Positions 1 through 64,000 of a DNA stretch of 64,000 bases are shown piece after piece. The DNA is from Thermus caldilimi (GTDB lineage Bacteria; Deinococcota; Deinococci; Deinococcales; Thermaceae). Location of the stretch: positions 1-64,000 of the forward strand of contig NZ_CP038452.1 of NCBI RefSeq assembly GCF_004684245.1, given 5' to 3'. Below the pieces are notes generated by a model. It had not been told where the DNA came from. It saw nothing but the letters and a program-made list of their open reading frames with translations, and made no database searches. A program made the translations under genes and the position numbers. How positions within the stretch are numbered: position 1 is the first letter of the stretch; the number at the start of each line of letters is the position of its first letter.

Positions 1-513
1 CAGCATGTAGGTGATAAGCTCCCGGGTCACCTCCTCGTAGAGGCCATCCACCTGGTCGTCCATCTCCACCACCTTGCGGGCAAGCCCGGGGTCCCGCTCG
101 GCCACCGCCTTGCCCAGGGTGTCCATCATCTCCAGAAGCCGCTTGCCCATCTCGGGGAGGGTAACGTAGCGCTTAAGGGGGGGTTCCTGCGCCAAAAGGA
201 GGGCGTCCTCGGCCACGTGCATGGCGTAATCCCCGGCCCGTTCCAGGTCGGTGAGGGCCTTGATGATGGTGAAGATAAGCCGAAGGTCCGAGGCCACGGG
301 CTGGTGCCGAGCGATAACGGCCACGGCCTGGTTCTCGATCTTCAGCTCCAGGGCATCCACCTCCTGGTCCTTGGCGATGACCTCTTCCGCCTTGGCCCGG
401 TTCCCCTCCACCAGGGCCTCCGTGGCCTTTTGGGTCATCTCCCGGACCAGGGAGAGCATCCTCAGGGTTTCCCCCGCCAGTTCGTTTAGGGCTTTGTCCA
501 GTACCTCGCGCAT
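1..513 (-). CDS. phoU: PhoU-type phosphate signalling regulator, partial
   Basis: The start lies in the window and the gene runs off the left edge, leaving 171 codons; PhoU proteins are usually about 215-240 residues. The product opens MREVLDKALNELAG and shows the helical acidic repeat of PhoU, with VDALELKIENQAVAVIA near residues 51-67 and DLERAGDYAMHVAEDA in the middle of the visible part. PhoU couples the Pst phosphate transporter to the PhoR kinase and contacts metal through its acidic repeats. An AAGGAGG site before the ATG supports the start. It follows the kinase gene by 14 bases, so phoB, phoR and phoU read as one unit. A TAAACT overlapping the kinase stop could give it an additional promoter. 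Confidence 0.93.
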   Translation of the reverse strand, partial: MREVLDKALNELAGETLRMLSLVREMTQKATEALVEGNRAKAEEVIAKDQEVDALELKIENQAVAVIARHQPVASDLRLIFTIIKALTDLERAGDYAMHVAEDALLLAQEPPLKRYVTLPEMGKRLLEMMDTLGKAVAERDPGLARKVVEMDDQVDGLYEEVTRELITYML

Positions 514-527
514 GCTGCCTCCTTGCC

Positions 528-1421
528 TCAGTTTAGAGGAAGAGCCACGCCAAAAACGTTTTCGGCCCCGTCCCTCCGGGCGTAGGCCTCCCCGCCCAGG
601 CCCTGGGCGATCCGGCGTACCAGGTAGAGGCCCAGGCCCTGCCCGGCTCCTCCCTGGAATCCCCGGTGGCGGGGTAGGAAGAGGAGTTCATAATCCGGAA
701 GTTCCGGCCCTTGGTCCCGCACCTCCAGCAAAAGGCGCCCCCTCTCTTCCCGGGAGAGGAGGCGGATGGGGTCTCGGCCGTACTTGAGGGCGTTATCCAG
801 GAGGTTAAGGAGGATCTGGAAGAGGGCCTCGGGATCGGTGTAGACGGTATGAGGTAGGTGAACCTCCACCTTCCTTCCCTGTATTTTCTCTTTAAGAAGC
901 TTCTCCAGGCGGGGCCAGAGCTCCTCCAGGGGAAAGGTGTGCTTGGGGCCTGGTTGGGTGAGGGAGAGGTCCCGCACCAAGCGGGATAGGCGGGCCACCT
1001 CCCCCTTGAGGAGGTCCAGCACCTCCTTCTCCTGGGGGGTCCTGGGGGCGAGGGCCTCGAGGAGGGGTCCCATCCCCGCCAGAGGGGTGCGGAGCTCGTG
1101 GGCCAGGGCCTGGGTGGCTTCCTCCAGGGCTTCCAGGCGCCGGTTTAGCTCCGTTTCGTCCAGGAGGTAGAGCCTGCCGGGAAGGGCCCTCACCCTCAGG
1201 GTGCGGCTTCGCACCTCCAGGGTGCGCTCGCCCCCCAAAAGGGCCAGGGCCTCGAGGTGGTGGTCCCGGAGGGCGAGGAGGAGGGGGCGGCCCACCACCT
1301 TTTCCCGGCTTACCTCCAAAAGCTCCTCTGCCTTGGGGTTCAGGTAGAGGACCTGCCGGTCCCGGTGAAGGACCAGGCCCTCCAGGGCTTGCTCCCAGGC
1401 CTCGGCCAGAAGTTCGTTCAC
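528..1421 (-). CDS. phoR: PhoR-like soluble sensor histidine kinase
   Basis: A 297-residue kinase. An N-terminal PAS-like segment (about 1-90) is followed by a dimerisation/phosphoacceptor helix with ALAHELRTPLAG, giving phospho-His108, and a C-terminal ATPase with N box (LLNLLDNALKYG) and a G-rich box (GGAGQGLGLYLVRRIA). No transmembrane helix is visible, so it acts in the cytoplasm and probably receives its phosphate signal through PhoU and the transporter rather than directly. Its start overlaps the regulator stop by four bases (ATGA), implying translational coupling. The assignment to the phosphate system rests on the adjacent PhoU gene. Confidence 0.88.
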   Translation of the reverse strand: MNELLAEAWEQALEGLVLHRDRQVLYLNPKAEELLEVSREKVVGRPLLLALRDHHLEALALLGGERTLEVRSRTLRVRALPGRLYLLDETELNRRLEALEEATQALAHELRTPLAGMGPLLEALAPRTPQEKEVLDLLKGEVARLSRLVRDLSLTQPGPKHTFPLEELWPRLEKLLKEKIQGRKVEVHLPHTVYTDPEALFQILLNLLDNALKYGRDPIRLLSREERGRLLLEVRDQGPELPDYELLFLPRHRGFQGGAGQGLGLYLVRRIAQGLGGEAYARRDGAENVFGVALPLN

Positions 1422-2131
1422 CCTTCCCCCTTGGTTTGGCTGGGATCGTGGTTCGTTTCTTGGGGGACCACCTTGAAGCGGTACCCCATGCCCCGCACGG
1501 TTTCCAGAAAGCGGGGGGCCTTGGGGTCTTCGCCCAGCTTCTCCCGGAGCTGGAGCACGTGCTGGTCCACCGTCCTCGGAGTGCCCAGGTAGTCCTGGCC
1601 CCAGACCGCTTCCAGAAGCTCCTCCCGGGAGTAGACCCGGCCTGGGCGCTGGGCCAGGAAGGCCAGGAGTTCAAACTCCCGCCGGGTGAGAGGCACGGGC
1701 TTGCCGTCCAGGCTGGCCTCCTTGCGCTCCAGGTCCAGGAGAAGGGGTCCGCGCCTGAGGACCTTCCGCCTGCCCGCGCGCCGAAGAAGGGCCTCGAGGC
1801 GGGCCAAGAGTTCCTCGGTGGCGAAGGGTTTTACCAGATAGTCGTCAGCCCCGCGGGAAAGCCCCTCCACCCGGTCCCGCACCTCGGCCCGGGCGGTGAG
1901 CATGAGGACGGGAAGCTCGGGGTAGGCTCCTTGACGCATACGCTCCAGGAGCCGGGTGCCGGGTTCGTCGGGGAGCATCCAGTCCAGGACCACGGCTTCC
2001 GCTTCCCGCAACCTTGGCCAGGCTTCCTGGGAGGTGGCGGCTTCCAGCACCCTGTGCCCGGCTTTTTCCAGGGCCAGCCGCACCCCAAGCCGCACCGCTG
2101 GCTCGTCCTCCACCACAAGGACCGTGGCCAC
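1418..2131 (-). CDS. phoB: PhoB/OmpR-family response regulator
   Basis: A 237-residue regulator with a receiver (residues 1-115: VVEDEP acidic pocket, phospho-acceptor Asp50 in VVLDWMLPDEPG, Lys in DYLVKPF) and a winged-helix DNA-binding domain (about 130-225, with TRREFELLAFLAQRPGRV and the recognition segment RTVDQHVLQLREKLG). It is the first gene of phoB-phoR-phoU and should activate phosphate-starvation genes when phosphorylated. The start is GTG. A TAGACT hexamer ends exactly six bases before it and no Shine-Dalgarno site is present, so the mRNA is probably leaderless. The tRNA-Val gene is transcribed divergently from the same short intergenic region. Confidence 0.9.
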   Translation of the reverse strand: MATVLVVEDEPAVRLGVRLALEKAGHRVLEAATSQEAWPRLREAEAVVLDWMLPDEPGTRLLERMRQGAYPELPVLMLTARAEVRDRVEGLSRGADDYLVKPFATEELLARLEALLRRAGRRKVLRRGPLLLDLERKEASLDGKPVPLTRREFELLAFLAQRPGRVYSREELLEAVWGQDYLGTPRTVDQHVLQLREKLGEDPKAPRFLETVRGMGYRFKVVPQETNHDPSQTKGEG

Positions 2132-2137
2132 GACCTT

Positions 2138-2143
2138 AGTCTA
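2138..2143 (-). promoter_or_regulatory. -10 element of a leaderless promoter for phoB
   Basis: TAGACT on the minus strand, then six bases (AAGGTC), then the GTG start. Transcription would begin at or beside the start codon. There is no good -35 at 17 bases. Inferred from spacing; the same arrangement recurs many times in this window. Confidence 0.6.
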
Positions 2144-2179
2144 GCCTGGGCCTTGTCAGAGGAAGGTCAGGACCCTTGC

Positions 2180-2209
2180 TTGACAGGCCTCCTTGGCCCG
2201 TGCTACCCT
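2180..2209 (+). promoter_or_regulatory. Promoter of tRNA-Val
   Basis: A consensus -35 TTGACA at 2180-2185 and TACCCT at 2204-2209 are separated by 18 bases, placing the transcript start about seven bases before the mature tRNA 5' end at 2223. This is one of the few full -35/-10 promoters in the window, as expected for a stable RNA. Confidence 0.75.
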
Positions 2210-2222
2210 GCAAAAGGCTTGG

Positions 2223-2297
2223 GGGCGGCTAGCTCAGCGGAAGAGCGCTCGCCTCACACGCGAGAGGTCGTAGGTTCAAGTCCTACGCCGCCCACCA
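2223..2297 (+). tRNA. tRNA-Val (anticodon CAC)
   Basis: The cloverleaf folds cleanly: acceptor GGGCGGC (2223-2229) pairs with GCCGCCC (2287-2293). The anticodon stem CTCGC/GCGAG encloses the loop CTCACAC with anticodon CAC, which reads GUG valine codons. The T arm carries GGTTCAAGTCC. Discriminator A and an encoded CCA (2295-2297) complete the 3' end. It is a single-gene transcription unit with its own promoter and terminator. Confidence 0.96.
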
Positions 2298-2313
2298 CGA
2301 TGGAAACACAAAA

Positions 2314-2341
2314 CTTCCCCCCTCGCTACTGAGGGGGGAAG
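2314..2341 (+). terminator. Intrinsic terminator after tRNA-Val
   Basis: An 11-bp perfect stem (CTTCCCCCCTC with GAGGGGGGAAG) closes a 6-base loop and is followed by a pyrimidine-rich run ending in CTTTCTTTTCT. It begins 17 bases after the tRNA CCA. Confidence 0.85.
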
Positions 2342-2790
2342 GTGCTTTCTTTTCTACCTATCCAGCGCTTGACGGATCTTCTGAAGGGGGGAAACCCGGA
2401 TAACTCCTCTCCTGGCGGCTTCTCCCTCGGAAGCTCTCCTGGCCGAGATCCCCCATCAGGGCCGGGTGGCCTTAGTGGGACACGATCTTTACCTTTCCAT
2501 CCTTCTGGCTTGACTTCTCCTGGGGGAGTGCATAGGGGCCTCGGCCCGGGAGCCCCTGGGGGCCCGTTTCCCCTTGAAGAAAGGAGGTGTGGGAACCCTG
2601 TGTCCGGGGGATGGTGCTTAAAGCCCTGCTTCTGCCCAAGGTTTTCCGGCTGTGAGGGGCCATCCTTCCCCTCTGGCGAACCCCTCGAGGCTTTTCTGCC
2701 GCTACCCGCCCTATCCTCATCGTGTGGACTTGGCCCGACCAGGACGTTCCTACCCTAGCCTTATGGCCTTTGGAGTGGAAGAATAGGGCT
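2342..2790 (+). other. Intergenic stretch without a convincing gene
   Basis: About 450 bases between the tRNA terminator and malic enzyme. An open frame covers much of it, but the protein is Pro/Gly/Ser-rich with no recognisable motif and looks like G+C-driven chance. Short segments in other frames are more protein-like (AEIPHQGRVALVGHDLYLS near 2440-2500, MVLKALLLPKVFRL near 2610-2655) but are closed by stops and frame changes, so an old gene relic is possible. TTGGCC (2730) and TACCCT (2751) are only 15 bases apart. The better start signal is TGG-AAGAAT at 2776-2784, six bases before the malic enzyme ATG. No RNA family could be recognised. Confidence 0.45.
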
Positions 2791-4521
2791 ATGCCGGTTA
2801 GCCGCTATTACGATGTCAAGCGGGACGAACGAGGCGAGCGCTACCTGGAGCCCTACGTTTCCGGTTTTCTTTTGCTTCGGCTTCCCCTTCTCAACAAGGG
2901 TACGGCCTTCACTGAGGAGGAGCGGCGGGCCCTGGGCCTCGAGGGACTCCTTCCCCCCCATGTGAACACCCTGGAGGAGCAGAAGGAGCGGGTTTACCGC
3001 CGCTACCGCCTTGTCCAGAGCCCTTTGGAAAAGCACATCTACCTTCGCCACCTCCAGGACCGCAACGAGGTGCTTTTTTACGCCCTTTTGGTGGATCACC
3101 TGGAGGAGATGTTGCCCATCCTCTACACCCCCACGGTGGGGGAGGCGGTGCGGGAGTTTTCCCACATTTACCGGTACCCTCGAGGCTTCACCGCCAGCAC
3201 CCGGAACATAGACCATGTTGACGAGGCCCTGGCCAACGTGCCCTTAGAGGAGGTGCGCCTCATCGTGGCCACGGACTCCTCCGCCATCCTGGGAATCGGG
3301 GACCAGGGGTATGGGGGCATGGCCATTTCCATCGGAAAGCTCACCATCTACACCGCCGCAGGGGGCGTGGGGCCCGACAAAACCCTTCCCGTGGAGCTGG
3401 ACGTGGGCACGGACCGGGAGGATCTCCTCATGGATCCCCTTTACCTGGGGGTGCGGCACAAGCGCCTGAGGGGCGAGGAGTACTACCGCTTCCTGGACCG
3501 GTTCGTGGAGGCGGTGCGCAAGCGCTACCCCAAGGCCCTAATCCAATGGGAGGACTTTGCCAAGGAGACGGCCTTCGCCGTTTTGGAGCGTTACCGCAAG
3601 GTGATACCCTCCTTCAATGACGACATCCAGGGGACAGGAGCGGTGGCTTTGGCAGGGGTGCTCTCCGCCTGCCGTCTGAAGGGGGAGAAGCTTTCCGAGC
3701 AGGTGATCGTGATTTATGGGGCGGGCGCCGGGGGTATCGGGGTGGCTTGGGCCCTGCGGGAGGGCATGAAGCGGGAAGGGCTTTCCGAGGAGGAGGCCCG
3801 GGCCCGGGTTTTGGTTCTTGATTCCAAGGGGTTGCTCTTGGAGGGCCGGAGCATGGAGGCCTACAAGCAACCCTATGCGCAAAGGCAGGAGCGCATCGCC
3901 GGGTGGGAGTTTGCGGGTTCCTACCCCAATCTTTTGGAAACTATTCGCAACGCCCGGGCCACGGTGCTTCTGGGCCTTTCCGGCCAAGGGGGGAGCTTTA
4001 CCGAGCCGGTGGCGCGGGCCATGCTGGAAAACACGTCTCGCCCGGTGATCTTTCCCCTTTCCAACCCCACCTCCGCCTCCGAGGCCCTGCCCGATGACCT
4101 CATCTACTGGACGGAGGGAAGGGCCCTGGTGGCGGCAGGTAGCCCCTTTCCCCCGGTGGGCTACATGGGGCGGACCATTCCCATCGGCCAGGGGAACAAC
4201 GCTTTCATCTTTCCGGGCCTAGGCCTTGGGGCGGTTTTGGCCCGGGCCCGGGAGGTGACGGACGGGATGGTGCTGGAGGCGGCTTACGCCCTTTACGACT
4301 ACACGCAAAGCCATTTTCCCGAGCTCCTTTACCCTCCGGTTTCCCGGCTGAGGGAGGTTTCCCCTTACGTGGCCGCTCGGGTGATGCAGAAGGCCCTCGA
4401 GGAGGGCGTAGCGGAGGAGGAAAGGGTGAAGGGCCTTTCCTTCAAGGGGCTGATGGAGTTCGTGCGTAGCCGCTTCTGGGAGCCCAAGTACCTCCCCTAC
4501 CGCCCGGCCCCGGTAATCTAG
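2791..4521 (+). CDS. maeA: NAD-type malic enzyme, large-subunit family
   Basis: A 576-residue enzyme that oxidatively decarboxylates malate to pyruvate with NAD(P). The N-terminal malic domain has [12 protein letters not shown] and the tyrosine motif typical of the family. The catalytic and metal-binding middle has [15 protein letters not shown] and [12 protein letters not shown]. The NAD-binding domain has [16 protein letters not shown]. The length matches the long, E. coli MaeA-like type. The frame is open further upstream, but homology begins at MPVSRYYDV. The AAGAAT at 2779-2784 preceded by TGG and followed by six bases and ATG supports this start and a leaderless transcript. It supplies pyruvate and reducing power; mdh elsewhere in the window uses the same substrate. 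Confidence 0.93.
4514..4519 (+). promoter_or_regulatory. -10 element of a leaderless promoter for nurA-herA
   Basis: TAATCT, then AGGGGC, then ATG at 4526. The hexamer lies in the last codons of the malic enzyme gene, sharing one base with its stop codon, so nurA-herA can be transcribed independently of maeA. Confidence 0.55.
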
Positions 4522-4525
4522 GGGC

Positions 4526-5464
4526 ATGGCCTGGCGGCTTTACGCCCTGGAGCTTTCCCGCCTCGAGGGCACGGCGGGGGAGGCTCTTTCTGGGGCCACG
4601 GCTTGGGAGGAGGGCTACCCTGCCAGCTTCCAGCCCCTGGAGGAGCCATGGGAGGCCAGAAGGGCCCATCCTAAGCCCTGGCCCGAGCCTCTTTACTTTG
4701 TGGATGGCCGGGAGCGGGTGGAGGCGGTGCTTTCCGACGGGAGAAGGCTCGCCCTTTTGGGGTGCGTGGCTGCGGGCGCCGTGGTTTATCGGCAAGGGAG
4801 CATGCGCCTTTTGGAAACCAGGGTGCGTAGGGTGGGGGTGGGGTTGGAGGAGACCTTGCGTCTAGGGGAGCTGGTGTACGAACCCCTTCCCCTCGAGGGG
4901 GGTGCGGAACCGGTTTCCCCCCTGGCCTTGCAGGAAGGCTTGGGGAAAGCCCGGGCCCTCCTGGAGGAGGAGCTTTCGGGCGAGCTGGAAGGGGGCCTTC
5001 TCGTGGTGGATGGTCCCGTGCGCCTCAGGCGTCGGGGCCCGGTTTTGGGGTACATCAAGACCCACTGGGCCCGTTACCTTCCTGAGGTCAGGGAAGCCCT
5101 CCTCTTCACCCTGAAGCCCGGGGAGCGCACGCCCATGTTTAAGGTGCGCCGGAAGGGGCAGGAACTGGCCAGCTGGTACCTGCGCCTGCCCCTGCCCCCA
5201 GAAGGGGTGCGCCCGCCGGAAAGCGGGCTTCTCCGGGTAGAAACCCCGCTACAGGGGGATTTTGGCGCCCTGGCGGACCTATCCTTAAGCCTCTTTCCCG
5301 CCCTGGCCTCCCACCCGGTGAAGGATTCCCGGGCCCCGCAGAACCTTCTGCCCGTTGGGGGGCTTGAGCGGGAGCTTTCCCGGAGGATGGGGAGGCGCGA
5401 GGTAGTGGCCCGCATCCTGGCCCGGTACCAAGATAGCTTTTCGGCTGATCTGGGAGGTGGTTGA
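4526..5464 (+). CDS. nurA: NurA-domain nuclease partner of HerA
   Basis: A 312-residue protein with the NurA pattern. A first acidic motif YFVDGRERVEAVL (Asp60) resembles the DGS.R motif of the family. A second lies in LVVDGPVR (Asp162), followed by LGYIKTH (Lys178), and Arg/Asp-rich helices lie near the C-terminus. NurA nucleases are Mn-dependent exo/endonucleases that resect DNA ends when threaded by the HerA hexamer. The stop overlaps the herA ATG by one base (TGATG), which predicts coupled synthesis of the two partners. The similarity is at motif level and the catalytic assignment of Asp60/Asp162 is inference. Confidence 0.8.
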   Translation: MAWRLYALELSRLEGTAGEALSGATAWEEGYPASFQPLEEPWEARRAHPKPWPEPLYFVDGRERVEAVLSDGRRLALLGCVAAGAVVYRQGSMRLLETRVRRVGVGLEETLRLGELVYEPLPLEGGAEPVSPLALQEGLGKARALLEEELSGELEGGLLVVDGPVRLRRRGPVLGYIKTHWARYLPEVREALLFTLKPGERTPMFKVRRKGQELASWYLRLPLPPEGVRPPESGLLRVETPLQGDFGALADLSLSLFPALASHPVKDSRAPQNLLPVGGLERELSRRMGRREVVARILARYQDSFSADLGGG

Positions 5465-7197
5465 TGGAGCGTATCGGGGTGGTGTTGGGCAGGCGGGAGG
5501 CCACTCCCTTGGAGTTTTGGGTGGGGGTGGAGGGGGAGGGCCTTCTCCGCCTGGACGACTTGGTGGTGGTGGAGGGGTTCCACCCCAAGGTGGGCAAGGT
5601 CCGCTACTTCGGCATGGTGGACCTTGTGGCCAAGGCCCACGAGGGGGAAAGCTTTGACACCGATGTCTTTTTGGCGGTGGAGGGGAAGATTCCCGTGAGC
5701 CTGGCCTATGTGGCCCATGTGAGCGTGACCCGCATCGTGCCCGAAGAGTTTTTCCCTCCCGACCCGGGCTCTGCTGTGTACCTGGCCCGGGAAGAGGACC
5801 TGGAGCTTGCCCTTTACTACGACGCCATGAAAAACCAGAGGGGAAGCACCAAGCTTCCCGTGGGATTTTTAAAGAGCGGGGAAGTGGCCTACCTCAACCT
5901 GGAGTTCCTGAATGGGGTGAAGGGGGGGCACGTGAACATCTCAGGGATCAGCGGGGTGGCGGCCAAGACCAGCTACGCCACCTTCCTCCTCAAGAGCCTT
6001 TTGGAAAGCGGGGTCCTCGAGGAGGCCCACCAGGCCCGGGTGCTCCTCTTCAACGTGAAGGGGGAGGACCTCCTCTTCCTGGACAAGCCCAACCTGCGCC
6101 TTTCTGAGGAGGCTAGAAGGGACTACCAGAAGCTTGGCCTTTCCCCCGAACCCTTTAGAAGCGTGGCCTTCATGGCCCCGCCCAAGAAGGGAGAGGGGGG
6201 GATTCTCCCCGATGTGGAAACCCGCCTGGAGGGGGTGAAGGCGTATCACTGGGATCTGGTGCAGTTTGCCCAGAAGGGGCTTCTGCCCTTCCTCTTCACC
6301 GACAAGGGGGCCCTCACCAACCTGGGCTTTCTGGTGGCCCACGTGACGGAAAAGCTGAGGCGGCTTGCGGAGGGGCAGAAGGGGCCCCACCTCCTGGTGG
6401 CGGACTGGCCCGAAGGGGAGCTTCCCGAGGACATCACCTTTGACGACCTGGGCAGGGTGCGGCTGAAAAGCTTTGCCGACCTGGTGCGCTACCTGGAGTA
6501 CAAGCTTTTGGGCCCCGAAACGAAGGAAGGGGAAGGGGATAGGACCTGGACCGCCCGCCAGGCCCGGGGGACCCTGGAGGCCTTCGTGCGGCGCCTCCGC
6601 TCCAGCGTGGAGAACGTGGGCCACCTGGTCCGGGGGGACCGCAAGGGCAACCCCCCGGACCCCCTGGAAGGGGGCGAACAGGTCCACGTGGTGGACCTGG
6701 CCAAGCTCTCTCCCCAGGCCCAGATGTTCGTGGTGGGGAGCCTTCTTTCCGACCTCTTTGCCAAAAAGGAGCGGGGCCAGTACCGGGGCCGGGTTTTCGT
6801 GGTGCTGGACGAGCTCAACAAGTACGCTCCCCGGGACGAGGAAAGCCCCATCAAGGACGTGCTGCTGGACATCGCCGAGCGGGGCCGCTCCTTGGGGGTG
6901 ATCCTCATCGGGGCGCAGCAGACCGCCAGCGAGGTGGAGCGAAGGGTGGTGGGCAATGCCGCCATAAGGGTGGTGGGAAGGCTGGACGCCGCCGAGGCCG
7001 AGCGGCCCGAGTACCGCTACCTCCCCACCTCCTTCCGCCAGCGGGCCCTGATCCTGCCCCAGGGGATGGTGATCCTCCACCAGCCGGAGATCCCCGTGCC
7101 CCTTCTCGTGCGCTTTCCCTTCCCCGCCTGGGCCACCAAGCGGGAGGAGGTCCTCGAGGACAACTCCGCCGAGGCCTTGAGGAGGGAATTCTTTTAG
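5464..7197 (+). CDS. herA: HerA-type hexameric DNA translocase ATPase
   Basis: A 577-residue FtsK/HerA-superfamily ATPase. An N-terminal HAS-barrel-like region (about 1-110) is followed by the motor domain. Walker A is unusual: GISGVAAKTS at residues 161-170, with Ala where most P-loops have Gly before the Lys (Lys168, Thr169). Walker B is FVVLDELNKYAPR (Asp449, Glu450). A sensor-like segment VILIGAQQTASEVERRVVGNAA follows, then an arginine-rich C-terminal part. It pairs with NurA in DNA end processing and recombination repair. The ATG shares its A with the nurA stop; a TTG one codon earlier is a less likely start. Confidence 0.88.
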   Translation: MERIGVVLGRREATPLEFWVGVEGEGLLRLDDLVVVEGFHPKVGKVRYFGMVDLVAKAHEGESFDTDVFLAVEGKIPVSLAYVAHVSVTRIVPEEFFPPDPGSAVYLAREEDLELALYYDAMKNQRGSTKLPVGFLKSGEVAYLNLEFLNGVKGGHVNISGISGVAAKTSYATFLLKSLLESGVLEEAHQARVLLFNVKGEDLLFLDKPNLRLSEEARRDYQKLGLSPEPFRSVAFMAPPKKGEGGILPDVETRLEGVKAYHWDLVQFAQKGLLPFLFTDKGALTNLGFLVAHVTEKLRRLAEGQKGPHLLVADWPEGELPEDITFDDLGRVRLKSFADLVRYLEYKLLGPETKEGEGDRTWTARQARGTLEAFVRRLRSSVENVGHLVRGDRKGNPPDPLEGGEQVHVVDLAKLSPQAQMFVVGSLLSDLFAKKERGQYRGRVFVVLDELNKYAPRDEESPIKDVLLDIAERGRSLGVILIGAQQTASEVERRVVGNAAIRVVGRLDAAEAERPEYRYLPTSFRQRALILPQGMVILHQPEIPVPLLVRFPFPAWATKREEVLEDNSAEALRREFF

Positions 7198-7213
7198 GTA
7201 GGATGAGGCTGCC

Positions 7214-8263
7214 ATGAAGAAGACCCCGCTTTACCAAGCCCACCTGCGCCATGGGGGGCGCATGGTGGAGTTTGCCGGCTACGCCCTCCCCCTGCAGTAC
7301 ACCTCCATTGTGGAGGAGCACCTGGCCGTGCGCCGGGGGGCTGGGCTTTTCGACGTGAGCCACATGGGGGAGTTCCTGATCCGGGGCAAGGAGGCCCTGG
7401 CCTTCCTCCAGTGGGCCACGGTTAACGACGCCTCCAAGCTCAAGGTGGGCCGGGCCCAGTACTCCATGCTCCCCAACGCCCAAGGGGGTGTGGTGGACGA
7501 CATCTACCTCTACCGCCTGGGAGAAGAGGAGTACCTCATGGTGGTGAACGCCGCCAACATCGCCAAGGACTGGGCGCACCTTAAGAAGCTCTCCCAGGGC
7601 TTTGCCGTGGAGCTTGCCGACATCTCCGAGGAAACCGCCCTCTTGGCCTTGCAGGGTCCCAAGGCGGCTTCCCTTCTCCAGGGCCTGACGGATACGGACC
7701 TTTCCCAAAAGCGGAAGAACGATGTGTTCACCGCCCAGGTGGCCGGTAGGCCCGCCCGGCTGGCCCGCACCGGGTACACGGGGGAGGATGGCTTTGAGCT
7801 TTTTCTGGCTCCCGAGGATGCCGAGGCCGTCTTTGAAGCCCTTTGGGAGGCGGGAGCGACCCCGGCGGGCCTGGGAGCCCGGGACACCCTGAGGCTGGAG
7901 GCTGGGTTTCCCCTCTACGGCCACGAGCTTACCGATGGCACCAACCCCCTTTGTACCCCTTGGGCTTGGGTGGTGAAGAAGGAAAAGGATTTCCACGGCA
8001 AGGAGGCGATGCTGGCCACCCCTTGCGCCGAGAAGCTCATCGGGCTGGTGTTAGAGGCGGGGATTCCCCGGGAGGGGTATAGGGTGTATTCCGGCGACCG
8101 CCCGGTGGGCCGGGTGACCAGCGGGGGCTATTCTCCCCTTTTGGAAAAAGGCATCGCCCTGGCCTACGTGGAAAAGGAGGCGGCGGAGCCCTTCTTTGTG
8201 GAGGTGCGGGGGCGCAAGGTGGGGGCTTCTCTTAGCTCATTGCCTTTTGTGCCGCTAAAATAG
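7214..8263 (+). CDS. gcvT: Aminomethyltransferase, glycine cleavage T protein
   Basis: A 349-residue folate-dependent enzyme that transfers the methylene group from aminomethyl-lipoyl GcvH to tetrahydrofolate and releases ammonia. It opens KKTPLYQAHLRHGGRMVEFAGYALPLQY and contains FDVSHMGEF, GGVVDDIYLYRL, ARTGYTGEDGFELF and LGARDTLRLEAGFPLYGHEL, all hallmarks of GcvT. GAGG sits five bases before the ATG. It begins 16 bases after herA and heads gcvT-gcvH-gcvPA-gcvPB, so read-through from herA is possible. Confidence 0.96.
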   Translation: MKKTPLYQAHLRHGGRMVEFAGYALPLQYTSIVEEHLAVRRGAGLFDVSHMGEFLIRGKEALAFLQWATVNDASKLKVGRAQYSMLPNAQGGVVDDIYLYRLGEEEYLMVVNAANIAKDWAHLKKLSQGFAVELADISEETALLALQGPKAASLLQGLTDTDLSQKRKNDVFTAQVAGRPARLARTGYTGEDGFELFLAPEDAEAVFEALWEAGATPAGLGARDTLRLEAGFPLYGHELTDGTNPLCTPWAWVVKKEKDFHGKEAMLATPCAEKLIGLVLEAGIPREGYRVYSGDRPVGRVTSGGYSPLLEKGIALAYVEKEAAEPFFVEVRGRKVGASLSSLPFVPLK

Positions 8264-8281
8264 CGGGGGTTAGGAGGCGCT

Positions 8282-8668
8282 ATGGACATACCTAAGGACC
8301 GTTTTTACACCAAGACCCACGAGTGGGCCCTGCCCGAAGGGGACACCGTTTTGGTGGGCATTACCGACTACGCTCAGGACGCACTTGGGGACGTGGTGTA
8401 CGTGGAGTTACCCGAGGTGGGGCGCAAGGTGGAGAAGGGCGAGGCGGTGGCCGTGGTGGAGAGCGTGAAGACCGCCTCTGACATCTATGCCCCGGTATCG
8501 GGTGAGGTGGTGGAGGTGAACACCGCTTTGGAGAAGACTCCGGAGCTCATCAACCAGGATCCCTATGGGGAGGGCTGGATCTTCCGCATCCGTCCCCTGG
8601 ACATGGGGCACCTGGATGACCTGCTGGATGCCGCTGGCTACCAGGAGGTTTTGGAGAGCGAAGGGTAA
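8282..8668 (+). CDS. gcvH: Glycine cleavage H protein (lipoyl carrier)
   Basis: A 128-residue lipoyl protein that shuttles the aminomethyl group between the P, T and L proteins. The lipoylated residue is Lys63 in [16 protein letters not shown]. The N-terminal [15 protein letters not shown] and the [13 protein letters not shown] segments are typical. TTAGGAGGCGC just before ATG is a clear ribosome binding site. It lies 18 bases after gcvT. Confidence 0.97.
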
Positions 8669-8690
8669 GGCGGCCGGTATGGCGAGTTTT

Positions 8691-8773
8691 GGGCTTTGGG
8701 GTGCCCGGATGCCCTTAGCCGGGCGGCAGAGCCCTTCTGTGGCCCCGGGTCAAATGGCCCGGGGGTTTTGTTT
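8691..8773 (+). promoter_or_regulatory. Stem-loop cluster with terminator-like hairpin between gcvH and gcvPA
   Basis: In the 117-base gap an outer stem GGGCT (8691-8695)/AGCCC (8730-8734) encloses GCCCGG (8703-8708)/CCGGGC (8719-8724). A second hairpin CCCCGGGTC-AAAT-GGCCCGGGG (8743-8764) is followed by GTTTTGTTT. The latter has the shape of an intrinsic terminator and ends about 12 bases before the gcvPA start codon. I see no glycine-riboswitch consensus. It could set the H:P ratio by partial termination or mRNA processing, or be part of an unrecognised regulatory RNA. Confidence 0.5.
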
Positions 8774-8785
8774 AAGGATGATCCT

Positions 8786-10102
8786 ATGGACTACACGCCC
8801 CATACCGAGGAAGAGATCCAGGCCATGCTGGAACGGGTGGGGGCCGGAAGCCTCGAGGACCTCTACCGGCACCTGCCCAAGGAGGTTTTAAACCCCGAGA
8901 TTTCCCTGCCTGAGCCCCTGCCGGAGTGGGCGGTGCTGGAGGAGCTCAAGCGGCTTGCAGGGAAAAACAAACCGGCCTTCAAGGCCTTTTTGGGGGGTGG
9001 GGTTCGTAGCCACCACACCCCGCCCGTGGTCCAGGCCCTGGCGAGCCGGGGCGAGTTTTTGACCGCCTACACCCCCTACCAGCCGGAGGTGAGCCAGGGG
9101 GTTCTGCAGGCCACCTTTGAGTACCAGACCATGGTGGCGGAGCTTGCGGGCCTCGAGGTGGCCAACGCCTCCTTGTACGACGGGGCCACTGCCCTGGCGG
9201 AGGGGGTTCTGCTGGCCTTGAGGGAAACGGGGAGGATGCGGGTTCTGGTTTCCCAAGGGGTACACCCGGAGTACCGGGAGGTGCTTAGGAGCTATTTGGA
9301 GGCGGTGGGGGTGGAGCTCATCACCCTGCCCCTGGAGGGGGGGCGCACCCCCTCGGGGGAGGTGCCCGAGAGGGTGGGGGCGGTGGTGGCGCAGAACCCC
9401 AACTTCCTGGGGGCCCTGGAGGACCTCGCCCCTTTGGCGGAGGCCGCCCACCGGGTGGGGGCGCTTTTCGTGGCGGTGGCCGACCCCCTTTCCCTGGGGG
9501 TTCTGGAACCTCCCGGGGCCTATGGGGCGGACATCGCTGTGGGGGATGGCCAGACTCTGGGCCTGCCCATGGGGTTTGGCGGGCCCCACTTCGGCTACCT
9601 GGCCACCAAGAAGGCCTTCGTGCGCCAGATCCCCGGGCGGCTGGTCTCGGAAACGGTGGACGCGGAGGGCAAGCGGGGTTTCATCCTTACCCTCCAGGCC
9701 CGGGAGCAGTACATTCGCCGGGCCAAGGCCAAGAGCAACATCACCACCAACGCCCAGCTCACCGCCCTCATGGGGGCCATGTACCTGGCGGCCTTGGGGC
9801 CAGAGGGGCTTAAGGAGGTGGCCCTGAAAAGCGTGGCCATGGCCCACCGCCTTTGGGAGCTTCTTCTGGAGATCCCAGGGGTGGAGCCCTTTACCCCAGA
9901 GCCCTTCTTTAATGAATTTGTTCTCAGGCTTCCCCAAAAACCCCAAGCGGTGCGGGAAGCCTTGGCGGCACGGGGCTTCCACGCCGCCACGCCGGTGCCC
10001 GGGGAGTACGGGGAGAACCTGGCCCTCTTCGCCACCACGGAGCTCCACCGGGAGGAGGACCTTTTGGCCCTACGAGCGGCCATGCGGGAGGTGTTGGCAT
10101 GA
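8786..10102 (+). CDS. gcvPA: Glycine dehydrogenase (decarboxylating) subunit 1
   Basis: A 438-residue N-terminal half of the split P protein. With GcvPB it forms the PLP enzyme that decarboxylates glycine and loads the aminomethyl group onto GcvH. The sequence begins [15 protein letters not shown] and contains [31 protein letters not shown] and a fold-type I core, but no PLP lysine of its own, as expected for subunit 1. The open frame extends upstream to 8696, but the extra residues overlap the hairpin cluster and are not family-like. AAGGATG precedes the chosen ATG. Confidence 0.95.
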
Positions 10103-11523
10103 GCTATCCCCTGATCTTTGAGCGAAGCCGCCCGGGAAGGCGGGGCTTAAGGCTGGTGCAGGAGGTTCCCGAGGCCACCCGCTACATCCCGGAGCAGTTC
10201 CTGCGCAAGGACCCACCCCGGTTGCCCGAGGTGGACGAGCTCACCCTGGTGCGCCACTACACGGGGCTTTCCCGCCGCCAGGTGGGGGTGGATACCACCT
10301 TCTACCCCTTGGGGAGCTGCACCATGAAGTACAACCCCAAGCTCCACGAGGAGGCGGTGCGGCTTTTCGCCGACCTGCACCCCTACCAGGACCCCAAGAC
10401 CGTTCAGGGGGCTTTGGCGCTCATGTGGCAGCTTGCGGAGTACCTGAAGGCCCTCACGGGCATGGATGCCATCACCCTGGAGCCCGCCGCCGGGGCCCAC
10501 GGGGAGCTCACCGGGATCCTCATCATCCGCGCCTACCACGAGGACCGGGGGGAGGGGAAGCAGAGGCGGCTGGTTTTGGTCCCGGATTCCGCCCACGGCT
10601 CCAACCCCGCCACCGCCAGCATGGCGGGGTACCAGGTGAAGGAGGTTCCTTCCGGGGCGGATGGGGAGGTGGACCTTGAGGCCCTGAAACGGGAGCTTGG
10701 TCCCCACGTGGCCGCCATCATGCTCACCAACCCCAACACCCTGGGCCTTTTTGAGCGGCGCATCCTGGAGATCTCCCGCCTGGCCAAGGAGGCCGGGGTG
10801 CAGCTTTACTACGACGGGGCCAACCTGAACGCCATCCTGGGTTGGGCCCGTCCGGGGGACATGGGCTTTGACGTGGTCCACCTGAACCTGCACAAGACCT
10901 TCACCGTGCCCCACGGGGGCGGGGGGCCGGGCTCGGGGCCGGTGGGGGTGAAGGCCCACCTGGCCCCCTACCTGCCCGTGCCCACGGTGGAGCGGGGGGA
11001 GGAGGGTTTTTACCTAAGCTTTGACCGCCCCAAGAGCATCGGCCGGGTGCGAAGCTTTTACGGGAATTTCCTGGCCCTGGTGCGGGCCTGGGCCTACATC
11101 CGCACCCTGGGGTTAGAGGGCCTCAAGAAGGCCGCGGCCCTCTCCGTCCTCAACGCCCGCTACCTCAAGGAACTCCTCAAGGAGAAGGGCTACCGGGTGC
11201 CCTACGAGGGCCCTTGCATGCACGAGTTCGTGGCCCAGCCCCCCCAGGGCTTCCGCGCCTTGGACATCGCCAAGGGCCTTTTGGAGCTGGGCTTCCACCC
11301 ACCCACGGTCTACTTCCCCCTGATCGTAAAGGAGGCCCTTATGGTGGAGCCCACGGAAACGGAGAGCAAGGAGACCCTCGAGGCCTTCGCCGAGGCCATG
11401 GGGGAGCTTTTGCAAAAGCCCAAGGAGTGGCTGGAAGGAGCCCCCTACACCACCCCGGTGCGGCGGCTGGACGAGGTGCGGGCCAACAAGTACCCCAAGC
11501 TCACCTACTTTGACCAGGTGTAA
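10099..11523 (+). CDS. gcvPB: Glycine dehydrogenase (decarboxylating) subunit 2
   Basis: A 474-residue C-terminal half of the split P protein carrying the PLP lysine, Lys266 in [18 protein letters not shown]. Other family blocks are [26 protein letters not shown] and [15 protein letters not shown]. It overlaps gcvPA by four bases (ATGA), consistent with equimolar synthesis. It is the last gene of the gcv unit; the lipoamide dehydrogenase L protein is not in the window. Confidence 0.96.
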
Positions 11524-11530
11524 GGGAAAA

Positions 11531-11557
11531 GGGGGAGGGATGCGAGGCCCCTCCCCC
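11531..11557 (-). terminator. Terminator hairpin between gcvPB and the rhodanese gene
   Basis: A 9-bp stem GGGGGAGGG/CCCTCCCCC closes a 9-base loop. Read on the minus strand it is followed by TTTTCCCTTA, so it mainly terminates the psr-rhodanese transcript. On the plus strand only a weak pyrimidine stretch follows, though it may also stop gcv transcription. Confidence 0.7.
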
Positions 11558-11571
11558 TCCTCAGGTTCCTC

Positions 11572-12012
11572 CTACTTTTCCACCGGCAGGTTGGCCCCGG
11601 TCCAGGCCTTGTACCCGCCCAGGATGCTCTTCACGTTGTACCCCTGGCCCTTTAGGAAGAGCAAAGCCATGGCTCCCCGGTGCCCGATGCCGCAGTAGAC
11701 GATGATGGGCTTGCCCTTGGGGATCTCCCCCAGGCGCTTAGGCAGGTCGCGAATGGGGATGTTGACGGCTCCGGGGATCCGGCCATCCTTGAACTCCGCA
11801 GGCTCCCGCACGTCCAGGATGAAGACATCCAGGGTGTCCATCATCTGCTTGGCTGCCGCGGGCTGGATGCCGTAGAAGTCCGCGGGCAGGGTGGAGAGGA
11901 AGTTCCCCACCTCCCGCACCGTGAGGGCGGAGAAGGTGGCCGTGGTGGCCTGCGCCAGCACCGGAAGGACCAACAAGAGGCCTAACCAAGCGAGCTTCTT
12001 CATGCCTTTCAT
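11572..12012 (-). CDS. Exported single-domain rhodanese-like protein
   Basis: A 146-residue protein with a signal peptide (KKLAWLGLLLVLPVLAQA, cleavage expected near residue 22) and one rhodanese domain. The active-site loop is VYCGIGHR with Cys107, preceded by FILDVREPAEFKDGRIPGAVNIP. Rhodaneses move sulfane sulfur through a cysteine persulfide. Placed 37 bases after psrC in the same direction, it probably handles thiosulfate or polysulfide sulfur outside the membrane for PsrABC. AAAGGAGG six bases upstream supports the first ATG over a second Met three codons later. A short hairpin TAGGGGC-TGGT-GCCCCTA lies between psrC and this gene. Confidence 0.88.
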   Translation of the reverse strand: MKGMKKLAWLGLLLVLPVLAQATTATFSALTVREVGNFLSTLPADFYGIQPAAAKQMMDTLDVFILDVREPAEFKDGRIPGAVNIPIRDLPKRLGEIPKGKPIIVYCGIGHRGAMALLFLKGQGYNVKSILGGYKAWTGANLPVEK

Positions 12013-12049
12013 CCCACACCTCCTTTGCGTTCCCTAGGGGCACCAGCCC

Positions 12050-12811
12050 CTAAAGGCCAAGACCTTGCCACTGGCCCACCAGTACCCATAGGGCCCTAAG
12101 CCCCGCCGCCCCCAGGAGGGCAGCCCAGGGAGCGAACCGATCCCGCCAGAAGACCCCCAGGCCCAGAAGGAGGAAGAGGACATAGAGGGCACCCACCTCC
12201 TCCCAAAGGTGCCCCCGGGCCTCCGGGGAGAGGGTGAGGGGGTAGAGGAGGGTCAAGAGGAGGGAAGCCCCTCCCAGGAGGCGCAAGGGGTAAAGGGCCC
12301 ACCCGCTTCGGAGGAGGGCCGCCAGGCCCAGGGCCAGCACCAGGGCGGTGAGGGGAAAGAGCCCGGCCAGAAGGGCGTTCCAGAGAGGTCGGTTCCCATT
12401 CGCCGCCAGGGCCATCCCGGGATAGGCGAGGGCCACCAGGCTGAAGAGGAGGAGGGCCCACGCTAGGGCTTTCTGGGGCCCTTTCCTGAGGTAGAGGAGT
12501 CCGGAAGTGAGGAAGGCCAGGGCCAGCCCCCAGGCTCCCCACCATATGGGGCTTTCTGGGCGGAAGGAGAGGAAGAGCCAGACGTGGGTGAAGCGGAAGC
12601 GGGCCGGGGATTCCGCCCAGAGGACGAAGAGGTCCAGGGCGATGAAGACCAGGGCAAGGAGGGTGTAGCGCCGGGCCTCCTCATGCCCCTTGAGGTGGAG
12701 AAGGGCGGCGAGAAGGGCCATGCCCCCTGCCAGCCCCACCAGCACGAAGTGGAGGGCGTTGCTCCAGTGCCAGAACTCTCCAGCGTTGGGAAGGCCGTAG
12801 AACTCAGTCAT
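12050..12811 (-). CDS. psrC: Polysulfide reductase membrane subunit PsrC (NrfD family)
   Basis: A 253-residue integral membrane protein with about eight hydrophobic helices and the NrfD/PsrC opening WHWSNALHFVLVGLAGGMALLA. It anchors PsrAB to the membrane and binds menaquinol, passing electrons to the Fe-S subunit. The length equals what I recall for T. thermophilus PsrC. It overlaps psrB by eight bases. Menaquinone for it would come from the futalosine route encoded elsewhere in this window. Confidence 0.93.
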   Translation of the reverse strand: MTEFYGLPNAGEFWHWSNALHFVLVGLAGGMALLAALLHLKGHEEARRYTLLALVFIALDLFVLWAESPARFRFTHVWLFLSFRPESPIWWGAWGLALAFLTSGLLYLRKGPQKALAWALLLFSLVALAYPGMALAANGNRPLWNALLAGLFPLTALVLALGLAALLRSGWALYPLRLLGGASLLLTLLYPLTLSPEARGHLWEEVGALYVLFLLLGLGVFWRDRFAPWAALLGAAGLRALWVLVGQWQGLGL

Positions 12812-13394
12812 GGCGCACCTCGCTTTCCCGGGTGAGCCCCTTCTTGGACGGGGCGTTGAGGTAGAAGAGCTTGGGCTTTGTGCCTAGCTCGGGCCGGAGC
12901 ACGTCCACCCGCCCCGCTTCCCGCAGGGCCCGGGACACGGGGCTTTCCGGGTCGTCCAGGTCCCCAAAGGTGCGGCAGTAGGTGGGGCAGGTTTCCACGC
13001 AGGCGGGTACCTGGCCCTTTTCCACCCGGTGGGCGCAGAAGGTGCACTTGCTCACGTAACCCGCCGGGTGGAGGTAGCGGGCGTCGTAAGGGCAGGCGGC
13101 GATGCAGGCCCCACAGGCGATGCACTTTTTCGGGTCCACCAGCACCAGCCCATCCTTGGTCTGGTAGCTGGCCCCGGTGGGGCAGACGGGCACGCAGGGC
13201 GGGTTTTCGCAGTGCAGGCACTGCTCGGGGCGGAACTCCACCACCAAATCTGGATAGGTGCCCATCTCCCGCTCCCGGATCCAGAGGTTGAAGACCCCTG
13301 GGGGCACCTGGTTTTCCATCTTGCAGGCCACGGCGCAGGCGGCGCAGCCCACGCAGAGGCTAAGGTCTATGGCCATGGCGTAGCGGGGCATCAC
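12804..13394 (-). CDS. psrB: Polysulfide reductase four-cluster Fe-S subunit PsrB
   Basis: A 196-residue electron-transfer subunit. Sixteen cluster cysteines fall in four groups: CVGCAACAVAC, CLHCENPPCVPVC, CIACGACIAAC and CTFC followed by CVETC, matching four [4Fe-4S] clusters. It relays electrons from PsrC to the molybdenum subunit. Two consecutive Met codons allow either start; the first overlaps the psrA stop. It lies in the tightly coupled chain psrD-psrA-psrB-psrC. Confidence 0.95.
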   Translation of the reverse strand: MMPRYAMAIDLSLCVGCAACAVACKMENQVPPGVFNLWIREREMGTYPDLVVEFRPEQCLHCENPPCVPVCPTGASYQTKDGLVLVDPKKCIACGACIAACPYDARYLHPAGYVSKCTFCAHRVEKGQVPACVETCPTYCRTFGDLDDPESPVSRALREAGRVDVLRPELGTKPKLFYLNAPSKKGLTRESEVRHD

Positions 13395-15688
13395 ACCCTC
13401 CTTTCGTCAAAGGGCCGTTTGGCCAGCGAGGTCAGGGCGGGCAGCTTTGGCTTCTCGGCCTTTTCTGGCTTGACGAAGTTCACCCTTAGGCCCGCTCCAC
13501 CCGAAATGGGGTCCAGCTTGTAGCGGGTCTGCAGGTAGCTGTCGGAGGCCCCCCGCCCGTGGGCGACCTTCATGAGGGGGGCTTTGTGGCCGAAGCCGTG
13601 GACGAGGTAGACGCAGTCCTTGCGTATCCGTTCCGTGGCCTTCACCCGCACCGGGCCTTCCTTGACCCCGTCCTGGTTCACCAGCCTCACGTAGTCCCCG
13701 TTTTTCAGGCCCAGCTTCTTGGCCTCCTCGCGGTGGATCCAGACCTCGTTTTCTGGGTCCATCTCCATGAGGACCCAGTTGTTCTGGGTGCGGGCGAAGG
13801 TGTGCACGGGGCTTCTGCCGTAGAGGAGGCGGTAATACCCCTCAGGGGGCTCCTCCGGAGGGGTGAAGACGGGCAGGGGGAAGTGCCCCGCCTCCTTGAA
13901 GGCCTGGCAGTAGAGCTCGATCTTCCCCGAGGGGGTGCCGAAGGGGAGCCGGCCCTCCTTCTCCCAGTCCTCCAGCCAGGGTTTGCCCTTCTGCACCAGG
14001 GTGCCCATGCCCTTCAGGGTTTCCAGGTCAAAGCCGATGCTCTGCAGGCGGGTGTCCAGGTACTCCTCGATGGTCTGCCAGGGGAAGAACTCCCCCAGGC
14101 CCAGGCGGAGGCCCAGCTCCCGGGCGATCCACCAGCCGGGCTTGGTGTCAAAGAGAGGGTCGTGGGCGGGAACCCGAAGCTGGATGAAGGGGGTCTTGTG
14201 GGCCACAGCCACCAGGTCGTCGTAGCGTTCCAGGTAGGTGGCCTCGGGCAGGATCACGTCGGCCCACATCACGTGTTCTTGGGGAAGCACGTCGATGGCC
14301 ACGTAGAGGTCCAGGTTCTTGAGGGCCTCCTTGGTGCGGGGCACGTTGGGGATGGAGTGGAAGAGGTTGATCCCGTAGGCGATGAGCCCCCGGATGGGGT
14401 AGGGTTCCCCGGTGATCATGGGCTCGATGAGCTCCTGGATGGCGGTGGTGCGGGCGAAGAACTTCCCCTTGTCGGCCCGGGGTTTAAACCCTTCGGGTTC
14501 ATGATCGCCTCCCGCTGGGCCCGAGCAACCCCCTGCCGCCGGCTCCAGGGGGAGGGGCGGGGTGGGGTACTTCTCCAGGTAGGGGCTTTGGGCGATGTAG
14601 AACCCGCCCGGCCGCCCGTAGTTCCCCAGGAGGACGTTCACGTAGTAGAGGGCCATCATCCGGTAGGTGTCGTCCCCGTACCAGACGGTGTGCCGGGTAG
14701 GGGGGAGGACCGCCTTGGGCTTGTGGGCCGCCATCTCCCGGGCCACCTGGCGGATGGTTTCCGCGGGGATTTCCGTGTGCTTTTCCGCCCACTCGGGGGT
14801 GAGGTCCTTCACGTGGCTCTTGAGCTCTTCAAAGCCCGTGGTGTACCTCTCCACATACTCTTTGTCGTAAAGGTTCTCGTAAATAAGCACGTGGATCCAG
14901 GCGAGGAGCAAGGCGGTGTCCGTGCCCGGCTTGATGGGAAGCCAGCGGTGGGCCTTGGCCGCGGCGGTGGAGTGCCGGGGGTCCACCACCACCAGCTTGG
15001 CCCCGTTCTTCATGGCTAGGGAGAAGTCCTGGAGCTGGGTGTTGTGGGTATCCTCCCCGATGTGGTGGCCGATGAGGACGATGTAGCGGGCGTTTTCCCA
15101 GTCGATGGGCTCGTGCCCGCCGATGGGGCGGCCGAAGATCCACTGGGAAGCCACCTCCCGGGGAGCGGTGCAGATGGAGACCGAGGGCTTGGCGGCGTTG
15201 GGGCTACCCCAGGCGGCGGGAAGGAAGTCCACGAACCAGGAGTCCCCGGTGCCGTGGCCGAAGAAGGCGATGGCCTCCGGGCCGTACTTCTCCTTGATCT
15301 CCAGCATCTTTTTGGCCACGTAGTCCAAGGCTTCCTCCCAGGTGGCCACCCGGTACTTGCCCTCGCCCCGCTCACTCCCTTCCACCCGGATCAGGGGCCG
15401 CTTCAAGCGGTCGGGGTCGTAGGTGGTCTGGGGCATGCCCTGGCCCCGGGGGCAGAGGCGGCCCCGGCTTTTGGGGTTGGCCTCGTAGCCCTCCACCTTG
15501 TAGACCCGGTTGCCCACCGCGTGGGTCACGATGCCGCAGCGCCAGAAGCACCCTTCGCAGATCTGGTAGACCGTCTTGACCTCCCGGTTGTACCAGGGGG
15601 TCGGCGCCGCCTTGGCGGGGGCGCTGCCCCTCAAGGCCAGGGCCCCCGCTCCTAGGGCGCTAAGCTTCAGAAACTCCCGTCTTTGCAT
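13391..15688 (-). CDS. psrA: Polysulfide/thiosulfate reductase catalytic subunit PsrA
   Basis: A 765-residue molybdopterin oxidoreductase. The N-terminus has a twin-arginine signal (MQRREFLKLSALGAGALAL), so the folded enzyme is exported by Tat. Cys44, Cys47, Cys51 and Cys79 form the [4Fe-4S] site. Cys173 in PSVSICTAP is the expected molybdenum ligand, the same residue number as I recall from the T. thermophilus structure. The MGD-binding C-terminal part includes MEMDPENEVWIHREEA and YLVHGFGHKAPLM. It reduces polysulfide, or possibly thiosulfate or tetrathionate, on the outer face using menaquinol. Confidence 0.95.
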   Translation of the reverse strand: MQRREFLKLSALGAGALALRGSAPAKAAPTPWYNREVKTVYQICEGCFWRCGIVTHAVGNRVYKVEGYEANPKSRGRLCPRGQGMPQTTYDPDRLKRPLIRVEGSERGEGKYRVATWEEALDYVAKKMLEIKEKYGPEAIAFFGHGTGDSWFVDFLPAAWGSPNAAKPSVSICTAPREVASQWIFGRPIGGHEPIDWENARYIVLIGHHIGEDTHNTQLQDFSLAMKNGAKLVVVDPRHSTAAAKAHRWLPIKPGTDTALLLAWIHVLIYENLYDKEYVERYTTGFEELKSHVKDLTPEWAEKHTEIPAETIRQVAREMAAHKPKAVLPPTRHTVWYGDDTYRMMALYYVNVLLGNYGRPGGFYIAQSPYLEKYPTPPLPLEPAAGGCSGPAGGDHEPEGFKPRADKGKFFARTTAIQELIEPMITGEPYPIRGLIAYGINLFHSIPNVPRTKEALKNLDLYVAIDVLPQEHVMWADVILPEATYLERYDDLVAVAHKTPFIQLRVPAHDPLFDTKPGWWIARELGLRLGLGEFFPWQTIEEYLDTRLQSIGFDLETLKGMGTLVQKGKPWLEDWEKEGRLPFGTPSGKIELYCQAFKEAGHFPLPVFTPPEEPPEGYYRLLYGRSPVHTFARTQNNWVLMEMDPENEVWIHREEAKKLGLKNGDYVRLVNQDGVKEGPVRVKATERIRKDCVYLVHGFGHKAPLMKVAHGRGASDSYLQTRYKLDPISGGAGLRVNFVKPEKAEKPKLPALTSLAKRPFDERRV

Positions 15689-16187
15689 GGATGGCCTCCT
15701 CCAGTAGGTCCACCAGGGCGGCGTAGAACCTGGTGGGGTCGTGGGTCTTCACCGCTTGCCCGAATCGCCTGAGCCATGGGGAGAGGAACTCCTGCACCAA
15801 CCGCTTGGCCAGGTCGGGGCGCTTGGGGCTCAGGAAAGCGATGGCCTCCCCTACCGCCGTCAGGTGGTCGGGGAGGTCGCGCCAGGATTCCCGCACCTCG
15901 AGGCCCCCCTCCCGGTAAATCTCCAGGAGGCGGTGGTACGAGGGGCCAAAAAGCTCCCCGTCCAGGGCGTAGCTGGCGTAAGGGGGGGCGGGGAGGCCCT
16001 CAGGATGGGTGACGAAGAGGGCGGTGTAGGCAGACTGGAGCTCGCCCTGCGGCACCCGCGGCAGGGCCACGGGGTGGCCGGTGAGCTCTTCCAAGGCCTC
16101 CTCGAGGGTACCCGCGGCCAGCTCCCGGAAGAGGGCTTCGCCCGGTGGGGCGAAAAGGCTTGCGGTAACCCAGCCCAGGAGTTCCAT
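15660..16187 (-). CDS. TorD/NarJ-type maturation chaperone for PsrA
   Basis: A 175-residue mostly helical protein of the TorD/DmsD/NarJ type. It has a central FVTHPEGLPAPPYASYALDGEL-like segment (the family's Y..lF...... PP..S motif) and SWRDLPDHLTAVGEAIAFL. These chaperones hold the apoenzyme and guard its Tat signal until the molybdenum cofactor is inserted. It is the first gene of the psr unit and overlaps psrA by 29 bases. AGGAGGTGCGC precedes the ATG. The promoter and a candidate regulator site lie upstream. Confidence 0.82.
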   Translation of the reverse strand: MELLGWVTASLFAPPGEALFRELAAGTLEEALEELTGHPVALPRVPQGELQSAYTALFVTHPEGLPAPPYASYALDGELFGPSYHRLLEIYREGGLEVRESWRDLPDHLTAVGEAIAFLSPKRPDLAKRLVQEFLSPWLRRFGQAVKTHDPTRFYAALVDLLEEAIHAKTGVSEA

Positions 16188-16205
16188 TGCGCACCTCCTG
16201 GTTCC

Positions 16206-16233
16206 AGGGTAGAGCTTGCCCTCTCTTTCACAA
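16206..16233 (-). promoter_or_regulatory. Promoter of the psr operon
   Basis: On the minus strand TTGTGA (16233-16228) and TACCCT (16211-16206) are 16 bases apart, with a predicted transcript start near 16199 and a short leader containing the ribosome binding site. The -35 is imperfect, which fits activation by a regulator bound further upstream. Confidence 0.55.
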
Positions 16234-16284
16234 GACAGAAGGGTTTACCGTTTCCCGTCGGAAGGGATCCTAAGGCAAATGTCC

Positions 16285-16300
16285 TTGGGAAAGATGTCCC
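16285..16300 (-). promoter_or_regulatory. Candidate NarL-type regulator site upstream of psr
   Basis: The minus strand reads GGGACATCTTTCCCAA. The core GGGACATCTTTCCC is an imperfect palindrome (GGGA-N6-TCCC), centred about 93 bases before the predicted psr start. Two closely related copies lie before the kinase gene (17924-17940) and before the pentaheme cytochrome gene (20541-20554). It resembles the GGGAC-type boxes of DosR/NreC-like regulators. Binding is inferred. Confidence 0.55.
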
Positions 16301-16342
16301 GAGTCCCCACCAGGAGCCTCCCTTGCCTCGGAGGGGAGGCCG

Positions 16343-16939
16343 TCAGGCCAGGCCGTGCTCCCGGGCCCAGCGCACCAAATCCGGCGTGTCCATAAGGCCC
16401 AGCTTGTTCATGGCCCGTCCCTTGTAGGTGGAGGCGGTCTTTACGGAGACCCCCAACCGCTCGGCCACCTGGGAGAGGGAGTAGCCCTGGGCCAGGAGGG
16501 CTACTACCGCCTTCTCCCTTTCCGAAAGGACCTCGGGCCCCAGGGTGGCCTGGCCCGCTAGGAGGGCTTCGGTGAGGCTCGGGTGCAGGTAGCGGAGGCC
16601 CTTTCCCAGGCGGTCCAGGGCCTCGAGGAGCTCCTGGTCCAGGGCGTGCTTGGGCAGGTACCCCTTGGCCCCGAACTGGAAGGCCCGGGCCACGTAGGCG
16701 GGCTCGTCGTGCATGGAGACCACCAGCACCTTGCCCCGCTGGGCAAGGCCCGGCAGGGCGGAAAGACCCCCCATGCCGGGCAGGTTCAGGTCCAAAAGGA
16801 CCGCTTCGGCCTCCCAGGGAGCGGCCAGGGCCTCCTCGGCGGTGGCGAACTCCGCCACCACCTGGTGGCCCCCTTCCTCCAGAAGGAGCCTCAAACCCTT
16901 CCGCACCAGGTGGTGGTCCTCCACCAGCACCACCCTCAT
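16343..16939 (-). CDS. NarL/FixJ-family response regulator
   Basis: A 198-residue regulator. The receiver (1-115) has VLVEDHHLVRKG, phospho-acceptor Asp50 in VLLDLNLPGMGG, and Lys in GYLPKHAL. The LuxR-type helix-turn-helix (about 135-195) has LSEREKAVVALLAQGYSLSQ and GVSVKTASTYKGRAMNKLGL. It overlaps the kinase gene by four bases. Its location beside psr and the shared GGGACAT element suggest it controls sulfur or anaerobic respiration genes. The input signal is unknown. Confidence 0.9.
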   Translation of the reverse strand: MRVVLVEDHHLVRKGLRLLLEEGGHQVVAEFATAEEALAAPWEAEAVLLDLNLPGMGGLSALPGLAQRGKVLVVSMHDEPAYVARAFQFGAKGYLPKHALDQELLEALDRLGKGLRYLHPSLTEALLAGQATLGPEVLSEREKAVVALLAQGYSLSQVAERLGVSVKTASTYKGRAMNKLGLMDTPDLVRWAREHGLA

Positions 16940-17901
16940 AGGGGCACCCCGAACTCCACCCGCGTGCCCTGGCCGGGGGCGCTATGCACGGCGAAACTTC
17001 CCCCTAGGCTTTGGATGCGCTCCTGCATGCCCAGGAAGCCCACGGAGGCCGGGGTCTTCTCCGGGTCGAAGCCTACCCCGTCGTCTTCCACCACCCCGAA
17101 GAGCCGGTCCCCCTCGGGCCAGAGGCGCACCCGAACCCGCTGGGCCCGGGCGTGGCGCAGGACGTTGGTGAGGGCTTCCTGCACCACCCGGAAGAGGGCC
17201 ACCTCCTTCTCTTTGGGAAGGGATGGTACCTCCAGGTGGGCCTCCACCTGGAGGCCGTTTTTAGCGAAGGCTTCCAGGTAACGTTTTAGGGCTTCCTCCA
17301 GGCCCAGGTCGTCCAGGAGGGGCATGCGGAGCTCCCGGGAAAGCCGCCGCACCTCCTCCAGGGCCTCCGCCACCCGCGTGCGGGCCTCGGCGAGCTTCTC
17401 GGGGCGCTTCTCCGCCACCTTCAAGGTGAGGAGGGCGGCGGTGAGGAGGCTTCCCACCCCGTCGTGGAGCTCCCGGCCCACCCGGCGCCTTTCCTCCTCT
17501 TGGGTGGTGAGGAGTCTTCCCGCCAGCTCCATCCCCGGGCGCTTCAGGGCCAGGAGGAGGAGGGCAGGCAGGGCCTCGGGGGCCTTCTGGCCCTCCTCCA
17601 GGCTCAGGACCACCACCGCCAGGGTCCGCTCTCCCAGGCGCACGGGCAGGGCCACAAGGGTGCCCTCCTCCACCCGCTCCCCCCGCTTCAGGGCCTCCTC
17701 CGCCAGGGCACGGGATCGGGCCACCAGAGGGCAGGTGGTGCGGCAAGCCTGCATCTGGAAGAGGCTAAGGCCCTCGCCCACCCAGTAGGCCTCGCCGCAG
17801 CGGATGACCCCCGCCTCCTCCAGGGCGGCCAGGGCTCGGCGGAACACCTCCTGCCGTCCCCGGGCACCCACCAAGGCCTCGGCCAGACCCACGCAGTCCA
17901 C
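16936..17901 (-). CDS. Cytoplasmic GAF-type sensor histidine kinase (HisKA_3)
   Basis: A 321-residue kinase without membrane helices. A GAF-like input domain (1-135) holds Cys3, Cys35, Cys53 and Cys57, the last two in QACRTTCPL, which could ligate an Fe-S cluster or heme or sense redox as in NreB/DosS-type kinases. The dimerisation domain is HisKA_3 with ERRRVGRELHDGVGSLL, and the ATPase has EALTNVLRHARA and GFLGMQERIQSLGG. The only in-frame start after the upstream stop is GTG. TAGGCT ends six bases before it, indicating a leaderless transcript. The role is inferred from context and the shared promoter motif. Confidence 0.85.
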   Translation of the reverse strand: MDCVGLAEALVGARGRQEVFRRALAALEEAGVIRCGEAYWVGEGLSLFQMQACRTTCPLVARSRALAEEALKRGERVEEGTLVALPVRLGERTLAVVVLSLEEGQKAPEALPALLLLALKRPGMELAGRLLTTQEEERRRVGRELHDGVGSLLTAALLTLKVAEKRPEKLAEARTRVAEALEEVRRLSRELRMPLLDDLGLEEALKRYLEAFAKNGLQVEAHLEVPSLPKEKEVALFRVVQEALTNVLRHARAQRVRVRLWPEGDRLFGVVEDDGVGFDPEKTPASVGFLGMQERIQSLGGSFAVHSAPGQGTRVEFGVPL

Positions 17902-17907
17902 AGCACC

Positions 17908-17940
17908 AGCCTATCCGGGCCCCTTGGGGAAGGATGTCCC
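17908..17940 (-). promoter_or_regulatory. Leaderless promoter and candidate autoregulatory site of the kinase-regulator pair
   Basis: The -10 is TAGGCT (17913-17908), six bases before the GTG. The element GGGACATCCTTCCCCAA (17940-17924) occupies the position where a -35 hexamer would be, so a bound regulator would either block or replace -35 recognition. It matches the psr-upstream site at 13 of the first 14 positions. Confidence 0.5.
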
Positions 17941-17961
17941 TAGGAAGGCTTGAGGGATGGC

Positions 17962-18846
17962 CTAGAGGCCGAAGTAGCTTCGGGCCAAGGCCACATCCTT
18001 GGCGATCTGGGTCCTGAGTTCCTCTAGGCTCCCGAAGCGCCTTTCCTCCCGCAGGCGCTTCAGGAACGAGACCCGCATCTCCTCCCCGTAAAGCTCCCCA
18101 GCAAAACCCAGGAGGTGGACCTCGAGGCGCCTTTCCGTGCCGTTTACCGTGGGCCTCGTGCCCACGTTGGCTACCCCCTTGTAGCGGCCGAAGGATCCTT
18201 GGGCCTCCACGGCAAACACGCCCGGAGGGAGGATCTTCTGGGGATGAACCGCCAGGTTGGCGGTGGGGAAGCCCAGTTTCCTCCCAAGCCTGTCCCCTTC
18301 CACCACCACCCCGTAAGCCCCATAGGGCCGGCCCAGGAGGTGGCGGGCCTCCTCCACCCGGCCCTCTTGCAGAAGGGCGCGGATGCGGCTAGATTTCACC
18401 GGCTCTCCCCCCAGGCTCAGAAGGGGGACGGTGCGCACGGGGGCCACCTGGGCCAGGTCCTCGAGGTTCCCCTTCCGTCCCTTGCCGAAGCGGAAGTCCT
18501 CCCCCACGTAGATGCGGCTGGCCCCAAGCCGCCTGAGGTCCTCCAGGAACTCCCCCGCCTCCCTTTGGGCGAAGGCTTCGTTAAAGGCCACCGCCAGGAT
18601 CAGCTCCACCCCGAGGGCCTTTAGGGCCTCCACCTTTTCCGTGAGGTCCATCAGGAACCCCTCTCCCCGGGTGAAGACCTTGGTGGGGGGGTCAAAGGTG
18701 TAGACCAGAAGGGGCTGGTGGAGGCCCTTGGCCTCAGCCAGAGCTTGGTGGAGCAAGTACTGGTGGCCCAGGTGTACCCCGTCGAAGGAGCCCACCGCCA
18801 CCACCTTGGCCCCCTTGGGGACGTCAGCGACCTCGAAGAAAAGCAT
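17962..18846 (-). CDS. ribF: Bifunctional riboflavin kinase / FAD synthetase
   Basis: A 294-residue enzyme that makes FMN from riboflavin and then FAD. The N-terminal nucleotidyltransferase has VVAVGSFDGVHLGHQYLL and IYVGEDFRFGKGRKG. The C-terminal flavokinase has GRKLGFPTANLAV and GVANVGTRPTVNG. Length and domain order are standard. It overlaps the Nudix gene by 23 bases and has no separate promoter visible, so it is translated from the Nudix transcript. Confidence 0.95.
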   Translation of the reverse strand: MLFFEVADVPKGAKVVAVGSFDGVHLGHQYLLHQALAEAKGLHQPLLVYTFDPPTKVFTRGEGFLMDLTEKVEALKALGVELILAVAFNEAFAQREAGEFLEDLRRLGASRIYVGEDFRFGKGRKGNLEDLAQVAPVRTVPLLSLGGEPVKSSRIRALLQEGRVEEARHLLGRPYGAYGVVVEGDRLGRKLGFPTANLAVHPQKILPPGVFAVEAQGSFGRYKGVANVGTRPTVNGTERRLEVHLLGFAGELYGEEMRVSFLKRLREERRFGSLEELRTQIAKDVALARSYFGL

Positions 18847-19312
18847 GGTAGTAGAGCACGCCCACCAGGCCGGTGGCGGAGAACTCCACCTCGCCCCTCC
18901 GGTGCATCTCTAGGGCCTTTTCTGGCTCCAGCCAGACCACCTCGATCTCCTCGTCTTCGTCCGGCACGGCCTGGGTTTCCCTGAGGTTGCTGGCCAAGAA
19001 GACGTGGGTCTTTTCGTCGGTGAAGCCCGGGGAGACGTAGTAGCTGAAAAGGGGCGCAAGGTCCCCCGTAAGCCCAGTTTCCTCGGCCAGCTCCCGGCGA
19101 GCGGCCTCCAGGGGGTCCTCCCCAGGTTCTATAAGCCCCGCCGGGATCTCCAGGGGGGTAAGGCCCACCGCCGGCCGGTGCTGGCGCACGAAGAGCATCT
19201 TCCCATCCCGCACGGCCACGATGGCCACCGCCGGCTTGTGCTCCACGATCTCGTAACGGCCTTCCAGGGCCAGGCTCAGGATGCGGCCCCGGTACAGGTA
19301 GGTGCGGTCCAC
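18824..19312 (-). CDS. Nudix hydrolase, ADP-ribose pyrophosphatase type
   Basis: A 162-residue Nudix protein. The Nudix box spans about residues 59-81, with the RRELAEETGL core and the upstream GLIEPGEDP. A downstream YYVSPGFTDEKTHVFLA block is typical of the ADP-ribose subgroup, which cleaves ADP-ribose to AMP and ribose-5-phosphate. The start is GTG. The hexamer TAACAT ends exactly six bases upstream (TAACAT-GGGGGC-GTG), so the transcript is probably leaderless. It leads the short Nudix-ribF unit. Confidence 0.9.
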   Translation of the reverse strand: MDRTYLYRGRILSLALEGRYEIVEHKPAVAIVAVRDGKMLFVRQHRPAVGLTPLEIPAGLIEPGEDPLEAARRELAEETGLTGDLAPLFSYYVSPGFTDEKTHVFLASNLRETQAVPDEDEEIEVVWLEPEKALEMHRRGEVEFSATGLVGVLYYHAFLRGR

Positions 19313-19318
19313 GCCCCC

Positions 19319-19324
19319 ATGTTA
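19319..19324 (-). promoter_or_regulatory. -10 element of a leaderless promoter for the Nudix-ribF unit
   Basis: TAACAT on the minus strand, then GGGGGC and the GTG start. It lies just downstream of the terminator of the cytochrome gene, so the unit needs its own promoter. Confidence 0.6.
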
Positions 19325-19328
19325 AGGG

Positions 19329-19359
19329 AAAGCCCTGGGGCCTGGGTCCCCAGGGCTTT
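19329..19359 (-). terminator. Terminator of the pentaheme cytochrome gene
   Basis: A 12-bp perfect stem (AAAGCCCTGGGG/CCCCAGGGCTTT) closes a 7-base loop. On the minus strand it ends in CTTTCCCTTAA. It begins 13 bases after the cytochrome stop codon. Confidence 0.85.
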
Positions 19360-19372
19360 CGCATCCTGCCTC

Positions 19373-20488
19373 TTACTCCAGGGCGCTCAGGGTGGCCAGG
19401 AGGACGGCCCGGGTGTAGGTGGGGTTGTGCACGCCCTTGGAGCCGTCATTTTCGATCAAGAGGTAGTTCCAGCTGGCCCGGACGATGGGGTCCTTGGTGG
19501 CGAAGACGGGCTGGCCCTTATCGTCCTTGATGTCCCCCAGCTGGCTGTAGAGCACGGTGCCGTCGGTGAGCGTCATCTTGAAGGCGATCTGCCCGGCGAT
19601 GGAGAGGATATCCACCCGTTGGACGGGGGCCTTCACGGGGGTGTCGGGGGTGAACTGGCCGTTTTCTGGGTTGTAGGCCCGCACGGTCCTGATGCGGTCC
19701 CGCACCGCCAGCACCCGGGTGTTCACCTTGCTGCGCAGGAGGGAGAGGAGGTGCTCGGTGTTCTCCTGGACCATCTCCTTGGTGTACTTGGCCCCGTGGC
19801 AGGAGGCGCAGAGGTTCTCCGGGGCCTTGAAGGTGTGGCTGGAGTACTCCCCGGTCCCCGCCAGGCTCATGTGGCAGGTGGAGCAGGCGTTGCCGGTGAA
19901 GAAGGCGTGGGGGTTAGGCCAGTCCTTGGTGTCGTCCACGAAGAAAGCGTTCTTGCCCAGGATCACGTCCCCCTGGCTCGAGGCGTGGGGGTAGGTGTAG
20001 CGGCCCGGGTCCTCGGCGTTCCAGGTGATGCGGCCGTTGCGGGAGTTGTGGCAGGTGATGCACAGGGCGGCGTTCCCCACGGCGGTGGCCTTGAAGCCCG
20101 AGGGGAGCATGGGGGTGTCGTGGACCAGGCGCAGGTCCCCGTCCTCGTCGTGGCAGGTCTGGCAGGTGATGGGCTTGACCCGGTCCTTGGTGAGGCCCAG
20201 GCTCTTCAGGTAGTCCACGGTGGCCGGCTTACCGTCCGGACCCACCAGGTTTCCAGGGTTGCCCTGCTTAAGCTGCTCCAGCCAGGCCAAAAAGCCCTGC
20301 TCGCTGTGGCAGCGGGCGCAGTGGGCGGCGTTGGCCTGCCGGGCCTCCACGGTGGCCTCGGTCAGGGTTTTAAACCCCATAATCCCGTTGTTGTGGGCGC
20401 TCTGCTCCCACTCCTTCTGGATAGCCTCCTTGTTGGACAGGGCCACCATCAAGCCAAGGGCCAGCAGGGCCAGTAGGGCTCTCTTCAT
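19373..20488 (-). CDS. Exported pentaheme c-type cytochrome
   Basis: A 371-residue protein with an N-terminal hydrophobic signal or anchor (KRALLALLALGLMVAL) and five CxxCH heme sites: CARCH, CQTCH, CITCH, CSTCH and CASCH. A C-terminal region of about 130 residues has no heme motif. No family name is certain. It resembles periplasmic multiheme electron carriers of anaerobic respiration such as NapC/NrfH-linked or tetrathionate-type proteins. GTAAGGAGG gives a strong ribosome binding site. A single-gene unit with its own terminator. Its promoter carries the GGGACAT element shared with psr, suggesting co-regulation. Confidence 0.85.
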   Translation of the reverse strand: MKRALLALLALGLMVALSNKEAIQKEWEQSAHNNGIMGFKTLTEATVEARQANAAHCARCHSEQGFLAWLEQLKQGNPGNLVGPDGKPATVDYLKSLGLTKDRVKPITCQTCHDEDGDLRLVHDTPMLPSGFKATAVGNAALCITCHNSRNGRITWNAEDPGRYTYPHASSQGDVILGKNAFFVDDTKDWPNPHAFFTGNACSTCHMSLAGTGEYSSHTFKAPENLCASCHGAKYTKEMVQENTEHLLSLLRSKVNTRVLAVRDRIRTVRAYNPENGQFTPDTPVKAPVQRVDILSIAGQIAFKMTLTDGTVLYSQLGDIKDDKGQPVFATKDPIVRASWNYLLIENDGSKGVHNPTYTRAVLLATLSALE

Positions 20489-20510
20489 AAAGCTACCTCC
20501 TTACAGGGAT

Positions 20511-20554
20511 AGCTCACACCCCCATCATTCCCTAAGTCAAGGGTAATATGTCCC
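20511..20554 (-). promoter_or_regulatory. Promoter and candidate activator site of the pentaheme cytochrome gene
   Basis: The minus strand has GGGACATATTACCC (20554-20541) directly abutting TTGACT (20540-20535), then 18 bases and a poor -10, TGAGCT (20516-20511). The predicted start is near 20504, so the element centres at about -43, the classic position for an activator touching RNA polymerase. The weak -10 makes activator dependence plausible. Confidence 0.5.
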
Positions 20555-20604
20555 GGGGGGCTTCCTCGAGCCAGCCCGCGGAGGGCTTGGGAAGGGCTAG
20601 CGGG

Positions 20605-20610
20605 TATACT
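20605..20610 (+). promoter_or_regulatory. -10 element of a leaderless promoter for thpR
   Basis: TATACT, then GGCGGC and a GTG start at 20617. No Shine-Dalgarno site is present. Confidence 0.6.
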
Positions 20611-20616
20611 GGCGGC

Positions 20617-21125
20617 GTGTATGGGGTGTTGGTGTGGCCCCCCGAGGACCTGCGGCGTTTTCTGGAGACGCTTCAGGTCCTTCACGGCGTCAGGGGCTTT
20701 GGCCCCCCGCACCTTAACCTGCGCCAGCCCTTTGACTGGCCCTATGAGGAGGAGGCCTTGAGGATCGCCCTTGCGGGCATTCTTCGGGGGCACGCCCCCT
20801 TTCGCCTGCGCCTCGGGGGATGGGGGTATTTCCCCCAGGGGGTGGTTTACCTGAGGGCCTACGGGGGCACTCCCTTCCGGCGCCTCTACCACGCCCTGGA
20901 ACCCCTGGCCCCGCCCCTGAAGGAGATCGAGGGGCCCAGCTACCTGCCCCACATCACCTTGGCCCTGGGGCTATCCGAGGAGGAGGCAAGGAGGCTGGCG
21001 CAAGAGCTTCCCGCTCCCCAAAGGCGCTCCTTCTTGGTGAAGGAAGTGGCCTTGGTGCGGGATGAAGACGAGGGCCACCTCCTGGAGGTGGCCCGTTTCC
21101 CCCTCGGTGTGGGGCGGAGTCTTGG

Positions 21126-21129
<4 letters not shown>
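20617..21129 (+). CDS. thpR: 2H-family RNA 2',3'-cyclic phosphodiesterase (LigT/ThpR-like)
   Basis: A 170-residue 2H phosphoesterase. The two catalytic motifs are [10 protein letters not shown] (first His, with Asn where many have Thr/Ser) and LPHITLAL (second His, canonical HxT). Such enzymes hydrolyse RNA 2',3'-cyclic phosphates and can join tRNA halves in vitro. The open frame extends upstream to 20548, but the extra residues are not family-like. The GTG at 20617, preceded at six bases by TATACT, is the better start. The 3' end overlaps rpoD, transcribed in the opposite direction, by four bases. Confidence 0.82.
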
Positions 21130-22622
<1,493 letters not shown>

Positions 22623-22645
22623 CGTGGACCTCCCTCCTTGGGGTT

Positions 22646-23826
22646 TTATCCCCGTTGGGTCTTCTGGGCGAAGAGCACCTTGTACTCCCTCACCAAAAGC
22701 GTCTTGAAAGCGCCCAAGCGCTCTTCCAGTAGGGGTTCGTACTTGAGAAAGGGGTTTGCCACCAGGAAAAACCCACCACCCGGCTTCAGCCGGGCCGCCG
22801 CTGCTTCCACGAAGGCCTGGGCCACATCCAGGATAACCGCTCCCCCCACGTGAAAGGGGGGATTCGTAACTATGATGTCAAATGCTTCCCTCTCTGTCAA
22901 GCCGGAGGCTTGGTCCTGAGCCGGTTTAGGGCCTCGACCTTCCCCGCCTTCGGCCAAGGTCTCGTCCACGTCGGAATGAAGCACCTGGGCGGCAAGGTTG
23001 TTTTCCAAAAGGTTCCTTTTTAGGGAGAGGACCGAGACCAGGTCGTCCTCGAGGGCCGTCACCTCCCCCCCAGGTGGGCCAGGGGCAGGGTGAGGGCTCC
23101 GTAGCCTGCCCCCAGGTCCAGGATGCGCTTACCGCGGATACCTTCCCGGCCCACCTCCCCCACCAGGGCTTCCAGGAGAAGCACCGAGGCCTTATCCACC
23201 TTCCCCGCGGAGAAGACCCCCGGCAGGTGAAAGAAGGTGAAGGCCTCACCCAAAAGCCTCGCCTGGAACCGGTTCCAGAGGGGGGGCAGGGGTGGGGCTT
23301 GCCGTTCCTTTTCCAGGAGGGCCACCCGCACCGGGCCTTCCCGCTTGACGACCATGCCGTAGCCCAGAAGGGCCCGGGCCTCCTTGAAGTAGCGCTCAAA
23401 GCCCTTGTTCTTGTCCCCGGCCAGGTAGACCCGGCCCCCCATCCTCAAGGCCCGGGCGGCGGCCACCAAGGAGGCCTCCACGTAGGCGGTGCCCCGGCCT
23501 GCGGGCAGGGCCAGGACCACCAGGTCGTAGGCGTTTTCCTCCGCTTCCCAAGGAGGGGCCAGGCGGGCAGAGAGGCCGCTGGCCTGGAGGCAACGGAAGG
23601 CGGCCCTCGAGGTTTCCAGCCTCTCCACCTCCATCCGGCCCTCCAGGGGCAGGCTTGCCAGACCCACCCCGGGGTTCAGGTCCAAAGCCCTTTCGCCAAA
23701 GGGCACCACGTTGGCTTGCAGGGCCTCGTAGACCGGGTCCCGGTACCCTCGGGCTCCCGGCTTCACGTAAAGCACCCCCCCGGGCCGGGGCAGGGGGGTG
23801 AGGCGGTGGTACTCCGCTAGGGTCAT
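22646..23826 (-). pseudogene. rsmC: RsmC-type 16S rRNA guanine-N2 methyltransferase, frameshifted
   Basis: Two adjacent frames encode one protein. The first runs from ATG 23826 (MTLAEYHRLTPLPRPGG) to KRILDLGAGYGALTLPLAHLGG. The second resumes with VTALEDDLVSVLSLK and the catalytic [13 protein letters not shown]. They join in a run of seven G on the minus strand (23071-23065). One extra G gives LGGEVTALEDD and a continuous protein of about 393 residues, the size of RsmC-type duplicated methyltransferases. As written the gene is broken after the SAM-binding glycine motif. Sequencing or assembly error, true mutation, or slippage at the tract are all possible. A TATCCT lies 12 bases before the ATG. 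Confidence 0.85.
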
Positions 23827-23850
23827 GCCCACACGCCAAGGATACGGGGC

Positions 23851-23879
23851 TTGGGGTGAAGGGGCAAATGTGATACTAT
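23851..23879 (+). promoter_or_regulatory. Promoter of lysC
   Basis: TTGGGG (23851-23856), 17 bases, TACTAT (23874-23879) with an extended -10 TGA immediately before it. The transcript would start near 23886 and carry a leader of about 32 bases with AAAGGAGG before the GTG start. Confidence 0.65.
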
Positions 23880-23917
23880 TCCTTTTCAAGCCGCCCTTGG
23901 GCGGAAAGGAGGCAAGC

Positions 23918-25135
23918 GTGTCCCTGGTCGTGCAAAAATATGGCGGCACCTCCGTGGGCGACCTGGAGCGCATCCACAAGGTGGCCCAGCGCATCGCTCA
24001 CTACCGGGAGAAGGGGCATAGGCTGGCGGTGGTGGTTTCGGCCATGGGCCACACCACCGACGAGCTCATCGCCCTGGCCAAGCGGGTGAACCCGAGACCT
24101 CCCTTCCGAGAGCTGGACCTCCTCACCACCACCGGGGAGCAGGTTTCCGTGGCCCTTCTTTCCATGCAGCTTTGGGCCATGGGCATCCCCGCCCGGGGTT
24201 TCGTGCAGCACCAGATCGGCATCCGCACCGATGGCCGCTATGGGGACGCCCGCATCCTCGAGGTGAACCCCAACCGGATCCAGGAGGCCCTGGACCAGGG
24301 GTATGTGGCGGTGATCGCCGGCTTCATGGGCACCACCCCCGAGGGGGAGATCACCACCTTGGGCCGGGGGGGGTCGGACACCACCGCCGTGGCCATCGCC
24401 GCTGCTTTGGGGGCCAAGGAGTGCGAGATCTACACGGACACGGAAGGGGTCTACACCACGGACCCCCACCTGATTCCCGAGGCCCGGAAGCTTGAGGCGA
24501 TCGGCTACGACCAGATGCTGGAGATGGCCGCCTTGGGGGCCAGGGTCCTCCACCCCCGGGCGGTGTACTATGCCAAGCGCTACGGGGTGGTGCTCCACGT
24601 GCGCAGTAGCTTTTCCTATAACCCCGGTACCCTGGTGAAGGAGGTCAACATGGAAATGGGCAAGGTGGTAACGGGTGCGGCCTTGGATCTGGACCACGCC
24701 CAGATCGGGCTTATCGGTATCCCTGACCAGCCGGGGATCGCCGCCAAGGTCTTCCAGGCCCTGGCCGAGCGCGGGATCGCCGTGGACATGATCATTCAGG
24801 GGGTTCCCGGACACGATCCTTCCCGGCAGCAGATGGCCTTCACCGTGAAGAAGGATTTTGCCCAGGAGGCCCTCGAGGCCCTGGAGCCCGTTTTGGCCGA
24901 GATTGGGGGGGAGGCCCTTCTCCGCCCCGACATCGCCAAGGTGTCCATCGTGGGGGTAGGTTTGGCCTCGGCCCCGGAGATCCCCGCCAGGATGTTCCAG
25001 GCGGTGGCCTCCACCGGGGCCAACATCGAGATGATCGCCACCAGCGAGGTGCGCATCTCCGTCATCATCCCTGCCCAGTACGCGGAGGCCGCCTTAAGGG
25101 CGGTACACCAGGCCTTTGAGCTGGATAAGCCCTGA
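23918..25135 (+). CDS. lysC: Aspartate kinase, alpha subunit
   Basis: A 405-residue aspartokinase that phosphorylates aspartate, the entry to the lysine/threonine/methionine branch (in Thermus, lysine itself is made through aminoadipate, so threonine and methionine are the likely products). The kinase domain (1-245) has VVQKYGGTSVGDLERI, LLTTTGEQVSVALLS and TLGRGGSDTTAVAIAAAL. Two ACT domains follow (about 260-400) for feedback control. GTG is chosen because AAAGGAGG lies at the proper distance and homology begins at SLVVQKYGG; the frame is open upstream within rsmC. The gene also encodes a second product from an internal ATG. Confidence 0.96.
   Translation: MSLVVQKYGGTSVGDLERIHKVAQRIAHYREKGHRLAVVVSAMGHTTDELIALAKRVNPRPPFRELDLLTTTGEQVSVALLSMQLWAMGIPARGFVQHQIGIRTDGRYGDARILEVNPNRIQEALDQGYVAVIAGFMGTTPEGEITTLGRGGSDTTAVAIAAALGAKECEIYTDTEGVYTTDPHLIPEARKLEAIGYDQMLEMAALGARVLHPRAVYYAKRYGVVLHVRSSFSYNPGTLVKEVNMEMGKVVTGAALDLDHAQIGLIGIPDQPGIAAKVFQALAERGIAVDMIIQGVPGHDPSRQQMAFTVKKDFAQEALEALEPVLAEIGGEALLRPDIAKVSIVGVGLASAPEIPARMFQAVASTGANIEMIATSEVRISVIIPAQYAEAALRAVHQAFELDKP
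24650..25135 (+). CDS. lysC: Aspartate kinase, beta subunit from an internal in-frame start
   Basis: Codon 245 of lysC is ATG (24650), preceded at the right distance by a perfect AAGGAGGT (24638-24645). The product would be 161 residues, essentially the two ACT domains. In-frame overlapping aspartokinase subunits are established for Bacillus and for Thermus flavus, where the alpha and beta subunits assemble into an alpha2beta2 enzyme. The beta chain carries the effector-binding regulatory fold. Confidence 0.8.
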   Translation: MEMGKVVTGAALDLDHAQIGLIGIPDQPGIAAKVFQALAERGIAVDMIIQGVPGHDPSRQQMAFTVKKDFAQEALEALEPVLAEIGGEALLRPDIAKVSIVGVGLASAPEIPARMFQAVASTGANIEMIATSEVRISVIIPAQYAEAALRAVHQAFELDKP

Positions 25136-25599
25136 TGGAGAGGCTCGTTCTTTCCTGGGAGGAACTCCTTCGCCTGGTGCGCCACCTGGCCAGCAGGCTT
25201 CAGGGGGAGGAGTTTGACCTCATCCTGGGTATCGCCCGGGGTGGGCTCATCCCCACCGCCCTTCTGGCTCAGGCCCTGGGCGCACGGGACATCCTCACCG
25301 CGGCGGTGATGTTCTACGAGGGGGAGGCAACCCTCTCCGAGCCTGTCTTCTTGCAGTTTCCCCCAGACCCCCTGCTCTTCGGCAAGCGGGTTCTGGTGGT
25401 GGATGACGTCTGGGATTCGGGGCGGACGGCCTGGGCGGTGAAGGCCCGGGTCCGCCAGGCGGGTGGGTTTCCCCGGGTGGCCACCCTGCACTTCAAGCCC
25501 GGTCGGAACCAGATGCCGGACGAACCCGACGTGTACGCCGAGGCCACGGAGGCCTGGGTGGTCTACCCCTGGGCCCCAGAGGTTTGGCTAAAAACTTGA
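25135..25599 (+). CDS. Purine-type phosphoribosyltransferase
   Basis: A 154-residue type I phosphoribosyltransferase. The PRPP loop is VLVVDDVWDSGRTAWAV, and GIARGGLIPTALLAQALGA is the PP-binding loop of the xanthine/hypoxanthine (Gpt-like) group. It probably salvages a purine base or acts as a relative of that group; the substrate cannot be fixed from sequence. Its ATG overlaps the lysC stop by one base, so it is co-translated with lysC, an unusual partnership. Confidence 0.85.
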   Translation: MERLVLSWEELLRLVRHLASRLQGEEFDLILGIARGGLIPTALLAQALGARDILTAAVMFYEGEATLSEPVFLQFPPDPLLFGKRVLVVDDVWDSGRTAWAVKARVRQAGGFPRVATLHFKPGRNQMPDEPDVYAEATEAWVVYPWAPEVWLKT

Positions 25600-25601
25600 T
25601 C

Positions 25602-25625
25602 CCGCCCTGGCCTTTGCCAGGGCGG
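25602..25625. terminator. Bidirectional terminator between two convergent genes
   Basis: A 10-bp stem CCGCCCTGGC/GCCAGGGCGG closes a CTTT loop, placed between the phosphoribosyltransferase (+) and mdh (-) stops. On the minus strand GATCAAGTTTTT follows; on the plus strand there is no T run. Confidence 0.7.
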
Positions 25626-25640
25626 TAGCCCGGTTAGGCC

Positions 25641-26624
25641 CTAGATAAGCCCCAGGGCCCTCACCTGTTCCATCTCGTCCAGAAGCTCCTTTGCGGTGAT
25701 CTCCATCCGCTTTCTGGCGAACCCGTTCACCTCCAGGCCCTGAACGATTTGGTAGCGGCCCTCCTTGGCGGTCACGGGGAAGGAGTAGACGATGCCCTCG
25801 GGAACCCCGTAGGAACCATCCGAAGGAATCGCCATGGAAACCCAGTCCCCCTCGGGGGTGCCCAGGGCCCAGTCGCGGATGTGCTCGATGGCGGCGTTGG
25901 CGGCGCTGGCTGCGCTACTGGCTCCCCGGGCCTGGATGATGGCCGCTCCCCTTTGAGCCACGGTGGGGATGAACTCCTTCTCGTACCACTCCATGTCCAC
26001 CAGCTCCAAGGCGGGCTTCCCCTCCACCTCCGCATGGAAGAGGTCGGGGAACATGGTGGAGGAGTGGTTGCCCCAGACGGCAATGCGGCGGATGCGGTCC
26101 ACGGGAACCCCCGTTTTCTTGGCGAGCTGGGCCTTGGCCCGGTTGTGGTCCAGCCGGGTCATGGCGGTGAAGTTTTGGGGGTCCAGGCCATGGGCGTTTT
26201 TGTAGGCGATAAGGGCGTTGGTGTTGGCGGGGTTGCCCACCACCAGGACCTTGACGTCCCGCTTGGCCACCTCGGCCAGGGCTCGGCCCTGTTCGGTGAA
26301 GATCTTGCCGTTCATCTCCAGGAGGTCGCGGCGCTCCATGCCCGCCTTCCTGGGGGCCGCTCCCACCAGAAGGGCATAGTCGGCGTCTTTGAAGGCCACC
26401 CTGGGGTCGTCCGTGGCCACGATCCCCGCCAAAAGGGGGAAGGCGCAGTCCTCGAGCTCCATGATGACGCCCTCCAGGGCTCTCAGGGCCTGGGGAACCT
26501 CCAGGAGCTGGAGGATCACGGGCTGGTCCTTACCCAGCATTTCGCCTGCAGCGATGCGGAAAAGAAGGCTATAACCGATTTGGCCGGCAGCGCCGGTGAC
26601 CGCCACACGAACGGGGCTTTTCAT
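25641..26624 (-). CDS. mdh: Malate dehydrogenase
   Basis: A 327-residue NAD-dependent malate dehydrogenase of the citric acid cycle, the length of the T. thermophilus/flavus enzyme. The nucleotide fold has [21 protein letters not shown]. Catalytic residues sit in [13 protein letters not shown] (Asp/Arg) and [12 protein letters not shown] (His). AAAGGAGGTAAAGG gives a strong ribosome binding site. It follows dnaG by 39 bases in the same direction and ends at the bidirectional terminator. Confidence 0.97.
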
Positions 26625-26663
26625 CCTTTACCTCCTTGGGCCTAAGCCCGAAAGGATTTTACC

Positions 26664-28415
26664 TTAAAGCTTCCGGTAGATGCGCCGTTCTGCCTCTATG
26701 GCCTGGTCCAGTTCCTGGATTTCCCGCAAGATCTCCATACTGGCGTTGCGGCTTAGCTCCTCCTTCAGTTTGGCCCGGCGCTCCAGGTAGTAGGCCTCCC
26801 GCAGGCGGGCCAGGGTTTTCTCCAGGATCTCGGGGAACCTGGGCTCGTCCACAGAGGGGACCAGCATCAACCTTTCCAAAAGGATGCCCCCCGCCTCCTT
26901 GCGGCTTAGCACCTGGCGCAGGTAGTCCCGGCGGGATCCAAGGTAGCCTTTCGGCTGACCGCGGCTGGCCAGCTCCAGGAATTCGGAAAGCAAGGAGCCT
27001 TCCGGGGGCCAGACGTGAAGGGCCGTGTGGTGCACCCACTCGGCGAAGCGTTCCTCCGGCAGGGAGAGGAGGAGGGCCATCACGTCCAGCTCCAGAAGAA
27101 GCACCCGGTTTTTGGGCTCGGCCTTGGGGGGTTGGGGGGGTGGACGCCGGCCCCGCTTGAGGCTGGCCAGGTAATCCTCTAGCTGGCGCAGGGAAAGGCC
27201 TAACCGCTCCACCACCAGGGCCTTAAGGCGGTCGGCCACTGGGTCGAAGGGCTCAGGGGAGAGCATCCTGGGGGTGAGGGCTTCCAGGGCCTTCCGTTTG
27301 TGCTCGGGGCGGGTCAGGTCCAGGCCCCGGGTGGCCTCCTGGAAGCGGAACTCCACCTCGGGAAGGGCTTCCTCTAAGGCTTTCTGGAATAGGGCCGGGC
27401 CCTCGGGCAGAAGAAGGAGGTCGCCCGGGTCCTTGCTGGGCAGGCGCACCGCATAGAAGAGGAACTTCCGGGCCAAGGAGAGGTCCAGGCTTTGCAGGGT
27501 GGCCCTCTGCCCGGCCTCGTCGGCGTCAAAGGCCAGGTAGACCTCCCGCACCTCCTGCATCTCGAGAAGGCGGGCTTGCTCCTCGGAAAGCCCCGAGCCC
27601 AAGACCGCCACCGCCTCGGCGAAGCCCATCTGGTGCAGGGCGATGGCGTCAAAAAGCCCCTCCACCACGATGGCCCGCCCCTGGCGTAGCTTGGCCTTGG
27701 CCTCGGGGTAGGCGAAGAGCACCTCCCGCTTGCGGAAGAGGGGGGTTTCCGGGGAGTTCAGGTACTTGGGGGTTTCCTCCCCCAGGGCCCTTCCCGTGAA
27801 GGCCACGATCCTGCCCAGGTGGTCCTTGATGGGGAAGGTGATGCGGTTCCTGAAGCGGTCGTAGAAGCGCCCGTCCCGTTCCGCCAGAACCCCCGCTTTA
27901 AGGCCTTCCTCCGGGCTGATGCCGTGCCGGCTCAGGTGGGAGAGGAGGCCATCCCCTTTGGCCGGGGCGTAGCCCAGGCCAAAGCGGGCGAGGCTCTCCG
28001 GGGAAAGCCCCCGCCTCTGCAGGTACTCCTGGGCCTCGAGGGAAGCCTTGAGCCCCTCTAGGAAGTACTCCTGGGAGAGCTTGAGGACATCCAAAAGCTC
28101 CCGGCGCTTGGTGGGGGCACCCGCCTTGGGAATTTCCACCCCCGCCTCCTCCGCCAGGCGCTCCAGGGCCCCCATGAAGTCCAGGCCCTCTATCCTTTCC
28201 ACGAAGGCGAAAAGGTCGCCCCCCGCCTTGCAGCCGAAGCAGTGGAAAAGCCCCTTCTCCTCGTCCACGTAAAAGGAAGGGGTTTTCTCCTGGTGGAAGG
28301 GGCAGAGGCCCTTCCAGCGGCCGCGGCCTGCAGGCTTTAGGGCCACGTACTGGGAAACCACCTCCCTTAGGGAGAGGCGGCGCTTGATGGCCTCCACCGC
28401 TTGTGCCGCATCCAT
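26664..28415 (-). CDS. dnaG: DNA primase
   Basis: A 583-residue bacterial primase. The N-terminal zinc-binding domain has [18 protein letters not shown] and [10 protein letters not shown]. The RNA polymerase domain with a TOPRIM fold has [16 protein letters not shown] and [16 protein letters not shown]-terminal helicase-binding-type region follows. It synthesises replication primers for the DnaB-driven fork. Its start overlaps the 3' end of the upstream cyclase-ATPase gene by 49 bases, so expression is tied to that gene. Confidence 0.96.
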
Positions 28416-31042
28416 CCTGCCCCCCGCTTACGCCAAAGCCCGCGGACCCACCTTCCCAGGATACCGTAACCGCGGAGGGGGTTTTCCGGCTCGCTCCCCG
28501 CCAGAAAGGCCTGCCAGACTTGGGTTAGGGGCACGGAGGGGGTGAAGCTTAGGAGGTGGTCCACCCGTTCCCCCTCCTCCAGGAGGAGCTGGGCCCGGAG
28601 GAGCCTCGCCACCTCCAGGTGTACCGCAAACCCCGTGCGGTGGGTCTGGTAGAGGAGGTACTGGGAGAGGGCCTGGGCTTTCATGGGGGCCTTGGGCCAC
28701 AGGTAGAGGGCCAGGGAGGTGAGGGCCAGATGGTAGACGTAGGGGTTGGAAAGCCGGCGAGCCTCCCGCAGGGCCTCCTTGAGGAGGGGGGTGGGGTCCT
28801 GGTTCCTCTGCCAGCGGTGATGGGCCAGGGCCAGGACGCTGAGGCCCTTGCCGTCGGGGTGCTTGAGGGCTTCCTGGAAGAGGTCCTCCCGGAAGCGCCC
28901 CTTGAGGGTCCAGGCGGAAAGAAGGGCGGCTGCGAGCCAGGGGTGCGGGGTTTCCCGGTAGGCCCGCTCCCCTTCTTCCAAGGCCTGCCCGAGGCGGCCG
29001 GTTTCCAGGAGAAGGCGGAGGCGGGTGGCGTGGTAGCGGGTCCTGGCCTCCAGGTCCGCTTCCCGGTAGGCGGGCGGGGGGTGGGGTTTTCCCAGGAGGG
29101 ATTCTGCCTCCCCGTAGCGGCCCAGGTCCATGAGCAGGCCCGCCCTCAGGCTTTGCCCGTGGAGCCTCAAGGAGGCGGGCACAAAGGGATGGAACTCGCC
29201 GAGGACCTCGAGGGCCTGCCGGGGCTGGAAGGCCCGCCACAAGGCCCCCGCCCCCTGAAGGCGGGCCCGGGCCTCCTCCAGGGGGTAGGGCTTGAGGCCC
29301 GGGAGAAGGGGGAGGAGGGCGAGGGGGTTTTGGGCCTCTCGGAAGGCTTGCAGGATGGGGTCCTGGGACCTGGGGCCCCCGTGGGCCTCCTCCGCCAGGC
29401 CCAAGGAGGCTTGGGCGTCCTGGAGCTCCTTCCCCAGGGCTTCCCGCCAGGATGGGGGGGCGGCCTCGAGGGCCCTTTGGTAAAGGGGAATGGCCCGTTC
29501 CGGCTGGCCGTGCCGCCAGGCTTCTTGGGCGAGAAGCCGGAAGGCCTGGGCGGCTTCCCGGTCCTGCGTGGCCCCTCTTAGGTGAAGGGCCATGGGCCAG
29601 AAGGCCCTCCTTTCCCGGTAAAACTGGGCTGCGGCCCGGTGCCAGGCCCTGGCCCGTTCCTCCGGCACCAGGGCCCGGGCCGCCTGGACCACCTCGGGCA
29701 GGGGCCTACCCCCTTGCGTGAGGCCCTCCTCCTCCAGGCGCTGGGCGGAGAAGGTCCCCGCCAGCTCCCTCAGGAGTTCCCTAAGGTGCTCCTCGCGCCG
29801 TTCCTCCTCGGGGAGACGGGCTTGGGCTTCCTCCATGACCCCCAGGATCAGAAGGGCCTGGCGTTCCGCCGGGGGGAGGGCGTCCAAGGCGGGCTGCAGG
29901 GCAAGAAGAGGGGGTGCCTTTAAACCCCTGGCCTCCAGGGTGGGGGAAAAGAGGGGTTTTCGGCTTTCCACCAGGAGCATGAGGTGGGGGAAGGAATGCT
30001 TTAGAAGTTCCCGCAGGGTGTGGTTGGGGGCGTGGAGGTTTTTGGCTACCAGGAGCAGGGGGTGGGGCAGGCGGTGGAGGACTTCTTTCCAGGCTTCCAG
30101 GATGGCCTTCTCCAGGGTGTCCCGGTCCCAGGGGGGGCGGGCCTCGAGGCCCAGGCTGTACCGAAGGGCCAGGGAAAGCACTGGGGAAAGCTCCGCCAGG
30201 CTCAAAAGAGCCTCCACCTGGCCAAAGGTTTGCTCCACCGCCTGGCGTAGGGTGGAGCGCAGAGGAGTTTCCGGCCCCATGCGCTCCAGGACCACCGCAG
30301 GGTAAGGGGGGCTTTCCAGAAACTTCTCCAGAAGAAGGCTTTTCCCGCTTCCCGGTGGGCCCACGAGGTTTAGGCGGGCGGGGGGGTGATGGCAGGTTTC
30401 CTGGAGGAGGGCGAGGAGGCTCTGGCCTTCTGGGCCCAGCTCCAGCCCGACCGCCTTAACCCGTGAAACCTCCACCCCTCCCAGGCCCTTGGCCTCGCGA
30501 AGGCCCAAGCTCTCGCCCTCCGCCCCAGGGGCTAGGGCCAGGGTCTGGGGTTCGGTGAACACCTCCCCGGGGGAAGCCAGTTTGCTGAGCCTCTCCGCCA
30601 GGACCACCGCAGGCCCCACCGCGGTGGGCTCCCCCGCCTGGCCGCTTCCCAAGGGAGCCCAGAGCACCTCCCCGCTGGCCACCCCTACCCGGGCGGGCAG
30701 GCGGGAGGTGCGCACCATCTCCAAGGCGGCCTCCAGGGCCCGCCAGGGTTCCTTCCCTCGAGCCCTGGGGGCCCCGAAGAGGACCAGGACCCCATCCCCC
30801 AGGAAGCGGTGGACGAACCCCCCTTTGGCCCGGGCCACCCGGGCGGCCTCCTCCAGGGCCTCCTGCAGGTGGCGGTAGGCAGCTTGAAGGCCGGCCTGGA
30901 AATGCTGGCTGGAGTCCACCAGGTCGTAAAAGAGGACGCTCACATAACGCTTCTCCTCGGGCAGGAGAGCCCCTAAGGCCCGGCCGCAGGCCATGCAGAA
31001 GCGAGCCTCAGGGGGGTTTCTCTGCCCGCACTCGCAGCGCAT
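28367..31042 (-). CDS. Zinc-ribbon / class III cyclase / AAA ATPase / TPR regulator-like protein
   Basis: An 891-residue multidomain protein. Residues 3-19 form a zinc ribbon (CxC...CMAC). Residues about 33-190 are a class III nucleotide cyclase homology domain with both metal aspartates (Asp40 in LFYDLVD, Asp83 in [11 protein letters not shown]), but the transition-state Asn of the usual VNLAARL block is Val147 (VVLAERL; Arg151 kept), so cyclase activity is doubtful. An ATPase domain follows with Walker A GPPGSGKS (228-235). The C-terminal half consists of helical TPR-like repeats. The layout recalls large AAA/TPR signalling ATPases. Its 3' end runs 49 bases into dnaG. Function unknown. Confidence 0.82.
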
Positions 31043-31043
31043 C

Positions 31044-31496
31044 TCACTCCCGGAAGAGCATCAGGGGGGGCCAGAGGAGGACCTCCGCCTCCTCGGATAA
31101 GGGGACTTCCGCATAGACCACCACGGGCACAGGGGTCTGGAGCAGGTAAAACCCTTCCCCCAAAGGGGTGGTTCTGCCTCCCAAGCGGTAGCTGGCCCCT
31201 TCCCGCTCCAGGAAGGCCCCTCCCTCCAGGGGCTTGGCCCGGCGCACCACCCCGTGCAGGAGCACGGGCACCACCCCCGTGGGCGCCGGGGGAGCCCCGC
31301 GGTCAAAGGCGTAGAGGATCTGGCCCTGGACCATGGCCTCCAGCACCGGGCTTCCCCAGGGCTCCGGGAAGAGGTGGGCCTCCACGGCGTAGGCCCGGAA
31401 ACGGGCGAAGAAGGCCTCGGGGCTTTCCTCGATGGGGGGGCCTTTCCCCTGGCCTAGGGCTTGGGGCGGACCGGTGAGGGGGTCCTTGGGGATCAT
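31044..31496 (-). CDS. Hypothetical protein
   Basis: A 150-residue protein I do not recognise. The N-terminal 30 residues are Pro/Gly-rich, then a helix (SPEAFFARFRAYAVEAHLF) and a beta-rich C-terminal part (GVVPVLLHGVVRRAKPLEGG, FYLLQTPVPVVVYAEVPL) follow. No signal peptide or membrane segment. Its stop touches the cyclase-ATPase start (TGAGATG), so the two are co-translated and may be partners. TAAACT-TCTCTC-ATG at its start indicates a leaderless transcript beginning here. Confidence 0.7.
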   Translation of the reverse strand: MIPKDPLTGPPQALGQGKGPPIEESPEAFFARFRAYAVEAHLFPEPWGSPVLEAMVQGQILYAFDRGAPPAPTGVVPVLLHGVVRRAKPLEGGAFLEREGASYRLGGRTTPLGEGFYLLQTPVPVVVYAEVPLSEEAEVLLWPPLMLFRE

Positions 31497-31502
31497 GAGA
31501 GA

Positions 31503-31508
31503 AGTTTA
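31503..31508 (-). promoter_or_regulatory. -10 element embedded in the helicase stop codon
   Basis: TAAACT (31508-31503) is followed by six bases and the ATG of the hypothetical gene. Its first three bases are the TAA stop of the frame-corrected helicase gene. Confidence 0.55.
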
Positions 31509-33706
31509 ATGTAGGGTCCTTTGGGGAAGGGAGAGGGTGAGGTTCGCCGCCAGGATGAGGGCTGCCCCCTTGTCCAGGTACTGATTGCCGTTCCCGCACT
31601 TGGGGGAGAGGACGCAACGGGGGCAACCCTCCTCACAGGGGCAACCCTTGAGGAGCTCCAGGGCGGACCGGACCCACTCCGGGAAGCGGCGGGCTGCCTG
31701 CCGGGCGTAGCCCACACCCCCGGGTAGCCGTCGTAGATGAAGATGGTGGGGCCTTGCCCTGAGGGCAGGGGCCGGGGGTAGAAGGGGTAGGAAAGGCCCC
31801 CGATATCCTGGCGCTCCGCCAGGACGAAGAGGGGTAGAAGGCCGATCATGGCGTGTTCCAGGGCATGGATGCCCCCGGGGATCTGGTGGGGGGGGACCAC
31901 CAGGGGGGGGTGGAACCAAAGGGCCTCGGTGGGGAAGGAGATCTCGGGAAGCTCTAAGGGGATTTCCTCCAGGACGCTACCGGTGTAGAAGCGCTTCTTG
32001 GCGTAGGCCACCACCCTTTCCCGGAGCACCACCTTGCCCACCCATACCCCGTGGCCCACGGCTTCCCCCGAGAGGACCTCCAGATCGGTTTCCGCCCGGG
32101 GCTCGGTGTAGTAGTCCTCGAGGGCCGGAAGAAGCCAGATCTCGCGCTTTCCGTGGTCGATGTTCCGCACCAGGTAGCTTTCCCCCCCGTGCAGGTAGAC
32201 CGCCCCAGGGTGGGCCTCCCAGTAGGCCTGGCGCTCGTCCAGGTAGCCCAGGACCTCCCCCTCCGGCCCCCGCAGGGTGAAGGTGGCCCCCAGCCCCCGG
32301 AGGCTTAGGTCCCGGTGGGGGCGGCGCTTCGGGGTGTAGTAGCGCCCTTCCTTTTCCTTGAGCTCGGCCAGGGCTTCCGGGCAGATCACCTCTTCCCGCA
32401 AAAGCGGTTTTTCCCAGGCGGCGGCATGCAGGTGCAAAGGGCAGAGGACGGGGTTCTTGGGGTCGGCCACCGCCGCCTCCGGGGGAGTCCTCAGGAGAAG
32501 CTCGGGCCGATGGAGGAAGTACTCGTCCAAGGGGTCCTCCCGGGGGATGTAGACCACCAGGGCCCTTCGCCTTCCCCTGCCTGCCCGGCCTGCCCGTTGC
32601 CAGAAGGCGGACACGGAACCCGGGTAGCCCACCAAGGCCACGGCGTCCAGCTCCCCGATGTCCACCCCTAGCTCCAGGGCGCTGGTGGAAACGAGAACCC
32701 GCACCTCCCCGGACTTCAGGGCCTCTTCCAGGCGGCGCCTTTCTTTGGCGGTGTAGCCCGCCCGATACGGGCGCACCCCAGGGTGGGCGGCGTAGCGGGC
32801 GATGAGCTCGGCGCTTTTCCTGGCGTTGGTGAAGATGAGCCCCCTTAGGCCCCCTTCCGCCCAGGTCCGGGCCAGGTGGGCGGCCTCCAGGAGGGGACTT
32901 CGCCGCCTTTCCCCCTTGGCGTCCAAGGGCTTGGGAAGAAGCACCAGAAGTTCCCGCTCTGAGCGGGCTACCTCCTCCCTTAGCTCCACAAAGGGAAGGC
33001 CGGTTAGGCCTTCCGCGTGCTCCTTGGCGTTGCCGATGGTGGCGCTGGCGGCGATCACCTGGGGGTTCGCCCCGTAGTGGCGGGCCAGGCGCAATAGGCG
33101 GAAGAGGACCAGGGCCACGTGGGTCCCGAAGACCCCCCGGTAGGCGTGAAGCTCGTCCAGGACCAGGTAGCGGAGCCGGGAAAGGAAGGAGGCGAACTCC
33201 CCGTGCCGGGATAGAAGGCCAAAGTGGAGCATGTCGGGATTGCTGAGGAGGATGAGGCCCTCTTGCGTGGCCTTCCGCCTTACCTCCCCCCGGGTGTCCC
33301 CGTCGTAGGGGTAGATGCCCTTTACCCCCAGGGTTTCCGCCATGGCCTTAAGCCGCCTCAGCTGGTCGTGGGCCAGGGCCTTGGTGGGGAAGAGGAGAAG
33401 GCTCGTTTCCCCTTCCAGGGCTGCCTTGAGCACCGGCGCTTGGAAGACCAGGCTTTTTCCGGCAGCGGTGGAGTAGGCCATGACCACGTTCTTCCCCTCC
33501 TCCACCAGAAGAAGGGCCTCCCTTTGGTGGGCGAAAGGCTTTAGCGCCAAAGCCTCGAGGATCCCAGCAAAGACCCCCTGGTAGGGGACGGTCTTGGGAG
33601 GAATCTGGGGAAGCAGGCGGGCGAAGACGATCCGCCTCCGGAACTCCGGGTTGGCCTCCAGCCAGTCCCGGTAGCTTTCCCATCTCTTTAGGGCCTCGGG
33701 CAGCAC
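31506..33706 (-). pseudogene. MrfA/YprA-type DEAD/DEAH helicase with DUF1998, frameshifted near the 3' end
   Basis: A superfamily 2 helicase: Walker A in AYSTAAGKSLVFQAP, DEAH-type box LVLDELHAYRG, motif III AASATIG, and motif VI WQRAGRAGRGRRRA. The C-terminal DUF1998-type region ends in a cysteine cluster CPCEEGCPRC...PKC, the feature of the MrfA mitomycin-repair helicases. That cluster lies in a different frame. The join is a run of five G on the minus strand (31721-31717), where one more G gives GYPGGVGYARQAARRFPEW and a protein of about 733 residues. Without it the gene ends at 31493 with a nonsensical Ser/Arg/Pro tail. The start is GTG, with CATAAT six bases upstream. Confidence 0.85.
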
Positions 33707-33725
33707 CCTTTCATTATGGCCTTCT

Positions 33726-34346
33726 CTAAAGTTCCCTGACCCAGACCTCGTGGACCACAGGGTGGCCGTGGTAGGGAGCCCAGAAGGGGCTGGCCCGCTT
33801 GGCGTAGAGGCGGAAGCCCAGGCTCTGGTAAAGCTTCCTGGCGGCGGCGTTGGCCCGAGTGGTGGAAAGCTGCACGCCCCTTACCCCTTTTTCTTTTAGG
33901 CATTTCAGGAACTCGGCCAGCAGGGCCTTGCCGATTCCCCTGCCCTGGGCTTTGGGGTCCACGGCGATGTGCAGGTGGGCCGGGTAAAGCCCCTTAGGGG
34001 CCTTGGGGCCGGGGAAGAGGACCAGCCTGAGGAGGTAGCGGAGGTGGGGTAGAGGGGGGCCATAGCGGCCGAGAAGGAGTTTCAGGAGGAGGAAGGGCAC
34101 GCGGGGAAGGAGGTAGAGGGTAAGGGGAAGGTCCGAGCAGGTGCCTAGAATGTAGCCCAGGATCTCCCCTTCCTCCTCGGCCACCCGGTTGCAGCACCCC
34201 CGCCTGAGGTAGGGGGCCACAAAGAGTTCGCCCCAAAGCTCTTGGCTGGGGAAGACCCTAGGCCCGGCCCGGCCCAGGAGGAGGGTGCCGTGGGAAAGCC
34301 GGGTGATGGCGGAGAGGTCCTTTTCCTCAGCGGGGCGCAGGACCAC
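33726..34346 (-). CDS. GNAT-family N-acetyltransferase
   Basis: A 206-residue acetyltransferase. The acetyl-CoA loop is QGRGIGKALLAEFLKCLKEKG, preceded by LHIAVDPKA and followed by LSTTRANAAARKLYQSLGF, all typical of GNAT proteins. The substrate is not predictable. The start is GTG, with TAGAGT ending six bases upstream and no ribosome binding site, so the mRNA is probably leaderless. It is divergent from the PIG-L gene, with 21 bases between the two start codons. Confidence 0.85.
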   Translation of the reverse strand: MVLRPAEEKDLSAITRLSHGTLLLGRAGPRVFPSQELWGELFVAPYLRRGCCNRVAEEEGEILGYILGTCSDLPLTLYLLPRVPFLLLKLLLGRYGPPLPHLRYLLRLVLFPGPKAPKGLYPAHLHIAVDPKAQGRGIGKALLAEFLKCLKEKGVRGVQLSTTRANAAARKLYQSLGFRLYAKRASPFWAPYHGHPVVHEVWVREL

Positions 34347-34352
34347 AGGACC

Positions 34353-34358
34353 ACTCTA
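34353..34358 (-). promoter_or_regulatory. -10 element of a leaderless promoter for the GNAT gene
   Basis: TAGAGT, then GGTCCT, then GTG (34346). It lies in the 21-base divergent gap. Confidence 0.55.
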
Positions 34359-34367
34359 GCCCGTAAA

Positions 34368-35477
34368 ATGCCCCTCGTGCGCCGCCTGGCTCCCTGGCAG
34401 TGGCTTCTTCTCCTTCTGGCCCTCTACCTGCTTCTGGCGGAGGCCCTTAGGCTTTGGCTCGGCCTCCTCTGGGCGGAGCGGGTGGGGCTTGTCCTTGCGG
34501 CCCTAGGGGTGTGGGCCTTCATCAACGGGCGCTTCATCTTCGCCTACTACCATGCCCTCGCCACTTCCTTGCGGGTTAGAAGGCTACCCTTAGCCCCGGG
34601 GCTGGGGCCAGGGGAGCACCTTTTGGTCCTGGCCCCCCATCCCGATGACGAGGTGCTGGCGGCGGCGGGCCTGATGCGCCGCACCCTGGAGGCAGGGGGG
34701 CGGGTGAGCGTGGTTTACCTTACCTCGGGGGATGCTTTTGACCTGGCTGCGGGAAGCCCCCTGCCCTCCGAGGAGGCCCTGCGCCACCTGGCCTTAAGGC
34801 GCATGGTGGAGGCTTGGCGGGGCCTCGAGGTCCTGGGCCTTCCCCGGGATAGCGCCTATTTCCTCGGTTTCCCCGACCAGGGACTTTTCGCCCTCTTCAC
34901 CACCCACTACTATCTGCCCTACGAAAGCCCCTACACGGGGCTTAAGGCGGTGGCCTACCGTGGGTCTTACCGCTTGGGGCTTCCCTATACGGGGAAGGCT
35001 TTGGAGGCCACCCTGGTGGAGCTTTTCTCCTCCCTCAAACCCACCCGAATCCTTCTGCCAAGCCCCCTGGATGCCCACCGGGACCACCAGGCCACGGGCT
35101 ATTTCGGCATGCGGGCGGCGGCCTCCTTGGGCATGGAGGACAGGCTGGAGTACTACCTCATCCACGGAGGGTACCAATACCCCTTGCCCAAAGGCCTCCA
35201 TCCCCGGCTTCCCCTGTACCCGCCCCCCCGGGGTAGGGGGCTTCCCTGGCGGCGCTTTCCCCTCACCGAGGAGGGGGTTAGGCTAAAGGAAAAGGCCATC
35301 CGTGCCCACAAAAGCCAGATGCGCCTTCTCGGCCGGTTTCTTTTGGCTTTCGTGCGGCAGAACGAGCTCTATAGCCCCCTTCCCATCCCCGCCCGGGAGG
35401 CCCTAGCCTCGGAGGAGGAGGGGTGGGCCGTCCTCGGTCAGCCCCTGGGCTTCCTTGAGGGGCGGGAGGTCCTCTAG
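34368..35477 (+). CDS. PIG-L/LmbE-family deacetylase with N-terminal membrane anchor
   Basis: A 369-residue protein. Two hydrophobic segments (about 10-35 and 38-58) precede a zinc-dependent deacetylase domain with LLVLAPHPDDEVLAAAG (AHPDDE-type motif) and the downstream DAHRDHQATG histidine motif. PIG-L enzymes deacetylate N-acetylglucosaminyl conjugates, so this may modify a cell-surface glycolipid or polysaccharide or act in a thiol pathway; the substrate is not visible. The start is the ATG at the end of an open frame that extends upstream into the divergent gene; no good ribosome binding site is seen. Its last 75 bases overlap the 3' end of scpB on the opposite strand. Confidence 0.85.
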   Translation: MPLVRRLAPWQWLLLLLALYLLLAEALRLWLGLLWAERVGLVLAALGVWAFINGRFIFAYYHALATSLRVRRLPLAPGLGPGEHLLVLAPHPDDEVLAAAGLMRRTLEAGGRVSVVYLTSGDAFDLAAGSPLPSEEALRHLALRRMVEAWRGLEVLGLPRDSAYFLGFPDQGLFALFTTHYYLPYESPYTGLKAVAYRGSYRLGLPYTGKALEATLVELFSSLKPTRILLPSPLDAHRDHQATGYFGMRAAASLGMEDRLEYYLIHGGYQYPLPKGLHPRLPLYPPPRGRGLPWRRFPLTEEGVRLKEKAIRAHKSQMRLLGRFLLAFVRQNELYSPLPIPAREALASEEEGWAVLGQPLGFLEGREVL

Positions 35478-35945
35478 GCTTTCCAAGCCGAACACCTCCA
35501 GGAAGCGCTCCGTGGTGCCGTAGAGCTTGGGCCGGCCCGGGGCATCCTTTTCCCCCACCACCCGGATCAGACCCCGCTCCAGTAGGCTTTCCAGCACGCC
35601 CTCCACGCTCTTCCCCCGCATGGCTTCCAGCTCCGCCCGGGCCACGGGCTGGTGGTAGGCGATCAGGGCCAGGACCTCCAGGGCCGCCTTGGAGAGGCGG
35701 GGGGGGCTCGGCTTGAGGACCCTTTCCACCGACTCCAGGGCGCTTTCGTGCACCACCAGCCGCCATCCTCCCGCCACCCGTTCCAGGGCTACCCCCAGCT
35801 CCCCGTCCCTTAGGTCCGCCTCAAGGGCCTTAAGGGTGCGGAGGAGGGTTTCCTCGGGGTAGCCCAGGGCCTTGAGCTCCTTCAGGGCCACGGGCCTACC
35901 GGCGGCGAAGAGCACCGCAAGAAGCTCCGCCTTCAGGCTAGGCAT
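35403..35945 (-). CDS. scpB: Segregation and condensation protein B
   Basis: A 180-residue ScpB with two winged helices: the N-terminal PSLKAELLAVLFAAGRPVAL and the conserved LSKAALEVLALIAYHQPVAR...IEAMRGKSVEGVL-type segment, then LIRVVGEKDAPGRPKLYGTTERFLEVFGL. It bridges ScpA and SMC in chromosome condensation. It overlaps the tsaC gene upstream by eight bases, and 75 bases of its 3' end are antisense to the PIG-L gene. scpA is not in the window. Confidence 0.93.
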   Translation of the reverse strand: MPSLKAELLAVLFAAGRPVALKELKALGYPEETLLRTLKALEADLRDGELGVALERVAGGWRLVVHESALESVERVLKPSPPRLSKAALEVLALIAYHQPVARAELEAMRGKSVEGVLESLLERGLIRVVGEKDAPGRPKLYGTTERFLEVFGLESLEDLPPLKEAQGLTEDGPPLLLRG

Positions 35946-36528
35946 CCTGGAGGTAGGGCAGAAGGGCTTCCTTGGGGATGGCCCCTTCCCGCAGCACCTT
36001 GCCTGTGCGCAGGTCCACCACGCTGGAGGCCAAGCCCATGGCCTCCCCCGGGAAGACGTAGTCCACGGCAAAGGCCCGGGCCTCGGCCTCCGAGCGCACC
36101 GGAGGCTCACCGCTCCTGTTGAGGCTGGTGGCCGCCGCGTGCCCTCCCACGCGGCGGAGGAGTTCCCGCAAAGCCTCGTGGGCGGGCATCCTGAGGCCCA
36201 CGGAACCATCCCGGCTGATCCAGGGGGGGATTCCCTGCCCCGGTACCACCACGGTGAGGCCCCCGGGCCAGAAGGCCTCCGCCAGGCGCAGGAACTTTTC
36301 CCGTAGCTTCCCGAGGTCCGCAAGCCTGAGGGCGCTTTCCAGGTCCGCCACCAGCACCTGGAGGGGCTTTTCCTCTTCCCGCCCCTTAAGCTCGTAGATG
36401 CGTCGGCAGGCGGCCTCGTCCTCCATCCGGGCCAGCACCCCCCAGACGGTGTCCGTGGGAAAGGCCACCAGACCGCCACGCCGAAGGGTTTCCGCTGCTT
36501 CCTGCACCTTCTGGTATACTTCTTCCAT
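35938..36528 (-). CDS. tsaC: L-threonylcarbamoyladenylate synthase (TsaC/Sua5/YrdC)
   Basis: A 196-residue YrdC-domain enzyme that makes threonylcarbamoyl-AMP for the t6A37 modification of ANN-decoding tRNAs. Recognised by GGLVAFPTDTVWGVLA, ELKGREEEKPLQVLVAD and SVGLRMPAHEALREL. There is no C-terminal Sua5 domain, so it is of TsaC length. Its ATG overlaps the pilC ATG head to head within CATG. Its -10 (TATACT, 36545-36540) lies inside the first codons of pilC, leaving a leader of only a few bases. Confidence 0.93.
   Translation of the reverse strand: MEEVYQKVQEAAETLRRGGLVAFPTDTVWGVLARMEDEAACRRIYELKGREEEKPLQVLVADLESALRLADLGKLREKFLRLAEAFWPGGLTVVVPGQGIPPWISRDGSVGLRMPAHEALRELLRRVGGHAAATSLNRSGEPPVRSEAEARAFAVDYVFPGEAMGLASSVVDLRTGKVLREGAIPKEALLPYLQDA
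36515..36520 (+). promoter_or_regulatory. Extended -10 of a leaderless promoter for pilC
   Basis: TATACT preceded by TGG and followed by six bases (TCTTCC) and ATG at 36527. It lies inside the first codons of the divergent tsaC gene. Confidence 0.65.
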
Positions 36529-37747
36529 GCCAGTCTACCAGTATAAGGCCCGCGACCGCCAGGGCCGCCTGGTGGAGGCCACCATCGAGGCGGAGGATCT
36601 GCGCACCGCCGCCAGGCTCCTCCGGGACCGGGGGCTTTTCGTGGCCGAAATCAAGGAGCCGGGGAGGGGCCTGCAGGCCGAGGTGCGCCTTCCTGCCCTG
36701 GAAAGGGGCCCTGGCCTGAAGGACCTGGCCATCTTCTCCCGGCAGCTGGCCACCATGCTGGGGGCGGGGCTCACGCTTTTGCAGTCCCTCTCCATCCTGG
36801 AAAGGCAGACCGAGAACAAGAAGTTCCGGGAGATCATCAAGAAGGTCCGCACTGACATCGAAGGGGGCATGGCCTTTTCCGACGCCCTGGCCAAGCACAA
36901 GCTCTTCTCCCGGCTTTACGTGAACCTGGTGCGGGCCGGGGAGACCTCGGGCGGGCTGGACGTGATCCTGGACCGCCTGGCCACCTTCCTGGAGAAGGAC
37001 CTGGAGCTCAGGGGCAAGATCCGTAGCGCCATGACCTATCCCGTGATCGTCTTCGTCTTCGCCGTGGGTGTGGCCTACTTCCTCCTCACGGGCATCGTGC
37101 CCCAGTTCGCCCAGATCCTCACGGACCTGGGCTCGGAGCTCCCCCTCCTTACCCGTTTCCTCATCGCCCTTTCCAACTTCCTGCGGGCGGCCACGTTGCC
37201 CCTCGTGCTTTTGGCGGTGGTTCTCTTCTTCGCCTACCGCTGGTACTACGGCACCCCTCAGGGCCGCAAGGTCGTGGACCGGATCAAGCTCCGCGTCCCC
37301 GTCTTCGGCAACCTCAACCGCAAGACCGCCGTGGCCCGCTTCTCCCGGACCCTGGCCCTCCTCCTGCAGAGTGGGGTGAACATCGTGGAGTCCCTGGACA
37401 TCACCAAGGGGACGGCGGGCAACAGCGTGGTGGAGGAGATCGTGGACACGGCCAGGCTCAAGGTCCAGCAAGGGGAGCCTTTAAACCTCACCCTGGCCCA
37501 GCATCCCTTCGTCTTCCCCCCCATGGTGAGCTCCATGGTGGCCATCGGGGAGGAGACGGGAGCCCTGGACACCCTCCTTTCCAAGATCGCCGACTTCTAC
37601 GAGCGGGAGGTGGACGAGGCGGTGGCCAGCCTCACCGCCGCCATCGAGCCCCTCATGATCATCTTCCTGGGCGTGATCGTGGGCATGATCGTGGCGGGGA
37701 TGTTCCTGCCCCTCTTCAAGATCATCGGCACCCTTTCCGCGCAATAA
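36527..37747 (+). CDS. pilC: Type IV pilus inner-membrane platform protein PilC
   Basis: A 406-residue T2SSF/PilC protein, the length of the T. thermophilus homologue. It begins MPVYQYKARDRQGRLVEATI. Two homologous cytoplasmic T2SSF helical domains (about 70-195 and 275-395) are present, each with the FSRQLATMLGAGLTLLQSL / FSRTLALLLQSGVNIVESL pattern, and three membrane helices. PilC is the platform on which pilus ATPases act; in Thermus the same machinery serves twitching and natural transformation. The open frame extends upstream through tsaC but the family start is this ATG. The last 26 bases overlap the EVE gene tail to tail. Confidence 0.95.
   Translation: MPVYQYKARDRQGRLVEATIEAEDLRTAARLLRDRGLFVAEIKEPGRGLQAEVRLPALERGPGLKDLAIFSRQLATMLGAGLTLLQSLSILERQTENKKFREIIKKVRTDIEGGMAFSDALAKHKLFSRLYVNLVRAGETSGGLDVILDRLATFLEKDLELRGKIRSAMTYPVIVFVFAVGVAYFLLTGIVPQFAQILTDLGSELPLLTRFLIALSNFLRAATLPLVLLAVVLFFAYRWYYGTPQGRKVVDRIKLRVPVFGNLNRKTAVARFSRTLALLLQSGVNIVESLDITKGTAGNSVVEEIVDTARLKVQQGEPLNLTLAQHPFVFPPMVSSMVAIGEETGALDTLLSKIADFYEREVDEAVASLTAAIEPLMIIFLGVIVGMIVAGMFLPLFKIIGTLSAQ
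36540..36545 (-). promoter_or_regulatory. -10 element for tsaC inside pilC
   Basis: TATACT on the minus strand, 11 bases before the tsaC ATG, lying within codons 5-7 of pilC. Transcription would start about five bases before the ATG. Confidence 0.5.
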
Positions 37748-38174
37748 GCCTCTTTGCCACCTCCGGGGGAACCGGCATCACGGAAAGCCGGTTCCCCTTT
37801 CGCACCAGGGGGTGGTCCTTAGGGAAGCAGGCCCTGAGCTCCTCCAGGGGAATGAGGGGCCAGACCTCGAGGAACTCCACCTCCACTGTGTACCACCGAG
37901 GCTTTTCCCGGGTGGATTTGGGGTCGAAGTAGGGGCTTTCCGGGTCAAACTGGGTGGGGTCGGGGAGGAGGGTACCCATCACCCGGCAGAGCCCGGCGAT
38001 GCCCGGCGGGTTGGCGCCCGAGTGATAGAAGAAGCAAAGATCCCCCACCTGCATTTGCATCAGGTAGTTCCGGGCCTGGTAGTTGCGCACCCCGTCCCAG
38101 ATGGCCCTTCCCTCCCGTTTGAGGTCCAGGATGCTGTACACCTCGGGTTCGGATTTCAAGAGCCAGTAGGCCAT
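37722..38174 (-). CDS. EVE-domain protein
   Basis: A 150-residue EVE (PUA-like) protein with the diagnostic MAYWLLKSEPEVYSILDL, AIWDGVRNYQARNYL and GDLCFFYHSGANPPGIAGL segments. EVE domains bind modified bases in RNA or DNA, and bacterial stand-alone EVE proteins are linked to RNA modification sensing. The longer open frame upstream (to 38288) is discarded because the family begins at MAYWLLKSEP and TAGACT ends seven bases before this ATG. Its 3' end overlaps pilC by 26 bases. Confidence 0.92.
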   Translation of the reverse strand: MAYWLLKSEPEVYSILDLKREGRAIWDGVRNYQARNYLMQMQVGDLCFFYHSGANPPGIAGLCRVMGTLLPDPTQFDPESPYFDPKSTREKPRWYTVEVEFLEVWPLIPLEELRACFPKDHPLVRKGNRLSVMPVPPEVAKRLIARKGCR

Positions 38175-38181
38175 GCCTCTA

Positions 38182-38187
38182 AGTCTA
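38182..38187 (-). promoter_or_regulatory. -10 element of a leaderless promoter for the EVE gene
   Basis: TAGACT, then TAGAGGC (seven bases), then ATG (38174). Confidence 0.55.
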
Positions 38188-38244
38188 AAGGGGCCTTTAG
38201 CGGGGACAAAGCCCCTTTCTGAAGGGTCAGGGGAGCATAAGGGT

Positions 38245-38727
38245 ATGCGGGGCCTTGTGCTGGTGTCCCTTTTCCTTTCCGCCTGCACCCTGACCCTGGA
38301 GGTGGTCTACCCAGGCCACCGGATCGCAGGCTTGAGGACGCAAGAAACCTACTGCACCGCCAGCAACACCCGGGTGGACTTCGCCTTTGACCTGGAGGGA
38401 AGGCTGGACAAGGTGGAGTTTTTCTGGATTCCTGAGGGATTGACCCCGGACCAGGCCCGCCTCGAGGAGCGGTATGCCCTCTCTGGCCCCATCCGTGCGG
38501 GGCGGGTAGAGGGTTGGTTGGAGGTGACCCCCGAGGGAGAGGTGCAGGCGGTATCCCTTACCTCCTCTGGAAGCCTTTCCCTGAGGCCCCAGGGGATCGT
38601 TGTGGAGCCCCTGCCCGACCGGAGGCTTTGGCTCAGGGGGTATACCGGGGGTCTGGCGGGGCCCTTCGTACCGGCGGCCAACCGGGTCCGCCCGGACTCC
38701 TCTCCCCACTGCGACCCTGCCTGGTAG
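38245..38727 (+). CDS. Putative lipoprotein of unknown function
   Basis: A 160-residue protein with a lipoprotein signal: RGLVLVSLFLSACTLTLE, lipobox LSAC with Cys14 as the lipidated residue. The mature part is beta-rich (VDFAFDLEGRLDKVEFFW, GWLEVTPEGEVQAVSLTS) with no recognised domain. Two further cysteines (in TYCTAS and HCDPAW) could form a disulfide outside the membrane. GGGGAG lies nine bases before the ATG. Its stop codon TAG is the start of the -10 of glcD. Confidence 0.75.
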   Translation: MRGLVLVSLFLSACTLTLEVVYPGHRIAGLRTQETYCTASNTRVDFAFDLEGRLDKVEFFWIPEGLTPDQARLEERYALSGPIRAGRVEGWLEVTPEGEVQAVSLTSSGSLSLRPQGIVVEPLPDRRLWLRGYTGGLAGPFVPAANRVRPDSSPHCDPAW

Positions 38728-38730
38728 CCT
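38725..38730 (+). promoter_or_regulatory. Extended -10 of a leaderless promoter for glcD
   Basis: TAGCCT preceded by TGG and followed by TAGGGC and ATG at 38737. The TAG is also the stop codon of the upstream lipoprotein gene. The 18-base block differs by a single base from the block before the FAH gene at 48975. Confidence 0.65.
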
Positions 38731-38736
38731 TAGGGC

Positions 38737-40104
38737 ATGGGGGTCCGAAAGATACCCTCCCTGGCCGAGGAGGTCCGCTCCGAGCTCAGGACCCTCTTTG
38801 GGCCCAGGGTGCTGCTTTCCCGTTCGGAAAAAGGGGTTTACCGCTACGACGCCATTTTGGTGGGGCCAGAGCCCTTGGCGGTGGTCCTGCCCGAGAGCCG
38901 GGAGGAGGTGCAGACCTTGGTGCGCCTGGCCCGAAAGCATGGTCTTTCCCTGGTGGCCCGGGGGGCGGGAAGCGGCCTCTCAGGAGGGGCGGTACCCGAG
39001 GAGGGAGCCCTCGTGGTGGCCTTCACCCGCATGACCCGCTTGGAGGTGGATCCAGAAGGGCGTACCGCCTGGGCCGAGCCCGGGGTGACCACGGCCAGGA
39101 TCTCGGAGGAGGCCAGGCCCTACGGGCTTTTTTACCCGCCCGATCCCGCCTCGTGGCGCACCAGCACCCTGGGGGGAAACCTGGGGGAGAACGCCGGGGG
39201 GCCCCTTTGCTTCAAGTACGGGGTCACGGGGGATTATGTGCTGGAGCTGGAGTTTGTGGATGCCTGGGGGGAGGTTCACCGCCTGGGTCGCCGGGCCTAC
39301 GACCTGCCCGGCCTCCTCGTCGGTTCCGAGGGAACCCTGGGCCTCATCACGGGGGCCAGGGTGCGCCTCCTTCCCTTGCCCCGGTACCGGGCCACCTTGA
39401 TGGCGGCCTTCCCCGAGGTGGGTGCCCTGGCCCAGGCGGTTTCCCAGGCCATCGCCCGGGGGGCGGTGCCCGCCCGGCTGGAGTTTCTGGACCCCACCTG
39501 CGTGAACGCCGTGGAGGACTATCTGGGCATGGGCCTTCCCCGGGGGCACGCCCTCCTCCTGGCGGAGACCGATGGGGACGACCTCGAGGTGGTTCAGGAG
39601 GAGCTTTCCCTGGTGGAGGAAACCGCGGCTAGCCTTGGAGCCAGGGTGGAAAGGGCCCGGGACGAAAGGGAGGCGGAGGCCCTCTGGCGGGCGCGCCGGG
39701 CGGTGAGCCCGGCCTTGGGCCGCATCCGCCCCAAGCGGGTCAACGAGGACATCGCCGTGCCGAGAAGCCATCTTCCCCAGGTGGTGTGGGAGATTTCCGC
39801 CTTGGGGGAGGCCTATGGCCTGGTGGTGGCCCAGTTCGGCCACATCGGGGATGGAAACCTGCACCCCAACATCCTCTTTGACCCGCGAAGGGAAAGCGAG
39901 GAGCGGGTGTGGGAGCTGGCCCATGAGATCGCCCGGGTGGCCCTCAGGCATGGTGGCGTCCTTTCCGGGGAGCACGGGATCGGCCTCATGAAGCGGGAGT
40001 TCATGAGGGAGGCGGTGGACGAGGCCACCCTCGAGGCCTTCCGCACGGTCAAGGCCACCCTGGATCCCGAGGGCATCCTGAACCCGGGGAAGCTCCTGCC
40101 CTAG
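38737..40104 (+). CDS. glcD: FAD-linked oxidase, glycolate oxidase GlcD type
   Basis: A 455-residue flavoprotein of the PCMH/VAO family. The FAD-binding half has [35 protein letters not shown] and [25 protein letters not shown]. The C-terminal substrate half has [18 protein letters not shown] and [15 protein letters not shown]. Such enzymes oxidise glycolate or D-lactate; the exact 2-hydroxyacid is not fixed. GlcE and GlcF partners are absent nearby, so it may act as a D-lactate dehydrogenase-like single subunit. Confidence 0.92.
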
Positions 40105-40162
40105 CACGGGTTTCTTTCACGGGGTTTTAACAGGAACCGGTCTACCCAATAATAGGAGGGCC

Positions 40163-40576
40163 TTGGAGATGGCTTTGAAAAGGGAGGCGGCCCGGGTGGA
40201 GCGGGGGGAGGCACCCTTTGCTTTGGTCCTTGTGGACCTGGACGATTTCAAAAAGGTGAACGACACTCAGGGCCACCAGGAAGGGGACCGTCTCCTCAAG
40301 GAGGTGGCCCAGTACCTGGTAAACCACGTGCGCCAGGAGGACCTGGTGGGGCGCTGGGGCGGGGAGGAGTTCGCCCTTCTCCTTCCCAAGATCTCTGGAG
40401 AGGAGGCCATGCAGGTGGCGGAGAGGATCCGGCGGGGTCTCAAGCGCCTGGGGATTACGGGAAGCTTTGGGGTAGCGGTGTACGAGGGGGACTTGAACGA
40501 CCTGTTCCGGAAAGCCGACCGGGCCCTCTACCTGGCCAAGGAAGGGGGCAAGGACCGGGTGGAGCGGGATCCTTAG
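40163..40576 (+). CDS. N-terminally truncated GGDEF (diguanylate cyclase) gene
   Basis: A 137-residue GGDEF domain starting at TTG after AGGAGG. LVLVDLDDFKKVND, the active-site RWGGEEFALLLP and the inhibitory RxxD (RQED, five residues before GGEEF) are intact, as is the C-terminal ADRALYLAKEGGKDRV. The usual beginning of the domain (DPLTGLPNRR) is not in the product. However, the same frame upstream reads LTGTGLPNNRRALE without an initiation codon. This looks like the surviving end of a longer sensor cyclase, either a pseudogene or a minimal solo domain. The 3' end overlaps tyrA by four bases on the other strand. Confidence 0.8.
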   Translation: MEMALKREAARVERGEAPFALVLVDLDDFKKVNDTQGHQEGDRLLKEVAQYLVNHVRQEDLVGRWGGEEFALLLPKISGEEAMQVAERIRRGLKRLGITGSFGVAVYEGDLNDLFRKADRALYLAKEGGKDRVERDP

Positions 40577-41652
40577 GGCAGGCGGTACCCCGCCTGAGCC
40601 AGCACCTCCCGGGCCCTTTCCCGCTCCTCCCGGCTGGCGAAGCCCAAGCGGATGGCCCCGGCTTCCTCCCGGATGGTGAGGACCTCGATGTCCTTGATGT
40701 TCACCCCCGCCTCCCCCAAGGCGGTGGCGATCCTGGCGATCTGGCCGGGGCGGTCCGGCACCTGGACCACCAGGTCGTGCATCTCGGGAAGGAGGCTCCG
40801 GCGCACGATGGGGAGGCTATCCCGGGTGCGCTTGGCCTCTTCCGCCGTCCGCAGGAGGGCTTCGGGTTCATCCAGAAGCCCTTCCAGTTCCCAAAGCGCC
40901 GCGCGCAACTCCTCTATGGCTTCCTTGAGGGCCTCCTTGTTCTCCACCACCATGTCCCGGCTCATCCGGGGGCTTCCTGAGGCCACCCGGGTGAGGTCGC
41001 GGAAGCCTCCGGCGGCCAGGAACATCAGGAGGTCCCGGTGGGGGCTTTGGGCCACCAGGCGGTTCAGGGCCACCGCCAGGAGGTAGGGCAGGTGGGAGAT
41101 GCGGGCCACCAAATTGTCGTGCAGCTCCGGGGTCATCTCCAAGGGGTAGGCCCCTAGGGCCTCCACCAGCTTCCGGATTCCCGCCTTTGCCCGGGGGCTG
41201 GTGTGCGGTGTGGGGGTCAGGACCCAGATGGCGTTTTGGAGAAGGCCGGCGTGGGCATTCCCCACCCCGGCCCGCTCGCTCCCCGCCATGGGATGCCCCC
41301 CCAGGAAGTGGGGGAGGAGGCCCTCCAGGGCCCCCACCACCTTGGCCTTGACGCTGCCCACATCGGTCCAGAGGCTTTCCGGGCTGGCGAAGGAGGCCAG
41401 GGCTTTCCCCAGGTCCACCAAGGCCCCCACAGGGGCGGCCAGGACGCCCAGCTGAAGCTCCCCTACCCAGGGTCCCAAGGCGGGGTGCACCCGGTCCGCC
41501 ACCCCCAGGAAAAGGGCCTTTTCCAGGGCCTCGGGATCCTGGTCGTAGGCGTGGATCTCCTCGGCCAGGAAGCGTTCCTTCAGCCCCAGGGCCACGCTCC
41601 CGCCCAGAAGCCCCACGCCGAAGATGCCCACCTTGGCGAAAAGGGGTTTCAT
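40573..41652 (-). CDS. tyrA: Prephenate dehydrogenase with C-terminal ACT domain
   Basis: A 359-residue enzyme of tyrosine synthesis that oxidatively decarboxylates prephenate to 4-hydroxyphenylpyruvate. The NAD fold has KVGIFGVGLLGGSVALGL. Catalytic-region segments are LGGHPMAGSERAGVGNA and HDNLVARISHLPYLLA. A C-terminal ACT domain (about 285-359, MHDLVVQVPDRPGQIARIAT) probably binds tyrosine. The frame is open further upstream, but ATG 41652 overlaps the aroF stop by four bases. It is co-transcribed with aroF behind the attenuator. Confidence 0.94.
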   Translation of the reverse strand: MKPLFAKVGIFGVGLLGGSVALGLKERFLAEEIHAYDQDPEALEKALFLGVADRVHPALGPWVGELQLGVLAAPVGALVDLGKALASFASPESLWTDVGSVKAKVVGALEGLLPHFLGGHPMAGSERAGVGNAHAGLLQNAIWVLTPTPHTSPRAKAGIRKLVEALGAYPLEMTPELHDNLVARISHLPYLLAVALNRLVAQSPHRDLLMFLAAGGFRDLTRVASGSPRMSRDMVVENKEALKEAIEELRAALWELEGLLDEPEALLRTAEEAKRTRDSLPIVRRSLLPEMHDLVVQVPDRPGQIARIATALGEAGVNIKDIEVLTIREEAGAIRLGFASREERERAREVLAQAGYRLP

Positions 41653-42683
41653 CCCAGAACCGGTGTGGAAAGGGTTTTGCCCAGGGCCTCCACCAGGCGC
41701 CGGGCCTTGGCCATGAGCTCGGCAAACTCCAGCTCGTGAAGCTGCTGGGCCGCATCGGAGAGGGCCTTTTCGGGCTCGGGGTGGGTTTCCACGATGAGGC
41801 CATCCGCCCCGGCGGCCAACCCCGCCAGGGCCAGGGGGATGACCCATTCCCGCCGGCCTGCGGGGTGGGAGGGATCCACCCAGACGGGGAGGTGGGTGGA
41901 GCTCTTGAGCACGGGAACCGCCGCCACGTCCAGGGTGTAGCGGGTGGCCTTCTCAAAGGTGCGGATGCCCCGTTCCACCAGGATCACTTGCATATTGCCC
42001 CGGGAGAGGATGTATTCCGCGCTCATCAGGAACTCTTCCAGGGTCATGCTCATGCCCCGCTTGAGGAGGACGGGTTTTCCCACCTCACCCACCGCCTGAA
42101 GCAGGGGGAAGTTCTGGGCGTTGCGGGCCCCGATCTGCAGGACGTCGGCGTACTCCGCCACCAGCTCCACCTGGTCTGGGGATAACACCTCGGTGACCAC
42201 GGGAAGCCCGGTTTCCCGTCGGGCCTCCGCCAGGATCTTCAGGCCCTCTACCCCCAAGCCCTGGAAGGCGTAGGGGCTGGTCCTGGGTTTGAAGGCCCCG
42301 CCCCGGAGTATGGCGGCCCCGTGGGCTTTCACGTAGCGGGCGGCCTTGAGGGTCTGCTCCCGGGACTCCACCCCGCAGGGCCCGGCGGCGATGAGCACGT
42401 GGTCTCCACCCGTTTTCCCGGTGGGGAACTCCAGCACCGTGGGGAAGGGCTGGACCTCGAGGCTCGCCAGCTTGTAGGGCTTGGAGATGGGGATGACGTC
42501 CGCCACCCCGGGAAGGGCGCGGAAGTGTTCCATCAGCTCCGGGGTGGGCCCGCGGCCGATGGCCCCCACCAGGGTGGTTTCCACCCCCCGGGAAACATGG
42601 GGCCGGTACCCCACCTTCTCGATTTCCCGGATGACCTCATCCAGCTCCGCTTCCGTGTGTCCCCGCTTCATCACGATCAGCAT
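41649..42683 (-). CDS. aroF: 3-deoxy-D-arabino-heptulosonate 7-phosphate synthase
   Basis: A 344-residue DAHP synthase of the type I-beta group, joining PEP and erythrose-4-phosphate as the first step to aromatic amino acids. The N-terminal ferredoxin-like regulatory domain (1-75, [18 protein letters not shown]) is the feedback module. The barrel has [47 protein letters not shown] and [17 protein letters not shown] precedes the ATG. It is the first structural gene after a Tyr/Phe-rich leader peptide and attenuator, so it is likely controlled both by effector binding and by aminoacyl-tRNA supply. Confidence 0.95.
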
Positions 42684-42703
42684 CTTGGCCTCCTAAAAGC
42701 CTT

Positions 42704-42728
42704 GGGCGCCCCCTTTTTGGGGGCGCCC
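42704..42728 (-). terminator. Attenuator terminator hairpin (segments 3:4) before aroF
   Basis: On the minus strand GGGCGCCCCC (42728-42719), loop AAAAA, GGGGGCGCCC (42713-42704), then AAGGCTTTT. A perfect 10-bp stem. Its 5' arm can instead pair with an identical copy of the 3' arm inside the leader coding region (42767-42758), extended by TGCGG (42757-42753)/CCGCA (42736-42732), giving a 15-bp competing antiterminator. The U run is imperfect and slightly displaced. Confidence 0.75.
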
Positions 42729-42743
42729 TCTTGCGGAAAAACC

Positions 42744-42809
42744 CTATGCGGACCGCAGGGCGCCCCCGGCGGGATAATAAAAGCCAAAGTAGCGCCCATA
42801 GGTCCGCAT
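42744..42809 (-). CDS. Tyr/Phe-rich leader peptide of the aroF-tyrA attenuator
   Basis: A 21-codon reading frame too short for usual gene calls. It begins ATG 42809 and ends TAG 42744. The peptide starts MRTYGRYFGFYYPAGG and ends ALRSA: four Tyr and two Phe, with YFGFYY consecutive, and no Trp. It starts three to four bases after the predicted transcript start, so it is nearly leaderless. Codons 1-6 form RNA segment 1, which pairs with segment 2 (42767-42746) at the end of the same frame. Ribosome stalling at Tyr/Phe codons 7-12 would mask segment 1 and free segment 2 to pair with segment 3. Confidence 0.8.
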   Translation of the reverse strand: MRTYGRYFGFYYPAGGALRSA

Positions 42810-42819
42810 ATTGCCCCTA

Positions 42820-42848
42820 AGCTTAGTTAAGGGGGAAACCCCTGTCAA
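42820..42848 (-). promoter_or_regulatory. Promoter of the aroF-tyrA operon
   Basis: On the minus strand TTGACA (42848-42843), 17 bases, TAAGCT (42825-42820), predicted start near 42813. The TGA inside the -35 is the stop codon of the upstream VOC gene. The -10 overlaps the small palindrome TAAGCTTA. Confidence 0.8.
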
Positions 42849-43624
42849 GAGGGCGTAGGGGCCTTGGTCCTTGGACCTGAAAGGCGAACCTCTGCCCCTG
42901 TGGGATCCCTGAGGGCCATCTCCCGGCCCCAGGAATCCAGAAGGGTGTAGCCCAGAAGCCCAGTGGACCCTGGGGGGGCTTTCCGCCTTCCTGCCCAGAT
43001 GTTGGCTCCCACGTGGTGGTGGTAGCCATCCCAGGCGAAGAAGAGGGCCCCGGGGTAGGTGCGCAGGGTGACCTCCATGCCCAGCTCGCCCGCAAAGAAG
43101 GCCTCGGCTTCCTCGAGGCTTTCCACGTGGAGGTGCAGGTGGCCGAGGAGGGTCTCAGGGGGAAGGGGGCCGGGGCTTGGAGCCTCGGAAAGAAGCCTTT
43201 CCAGGTTCAGGGGAGCGGTGAACATCAAGGGTCCTTTGGGCCACTCCCCCTCAGGCCGGTCCCGGTAGAGCTCGAGGCCATTCCCCTCAGGATCGCGGAA
43301 GTACAGGGCCTCGGATACGCCGTGGTCCGCCGCGCCCTCAAAGTGGACCGGGGCGCTTAGGAGCTTCCGGGCCACCTGCGCCAGGGCCTTCCGGTCGGGG
43401 AGGAGGAGGGCGAAATGGTAGAGACCCACCGAGGGGTAGGGTCTTGGGAGGGCCTGGGGGTCGTGGAGGATCTCCAGATGGAACCCCTTCCCCTCAGGGA
43501 ATAGCCGGTAGCGGGGTGGGTCCGCCTCCACCTTTAGGCCCAGAAGGTCCCGGTAAAAGGCCAAGGCGGCCTCCAGGTCCCGCACCCTTAGGCTCAGGGA
43601 GGAAAGCCGCCTGGGGAAAGGCAT
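42845..43624 (-). CDS. Two-module VOC-family protein (glyoxalase/extradiol dioxygenase-like)
   Basis: A 259-residue protein with two vicinal-oxygen-chelate modules: LSSLSLRVRDLEAALAFYRDLLGL with ALYFRDPEGNGLELYRDRP (1-125), and GHLHLHVESLEEAEAFFAGELGMEVTL-type repeats (about 160-250). It resembles the CatE-like subgroup of catechol 2,3-dioxygenases. The usual first metal His of module 1 appears replaced (SLSL), while YHFALL, LELY and HLHLHV supply other candidate ligands. The substrate is unknown. Its ATG overlaps the YceI stop by one base, and its TGA lies in the aroF promoter. Confidence 0.8.
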   Translation of the reverse strand: MPFPRRLSSLSLRVRDLEAALAFYRDLLGLKVEADPPRYRLFPEGKGFHLEILHDPQALPRPYPSVGLYHFALLLPDRKALAQVARKLLSAPVHFEGAADHGVSEALYFRDPEGNGLELYRDRPEGEWPKGPLMFTAPLNLERLLSEAPSPGPLPPETLLGHLHLHVESLEEAEAFFAGELGMEVTLRTYPGALFFAWDGYHHHVGANIWAGRRKAPPGSTGLLGYTLLDSWGREMALRDPTGAEVRLSGPRTKAPTPS

Positions 43625-44160
43625 TACTGGGCCACCGCCTCCTTGCCCTTCACCGCCTCGGTGTCCACGCTGAAGCGCACCTCCTCGCCCACCAACACCC
43701 CGCCCAGCTCCAGGGGCACGTTCCAGGTGAGGCCGAAGTCCTTGCGGTTCAGCTTGCCCTCAAAGTGGGCGGCCACGCGCTCGTTGCCCCAGGGGTCCTG
43801 GGCGGGGCCATAGGTTTCCACCTCAAAGGAAAGGGGCTGGGTGACACCCCGGATGGTGAGCTCCCCCTCCACCCGGTATCGTCCCTCCCCCAAGGGGGTG
43901 ATCCGCTGGCTTTTAAAGAGGATTTCCGGGAAGTTATCCACATCCAGGAAGTCAGGGGAGCGGAGGTGGTTGTCCCGGTCCGGCACGCCGGTGTGGATGC
44001 TCTTGGCGTCCAGCCGTGCCTCCACCCGGAGGGGCCTCCCCGCCTCATCGGTTTCCACAAAGCCCTCTTTAAGGTTCAAGGTGCCCTTAACCGTGGCGAT
44101 CATCATGTGGCGCACGGCGAACTCCACGCTGGTGTGGGTGGGGTCTAGGTTCCAACGCAT
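43624..44160 (-). CDS. YceI-family polyisoprenoid-binding protein
   Basis: A 178-residue lipocalin-like YceI protein: MRWNLDPTHTSVEFAVRHMMIATVKG, SIHTGVPDRDNHLRSPDFLDVDNFPEI and GELTIRGVTQPLSFEVE are family hallmarks. A T. thermophilus homologue is known to bind a polyisoprenoid in its barrel. No signal peptide is visible, so it is cytoplasmic. It begins a two-gene unit with the VOC protein under a strong promoter carrying a palindrome in its spacer. A hairpin in the leader abuts the ribosome binding site. Confidence 0.93.
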   Translation of the reverse strand: MRWNLDPTHTSVEFAVRHMMIATVKGTLNLKEGFVETDEAGRPLRVEARLDAKSIHTGVPDRDNHLRSPDFLDVDNFPEILFKSQRITPLGEGRYRVEGELTIRGVTQPLSFEVETYGPAQDPWGNERVAAHFEGKLNRKDFGLTWNVPLELGGVLVGEEVRFSVDTEAVKGKEAVAQ

Positions 44161-44170
44161 TTCCGAACCT

Positions 44171-44222
44171 CCTTGGGCTCGAGGCCCAAGGGTATAGTAT
44201 CCATAGCGCTATAATCTGTCAA
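44171..44222 (-). promoter_or_regulatory. Promoter with operator-like palindrome and leader hairpin for yceI-VOC
   Basis: On the minus strand TTGACA (44222-44217), 17 bases, TACTAT (44199-44194). The spacer contains the perfect palindrome ATAGCGCTAT (44212-44203), a natural repressor site between -35 and -10. The leader then forms CCTTGGGC-CTCGA-GCCCAAGG (44191-44171), whose 3' arm runs into the AAGGAGG ribosome binding site. Confidence 0.7.
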
Positions 44223-44225
44223 GCA

Positions 44226-45038
44226 TTATCCCGGGTAGTAGCTGGGGGAGAAGGTGAGGCCCAGGGCCTGAGCGAAGGCCTGTAGGCCCAGGCGGTCGGG
44301 CTCCTCCAGGTGGTAGCGGAAGTTCCAGAGGTAGTGCTCCACCAAGGCGGGGTGGAGGCCAAGCCGCCGGGCCTCGGCCTCGGCCACCTCCCCAAGCCGG
44401 GCAAGCCCCTGGCGCCGGGCTTTCCTCAAGGCCTGCACCAGCTCCAGGGGGGGAGGGGTTTCCTTGCGGTAGGCCCAGACGGCGAAGACGAAGGGAAGGT
44501 GGGTGCGCGCAAACCAGAGCATGGAGAGATCCACCACCTCCACGTCCCCGAAGCGGGTGGGGAGGGCGTGGGGGGTTTCGGGGAGGTGGTCTAGAAGGCT
44601 GGCGTAGGCCCTTATGGCCCTGTCGCCGATCAGCAGGACCCCGTCGTATTCGTCAAGGAGCTCGAGCCCTCCTTCCCGGTTCTCGTACCGGGGGAAGCCC
44701 TCCTGTTCCCTTAAGAGAAGCTTCAGGAGCTCCACGCTGGTGGCGCTCTCCGTGGTGAGGGCGATCCGCCTTAGGTCTGCAAGCCTTCCCTTATGGAACA
44801 GGTTCACGGAGTACACCCGCCCCAGCACGGCCACGGAGAAGTCGGGGAGAAGCCCCAGCTCCTCCTGGTGCTTCAGGTAGAAGTAGCTGGAAACCAGGGA
44901 AAGCCCCACCTCCCCCGAGAGGACCAGGCGGTTGAGTTCCGAGGGGACCCCGTAGCGAAGGGCCCAGCCGTTGGCCTCCAGGAAATGGTAGAGGGGGGCG
45001 GTGTTGGCGTAGAGGGGAACCCCTAAGGAATAGATCAT
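44226..45038 (-). CDS. mqnA: Chorismate dehydratase MqnA (futalosine menaquinone pathway)
   Basis: A 270-residue periplasmic-binding-like enzyme that dehydrates chorismate to 3-enolpyruvylbenzoate, the first futalosine-pathway step. Segments LGVPLYANTAPLYHFLE, GEVGLSLVSSYFYLKH, ALTTESATSVELLKLLL and VLLIGDRAIRAY are characteristic. The frame is open upstream inside mqnE, but the ATG touching the mqnE stop (TGATG) is the natural start. It supplies menaquinone, the likely electron donor for PsrC. Confidence 0.93.
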   Translation of the reverse strand: MIYSLGVPLYANTAPLYHFLEANGWALRYGVPSELNRLVLSGEVGLSLVSSYFYLKHQEELGLLPDFSVAVLGRVYSVNLFHKGRLADLRRIALTTESATSVELLKLLLREQEGFPRYENREGGLELLDEYDGVLLIGDRAIRAYASLLDHLPETPHALPTRFGDVEVVDLSMLWFARTHLPFVFAVWAYRKETPPPLELVQALRKARRQGLARLGEVAEAEARRLGLHPALVEHYLWNFRYHLEEPDRLGLQAFAQALGLTFSPSYYPG

Positions 45039-46186
45039 CAGGCCCCTTGGGTACCTCCCTCGGCCAGAGGAGCCGCCACGCTGTCCCAGACCCGGATCTC
45101 CCGGTAAAGGGCGTCCCGCTCCACAGGGATCCGTCCCGCTTTGCGGATGATCTCCGCAAGCTCCCTCTTGGATAGCCCCTTGGGGGTGGGGCTTCCCGCC
45201 ATATGGACGATGCGCTCCTCGATCAGGGTGCCGTCGATGTCCGTGACCCCCCAGTCTAGGGAAACCTGGGCCAGCTCCGGGGTCAGGGTGGCCCAGTACC
45301 CCTTGACGTGGGGGATGTTGTCCAGGTAAAGCCGGGCCACGGCCAGGTTGCGGAGGTCGTCCAGGCCGGTGGTGAACTCCCGCTTGCCGAGCTGCTTTGC
45401 CAGCTGGTTGCCGTCCGGCTGGAAGGCCAAGGGAATGAAGCTCATGAACCCCCCGGTCTCGTCCTGGAGCTGACGGAGCCGGTCCATGTGGTCCAGGCGC
45501 TCCTCGAGGGTCTCGATGTGCCCGTAGAGCATGGTGGCGTTGGTGGGGATGCCCAGCTCGTGGGCGATGTGATGGATTTCCAGCCATCCCTCGGCGCTTA
45601 CCTTGGCCCGGGCGATCTCCTTGCGCACCCTTTCGGCGAAGATCTCCGCTCCTCCCCCCGGCATGGCGTCCAGGCCCGCCTCCTTGAGGGCCTGGAGCAC
45701 CTCCTTGTAGGGGAGGCGGGCGATCTTGGAGAAGTGGTGAATCTCCGCCGCGGTCCAGGCCTTCACCTGCACCCCGGGGAAGCTCGCTTTTAGGGCCCGC
45801 ACCAGGTCCAGGTAGTAGGAAAAGGGCCTTTTGGGGTGGTGGCCCGCCGTCATGTGGATTTCCGTGAGGCCGGGCTGGTACCGCTCCCGCACCCAGGCCA
45901 CAACTTCCTCCACATCCCAGTCCCAGGCCCCCTCCTCCCCGAACTTTCTCTGGAAGGCGCAGAAGGTGCAGCCCACGTAACAGATGTTGGTCTGGGAAAC
46001 GCGGATGGAATGGACGAAGTAGGTCTTGTGCCCGTGCTTTTTCTCCCGCACCCGGTTGGCCAGGCGCATGAGGCCTGGCAGGTCCCGGGTTCGGTAGAGA
46101 ACGAGCCCTTCAGCAAAGGTGAGGCGTTCGCTCGCCTCCACCTTTTCGGCGATGGGCCAGAGCTTGGGGTCCCGGATGCCCTTCAC
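45038..46186 (-). CDS. mqnE: Aminodeoxyfutalosine synthase MqnE (radical SAM)
   Basis: A 382-residue radical SAM enzyme that joins 3-enolpyruvylbenzoate to SAM, forming 6-amino-6-deoxyfutalosine. The cluster motif is CYVGCTFC (Cys69, Cys73, Cys76), with EIHMTAGHHPKRPFSYY, MPGGGAEIFAERVR and TNATMLYGHIET downstream. The start is GTG, overlapping the PIN-like gene stop by four bases. TAGACT ends seven bases before the GTG, so an independent leaderless promoter is likely. It is coupled to mqnA. Confidence 0.95.
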   Translation of the reverse strand: MKGIRDPKLWPIAEKVEASERLTFAEGLVLYRTRDLPGLMRLANRVREKKHGHKTYFVHSIRVSQTNICYVGCTFCAFQRKFGEEGAWDWDVEEVVAWVRERYQPGLTEIHMTAGHHPKRPFSYYLDLVRALKASFPGVQVKAWTAAEIHHFSKIARLPYKEVLQALKEAGLDAMPGGGAEIFAERVRKEIARAKVSAEGWLEIHHIAHELGIPTNATMLYGHIETLEERLDHMDRLRQLQDETGGFMSFIPLAFQPDGNQLAKQLGKREFTTGLDDLRNLAVARLYLDNIPHVKGYWATLTPELAQVSLDWGVTDIDGTLIEERIVHMAGSPTPKGLSKRELAEIIRKAGRIPVERDALYREIRVWDSVAAPLAEGGTQGA

Positions 46187-46893
46187 AAGGAGGAGTCTAC
46201 CCCTTCCCGGAACCTTTGGACCAGGGCTTCCACTTCTCTTCGCCTACCCCCCACGCTTTTCCTCGGCAAAAGGCCCCGCAGATAGCGGTCGGTGAGGAGG
46301 AGGTCCACGTAGGGGTAGACGGTGGCGGCCATGACCGCATCCAAAAGGTCGGAAGGGCGGGGCTTGCGGTTTAAGTCCGAGGCCATGCGGGCGAGGAGCT
46401 CGGCCAAGAGGCGCACGAAGGGCACCTCCTTGAGCCCCGTGCGCCCTTTTATCTCCTTAAGGGCATCCTCGAGGGCCTCCCGGTGAGGCAGGCCCCTCAG
46501 GGCCTCGGGTAGGCCCTGGAAGGGGGAGAGGTCGGCGGGGGTGTCCCAGCTTCCTCCCCTCCAGAGGAAGTCCTCCCGGGAAAGCCCCCGCTCCTGGCGC
46601 ACGGCTACCTCCTGCCAGGAGCGCACCCAGTACCCTTGGGAAAGCTCGGAGAAGAGGCCTTGCAAGGCGGGTAGGAGGTAGCCCGCCTTTTCCTGGGGGC
46701 CTCGTACGGGGTACAGGGTCTCCAGCACGTGGAAGGGGCTTGGAGGGGCCAGGACCCGGCCCTTCAGGGCCAGGTAGAGTTCGCCAAAGGCCTCGTGCCC
46801 CCGCTGGCCCAGGCGGTGCTTGGCCATGCGGCTGGCGTGGTTTTGGTCCAGGTAGACCAGCAAGTCCCTTAGTCTTTGGCCTTGGCCAGCCAT
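46183..46893 (-). CDS. PIN-like domain protein, hypothetical
   Basis: A 236-residue protein I cannot name. The N-terminal LVYLDQNHASRMAKHR (Asp16) and the C-terminal SDLLDAVMAATVYPYVDLLLTDRYLRGL carry acidic residues in the pattern of PIN-type ribonucleases (first Asp at the end of a beta strand, later D...D/TD motif). A middle helical stretch is longer than in VapC toxins and no antitoxin gene is adjacent. It overlaps the YqhA gene upstream by 25 bases and mqnE downstream by four. Nuclease function is a tentative inference. Confidence 0.6.
   Translation of the reverse strand: MAGQGQRLRDLLVYLDQNHASRMAKHRLGQRGHEAFGELYLALKGRVLAPPSPFHVLETLYPVRGPQEKAGYLLPALQGLFSELSQGYWVRSWQEVAVRQERGLSREDFLWRGGSWDTPADLSPFQGLPEALRGLPHREALEDALKEIKGRTGLKEVPFVRLLAELLARMASDLNRKPRPSDLLDAVMAATVYPYVDLLLTDRYLRGLLPRKSVGGRRREVEALVQRFREGVDSSL
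46194..46199 (-). promoter_or_regulatory. -10 element of a leaderless promoter for mqnE-mqnA
   Basis: TAGACT, then CCTCCTT (seven bases), then GTG (46186). It lies within the last codons of the PIN-like gene. Confidence 0.5.
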
Positions 46894-47312
46894 AAGGCGG
46901 CGGCCAGGAGGGCCACCCCGCCGGCGAAGAGGAGGAAGTCCAAGGAGGTCTGGGGCTTGAAGGCTGAGGCCTTTTCAAAGAACTTCACCACCAGGATCAT
47001 GACGATCACCTGGCCTAGCTTACCTTTGAGGTCCGCCAGGCTTTCCACCGTGAGGACGTTTTCCATGGGAAGTTCCAGCTTGCGGATGAAAAGTTCAAAA
47101 AGGCCCAGGCTGAAGATGAGGAAAACCGCACTTAAAAGGGCCAGGTCCACAGCGCCCACCAGGACGGGAAGGGCTTCGTCCAAGGGTTTTTGCACCGCAA
47201 GGAGGGTTTCCTCGAGGGCATGCCAGGCGAAATAGAGGGCCCCGAGGAGCATCCCCACCACGGGGAGAAGCATGAGCCAGCGCAAAGGGTAAACCAGGGC
47301 TTCCGGGCGCAT
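46869..47312 (-). CDS. YqhA-family membrane protein
   Basis: A 147-residue integral membrane protein with three to four hydrophobic helices and the YqhA/UPF0114-type segments PVLVGAVDLALLSAVFLIFSLG, FELFIRKLELP and LADLKGKLGQVIVMILVVKF. Function unknown in the family. TAGAAT-CTCCCC-ATG marks a leaderless start, and the TAG of the -10 is the stop codon of the upstream LacI-type gene. Confidence 0.82.
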   Translation of the reverse strand: MRPEALVYPLRWLMLLPVVGMLLGALYFAWHALEETLLAVQKPLDEALPVLVGAVDLALLSAVFLIFSLGLFELFIRKLELPMENVLTVESLADLKGKLGQVIVMILVVKFFEKASAFKPQTSLDFLLFAGGVALLAAALWLAKAKD

Positions 47313-47318
47313 GGGGAG

Positions 47319-47324
47319 ATTCTA
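47319..47324 (-). promoter_or_regulatory. -10 element of yqhA embedded in the lacI-type stop codon
   Basis: TAGAAT (47324-47319), then CTCCCC and ATG (47312). TAG is the stop codon of the regulator gene. The purD start has nearly the same block (TAGAATCTCCCCTATG). Confidence 0.65.
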
Positions 47325-48356
47325 AGGCAGGTAGGGAACCGCGGGAGAGGTGCGGGTGGAGGCCCGTTCGATCAGGAGGGGTTCAAAGCGCACGGCCCGG
47401 GGAGGGCCTGTATAGCCCTGCATCCTCTCCAGGAGAAGCTGCGCCGCCCGGGCGCCCATGGCCTCCACCGGCTGGGCGATGGTGGAAAGCCCTACCTCCT
47501 CGGTGAAGGGATGGCCGTCAAAGCCCAGAACCCGCACCTCCTTGCCCACGGTAAGCCCAAGCCTTTCTGTCTCCTCCAGAACGCCTAGAGCCACCTGGTC
47601 GGCCCCAGCGAAGATGTTGACGGGCGGGGAAGCCTTCTCCAGGAAGTACCGGAGGGCGAGCCTCCCCCCTTCCTGGGAGAGCCGGGTGGTGTAGAGGTGC
47701 TCCTCGGGGAAGGGGCGGCCTGCCGCCTTGAGGGCTTCCCGGAAGCCGGCCAGGCGCTCGGCGAAGACCGTGTGGTGGAAGGCCCGGTCGGGTTCCTCCT
47801 CCACCTTCACGGCGAAGATGGGGCCGGGAAAGCGCACCAGGTACTCCCCGGCCAGGTGGCCCCCCAGGAAGTTGTCCAGGAAGACGGAGTCGTACCGGGG
47901 GTTCTTGGCGTCCACCAGCACCGCGGGGCGGTCGGTGGGAAGACGGCCCCCCTCAAAGTGCTCGCTCAGGTCGTAGGAGGCGAGGATGAGGCCGTCGGTG
48001 AGGAAGGCCAGGGTGGAGCTTTCCAAATACCGCCTGAGCCGGGCCTGGGAGAGGATGGGGAAGAGGGCCAGGTCGTAGCGCCTTTCCAGGAGGACGCCTT
48101 CGATGCCCTCCACGAGCCTTCGGTAGAACTCCGTGGCCACGAAGGGAAGGAGGACGGAGACCGTGTAGCTTCTTCCTCCCGCGATGCGCCGGGCATGGGG
48201 GTTGGGGGTGTAGCCCAGTTCCTCCATGGCCTTCAGCACCCGGGCCCGGGTTTCCGGGCGCACCGCCTTATGGTTGTTGAGCACCCGGCTCACCGTGCCC
48301 AGGCCGACCCCGGCCCGGGCGGCCACCTCGAGGATGGTGGGTTTCTTCTTGCTCAT
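47322..48356 (-). CDS. LacI-family transcriptional repressor
   Basis: A 344-residue LacI/GalR regulator. The helix-turn-helix is TILEVAARAGVGLGTVSRVLNNHKAVRPETRARVLKAM-like (residues 7-45), the hinge helix is ELGYTPNPHARRIAGG, and the periplasmic-binding-type sensor has FVATEFYRRLVEGIEGVL, LTDGLILASY and VRVLGFDGHPFTEEVGLSTIAQP. The effector is probably a sugar or derivative, not identifiable. The longer open frame upstream is discarded because MSKKKPTILEVA is the family start. Two palindromes lie between it and the divergent plsY-like gene, so it probably represses itself and perhaps that gene. Confidence 0.93.
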   Translation of the reverse strand: MSKKKPTILEVAARAGVGLGTVSRVLNNHKAVRPETRARVLKAMEELGYTPNPHARRIAGGRSYTVSVLLPFVATEFYRRLVEGIEGVLLERRYDLALFPILSQARLRRYLESSTLAFLTDGLILASYDLSEHFEGGRLPTDRPAVLVDAKNPRYDSVFLDNFLGGHLAGEYLVRFPGPIFAVKVEEEPDRAFHHTVFAERLAGFREALKAAGRPFPEEHLYTTRLSQEGGRLALRYFLEKASPPVNIFAGADQVALGVLEETERLGLTVGKEVRVLGFDGHPFTEEVGLSTIAQPVEAMGARAAQLLLERMQGYTGPPRAVRFEPLLIERASTRTSPAVPYLP

Positions 48357-48377
48357 AGCCTGGTTCCCTGTTCCTGG

Positions 48378-48403
48378 TGGAAGCGCTTCATGGAAACTTC
48401 CAT
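48378..48403. promoter_or_regulatory. Tandem LacI-type operator candidates
   Basis: TGGAAGCGCTTCA (48378-48390) matches the LacI/CcpA operator style with a central CG. ATGGAAACTTCCAT (48390-48403) is a perfect inverted repeat around AC that shares its first base with the former. Both sit at and just downstream of the predicted lacI transcript start (about 48401), the position for autorepression. Confidence 0.65.
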
Positions 48404-48407
48404 AACC

Positions 48408-48436
48408 AGCATAGGGCAAGGAGAAGGTTTTTGCAA
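48408..48436 (-). promoter_or_regulatory. Promoter of the lacI-type gene
   Basis: On the minus strand TTGCAA (48436-48431), 17 bases, TATGCT (48413-48408). The -35 overlaps the -10 of the divergent plsY-like gene, so the two promoters compete for RNA polymerase. Confidence 0.6.
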
Positions 48437-48440
48437 GAAT
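48435..48440 (+). promoter_or_regulatory. Extended -10 of a leaderless promoter for the plsY-like gene
   Basis: AAGAAT preceded by TGC and followed by GGGGGC and ATG at 48447. The first base deviates from TANNNT, compensated by the extended TGN. Confidence 0.45.
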
Positions 48441-48446
48441 GGGGGC

Positions 48447-48980
48447 ATGGCCTACGTGCTTCTGGCGTACCTCCTGGGTTCCCTGGTGGGAGGCCTCCTC
48501 TTCTTCCCCGAGGTGCGGGCCAAAGATCTTCCGGGGGGCTCGGGGGTTTTCCGCCGCAAGGGTCCTTGGGCTGCCCTTGGGGTGGTGCTTTGGGACCTGG
48601 GCAAGGGAGCCTTGGTCCTTCTCCTGGTTCCCCCCGAGTGGCGGGTGTGGGCCGCGGCGGCGGTGGTGGCGGGGCACAACTGGCCCCTCTTCTTCCGCTT
48701 CCGGGGCGGGGGTGGGATTGCCCCCTCCTTGGGCTACTTCCTGGCCTGGCTTCCCGGGGAAACCCTAGGGGCGGCGTTTTTGGGCCTGGGGGTGGCGGGG
48801 GTCTACCACCTCCTTTACTGGAGGAGGCGGCGTAAGGGTATTTATCCCATACCCTTCGGGGCCATCTTCGGCTACCTGGCGCTTTGGCTCCTGGCCCCCG
48901 CCGAGGGGCGGCTTGCGGCCTCGCTGGTGGCCCTGGTGGTGGCCCTGAGGGGTCTGCAAATTCTCTCGGGAAGATGGTAG
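48447..48980 (+). CDS. Divergent PlsY-like glycerol-3-phosphate acyltransferase homologue
   Basis: A 177-residue membrane protein with about five helices and the PlsY layout LAYLLGSLVGGLLF...LPGGSGVFRRKGPWAALGVVLWDLGKG and AGHNWPLFFRFRGGGGIA. PlsY transfers acyl from acyl-phosphate to glycerol-3-phosphate. Two signature motifs are altered: the GSGNxGATN block reads GSGVFRRKG, and the FKGGKGVA block reads FRGGGGIA without its Lys. It may have a different substrate or be inactive; a canonical PlsY would be expected elsewhere. It is divergent from the LacI-type gene and possibly under its control. Its stop TAG is the start of the FAH -10. Confidence 0.72.
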   Translation: MAYVLLAYLLGSLVGGLLFFPEVRAKDLPGGSGVFRRKGPWAALGVVLWDLGKGALVLLLVPPEWRVWAAAAVVAGHNWPLFFRFRGGGGIAPSLGYFLAWLPGETLGAAFLGLGVAGVYHLLYWRRRRKGIYPIPFGAIFGYLALWLLAPAEGRLAASLVALVVALRGLQILSGRW

Positions 48981-48983
48981 CTT
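48978..48983 (+). promoter_or_regulatory. Extended -10 of the FAH gene embedded in the plsY-like stop codon
   Basis: TAGCTT preceded by TGG, followed by TAGGGC and ATG at 48990. TAG is the stop codon of the upstream gene. The block TGGTAGCTTTAGGGCATG differs at one base from that before glcD. Confidence 0.65.
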
Positions 48984-48989
48984 TAGGGC

Positions 48990-49784
48990 ATGAAGCTTTT
49001 ACGCTTTAACGAAGGCCGCTGGGGGATACTGGAAGGGGAGCTGGTTCTGGAAACGGATGGCCCCGGGGGAAATCCCACGGGGAGGCGCTACGACCTGGCC
49101 TCGGTGCGCCTTTTGGTCCCGGCCACGCCCAGCAAGATCGCGTGCGTGGGGAGAAACTACCGGGAGCACATCCGGGAGATGGGGCACGATTTCGGCCAGG
49201 ACCTGCCCAAGGAGCCGGGCCTGTTCCTGAAGGCCCCCAACGCCTTAGCCCACCCCGGCAACCCGCGGGATCCCTGGAACACGGGGGATGCGGTGCCCTA
49301 CCCCTTCTTTACCCAGGAACTCCACTACGAGGGGGAGCTGGCGGTGGTCATCGGCGACCGCATGCGGAACGTGCCCCCGGAAAAAGCCCTGGACCACGTG
49401 CTGGGGTACACCATCGCCGTGGACATCACCGCCCGGGATGCCCAGAAACAGGACCTGCAGTGGGTGCGGGCCAAGAGCGCCGATAAGTTTCTGCCGCTAG
49501 GCCCCTGGATCGAAACCGATCTGGACCCGCAGAACACCTGGGTGCGCACCTACGTGAACGACCAGCTTCGCCAGGAGGGGCACACCTCCGCCATGATTTT
49601 CAGCGTGGCCGAGATCCTCTCCTACATCTCCAGCTTCATGACCCTGGAGCCCTTGGATGTGGTCCTCACTGGCACCCCGGAGGGCGTGGGGGCCTTGCAG
49701 CCGGGGGACAGGCTGGAGGTGGCCATTGAGGGCATCGGCACCCTGCACGTCCGGATCGGCCCTAAGGAGGAGCGCCCATGGTGA
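48990..49784 (+). CDS. Fumarylacetoacetate hydrolase family protein
   Basis: A 264-residue FAH-fold enzyme. The metal site is in [18 protein letters not shown] (Glu..Glu) with a later Asp in [34 protein letters not shown]. The C-terminal [18 protein letters not shown] is diagnostic. Members hydrolyse or decarboxylate acylpyruvates or 2-hydroxyhepta-diene-dioates of aromatic degradation; the substrate is open. The downstream metallo-hydrolase overlaps it by seven bases. Confidence 0.9.
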
Positions 49785-50671
49785 AGGTCCTGGACCTCCA
49801 CTTTCAGGGGGCGGAGAAGGTCATCGCCGGCTTCCTCCTCCAGTCCAAAGAGGGGCCGGTCCTGATCGAAACGGGGCCGGAGAGCACCTACCCCCGCCTC
49901 GAGGCGGCCTTGAAGCAGGAGGGAGTGGACCCGAAGGAGGTCCGCCATGTCTTCGTGACCCACATCCACCTGGACCATGCCGGGGCTGCCTGGCGGTTTG
50001 CGGAGCTTGGGGCCACGGTGTACGTGCATCCCCGGGGGGCCCCGCACCTGGTGGATCCCTCGAGGCTTCTGGCCTCCGCCGAGCGCATCTATGGGGCGAT
50101 GCTAAAACCCCTCTGGGGGGAGCTTAGGGGGATCCCCCAGGAGCGGGTGTGGGTCCTGGAGGATGGGGAGGTGGTGAACCTCGGGGGGCTTAAGATCCAG
50201 GCCTTGGAGACCCTGGGCCACGCTTCCCATCACCATGCCTACCGGGTGGATGGCCTCCTCTTCGCCGGGGACATTGCCGGGGTGCGCATCGCCCCGGGGC
50301 CGGTTCTGCCCCCTACCCCACCTCCCGACATCCACCTGGAAAGCTGGTACGCTTCCCTGGACCGCCTCCTGGCCCTTAGGCCCGAGGCCCTCTACCTCAC
50401 CCACTTCGGTCCTTACCGGGACGTGGAAGCCCACCTCCTGGCCTTGCGGGGGGTTCTGGAGGAGTGGGCGGGCTGGGTCCTGCACCGGCTTAAGGAGGGG
50501 CTTCCCCTGGAGGAGATGAGCGAGCGTTTTGAGGCCTACTGGCGGGAGGGCTTGAGGCGGGCCGGGGTGGAGGAGGGAATGCGCCTCTACGAGCTCGCCG
50601 ATCCTCCCTACATGAACCTGCAAGGTCTGGTGCGCTACTGGCAGAAGCACCATCCGGAGGCCCTGGGATAG
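49778..50671 (+). CDS. Metallo-beta-lactamase-fold hydrolase
   Basis: A 297-residue MBL-fold protein with the zinc motif THIHLDHAG, then [19 protein letters not shown] and LTHFGPYRD supplying further ligands. The C-terminal helical domain is typical of glyoxalase II/RNase Z-like hydrolases of unspecified substrate. AAGGAGG lies seven bases before the ATG. It overlaps the FAH gene, suggesting a shared catabolic or detoxification role. Confidence 0.88.
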
Positions 50672-50675
50672 GCCT

Positions 50676-51566
50676 ATGCTGAGCCCGTTTCCCTTGGGCC
50701 GTCCCGCGCGGATGGCGGTTATGGCCTCGGGCCGGGGTACCAACCTGGAGGCCCTCCTGGAGGCCTTTCCCCCTCAAAACCCCTGGGGGGAGGTGGTGCT
50801 GGTCCTCTCCGACAACCCGGAGGCCTACGCTTTAAAGCGGGCCTCGAGGCGGGGGGTGGAGGCGGTGGCCATCCCCTGGCGGGGGAGGAAGGCGTTTGAA
50901 AGGGAGGCCCTGGACCTTTTGCGGGCCAGGGGTGTGGATCTGGTGCTCCTGGCTGGCTTCATGCGCCTCCTCTCCCCGGGTTTTGTGGAACCCTGGTACG
51001 GGCGCCTTTTGAACATCCACCCCTCCCTCCTCCCGGACTACCCGGGGCTACACGTGCACCGGAGGGTCTTGGAGGCGGGGGAAAGGGAAACGGGCTCCAC
51101 GGTGCACTTCGTGGACCAGGGGATGGATACTGGCCCCCTCGTCCTCCAGGGGCGGGTGCCCGTTCTGCCCGGGGATACCCCGGAAACCCTGGAAAGGCGG
51201 GTGCTTTTCCTGGAGCACCGCCTTTATCCCAAGGCGGTGCGCCTGGTCCTTTCCGGGCTCGCCTTCCCCCCTGGGGAGGGCCTTAAGGCCCTTCTTGGGG
51301 AGGCTTGGCCCCGCTTCCAGGAGCTCACTCCCAGGGAGAAGCCCCTTTATCTCCGGGCCGCAGCCCTGCTTTCCGCCTGGGGCCTGGGGGGCCTGGTGCC
51401 GGCTGCCCTTCTGGGCCAAGGGGGGGACTGGGGCCGGGGGGCCTTCCTCGCCGCCCACCTTCTGGCGGAGGACCATCCCGCCCTGCGCCGGGAGCTTGCC
51501 GAACTCCCTGAGGAGGTTCGCCTGAGGGCCGAGCAGGCCTTGAGGCGGGTAGAATCTCCCCTATGA
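50676..51566 (+). CDS. purN: Phosphoribosylglycinamide formyltransferase with C-terminal extension
   Basis: A 296-residue protein. Residues about 12-195 are the folate-dependent GART transformylase of purine synthesis: VMASGRGTNLEALLE, LVLLAGFMRLLSP, the catalytic NIHPSLLPDYPGLH (Asn/His) and VDQGMDTGPLV (Asp). Beyond it about 95 residues form a helical Ala/Leu-rich region (ALLGEAWPRFQELTPREKPL onwards) not found in standard PurN of about 190-210 residues. It overlaps purD by four bases. The extension may be a partner-binding module or a lineage trait; I do not recognise it. Confidence 0.88.
   Translation: MLSPFPLGRPARMAVMASGRGTNLEALLEAFPPQNPWGEVVLVLSDNPEAYALKRASRRGVEAVAIPWRGRKAFEREALDLLRARGVDLVLLAGFMRLLSPGFVEPWYGRLLNIHPSLLPDYPGLHVHRRVLEAGERETGSTVHFVDQGMDTGPLVLQGRVPVLPGDTPETLERRVLFLEHRLYPKAVRLVLSGLAFPPGEGLKALLGEAWPRFQELTPREKPLYLRAAALLSAWGLGGLVPAALLGQGGDWGRGAFLAAHLLAEDHPALRRELAELPEEVRLRAEQALRRVESPL
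51550..51555 (+). promoter_or_regulatory. -10 element of a leaderless promoter for purD
   Basis: TAGAAT inside the last codons of purN, then seven bases and ATG at 51563. purD can thus be transcribed on its own as well as from purN. Confidence 0.5.
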
Positions 51567-52810
51567 AGGTGCTGGTGGTGGGTTCCGGGGGGCGGGAGCA
51601 CGCCCTCCTTTGGAAGGCTGCGCAAAGCCCCCTGGTGGATCGGCTCTACGCCGCTCCTGGCAACGCCGGGATGGCGGCTTTGGCGGAGCTGGTTCCCTGG
51701 AATGGAGACGTGGAGGCCCTGGCGGACTGGGCTTTGAGCGAGGGGATAGACCTCACCCTGGTGGGTCCCGAGGCTCCCTTGGTGGAGGGCATCGCCGATG
51801 CCTTCCAGAAGCGGGGCCTTCTCATTTTTGGTCCCACCCAGAAGGCGGCCATGATCGAGGGTTCCAAGGCCTTCGCCAAGAGGCTCATGGAGCGCTACGG
51901 CATTCCCACGGCCCAGTACCGCGTGTTCCAGGATGCCCTCCTGGCCCTGGAGTATGTGGAGAGCGCGGGTGTACCCATCGTCATCAAGGACTCCGGCCTG
52001 GCGGCGGGCAAGGGGGTGACCGTGGCCTTTGACCTGCACACCGCCAAGCAGGCCGTTCTCAACCTTCTCTCCGGCCCCGAGGGAGGGGAGGTGGTGGTGG
52101 AGGAATACCTGGAGGGGGACGAGGCCACGGTGCTGGCCTTGACCGATGGCGAAACCATCCTGCCCCTCCTCCCCTCCCAGGACCACAAGCGCCTTTTGGA
52201 CGGGGACCAAGGGCCCATGACCGGGGGCATGGGGGCGGTGGCCCCTTACCCCATGGAGGCCGCCACCCTGAGGCGGGTGGAGGAGGAGATCCTGAAACCC
52301 TTGATCCACGGGCTGAGGGCGGAAGGGGTGGTTTACCGGGGGGTGGTCTATGCCGGTTTGATGCTCACCCGGGAGGGCCCCAAGGTGCTGGAGTTCAACG
52401 CCCGCTTTGGCGACCCCGAGGCCCAGACCCTTTTGCCCCTTTTGCGGAATGACCTGGTGGACCTGGCCCTGAGGGTGGCGGAGGGGCGGCTTAGGGGAAC
52501 GAAGCTTTTCTGGCGGCAGGGAGCCTCCGCCTGCGTGGTTCTGGCAGCACCCGGTTACCCGGAAAGCCCGAGGAAGGGGATTCCCCTCCATGTCCCTGAG
52601 CCGCCGGAAGGGGTTTTGATCTTCCATGCGGGGACCCGGTGGGAGAGGAGCAGCCTGGTAAGCGCGGGGGGGAGGGTTCTGAACGTGGTCGGGTTAGGGG
52701 AGACCCTGGAGGAGGCCCTTTCCCGGGCCTATGGCTTTATTCCCCAGGTGGGCTTCCCCGGGGTCCAGTACCGGAAGGACATAGGCCACAAGGCCCTCCA
52801 CCTGGGCTAG
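51563..52810 (+). CDS. purD: Phosphoribosylamine-glycine ligase (GAR synthetase)
   Basis: A 415-residue ATP-grasp enzyme of purine synthesis, with VLVVGSGGREHALLWKAAQSP at the N-terminus, VGPEAPLVEGIADAF, GLAAGKGVTVAFD, the ATP-grasp core LLPSQDHKRLLDGDQGPMTGGMGA and FNARFGDPEAQTLLPLL. Standard length. It is coupled to purN, the preceding step's partner in the pathway, and ends 12 bases from the convergent exonuclease gene. Confidence 0.96.
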   Translation: MKVLVVGSGGREHALLWKAAQSPLVDRLYAAPGNAGMAALAELVPWNGDVEALADWALSEGIDLTLVGPEAPLVEGIADAFQKRGLLIFGPTQKAAMIEGSKAFAKRLMERYGIPTAQYRVFQDALLALEYVESAGVPIVIKDSGLAAGKGVTVAFDLHTAKQAVLNLLSGPEGGEVVVEEYLEGDEATVLALTDGETILPLLPSQDHKRLLDGDQGPMTGGMGAVAPYPMEAATLRRVEEEILKPLIHGLRAEGVVYRGVVYAGLMLTREGPKVLEFNARFGDPEAQTLLPLLRNDLVDLALRVAEGRLRGTKLFWRQGASACVVLAAPGYPESPRKGIPLHVPEPPEGVLIFHAGTRWERSSLVSAGGRVLNVVGLGETLEEALSRAYGFIPQVGFPGVQYRKDIGHKALHLG

Positions 52811-52822
52811 GGGGTTTGGCGG

Positions 52823-54735
52823 TCAGTACTTGAGCCGGGCCAGGGGCAGCCTGGCGCAGGCCCTAAGCACCTCCCCCAGGGTGCGGTAGCCCTTGGCCTT
52901 GAGGAGAGGGACCATGCCCACGAAGACCTCTGCGGTCATGAGGGCATCCCCCAAGGCGGTGTGCCGGCCGATCACGGGCACGCCGAAGCGCTCCGCCAGG
53001 GTTTCCAGGCGGTGGTCCTGGAGGTCGGGGAAGAGCAGGTAGGAAAGGAGGAGGGTATCCACCAAAGGGGGCTGGTCGATGCCCACCCGCCTTAGGAAGG
53101 CCATGTCAAAGGCTCCGTTGTGGGCCAGGAGCACCGTATCCTCCAGGAAGAGGTGAAAGCCGGGGAGCACCTCCTCCAGCTTGGGCTTTTCCTTCAGCAC
53201 CTCCCAGGTGAGGCCGTGGACCTCGGTGGAGGCCTTGGGAATGTAGCGTCCAGGGTTAACCAGGGCCTCGAAGACCTCGTGGCGAAGCACCTTTTTTCCG
53301 AGGATGTGGACCGCCCCTAGGGCGATGATGGCGTCCTTTTCCGGATCCAGGCCGGTGGTTTCCAGGTCGAAGGCAGTGTACAGGAGACCTTCCAAGGGAG
53401 CCTCCTCCAGTTCCTCGGGGGTGTGGAGCAGGGAGAGGTCGAAGACCTCGGCCCGGGGGGGAGGGCCTGCCTTGGCGGGAAGCCGGGGGGCTTCCCGGGC
53501 GGGTAGGAGGAGATGAAGGCGGGATCCCGCCCACCAGGTGCTCCCGCCGGACCTCTCCACCGCCTCCTTGAGAAGAGGGGGGGGTGGGGGTGGACGGACC
53601 CTGGGCCTGTACGCGATAGGGGCAGGGTGAGGGTGAGGTGGAGCAGGTTGCCCTCCCGCCTCCCCTCCAGGAAGGCTTCCTCCTCGTCCCTTAAGGCGGC
53701 GGCCAGGCCTAAAGCCAAGGCGTAGGTGTCCGCCTGGACCAGGAGGTTCCTGGCTTCCCCCTCCAGGGAGAACCCTGGGGAAACCCCTGTTTCCCGCTCC
53801 AGGGCCTGGGCCAGGAGGGCTAGAAGGTCTTCCGCTAATACCTCTGCCGCCTGGGCCGGGGCTTCCCAGGAGGCCACCAGCTGGCCGAGCTCTTCGGCGG
53901 TGGCCTTGGCGGTCTTGAGAAGGCGCTCGAGGGGGGTTCCCCTGGCCTCCTGATCCAGGGCTTCTGCCAGGGCCTTGAGCCCCGCCAACTTGTCCTTCAG
54001 GCGGTGAAGAAGGGCGGCATCCCATCCGCCCTTTTCCCGGGCTTCCTCCAGGAGGATCAAAAACCCTTCCTCCCCCTCCAGGGGCACCACCTGGATCCAG
54101 AGGGGCCCTTTGGGCCCCTGGGTTAAAAACCGCTCCTCCGGCAGCCCCAGGGCGTGGACCATGAGGCCGCGATCCAGGAGGCCGAAGAGGCTTTTGCCCA
54201 CCCCTAGGCCCTCCCCCAAAAGCTCCCGGGCTCCTTGGTTGTAGAGGAGGACCTGGCCCTTGGGGTTGGCCAGCACCACCCCGTGGGGAAGGTGGCCGAT
54301 AAGGGCGGCAAGCTTCTTCCTTTCCTCCTCCAGAAGGGATTTGGCCTCGGCGATGCGCACGGTCACCTCCTTCTCCAAGGCCTCCTTTTCCTGGGCCAGG
54401 CGGTTGATGAGGTCCGCCAGGGCCCTGAGCTCAAAGGGCCCCCGGAGGCGCAAGCGGTGGCCGGGGTTGGCCAGGAGGATCTCCGCCTCCTGACCCAGGG
54501 CCCGGGTGGCGGCCAGGTAGCCCAGGAAGACCGGGTAGAGGAGGGCGGCCAGCACCAGGGTGAAGAGGAAGCCCACGAAAAGCAGTACGGGTAGCTTCGC
54601 CTGGACCAAGCGGAGAAGTTCCTCTCTCAGGCCCTCCTCCCCTTGAAGAAGGAGGAAAAGGCCCAGGCCCACGGTCCCCCCCACCAGGAGAAGGCCCAGA
54701 AGAAGGGCTCCCAAAAAGCGCCAGGTTTCCCTCAT
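52823..54735 (-). pseudogene. Membrane PAS/degenerate-kinase protein fused to a DEDDh exonuclease, frameshifted
   Basis: Two frames form one protein of about 637 residues. The first half has two N-terminal helices, a HAMP-like linker and coiled coil (LADLINRLAQEKEALEKEVTVRI), a PAS-like domain (LIGHLPHGVVLANPKGQVLLYN) and a degenerate kinase core (LLHRLKDKLAGLKALAEAL). The second half starts LLKEAVERSGGSTWW and ends in a DnaQ-type exonuclease with AFDLETTGLDPEKDAI (D..E), LAHNGAFDMAFL and GRHTALGDALMTAEVF (H...D). The frames join in eight C on the minus strand (53584-53577); one more C restores HPHPPPLLKEAVER. Such sensor-exonuclease fusions are known beside acetate-symporter genes in other bacteria. 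Substrate unknown. Confidence 0.8.
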
Positions 54736-55091
54736 CTTCCCCCCGCGAGCTCCTCCACCTGGGAAAGGAGGTCCTGGATGCCAAAGGGCTTGGCCATGAA
54801 GGCCTCGGCTCCCAGGGCCAAGGCCTTGGCCCGGTCCGCCTCCCGCCCCCGGGCGGTGAGCACCAGGACCTTGGGCCTTTGGGGTAGGGCCTTGGCCCGC
54901 TCCAAGACGGCGAAGCCATCCACGCCGGGAAGCATGAGGTCCAAGACCATAAGGTCAAAGACTCCTCGGGATAGGGCCTCGAGGGCCTCTTCCCCCGTGC
55001 GGGCCAGAACTACCTCGTGCCCGGCCTTTTTCAGGAGGAACTCCAAAGGCACCAGGATGCTTTCCTCATCGTCCACCACCAGGATCCTCAT
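54732..55091 (-). CDS. Single-domain response regulator
   Basis: A 119-residue stand-alone receiver: ILVVDDEESILVPLEFLL, phospho-acceptor Asp51 in LMVLDLMLPGVDGF, and Lys in AFMAKPFG. No output domain, so it works by protein contact, possibly on the downstream exonuclease fusion or as a phosphate sink. It overlaps the sensor kinase by 26 bases and the exonuclease fusion by four, implying coupled translation and a shared pathway. Confidence 0.9.
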   Translation of the reverse strand: MRILVVDDEESILVPLEFLLKKAGHEVVLARTGEEALEALSRGVFDLMVLDLMLPGVDGFAVLERAKALPQRPKVLVLTARGREADRAKALALGAEAFMAKPFGIQDLLSQVEELAGGR

Positions 55092-57567
55092 GCGCCACCT
55101 CCAGGGGAAGGGTGAAGGCGAAGCTGGCTCCTTCCCCCTCCTCTAACCAGATTCGTCCCCCCAGGCTTTCCACCAGCCTCCGCGCTAGGAAAAGGCCCAG
55201 GCCTGTACCTCCGGAGAAGCTCTGGAAGGGTTCGAATACCAAGGCCCTGGCCTGGGGCGGTACCCCGGGGCCGTCGTCCACTACCCGGAAGAGGGCTTCC
55301 CGGTCCTTAAGGGCAAGTTCCAGGCGCACCCGGCTTCGGGCATGGCGCAGGGCGTTGTGGAGGAGGTTCAAAAGCACCTGGAGCACCCGGTCCCGGTCGG
55401 TGAGGGCTTGCACCCCCGCCAGATGGGACTCCATTGTAATCCCCCTTTCCCGGGCCAGGGGTTCCACCAGGGCCAGGGCCTCCTCCGCCAGGGCCCGGAG
55501 GTCCGTGGGGCTGCGGGCCAGGGGCACCCCTGCCTGGAGCCGGGTGTAGGCCAGGACCTCCTCCACCAGGCGGGAGAGCCTGGCGGTTTCCTTGGCGAGA
55601 AGGGCGGTGAAGCGGCCCCGTTCCCCCTCGGGGAGGTCGGGGTGGGCCTCGAGGATCTCCGCCAGGGCCCGCACGGCGGTGAGGGGGGTTTTAAGCTCGT
55701 GGGAAACCGCGGCCAGGAGCTCGTCCTTGGCCTGGTCCAGGGCCTTCAGCCGTTCGTAGGCTTCGGCAAGCTCCTTCCTGGCCTCCTCAAGGGCTTGGGC
55801 GTAGGCCCGAAGCTCCCGGGATTCCCGGGCTGCCTCCTCCACCTCCTCCCGCAGGGCCTCCGGGGGGGCCTCCCGGGTGACGGAGAGGAGGAGGAGCTTG
55901 GCGGTGGCGGGTCCCACGGACCCCGCCAGCAGGGTTTCCGCCAGCCCCGCCGCTTCCCGGCCCGGGAGGGCCTGGGCCTGCCGGCGGAAGCCCTCCTCCG
56001 CCTCCGGCCCCAAGACCCGCCTGAGGAGGGCGGCGAGCTCCTCCACCTCCCCGGTGCGCTCCTCCGGCAAGGCCTTCCGGCGGGTGAAGAGGGAAACCCC
56101 GAGGGTCAAGGCCAGGTTCAGGGTAAGGCTTGCCAAAAACCCGTGGGTCACGGGATCCAGGCCCCGGATGCCCAAAAGCCCCTCCGGCCTTAAGAGGGGG
56201 TGGGGGCCTTCCAAAAAGAAGGGGGGGAGCCAGCCCGAGCGGGCCAGGGCGGGAAGGAAGAGGGTGTAGGCCCAGAGGAGGATGCCTCCCAGAAGGCCTG
56301 CCAGAGCCCCTTGGGGGGTGGTTCCCTTCCAGAAGAGCCCGAGCAGGGCCGCCGGGGCCAGCTGGGCCACGGCCACGAAGGAGATGAGGCCCATGGCCAC
56401 CAGGGCGTAGGCCTCTCCCGCCAGGCGGAAATAGAGGTAGGCCAGGAGCATCACCGCCAGGATGGAGATCCTTCGCCAAAGGAGGAGGCTTCCCAGGGCA
56501 CGGAAGCGGAGGAGGAGGGGGGAGAGGAGGTGGTTGGAGATGAGGATGGAAAGGGCCAGGCCCTCCACCACCACCATGGCCGTGGCCGCCGAAACCCCGC
56601 CCAGGAAAGCGAAAAGGGCTAGGGGAGCGCTTCCGAGTTCCAGGGGCAGGGCCAGCACGTAGAGGTCCGGGTTCGCCCCCGGCAAGAGCAGCCGACCCCA
56701 GAGGGCCAGGGGAAGGACGGGCAGGGTGATGAGGAGGAGGTACAGGGGGAAGGCCCAGGCCGCCAGGCGGAGGTGTTGAGGATCGGTGTTTTCCACCACG
56801 CTCACGTGGAACTGCCGGGGCAGAAAGAGGAAGGCTAGGCCGGAAAGGACCACCAGGCTCGCCCATGCCAGGTAACCGGTAAGGCCCTCCTGGGGGAGCA
56901 GGAGGGGGAGAAGCTCGGGGTGGTCTTGGACCCGAGGAAACGGGTTGCCCAGCCGCCAGAGGGCCACTCCCCCCACGAGGAGGAGGGCCAAGAGCTTCAC
57001 CAGGGACTCGAAGGCCACCGCCAGCACCAGGCCCTGGTGCCGCTCTGAGGGATCCAGGCGGCGGGTACCGAAGAGGATGGCGAAGAGGGCCAGAAGCAAG
57101 GCGGTGGGAAGGGCGATGTCCGTGAGGGGCTCCTCCTCGCCCCTGAGGAAGAGGAAGGCTTGGGCGATGGCCTTGAGCTGCAGGGCCAGGTAGGGAAGCA
57201 GGCCCACCACCAGAAAGGCGGCGGCCAGGGGGCCAAGGAAGCCGTGGCCGAAGCGCAGGTAGAGGAAGTCGGCCCAGGAGGTGAGGCGGTGGGCCCGGGC
57301 CAGGGAGAGGAGTTTTGCGTGAAGGAAAGGCCAGAGGAGGAGGGCCAGGGTGGGTCCCAGGTAGATGGGGAGGAAGCTGGCTCCCTCCGTGGCCGCCCGG
57401 CCCACGCTGCCCATGAAGGTCCAGGCGGTGGCGTAGACCGCCAGGGAAAGGGTGTACGCCCAGGGGCTTTGGACCCAAAGGCGTCCCCGCCCTTCCCCCA
57501 GGAGGGCCACCAGGAAGAGGAGGCCCAGGTAGAGGAATAGGCTCAGGAGAAGAAGGAGAGGGTTCAT
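55066..57567 (-). CDS. SSS-transporter-type sensor histidine kinase (CrbS-like)
   Basis: An 833-residue kinase. About 12 helices form a sodium:solute symporter-like domain (1-490), followed by a linker coiled coil and kinase core with ELLAAVSHELKTPLTAVRAL (phospho-His), N box LLNLLHNALRHARSR and FSGGTGLGLFLARRLVESLGG. This architecture is that of CrbS/MxtR sensors controlling acetyl-CoA synthetase and acetate uptake. The genes for both lie just upstream here, supporting an acetate or acetate-flux sensor. The ATG at 57567 overlaps the small membrane gene stop by four bases; the longer open frame starting at 57651 is rejected. Confidence 0.92.
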   Translation of the reverse strand: MNPLLLLLSLFLYLGLLFLVALLGEGRGRLWVQSPWAYTLSLAVYATAWTFMGSVGRAATEGASFLPIYLGPTLALLLWPFLHAKLLSLARAHRLTSWADFLYLRFGHGFLGPLAAAFLVVGLLPYLALQLKAIAQAFLFLRGEEEPLTDIALPTALLLALFAILFGTRRLDPSERHQGLVLAVAFESLVKLLALLLVGGVALWRLGNPFPRVQDHPELLPLLLPQEGLTGYLAWASLVVLSGLAFLFLPRQFHVSVVENTDPQHLRLAAWAFPLYLLLITLPVLPLALWGRLLLPGANPDLYVLALPLELGSAPLALFAFLGGVSAATAMVVVEGLALSILISNHLLSPLLLRFRALGSLLLWRRISILAVMLLAYLYFRLAGEAYALVAMGLISFVAVAQLAPAALLGLFWKGTTPQGALAGLLGGILLWAYTLFLPALARSGWLPPFFLEGPHPLLRPEGLLGIRGLDPVTHGFLASLTLNLALTLGVSLFTRRKALPEERTGEVEELAALLRRVLGPEAEEGFRRQAQALPGREAAGLAETLLAGSVGPATAKLLLLSVTREAPPEALREEVEEAARESRELRAYAQALEEARKELAEAYERLKALDQAKDELLAAVSHELKTPLTAVRALAEILEAHPDLPEGERGRFTALLAKETARLSRLVEEVLAYTRLQAGVPLARSPTDLRALAEEALALVEPLARERGITMESHLAGVQALTDRDRVLQVLLNLLHNALRHARSRVRLELALKDREALFRVVDDGPGVPPQARALVFEPFQSFSGGTGLGLFLARRLVESLGGRIWLEEGEGASFAFTLPLEVAHEDPGGGR

Positions 57568-57740
57568 GGCCGGCGGAACAGGAGGTAGGCCAAAAGCACC
57601 ACCAAACCCCAGGAGCCGTAGAGGTAGAGGTAAAGGGGAGGAAGTTCCCAAGGCCCCAGGGGGTTGGGGAAGACCAGGCTTACGGGGAAGAGGAAAAGGA
57701 AAAGGGCCAGGAGGAAAAGGGCGAAGGACCTCTCCTTCAT
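57564..57740 (-). CDS. Small two-helix membrane protein
   Basis: A 58-residue protein, MKERSFALFLLALFLFLFPV then a second helix YGSWGLVVLLAYLLFRR. It has four-base ATGA overlaps on both sides, with the cNMP-CBS gene upstream and the sensor kinase downstream, so it is clearly made as part of the module. It may be a small subunit of the transporter-like sensor, as DUF4212 is for the symporter. The family is not recognised. Confidence 0.75.
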   Translation of the reverse strand: MKERSFALFLLALFLFLFPVSLVFPNPLGPWELPPLYLYLYGSWGLVVLLAYLLFRRP

Positions 57741-59485
57741 CGCAGCTGGAAGCGGCTTGCGGTGCTCTCCTGCACCTCGGCGATGGCCCGGAAGCCCTCG
57801 AGGGCCTTCCGCCGTTCCCCGGGGGATAGGCTGGACCAAAGCACCCGGTTGCTCACCTCCTTACTCTCTTCCAGGGCCCATAGCTGGTGTTTCAGGCGCA
57901 GGGCGAAGAAGAAGCGGAAGGCCTCCTCGAGGCGCTCCGCCCCCTCCTGGCTCAGGGTGCCGCCCTCCACCGCCGCCTTGAGCCTTTCCACCGTGCCCTT
58001 GGCTGGGCTTCCCGCCATGAGGGCGTGGAGCCGGGCCAGGGCCACGATGGGAGCGATGGCGTGGCGTTTGAGGTCCAAAAAGCCCTCCTCCGTGCGCACC
58101 CTCCCGAAGAGGCCAAGGGGGGGGCGGAACTCCAGGCTGGCCTGGGCCAGGTGGTAAAGGAAGACCCCCTTCCGGCTTCCCTCGAGGATGGTTTCCTCCA
58201 GGGGCTTTAGGGAAAGGCCTCCCGCCGCTTTGCGCAGGTCAAAGAAGATCTGGGTTTCCAGGAGGGGCTGGGGTTCGGGGGCCTCCATCCAGCGGCGGAA
58301 GGTTTCCTGCCATTCCCATAGGGTCTTGCGCCAGCGGGTGGCCATGTACCCCCCCTTGCACTCGGGGATCCCAGCCCGCAAGAGCCCCCCCACCACGTGC
58401 TCCGCCAGGGCCTGGAAGTAGGCCTCATGGCCGTTACTTTCCAAGGCCAAGGCGTTGTCCTGATCCGTCAGGAGGGCCTGCTCCCGCCTCCCCTCCGATC
58501 CGAAGACCAAAAAGGCGTGAGCCACGGGAGGAGGGCCTAAGGCGGCTTCCGCCTCCCGCACCAGGCGGCGGATGAGGGCGTCGTTGAGGGAGGCTACCAC
58601 CCGGCCGATCTCCACCCCGCCCAGGCCCCTCTGGAAGAGGCTTGCCACCAAGGAGGCCACCTCGAGGCTATACCGCTCCAGTTCCAGCCTCTCGATGCGC
58701 CTCAAGAGGAGGAGAGGGCTTTGCGCCTGGTTCAGGAGGAGGTCGGTGTGGGTGACCACCCCCACCAGCCGTTCCCTCTCCGTGAGGGGCAGGTGGTGGA
58801 TGCCCCGCTCCACCATGGCGGCCAGGGCCTCGTAGAGGGGGGTTTCCGCTGGGAGGGAGAAGAGGGGAGAGGTCATCACCTCCCCCACGGGGGTGGAAGG
58901 GGGGCGGCCTTCGGCCAGGACCCGGTTGCGGAGGTCCCGGTCGGTGAGGATGCCCGGGGGTTCGCCTTCCACCAGGAGGCTGGAGATGCCTTCCTGGCGC
59001 ATCTTCTTGGCCGCTTCCTCCACGGTGGCGGAGGGTGGGATGAAGGCGGGTGGGCGGCGCACCAGCTGGCCCACCGGCGAGAAGAGGGAAGGGGTAGGGG
59101 AAAGCCGGAGCCGGACCCGTTCCACCAGGCCCTGCCCGAAAAAACGGGCTGCCTCTGGGTGCGCCAGAAGCCTTTGGAAAGCCTCCTTGGGGAAGGCCAG
59201 GACCTTAACCGGCGTTTTGGCCACCACGCTGAAGGCAGGGGGCTCGCCGGAAAGGAGGGAGGGGAAGCCGAAGAACTCCCCCGCCTCGAGGGTCCCCACC
59301 TCCTCCTCCCCGTCCAACAGGGCCACGGTTCCCTCCAAGAGCAGGTACAGGGCCTGCGCGGGCCCGCCCCCTTGTTCCAAGAGGAAGGCGCCAGAGGGAT
59401 GCTCTTCCGCTTGGGCTTCCTTCAGCAGGGCTTCCCGCTCAGCCTCGGGGAGAGCGTTTAGGGGTGGAAGGGTTCTGGGATCCAT
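57737..59485 (-). CDS. cNMP-binding / CBS / DUF294 nucleotidyltransferase-like signalling protein
   Basis: A 582-residue cytoplasmic protein with three parts: a cyclic-nucleotide-binding-like barrel (about 10-130, LYLLLEGTVALLDGEEEVG), a CBS pair (about 150-265, EGISSLLVEGEPPGILTDRDL and GIHHLPLTERERLVGVVTHTDL), and a GlnD-like nucleotidyltransferase (about 330-470, FLVFGSEGRREQALLTDQDNAL) with the DUF294 C-terminal helical domain. These proteins accompany acetate symporter/sensor loci and probably sense adenylates; the target of nucleotidyl transfer is unknown. It overlaps the upstream membrane gene by 47 bases. Confidence 0.88.
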   Translation of the reverse strand: MDPRTLPPLNALPEAEREALLKEAQAEEHPSGAFLLEQGGGPAQALYLLLEGTVALLDGEEEVGTLEAGEFFGFPSLLSGEPPAFSVVAKTPVKVLAFPKEAFQRLLAHPEAARFFGQGLVERVRLRLSPTPSLFSPVGQLVRRPPAFIPPSATVEEAAKKMRQEGISSLLVEGEPPGILTDRDLRNRVLAEGRPPSTPVGEVMTSPLFSLPAETPLYEALAAMVERGIHHLPLTERERLVGVVTHTDLLLNQAQSPLLLLRRIERLELERYSLEVASLVASLFQRGLGGVEIGRVVASLNDALIRRLVREAEAALGPPPVAHAFLVFGSEGRREQALLTDQDNALALESNGHEAYFQALAEHVVGGLLRAGIPECKGGYMATRWRKTLWEWQETFRRWMEAPEPQPLLETQIFFDLRKAAGGLSLKPLEETILEGSRKGVFLYHLAQASLEFRPPLGLFGRVRTEEGFLDLKRHAIAPIVALARLHALMAGSPAKGTVERLKAAVEGGTLSQEGAERLEEAFRFFFALRLKHQLWALEESKEVSNRVLWSSLSPGERRKALEGFRAIAEVQESTASRFQLR

Positions 59486-59807
59486 ACTCCGGGGTTAGCC
59501 AAGCCAGAAGGGGCACCAGGAGGTGAAGGGCCACCTGGGCCTGCAGGAGGATCAGAAGGCCAATGCCCAGCATGAAGGCCGGGGGGAGAAGCACCACCAG
59601 GCGGATCACCCGGCCTATCCCGGGCTCGGGTAAGGGCCAGATGCGGTGGTAAAGAATCCCAAGCCCCACCCCGGCCCCGGCTCCCAGGGCAATATGGAGC
59701 AGGGTAACCGGGGTGGGGAAGGGAAGGCCCAGGAGGTAGTGGCCCATGAGGTAGAAGCCGAAGAACACCACCAGGCTTCCCAGGTAAAACCGCAGGTAAT
59801 GGAGCAT
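59439..59807 (-). CDS. Hypothetical three-helix membrane protein
   Basis: A 122-residue protein with hydrophobic segments at about 7-28, 33-53, 67-88 and 92-103, and a basic Pro/Ser tail. No family recognised. It starts the second transcription segment of the acetate module: TAAACT ends six bases before its ATG (TAAACT-ATCTTC-ATG) just after the actP terminator. Its 3' end overlaps the cNMP-CBS gene by 47 bases. Confidence 0.7.
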   Translation of the reverse strand: MLHYLRFYLGSLVVFFGFYLMGHYLLGLPFPTPVTLLHIALGAGAGVGLGILYHRIWPLPEPGIGRVIRLVVLLPPAFMLGIGLLILLQAQVALHLLVPLLAWLTPEYGSQNPSTPKRSPRG

Positions 59808-59813
59808 GAAGAT

Positions 59814-59819
59814 AGTTTA
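59814..59819 (-). promoter_or_regulatory. -10 element of a leaderless promoter for the signalling half of the acetate module
   Basis: TAAACT (59819-59814), then ATCTTC and ATG (59807). It directly follows the actP terminator hairpin, so the signalling genes can be expressed without the symporter genes. Confidence 0.6.
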
Positions 59820-59839
59820 AGGGGGGCAGAAGCCCCCCT
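59820..59839 (-). terminator. Hairpin after actP
   Basis: An 8-bp stem AGGGGGGC/GCCCCCCT with a 4-base loop, seven bases after the actP stop. There is no T run, so termination may be partial. Confidence 0.6.
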
Positions 59840-59845
59840 CGAGGT

Positions 59846-61588
59846 CTAGTGTTCCGCAGCCTGTCCTGCGCCTTTGGGGATGCGGATATCCTCCACCAAG
59901 CGCTGGATGGGCTCAGGGGGTGGGGGCGTGGCCCGGGAAACCAGGTAGGCTACCACGAAGTTCAGAATCATACCGATGACACCCACCCCCTCGGCGCTGA
60001 TGCCGAAGAGGTTCGGGATCACCGGGGCCGGGGCCCCAAAGATCTGGGGTGCCCGCATCATCCCGATCATGACCGCGGTGAAGATGAGACCCACCAGGAT
60101 GCCGGCGATGGCCCCCTCCCGGTTCATCCGCTTGTCAAAGATACCCAATAGGATGGCGGGGAAGAGGCTCGCCGCTGCCAGACCGAAGGCGAAGGCCACC
60201 ACCTGGGCCACGAAGCCCGGGGGGTTCACCCCGAAGTACCCGGCCAGGATCACCGCCAAAAGGATCACGATGCGACCCGCCAAAAGGCGCTGGCCCTCGG
60301 TGGCGCCCGGGCGGAAGATGCGGTAGTAGATGTCGTGGGAGATGGCGCTGGACATGGCCAAGAGCAAGCCCGCAGCCGTGGAAAGGGCCGCGGCCAGACC
60401 CCCCGCCGCCACCAGGGCGATGACCCAGGGAGCCAGCCGGGCCACTTCCGGCGTGGAAAGCACGATGATGTCGTTGTCGATGTAGACCTCGTTCCGGCTC
60501 TTGGGGTTGGGCTCGTTGAAGTCGGGCTTCCCCCCCTTTATGACGAAGGCCGGCCCGGGGGCGAAGGTGATCCGGCCGTCCCCGTTTTTGTCCGCAAAGG
60601 CCAGGAGCTTGGTCTTCTCCCACTTGGCCACCCAGTCGATCTGGCGCACCTCCTCCAGGGTTTTGCCGTTCAGGGTGGTGATGAGGTTGTAGCGGGCGAA
60701 GGCGGCCAGGGCCGGAGCGGTGGTGTAGAGGAGGGCGATGAAGAGGAGGGCCCAGCCGGCGGAGTAGCGGGCGGAGCGCACGTCCGGCACGGTGTAAAAC
60801 CGGATGATCACGTGGGGAAGCCCGGCGGTGCCCACCATTAGGGCCAGGGTAATGGCCAGGATGTCGATCATGGGCTTGCCCTGAAAGGGCTTGGTGTACT
60901 CGGTGAAGCCCAGGTCCACTTGGATCTGGTTGAGGCGGTTCACCAGGTCGCTGAAGGTGAAGGCCAGCTGGGGGATGGGGTTGCCGGTGAGGATGTTGGC
61001 GATGGCGATGGCCGGGATCAGGTAGGCGATGATCAAGACCGTGTACTGGGCCACCTGGGTCCAGGTGATTCCCTTCATGCCTCCCAGCACCGCAAAGAAG
61101 GCCACCACCGCCACGCCGATGATCACTCCGGTGGCGATGTCCACTTGCAGAAAGCGGCTGAACACGATGCCCACACCCCGCATCTGCCCGGCCACGTAGG
61201 TGAGGGAGATGAAAATGGTGGCGATGGCGGCCACGGCGCGGGCGGTGTGGGAGTAATAGCGGTCGCCGATGAAGTCGGGCACCGTGTACTTGCCGTACTT
61301 GCGCAGGTAGGGGGCGAGGAGAAGGGCCAGGAGCACGTACCCCCCGGTCCAACCCATGAGGTACACCGCCCCGTCGTAGCCCATGGTGGAGATGAGGCCC
61401 GCCATGGAGATGAAGCTGGCGGCGGACATCCAGTCGGCGGCGGTGGCGGCTCCGTTGGCGATGGCCGGCACGCCGCGGCCGGCCACGTAGAACCCTGCGG
61501 TTTCCCGAACCCGGCTGGCGTAGCCGATGTAGATGTAAAGGGCAAAGGTGAGGCCCACAAGGAGATACGTCCAGGCTTCAACGCTCAT
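59846..61588 (-). CDS. actP: Sodium:solute symporter, ActP-like acetate/monocarboxylate carrier
   Basis: A 580-residue SSS-family transporter with about 13 membrane helices. Family segments include GFYVAGRGVPAIANGAATAADWMSAASFI-type and WTGGYVLLALLLAPYLRKYGKYTVPDFIGDRYYS, with the sodium-site region PHVIIRFYTVPDVRSARYS. A central soluble insert of about 90 residues (KTLEEVRQIDWVAKWEKTKL...) separates helices. Context with acetyl-CoA synthetase and a CrbS-like sensor supports acetate or pyruvate uptake. It starts 10 bases after the DUF4212 partner. Confidence 0.92.
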   Translation of the reverse strand: MSVEAWTYLLVGLTFALYIYIGYASRVRETAGFYVAGRGVPAIANGAATAADWMSAASFISMAGLISTMGYDGAVYLMGWTGGYVLLALLLAPYLRKYGKYTVPDFIGDRYYSHTARAVAAIATIFISLTYVAGQMRGVGIVFSRFLQVDIATGVIIGVAVVAFFAVLGGMKGITWTQVAQYTVLIIAYLIPAIAIANILTGNPIPQLAFTFSDLVNRLNQIQVDLGFTEYTKPFQGKPMIDILAITLALMVGTAGLPHVIIRFYTVPDVRSARYSAGWALLFIALLYTTAPALAAFARYNLITTLNGKTLEEVRQIDWVAKWEKTKLLAFADKNGDGRITFAPGPAFVIKGGKPDFNEPNPKSRNEVYIDNDIIVLSTPEVARLAPWVIALVAAGGLAAALSTAAGLLLAMSSAISHDIYYRIFRPGATEGQRLLAGRIVILLAVILAGYFGVNPPGFVAQVVAFAFGLAAASLFPAILLGIFDKRMNREGAIAGILVGLIFTAVMIGMMRAPQIFGAPAPVIPNLFGISAEGVGVIGMILNFVVAYLVSRATPPPPEPIQRLVEDIRIPKGAGQAAEH

Positions 61589-61597
61589 CTTGTCCTC

Positions 61598-61846
61598 CTA
61601 CTCGTGCACGTCGTACTGGCGGTCCAGCTGGTCCATCTTCCAGGCGTAGTAGAAGATCAGGATGACGAAGACGTAGATGCTTCCCTGCTGGGCGAACCAG
61701 AACCCCAAGGGAAGTCCTCCTAGGCGGATGTTGTTCAAGGGCTCCACCAGGAGGATGCCAAAGACGTACGAAACCAAAGCCCAGACGATGAGCAGGTTTC
61801 GTATGAGGGATACGTTGGCCTTCCAGTACCCTTCCAGCTTGCTCAT
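61598..61846 (-). CDS. DUF4212 small subunit of the sodium/substrate symporter
   Basis: An 82-residue membrane protein with two helices: VSLIRNLLIVWALVSYVFGILLV and SIYVFVILIFYYAWKMDQLD. The LNNIRLGGLPLGFWFAQQGSI loop is diagnostic of DUF4212, the small partner co-encoded with this symporter group. GGGGGAGGGAG precedes the ATG. It is the first gene behind a strong promoter. Confidence 0.93.
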   Translation of the reverse strand: MSKLEGYWKANVSLIRNLLIVWALVSYVFGILLVEPLNNIRLGGLPLGFWFAQQGSIYVFVILIFYYAWKMDQLDRQYDVHE

Positions 61847-61912
61847 AACTCCCTCCCCCGCTAGGGAAGCGCCTTATGCGCTCCTTTTTTGCCTCCCTCG
61901 CGGTTAGGGGCA

Positions 61913-61970
61913 ATCTTAGGGAAGGATGAAGGGGGTGTCAAGAAACGCTAACTTTGCGGGTATGCGCAAA
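61913..61970 (-). promoter_or_regulatory. Promoter and upstream palindrome of the DUF4212-actP operon
   Basis: On the minus strand TTGACA (61941-61936), 17 bases, TAAGAT (61918-61913) form a near-consensus promoter. Upstream lies TTTGCG-CATACC-CGCAAA (61970-61953), a perfect 6+6 inverted repeat starting 12 bases before the -35, a typical activator position. The leader contains a further small hairpin (AGCGC-ATAAG-GCGCT) before the ribosome binding site. Confidence 0.7.
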
Positions 61971-61996
61971 AGGAGGGGTTTTCTCGGTGAGAAAAA

Positions 61997-62018
61997 GGGG
62001 CTGGGTGTTCCCAGCCCC
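61997..62018 (-). terminator. Terminator of the acetyl-CoA synthetase gene
   Basis: A 9-bp stem GGGGCTGGG/CCCAGCCCC closes a 4-base loop, followed on the minus strand by TTTTTCTC. It lies 16 bases after the stop codon, a textbook intrinsic terminator. Confidence 0.9.
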
Positions 62019-62033
62019 AAAGGTAAGGCGGGG

Positions 62034-63917
62034 TTACTCCTCGAGGGTAGAGAGATCCCCGGGATCCTTGCCCAGCTCCTGGGCCTTGAGGAGGCGGCGC
62101 AGGATCTTGCCCGAGCGGGTCTTGGGAAGCTTGTCCAGGAAGGCGATCTCGGAAGGGGTGGCGATGGGGCCAAGCTCCCGGCGCACGTGGGCGATGAGGC
62201 TTTCCTTAAGCTCCTCCGAGGGAGCCTGGCCTAGCCGGAGCACCACGAAGGCCTTGATGGCCTCCCCCTTTAAGGGGTCGGGCACCCCGATCACGGCGGC
62301 CTCGGCCACCGCGGGATGGGAGACCAGGGCGCTTTCCACGTCCGCGGTGCCGATGCGGTGGCCGGCCACGTTCAGGACGTCGTCCGCCCGGCCCAGGACG
62401 CTAAAGTACCCATCCTCGTCCCGGCTGGCCACGTCGCCCGCCGCGTAGACGTTCCCCGGCACCTCCCGCCAGTACTGGAGGTAGCGGTCGTGGTTGCCCC
62501 AGACGGTGCGCATCATGTGGGGGAAGGGGCGCTTCAGAACCAAGAGCCCCCCTTGCCCTGGGGGTACCTCCCGCCCTTCCTCGTCCACCACTGCCGCCTC
62601 CACCCCCGGCAGGGCCACCCCGGCGAAGCCGGGTTTGGCGGGGAGGACGAGGGGGGTACCCAGGGTGGGGCCCCCGAGCTCCGTCTGCCACCAGTTGTCG
62701 GCCACAAAGCCCCGCCTGCCCCCGTCCACCAGGTGCTGGTAAGCCCAGCGCAGGGCCTCGGGGTTTAAGGGCTCCCCGGCCACGGCCACGAGGCGCAAAG
62801 AGGAAAGGTCGTATCGGGCAGGCCACTCGGGGCCGAACTTCATGAAAAGACGCACCGCGGTGGGGGCGGTGAACATCACGTTCACCCGGTAGTGCTCCAC
62901 CGCCTGCCAGAAGGCCCCGGGGTCGGGGTAGTCGGGGGCTCCTTCCCGAAGGACGCTGGTAACTCCCTCCAGGAGGGGGGCGTAAACGATGTAGGAGTGG
63001 CCCACGATCCAGCCGATGTCGCTGGTGGCCCAGAAGAGGTCGTCGTCCTTTACGTCGAAGAAGGTGCGCAGGTGGTAGGTGGTGCCCACCATGTACCCCC
63101 CGTGCACGTGGACCACGCCCTTGGGCTTCCCCGTGGAGCCCGAGGTGTAGAGGATGAAGAGGGGGTGCTCCGCCTCCACCATCTCCGCCCGGGCCTCCGG
63201 GGGGCTTCCCCAGAGGAGTTCCTGGAAGTCGTAATGCCCCTCGGGAAGCTCCGCCTGGAAGGCCCGCTGGAACCAGACCACCTTTAGGGGCAGGTCCTGG
63301 ATGGCCTCTTCCGCGATGGAGCGGAGGTCCACCCCCTTGCCCCGGCGGTAGCTCACATCCCCGGCGATGAGGAGCTTGGCCCCGGCGTCCAGGATGCGTT
63401 CCCGCAGGGCGCTCACCCCAAGCCCGGCGTAGACCACGCTGTGGATGGCCCCCAGGTAGGCGGTGGCCAGCATGGCCATCACCCCCTCCAGGGTCAGGGG
63501 CATGTAGATCACCACCCGGTCCCCCCGTTCCACCCCCAGGCGCCTGAGCCCCGTGGCCAAGCGCCGCACCCGGTCCAGGAGCTCCCCGTAGGTGAGCTTC
63601 TCCTCCCGGCCGTCCTCGGAGAGGTAGAGGAGGGCCACCTTGTTCCTCAGGCCCCTTTCCACATTGCGTTCCAGGGCGTTGTAGACGGCGTTGGTGGTGC
63701 CTCCTAAGAACCAGCGGTGCTCGGGAAGGTTCCACTCCAGGACCTTTTCAAAGGGCTTCTCCCAGTGGAACCTCCGGGCCCATTCCCCCCAGAAGCCCTC
63801 GGGGTCCTCGAGGCTTCGCCGGTACTCTTCAGGAAAATTCTGGAGATTTGCCTTAAGGCGCACCTCCTCCGGGGCCCAAAGCCGCTTTTCCGCCTTAAGA
63901 AGCTTTTGCACCGCCAT
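62034..63917 (-). CDS. acs: Acetyl-CoA synthetase (AMP-forming)
   Basis: A 627-residue adenylate-forming enzyme that activates acetate to acetyl-CoA. The P-loop-like A3 motif is LFILYTSGSTGKPKGVVH. Core motifs are NWWQTELGG, DEDGYFSVLGRADDVLNVAGHRIGTADVES-type (A8), and the catalytic, acetylatable Lys in LPKTRSGKILRR. The ATG at 63917 has AGGAGGAGT directly before it; the open frame starting at 63941 is rejected. It overlaps the end of a second, closely similar synthetase gene by 23 bases. Confidence 0.95.
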   Translation of the reverse strand: MAVQKLLKAEKRLWAPEEVRLKANLQNFPEEYRRSLEDPEGFWGEWARRFHWEKPFEKVLEWNLPEHRWFLGGTTNAVYNALERNVERGLRNKVALLYLSEDGREEKLTYGELLDRVRRLATGLRRLGVERGDRVVIYMPLTLEGVMAMLATAYLGAIHSVVYAGLGVSALRERILDAGAKLLIAGDVSYRRGKGVDLRSIAEEAIQDLPLKVVWFQRAFQAELPEGHYDFQELLWGSPPEARAEMVEAEHPLFILYTSGSTGKPKGVVHVHGGYMVGTTYHLRTFFDVKDDDLFWATSDIGWIVGHSYIVYAPLLEGVTSVLREGAPDYPDPGAFWQAVEHYRVNVMFTAPTAVRLFMKFGPEWPARYDLSSLRLVAVAGEPLNPEALRWAYQHLVDGGRRGFVADNWWQTELGGPTLGTPLVLPAKPGFAGVALPGVEAAVVDEEGREVPPGQGGLLVLKRPFPHMMRTVWGNHDRYLQYWREVPGNVYAAGDVASRDEDGYFSVLGRADDVLNVAGHRIGTADVESALVSHPAVAEAAVIGVPDPLKGEAIKAFVVLRLGQAPSEELKESLIAHVRRELGPIATPSEIAFLDKLPKTRSGKILRRLLKAQELGKDPGDLSTLEE

Positions 63918-64000
63918 ACTCCTCCTCCAATGCCGAAACATCCCCAGGGTCTACGCCCAGGAGTTCTGCCTTTAGGAGCCGCCTAAGGATCTTGCCGCTT
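63895..64000 (-). CDS. Second acetyl/acyl-CoA synthetase, C-terminal end only
   Basis: The last 34 codons of an upstream gene run in from the right edge and end at TAA 63895. They read SGKILRRLLKAELLGVDPGD then VSALEEEYGGAKAS, matching the acs C-terminus SGKILRRLLKAQELGKDPGD position by position. This is a tandem adenylate-forming paralogue co-translated with acs. The beginning is outside the window, so substrate and completeness cannot be judged. Confidence 0.85.
   Translation of the reverse strand, partial: SGKILRRLLKAELLGVDPGDVSALEEEYGGAKAS

Follow-up and report, generated by a model that had tools for sequence, protein, structure and literature searches.

A putative Tyr/Phe leader-peptide attenuator upstream of aroF-tyrA in Thermus caldilimi and its relatives in the Thermaceae

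The window (the whole 64,000-nucleotide stretch of T. caldilimi DNA analysed here) carries aroF and tyrA on its minus strand, preceded by a promoter and a short reading frame:

41649..42683, minus strand: aroF, DAHP synthase type I-beta, 344 aa
40573..41652, minus strand: tyrA, prephenate dehydrogenase; its start and the aroF stop overlap by 4 nt (ATGA)
42689..42694, minus strand: Shine-Dalgarno AGGAGG of aroF, read from the sequence
42744..42809, minus strand: leader peptide ORF MRTYGRYFGFYYPAGGALRSA, 21 codons plus TAG, near-leaderless, without a Shine-Dalgarno
42820..42848, minus strand: promoter, with the -35 box TTGACA at 42848-42843, a spacer of 17 nt and the -10 box TAAGCT at 42825-42820; 10 nt separate the -10 box from the leader ATG

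The aroF product was identified as a type I-beta DAHP synthase by NF006421 (482.7 bits, cut-off 335) and TIGR01361 (383.8 bits, cut-off 267.75), and it shows 96% identity to the aroF product of T. tenuipuniceus. The tyrA product matched PRK06545-type prephenate dehydrogenase models with a best score of 264 bits, which is below that model's equivalog cut-off and supports assignment at the family level only. Upstream on the same strand, a gene at 43624-42845 terminates at the promoter; weak matches suggest a VOC-type (glyoxalase/dioxygenase-like) product. A search upstream of a paralogous chorismate mutase-DAHP synthase gene (G000:C1, ~1613 kb) found no leader, and that gene looks leaderless itself.

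The original prediction placed a TTGACA-N17-TAAGCT promoter and a 21-codon frame containing YFGFYY ahead of aroF, and both were confirmed on the minus strand, the frame at 42809-42744. Tyr or Phe is encoded at leader codons 4, 7, 8, 10, 11 and 12, forming a cluster at codons 7-12 ahead of aroF-tyrA. Conservation and a ribosome model, both described below, define a narrower sensor region, and codon 12 follows it at 42776-42774:

42777..42791, minus strand: sensor codons 7-11 (Tyr-Phe-Gly-Phe-Tyr)

Such clustering is exceptional in the sequence scanned. When the window and 400 kb of the same genome were examined (464 kb in total), the leader ORF, with its two in-frame starts, was the only one among 11,587 short-ORF starts to hold five aromatic codons within six. 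Tyr codons in the 28 Thermus-type leaders were mainly TAT (47 TAT, 24 TAC); in six neighbouring genes TAT was rare, with 4 TAT vs 39 TAC. The position of the -10 box suggests that transcription starts near the leader ATG, making the leader near-leaderless. In all 45 relatives the promoter was near-consensus, with TTGAC(A/G), a spacer of 16-18 nt and a -10-like box 8-12 nt 5' of the leader ATG. A leaderless arrangement of the -10 box with which this spacing agrees has been reported for Deinococcus-Thermus (PMC12340547).

Four segments within and downstream of the leader ORF can pair in competing ways:

42792..42810, minus strand: segment 1, which holds the leader start codon and pairs with 42763-42745
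42746..42767, minus strand: segment 2 (GGGGGCGCCCTGCGGTCCGCAT), inside the ORF, an alternative partner of segments 1 and 3
42719..42736, minus strand: segment 3 (CCGCA ... GGGCGCCCCC), which pairs with segment 2 (anti-terminator) or segment 4 (terminator)
42704..42713, minus strand: segment 4, the 3' arm of the terminator-like hairpin, which pairs with segment 3
42695..42698, minus strand: offset U-tract (UUUU), 5 nt 3' of the hairpin

Stem 1:2 joins 42809-42801 to 42754-42746, with one more pair possible, and 42797-42792 to 42763-42758. Stem 2:3 joins GGGGGCGCCC at 42767-42758 to GGGCGCCCCC at 42728-42719 and is extended by TGCGG at 42757-42753 with CCGCA at 42736-42732. Stem 3:4 joins 42728-42719 to 42713-42704 around a loop of AAAAA. 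All the coordinates and pairings originally given for the three competing stems are present in the sequence. Segments 2 and 4 had also been described as sharing an identical sequence, and they do have a palindromic core, GGGCGCCC, in common. The minimum free energy of the region 42850-42684 was -74.5 kcal/mol (z -4.96), and none of 200 dinucleotide shuffles was equally stable. Across the Thermus set, the 2:3 and 1:2 duplexes were better than ~99.9% of mononucleotide-shuffled partners.

We searched 50 Thermaceae genomes for aroF and found an orthologue in 45. Upstream alignments, proposed with the original prediction as a check, showed that the aromatic codons and the alternative pairings were conserved in 45/45, each genome having a leader ORF with an aromatic core ahead of aroF. 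The loss of conservation that the original prediction had named as a refutation was thus not seen. The relatives examined include T. scotoductus, T. brockianus, T. igniterrae, T. composti and T. parvatiensis, as well as M. granaticius, M. rufus, M. luteus, M. taiwanensis, Calidithermus chliarophilus and C. roseus. Two leader types were seen, a Thermus type, MRTxGRYFGFYYPAGGALRSA (n=28), and a Meiothermus/Calidithermus type, MQT...RFFGYFYWPxVPVRxA, with the core RFFGYFYWP (n=17). The core [FYL]-G-[FY]-[FY] is common to both. Phe10 and Tyr11 do not vary among the Thermus-type leaders, and position 8 holds Phe in 27/28 and Tyr in 1/28; codon 12 is variable, with Tyr12 replaced by Pro or Arg in 5/28.

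The helices 1:2, 2:3 and 3:4 are mutually exclusive in both clades. The 3:4 hairpin is GGGCGCCCCC-loop-GGGGGCGCCC, perfect over 9-11 bp, in all 28 Thermus-type sequences; all 17 from Meiothermus and Calidithermus have CTTCCGGGG-loop-CCCCGGAAG, or a sequence very like it, with a U-run behind it. In both clades the 5' arm of 3:4 has a second partner in the 3' part of the leader ORF, which in turn pairs with the ORF start. From one clade to the other the stem sequences change completely, yet the 1:2, 2:3, 3:4 logic persists. The leader start codon and the 3' end of the ORF are base-paired in every aligned sequence, a pairing maintained through A-U/G-U and G-C/G-U changes, and variation within clades is mostly silent or compensating. 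One genome (G035) shows coupled changes in the 2:3 extension, from TGCGG to TTTGG in segment 2 and from CCGCA to a CC..AAA form in segment 3. In the Meiothermus set 95.6% of cells pair, compared with a shuffle mean of 93.7% and a shuffle maximum of 94.7%, and double-sided changes occur at 6 pairs vs a shuffle mean of 2.06 in what is a small and related set. The Meiothermus 2:3 duplex alone is modest, 14% of shuffles being as stable. Segments 2-4 are almost invariant in Thermus, so covariation evidence is thin there, and swapping segments across clades discriminates weakly because all partners are GC-rich.

In one MAG (G012; L044/L138) the attenuator hairpin lies 129 nt 5' of aroF, with a TTGACA-like stretch between. 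This stretch suggests an added promoter that would bypass the attenuator.

The effect of ribosome position was modelled on RNA truncated after the 3:4 loop and folded with a ribosome footprint extending 12 nt beyond the A site. For the window's leader, the predicted probability of 2:3 was ~0.9-1.0 with A-site codons 2-11 and 0.1 at codon 12. Averaged over the 28 Thermus genomes, the model gave 0.89 at the last invariant aromatic codon (11) and 0.10 at the next; the corresponding modelled mean in Meiothermus/Calidithermus fell from 0.72 to 0.50 after the last Tyr and before the Trp. A footprint 3 nt shorter shifts the switch edge by one codon, and the footprint is uncertain by about one codon. 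In this folding model the control codons are placed such that a stalled ribosome frees segment 2. The original prediction that stalling at codons 7-12 frees 2:3 therefore holds up to codon 11 in the model; at codon 12 the ribosome would mask segment 2. In full-length RNA at equilibrium, 3:4 prevails over 2:3 for most positions of the stalled ribosome, and the switch therefore has to be kinetic and co-transcriptional, as in known attenuators.

These results support an attenuator, with the anatomy, the conservation, the retention of the alternative pairings in two clades of different sequence and the promoter position observed and the ribosome positions that allow 2:3 modelled. Very probably, judging from sequence and folding model, the element is a transcription attenuator of the ribosome-mediated kind, through which the supply of charged Tyr-tRNA and Phe-tRNA sets the level of aroF-tyrA transcription. 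We infer that the leader is translated, that transcription terminates at 3:4 and that read-through responds to Tyr and Phe. The near-leaderless 21-codon leader would be translated behind RNA polymerase. When Tyr and Phe are plentiful, the ribosome would complete the leader and cover segment 2, the 3:4 hairpin would form and transcription would stop before aroF. When Tyr or Phe is short, the ribosome would stall at codons 7-11, covering segment 1 and leaving segment 2 free to pair as 2:3, and aroF-tyrA would be transcribed. If the leader were not translated, 1:2 would form and bury the leader's own start codon, and 3:4 would follow.

Because the near-leaderless start codon pairs in 1:2 with the last codons of its own ORF, the decision could be a one-shot event. 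Read-through would then be decided solely by the first ribosome, which would load while segment 2 is still to be transcribed, and termination in Thermus at a 10-bp GC hairpin with a U-tract offset by ~5 nt, at ~70°C, would depart from the standard intrinsic terminator. We put this forward tentatively and regard it as a possibility with the odds somewhat against it.

The 3:4 hairpins differ between clades in what follows them. Meiothermus and Calidithermus have the intrinsic terminator features of a GC hairpin and a U-run; Thermus has a GC hairpin with a short, offset U-run. In the window no U directly follows the hairpin, and the tail is AAGGCUUUUAGGAGG. In each of the 28 Thermus-type sequences, 3-6 other bases come between the hairpin and a U3-U6 tract that runs up to the Shine-Dalgarno, and none of the 28 has an adjacent U-run. 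Without an adjacent U-tract, termination is inferred more weakly in Thermus than in Meiothermus/Calidithermus. A survey of 400 kb of the same genome gave 39 hairpins downstream of genes; only 8 of these had four or more U within the first 6 nt, and the offset form was seen at 4. At the trpE attenuator hairpins of Thermus, U-tracts range from an adjacent U5 to GGCGCUUUUUU. Offset or interrupted tracts at several trpE attenuators and at some gene-end hairpins make offset tracts look normal in Thermus.

The offset U-tract, and the end of the hairpin lying 19-23 nt before the aroF ATG and near the Shine-Dalgarno in 28/28, would also fit a translated attenuator leader in which the Thermus 3:4 hairpin controls aroF translation initiation or mRNA stability rather than transcription termination. 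We consider such an output improbable. Modelled Shine-Dalgarno-to-AUG accessibility of aroF in Thermus was equal in both states (mean 0.62 vs 0.65), so translational control is not favoured, and Shine-Dalgarno sequestration was rejected as the output. Further, the Meiothermus/Calidithermus homologue has a classic U-run at a variable spacing of 22-129 nt, and the span of U-tracts at the trpE hairpins also argues against this alternative.

The position of the upstream gene, on the same strand and ending at the promoter, raises the question of whether 3:4 is merely the terminator or insulator of that gene, with the leader ORF and the other pairings arising by chance, since pairing is easy in GC-rich sequence. 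However, promoter, leader and hairpins persist while the upstream sequence and neighbours vary among relatives, the aromatic codons are kept in every genome with this aroF, pairing far exceeds that of shuffles and the ORF is unique in the sequence scanned. This reading is largely refuted and we regard it as very unlikely. A riboswitch that binds a tRNA or a metabolite (a T-box or another kind), the ORF being incidental, has in its favour solely that an alternative-structure leader precedes an amino-acid operon; it is just as hard to credit, since an Rfam search of the region returned no family at the gathering cut-off and no T-box or amino-acid leader even at E 10, and what the clades share is a reading frame with Tyr/Phe codons, not stem primary sequence.

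The proposed attenuation by a leader peptide also has a parallel within these organisms, which counts in its favour. Near-leaderless Trp leaders with GC hairpins precede trpE in Thermus and relatives of the order, including MSPLPALWWPG, MALPSALWWPG, MKRFAVRFWWWPG and MNAYVTYWWWQPEKPRV, each followed by a stop codon (upstream of trpE at L207, L211, L214, L217, L224, L202, L209 and L206). They resemble the aroF leader in being short and near-leaderless, with control codons and a GC hairpin with an adjacent or offset U-tract; they differ in having Trp in place of Tyr/Phe and in being shorter. An attenuator-like structure before T. thermophilus trpE was reportedly described by Sato and co-workers in 1988.

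In two sister families of the order (f4 and f5) the Thermaceae leader is absent, and another short ORF, sharply conserved and containing DDGYGY, stands before aroF. This ORF contains the motif GGNGGNNNNRTGGANGAYGGNTAY and encodes ...GG-A-(M/V)(D/E)DGYGY...; it has an RTG preceded by an SD-like GGAGG, and an in-frame ATG beside a -10 box (L230-L244, for example G060:C2:1219106-1219129 (+) and G090:C3:63993-64016 (+)). The exact motif was found in 15/111 genomes and the reversed-pattern control in 0; a search allowing 2 mismatches was too loose to inform. No clear terminator was seen with the DDGYGY ORFs ahead of aroF. In both genomes of one genus an MDDGYGY leader lies before tyrS, encoding tyrosyl-tRNA synthetase (L243/L274 at G096:C32:5890, and L277 in G097), which ties the motif to tyrosine; a full-length aroF match was not found in these two genomes. 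The DDGYGY ORF may be a separate Tyr-sensing leader of another design.

In other phyla, genomes of Deferribacteraceae and Syntrophobacteraceae-like bacteria also have Phe-rich candidate leaders, which lie ~120-150 nt before aroF (L150, L151, L160, L166 and L172), for example MLNRLFYGFFFGFFFYCFFSNRSVAV and a peptide ending in RGFFFGFFFFFWPVRPGD, both followed by a stop codon. Aromatic leaders before this kind of DAHP synthase are therefore probably not confined to Thermaceae.

With the proposed attenuator, entry into the aromatic pathway would come under a specific, testable control in the Thermaceae, among them the much-used T. thermophilus, which also has relevance to metabolic engineering in Thermus. 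It is a case in which leader, codons and switching logic outlast a complete turnover of the stems' sequence, and it lends itself to work near 70°C on the coupling of transcription to translation and on termination at hairpins whose U-tract is imperfect.

The original prediction knew of no earlier description of such an attenuator in Thermus, and this holds in part. A putative attenuator before T. thermophilus aroAIbeta > tyrA, the same operon in the same genus, was tabulated from Merino's database by Song et al. 2005 (Table 7; PMC1173090). The entry is one table row, and the passages that go with it give no leader peptide, Tyr/Phe codons, conservation or mechanism. Leaderless leader peptides are likewise known: in Streptomyces lividans trpL/leuL/ilvL (PMC8079986) and Sinorhizobium peTrpL, in S. 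meliloti (PMC7298713), transcription starts at or beside the leader ATG and some lack a U-tract; these leaders belong to other phyla and other amino acids. Titles, abstracts and passages of the other papers found on Thermus and on attenuation contain no description of an aroF-tyrA leader element. On these sources, the Tyr/Phe leader peptide, its family-wide conservation, a design that differs by lineage, with stems peculiar to each clade, and the agreement between codon conservation and the predicted switch edge appear to be new.

The closest tested analogue is the aroR-aroF attenuator of Corynebacterium glutamicum (Neshat et al. 2014, as described in PMC11802643), which is ribosome-mediated, has experimental support and places an aromatic leader peptide (Phe-Tyr-Phe) before a DAHP synthase gene. 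Its leader and phylum are unrelated, and in that account it responds to Phe and not to Tyr, whereas the Thermus leader has both Tyr and Phe and the operon contains tyrA. The uORFC-13-1 motif before Acholeplasma aroF likewise sets a Phe-containing uORF and a terminator ahead of a DAHP synthase gene, but it has an RBS and is restricted to Acholeplasma and environmental sequences (PMC8632094). None of the Rfam amino-acid leader models matches the Thermus element. The E. coli pheA (pheL), pheST and trp leaders, which have SD-led leaders and a clear U-tract, have in common with it the 1:2, 2:3, 3:4 logic with control codons in the leader.

Follow-up and report, generated by a model that had tools for sequence, protein, structure and literature searches.

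The palindrome in the yceI promoter of Thermus caldilimi was found to be one half of a longer, conserved site. Comparison of promoters and gene neighbourhoods indicates that this site is probably the operator of an HxlR/DUF24 regulator of the YodB/CatR/QsrR type, set in the core promoter of an operon of yceI and a CatE-like gene (rough probability 0.7). Binding, repression and the nature of the signal are what we infer from these comparisons. In the proposed mechanism a dimer of the regulator would bind the site and block RNA polymerase. Quinone, catechol or similar electrophiles would modify a conserved N-terminal cysteine (CPVY motif), and the modified regulator would leave the DNA, so that YceI and the dioxygenase-like protein could be made. 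The Thermus regulator is encoded elsewhere in the genome (∼613.2 kb) and would act in trans. Switches of the YodB/CatR type are known; what appears to be new here, as judged from sequence, is an operator of its own and YceI as the main target.

The promoter and its two-unit site

The window analysed is a stretch of 64,000 nucleotides at the start of the contig, and all coordinates refer to it unless a genomic position is given. The promoter, TTGACA-N17-TACTAT, sits on the minus strand between mqnA and yceI, with both hexamers and the spacer near-ideal. The yceI start codon is an ATG at 44158-44160, minus strand. The features are as follows.

42845..43624, minus strand: CatE-like gene of the glyoxalase/dioxygenase superfamily, touching the yceI stop codon and probably the second gene of the yceI operon (PF00903 and motifs)
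43624..44160, minus strand: yceI, YceI family (polyisoprenoid-binding lipocalin type), 178 aa (PF04264, E 1.3e-43)
44168..44174, minus strand: ribosome binding site AAGGAGG (sequence)
44171..44191, minus strand: leader hairpin CCTTGGGC-CTCGA-GCCCAAGG, 8-bp stem and 5-nt loop, probably at the 5' end of the mRNA (sequence and folding)
44194..44199, minus strand: -10 element TACTAT, after a 17 bp spacer (sequence)
44202..44224, minus strand: putative operator GCTTGAC-N5-ATAGCGCTATG, covering the -35 element and the spacer (position and related sites elsewhere)
44203..44212, minus strand: ATAGCGCTAT, the palindrome and right unit of the putative operator (sequence)
44217..44222, minus strand: -35 element TTGACA (sequence)
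44219..44227, minus strand: left unit of the putative operator, AATGCTTGA, overlapping the mqnA stop codon and the -35 element (sequence)
44226..45041, minus strand: mqnA (menaquinone biosynthesis, PF02621), upstream neighbour of yceI and probably not part of the switch

The sequence-only reading had described a repressor-like palindrome within a perfect TTGACA-N17-TACTAT promoter. All of its statements about the sequence hold, on the minus strand, and the proposed repressor operator within the core promoter gains support from related promoters, extends beyond Thermus and can be given a candidate regulator. The repressor idea, which is supported, is narrowed to a regulator family and a probable regulon. 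The palindrome itself is real, but it is the right half of the two-unit site GCTTGAC-N5-ATAGCGCTATG. Lack of conservation in orthologous promoters would have counted against the sequence-only reading, and this was not what was seen: the core survives in 19 of the 23 yceI promoters from Thermus, although the exact form is in only five.

The exact palindrome ATAGCGCTAT occurs once in the 2.45-Mb genome. With one mismatch it was found at 11 places including the yceI promoter, and the reversed pattern, used as a control, at 4. A perfect 10-bp palindrome is expected by chance in ∼0.8% of 17-nt spacers of such composition and in ∼5% of 64-nt stretches; conservation provides a stronger test. The remaining 10 one-mismatch places were examined with 60 nt on each side and their nearby open reading frames, and a large regulon of the bare palindrome within this genome was rejected: only one lay in a promoter-like position before a gene. 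At that place (L189:1501-1510; G000:C1:563755-563764) ATATCGCTAT lies in the spacer of TTGCAA-N17-TTAATC, and since the gene behind it is a ZnuA-like zinc-uptake gene, a site for a zinc regulator (Zur) is probably the likelier reading there. Elsewhere in the window, ATAGGGCTAT was noted at 2783-2821 with GCTTGACATCGTAATAGC nearby on the opposite strand; the latter is kept in many Thermus genomes and is probably coding.

A full-length yceI orthologue (78-100% identity) was present in 23 of 27 Thermus genomes; it was absent from G001, G002 and G014 (each ∼99% complete) and from G020 (65% complete). TTGAC was kept in all 23 yceI promoters and the spacer core was [AT]AGC[AG]CT in the 19 mentioned. 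The left unit was of the GCGCTTGAC type in 13/23 and ATGCTTGAC in 4/23, the window among them. What is conserved is therefore a pair of units spaced 17 bp from each other, one lying on the -35 element and one in the spacer. Searched with one mismatch, TTGAC-N6-WAGCRCTW-N4-TANNNT recovered yceI from 21 of the 27 Thermus genomes, with 3 further places in total, and the reversed composite pattern gave 1 place in the same 27 genomes. No further clear target of the site was found within Thermus itself. A reading as a direct repeat only was discarded: AGCGCTT-N10-AGCGCTT, with one mismatch, returned from the 27 genomes the yceI promoters together with scattered sites, most of them rich in GC, whose letters made them look like chance (L058 alone of these was read). 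AGCGCT is its own complement, so that direct and inverted repeats are indistinguishable in Thermus.

Outside Thermus, TTGAC was found in 19 of 21 yceI promoters of Meiothermus-like (Meiothermus/Calidithermus-type) genomes, most of which carry a site resembling GCTTGAC-N5-ATAnnnCTAT. The exact palindrome ATAGCGCTAT occurs in two of these 21 (L063, L064) and in one Clostridia and one Bacillota MAG (L260, L263). In part of the promoters of other Deinococcales the site takes the form GCGCTTGACATTCT..AGYGCT, and at L215 there is a perfect inverted repeat of the 9-5-9 form, AGCGCTTGA-CATTC-TCAAGCGCT. MAGs whose titles name Clostridia, Dormibacterota, Chloroflexi and Armatimonadota contain close versions as well (GCGCTTGACCGTTCATAGCGCTATG in L260 is one), and the site recurs in part of the examined promoters of Trueperaceae, Bacillota, Dormibacterota, Chloroflexi and Armatimonadota.

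For 90 non-redundant promoters out of 113, the best match to GCNCTTGACN5ATAGCRCTATG was compared with 100 dinucleotide shuffles at p<=0.02; the p-values are descriptive, since the consensus was composed after the same sequences had been viewed. The threshold was passed by 23/23 Thermus-type promoters (22 Thermus and one sister genus), 20/21 Meiothermus-like, 9/20 other Deinococcales, 3/4 further Deinococcota MAG and 13/22 other-phyla promoters, leaving 11/20 other-Deinococcales and 9/22 other-phyla promoters that failed.

For the YodB/CatR/QsrR subgroup an inverted-repeat operator with half-site centres ∼11 bp apart would be expected. Symmetry about an axis between the -35 element and the spacer unit (9-5-9) was counted as the mean number of complementary pairs. 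In 24 Thermus-type promoters this axis gave 5.92 of 9 pairs, the next axis 3.88. The values for ten other Deinococcales were 5.7 and 3.8, the remaining 10 of 20 being left out for want of a TTGAC anchor. For the 21 Meiothermus-like promoters, two of them anchored on TTTAC, the axis gave 4.19 pairs and was not the best (other axes 4.57 and 4.33). One dimer may span both units, or each unit may bind a separate dimer.

The candidate regulator and its possible regulon

The gene that diverges from yceI in Meiothermus-like genomes encodes an HxlR/DUF24 winged-helix regulator. The Meiothermus orthologue in L067 matched PF01638 with E 1.8e-22 and 79.4 bits (curated cutoff 20.8). The Thermus regulator matched solved chains of YodB, YybR, HxlR and QsrR, the nearest being YybR (6.8e-13), which we take to be HypR, and YodB (8e-13); QsrR was weaker (2e-6 to 5e-6). 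Among the named redox HxlR models of NCBIfam the best was RrpB, at 66.1 bits against a cutoff of 175, and the regulator is therefore not filed as RrpB, YodB or QsrR.

By coordinates, the regulator is divergent from 20 of 21 full-length Meiothermus-like yceI genes and from yceI in 15 loci out of the 20 fetched for other Deinococcales, where 26 full-length ones were listed. When genome contigs were scanned using the regulator alignment, 72 loci came up, a set that overlaps these two, and in 48 of them the regulator is divergent from yceI. The other 24 loci have the regulator without yceI: ten from Thermus and one from a Thermaceae MAG (L216-L226), three from Rhodothermus/Bacteroidetes and ten others. 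The Thermus regulator is unlinked to yceI; in the present genome it lies on the plus strand, and the Thermus proteins share 61-70% identity with the Meiothermus one. Three near-complete Thermus genomes have no yceI: in G001 there is no orthologue of the regulator, in G002 a decayed remnant is left, and in G014 the regulator gene is still present. The remnant in G002 lies at L185 (G002:C3, ∼24.2-24.5 kb), in a genome also without the CatE-like gene.

All 62 regulators read have Cys-Pro within their first 30 residues, and in the 26 from Thermus and the sister genus (the start of the sister-genus protein being provisional) this N-terminal cysteine is the sole one. The N-terminal cysteine has been reported to be reactive in members of the HxlR/DUF24 family. 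By eye, no clear copy of the site lies in the promoter of the unlinked Thermus regulator, and autoregulation in Thermus was dropped as a proposal on that ground. The Thermus regulator gene appears to be leaderless, with TACCAT/TACAAT ∼6 nt before the ATG at most loci read (L159-L184). A second HxlR-family gene, ∼32-41% identical to the first, is present in many Meiothermus-like genomes, often just downstream (e.g. L063:2555-2881).

The product of 42845-43624 matched the PF00903 superfamily model. Against the curated catechol 2,3-dioxygenase model TIGR03211 it scored 47 bits, below the cutoff of 320.2, and its putative resemblance to CatE rests on motifs. CatE-like sequence follows yceI in 22 of 23 Thermus loci and runs at full length with no stop codon in 18 of 23 genomes. 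It is broken or interrupted in G017, G018, G023 and G025, and absent from G008 and from the four Thermus genomes lacking yceI. TT1927b of T. thermophilus (1wub) was dropped as an orthologue of the window's yceI product (P0001), being closer by eye to a Meiothermus-type YceI (L063); this comparison suggests that T. thermophilus may have a second, possibly transferred, yceI.

Further sites were searched in 50 genomes of the family with GCTTGAC-N5-ATANNGCTAT, allowing two mismatches. Of the 78 matches in the 22 Meiothermus-like genomes, 19 lie at yceI and the other 59 at different places (reversed pattern, 38). All 59 were fetched. Seven stand immediately upstream of MhqO-like ring-cleaving dioxygenase genes, and two upstream of DoxX genes. 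Behind the other 50 no MhqO-, DoxX-, CatE-, MhqD- or YceI-like gene was found, and most lie inside long open frames; together with the 38 reversed-pattern matches, this indicates that most of the non-yceI matches are due to chance. At L067 an MhqO-like protein (E 1.2e-75 to the solved MhqO) is encoded after yceI, and the next gene matched the MhqD model with E 1.4e-38, below its cutoff.

A DoxX-like gene takes the divergent position beside the regulator at L228 and L235, from two Rhodothermus MAGs, and at L229, from a Bacteroidetes MAG. The doxX promoters there have a CTTGAC-containing stretch with only 12-14 of the 19 consensus letters; at L229 a CatE-like gene follows doxX. At L275, from a Truepera MAG, the gene divergent from the regulator is itself CatE-like. 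In most loci outside Thermaceae no CatE, MhqO or MhqD relative was found near yceI within the stretches examined. By site or by neighbourhood, the regulator thus appears linked to genes for ring-cleaving dioxygenases and quinone detoxification. Similar AT-rich promoters were noted as GCTTGACAATTTATAAAGCTAT in L296 (G030) and as ACTTGACAGATTATAAAGCCAT in three Thermus loci, L298 (G008), L350 (G022) and L352 (G025). An uncharacterised gene starts just downstream in L296 and L298, and this could be another conserved site.

It is highly improbable that nothing more than a strong sigma-A promoter with an AT-rich spacer has been conserved and that the palindrome is due to chance. TTGAC and the -10 are promoter elements in their own right, and a 10-bp palindrome will now and then arise in 17 nt, but the AGCGCT core stays where a promoter needs nothing, while the N5 stretch and the bases before the -10 drift, and in Thermus very few places other than yceI carry the composite pattern. 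That some other regulator binds the site, the neighbouring HxlR gene being merely linked, is quite unlikely. The lack of linkage in Thermus would fit such a protein, as would G014, which keeps the HxlR gene without yceI; against it are the adjacency of the HxlR gene and yceI in several phyla, their joint loss from two Thermus genomes, and the presence of the HxlR gene with a partly similar site at doxX operons that lack yceI.

Some weight, short of making it likely, attaches to the same HxlR-type protein binding the site and activating the promoter, or sensing aldehydes or formaldehyde in place of quinones. HxlR of B. subtilis is an activator, itself activated by formaldehyde through Cys11 and Lys13, and many Thermus species have a weak TAnnnT as their -10, at which an activator could help. 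A protein bound over the -35 element and the spacer should nevertheless block polymerase, and the hexamers and spacer in the window are near-ideal already. The genes behind the additional sites fit quinone or catechol detoxification, and in the regulators read the residue two after the cysteine is not the lysine of the formaldehyde sensor.

Relation to known quinone-responsive systems

CatR and YodB, both DUF24 proteins, repress catDE in B. subtilis; CatD is a DoxX protein. The operator of QsrR, a further member of the group, is GTATA-N5-TATAC. The present system resembles CatR/YodB-catDE in its HxlR-family regulator with an N-terminal cysteine, in the position of the site in the core promoter, and in the occurrence of CatE-like and DoxX-like genes among the neighbours or the site-bearing genes. 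It differs in the letters of the operator, in having yceI as the main target and in the unlinked regulator of Thermus. YodB is described as sensing quinones through Cys6 and preferring TACT-N7-AGTA, and the present site can be read as CTTG-N7-ATAG, with equal spacing (PMC8063818). With a single cysteine, the Thermus regulator could form no disulfide of the Cys6-Cys101' kind found in YodB.

QsrR of S. aureus is alkylated at Cys5 by quinones in vitro, and its regulon includes the ring-cleavage dioxygenase genes catE and catE2 (PMC6798810). The N-terminal cysteine and the link to ring-cleavage dioxygenases are shared with the present system, but the sequence is more distant than that of YodB and yceI is not among the targets named in the QsrR passages of that paper. 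The mhqRED operon is controlled by MhqR, a MarR protein with a thiol-independent response to quinones and a 9-9 bp inverted repeat as operator (PMC6798810). Genes of the MhqO/MhqE dioxygenase and MhqD esterase types, as in the MhqR regulons of Bacillus and Staphylococcus, are found in Meiothermus-like loci, whereas the regulator there is of the HxlR/DUF24 and not the MarR family. MgxR (Bxe_B3018) of Burkholderia xenovorans is an electrophile-responsive regulator with a YceI-family gene in its operon (PMC4349456). It was rejected as a precedent for an HxlR-yceI pair: its authors' sequence analysis places it in the TetR family, its operator is unrelated and it responds to methylglyoxal (PMC4349456). 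The HxlR-yceI pairing was not described in the titles and abstract openings of the literature searched, a statement that applies to that literature and makes no claim for print at large.

The choice of quinones or catechols as the signal draws on the CatR, YodB, QsrR and MhqR precedents, on reports that YceI lipocalins bind octaprenyl compounds or ubiquinone-8 (PMC9113575), and on the reported induction of a Ralstonia yceI by the phenolic methyl gallate (PMC8472277). In Thermus, yceI lies beside menaquinone synthesis genes, and the true signal could for this reason be an endogenous electrophile of menaquinone or the futalosine pathway. A wider proposal is tentative, and we hold it less likely to be right than wrong: a cross-phylum module in which a single-cysteine HxlR sensor of quinones or catechols would be joined to YceI as the core quinone-stress lipocalin, capturing or carrying prenyl- or reactive quinones and passing them to ring-cleaving dioxygenases. 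YceI proteins are widespread and bind isoprenoids or ubiquinone, and this poorly understood family would gain a testable role. A conserved operator, a candidate regulator and quinone- or catechol-cleaving enzymes together offer a direct and cheap test of a role in quinone stress. If borne out, they would give Thermus, a thermophile amenable to genetic work, a quinone sensor.

Published expression data from T. thermophilus HB8 may bear on repression. From the HB8 gene order, we presume TTHA0801 and TTHA0802 to be the CatE-like gene and yceI, respectively. In a disruptant of RNase HI these genes were reported up 12-fold and 35-fold, and in a disruptant of Argonaute 18-fold and 56-fold (PMC4229858). 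If the two are the genes presumed, the operon would be strongly repressed in normal growth. These data were kept out of the confidence figure given above.

The leader hairpin

An 8-bp hairpin ending in the AAGG of AAGGAGG had also been described, with a possible temperature or translational control. The hairpin is present and is kept in nearly all Thermus, but its AAGG may be unpaired in the real mRNA. A promoter of such geometry would start transcription ∼7 nt after the -10. Here that position falls within the 5' arm of the hairpin, so that the CCTT arm would be missing from the transcript and AAGG may stay unpaired. Control by temperature finds no support: at every temperature between 37 and 75°C the prediction keeps the full stem folded, which leaves no range in which a thermometer would open, and an RNA thermometer is unlikely on this model. 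Translational control fared partly better, masking by the 5' side being predicted as possible with the whole stem transcribed and absent once the first 6 nt are removed.

Folding of the window's leader at 70°C with the whole stem transcribed left the core of the ribosome site a predicted ∼10% unpaired (∼90% paired), and the last bases of the site were predicted to pair also with codons 4-6. With the full leader at 70°C, the core was paired to its 5' side with a probability >0.5 in 11/23 Thermus and 0/21 Meiothermus-like leaders, and with the first 6 nt removed in 0/23 and 0/21. Pairing of the core to the coding region exceeded 0.5 in 0/23 Thermus leaders at full length and in 3/23 with 6 nt removed.

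Across 22 distinct Thermus leaders 82.3% of the stem cells were paired, falling to 65.7% or less when the stem was slid. The covariation score was 0.139 against 0.108 in shuffles (reached in 4/500), and a slide of +3 gave 0.136. Pairs changed on both sides were matched in 180/500 shuffles and cells in 36/500, and covariation was rejected as proof of the hairpin because it is weak. The mean folding z was -1.46 in 24 Thermus-type leaders and -1.08 in 21 Meiothermus-like leaders. Of the upstream stretches of 119 mechanical open reading frames in the window (>=150 aa), 10 fold as stably.

That the hairpin, besides the operator and compatibly with it, hides the ribosome site by translational masking or as an RNA thermometer is very doubtful. 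The ∼90% pairing in the window, to the hairpin and to codons 4-6, would favour masking, as would the 11 Thermus leaders with 5'-side pairing, the paired stem cells and the covariation score. Against this, the stem is predicted to be folded at every temperature considered, masking by the 5' side is seen in none of the 23 Thermus leaders with 6 nt less at the 5' end and is absent from the Meiothermus-like leaders either way, the covariation is weak and nearly as high after the +3 slide, and the 10 other upstream stretches in the window are equally stable. The hairpin would be an element separate from the operator, most simply a 5'-terminal stabiliser of the mRNA. The stem scan returned none in L014, nor in L062 of the sister genus. 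A stem is also present in this region of many Meiothermus-like leaders, but with an unrelated sequence.
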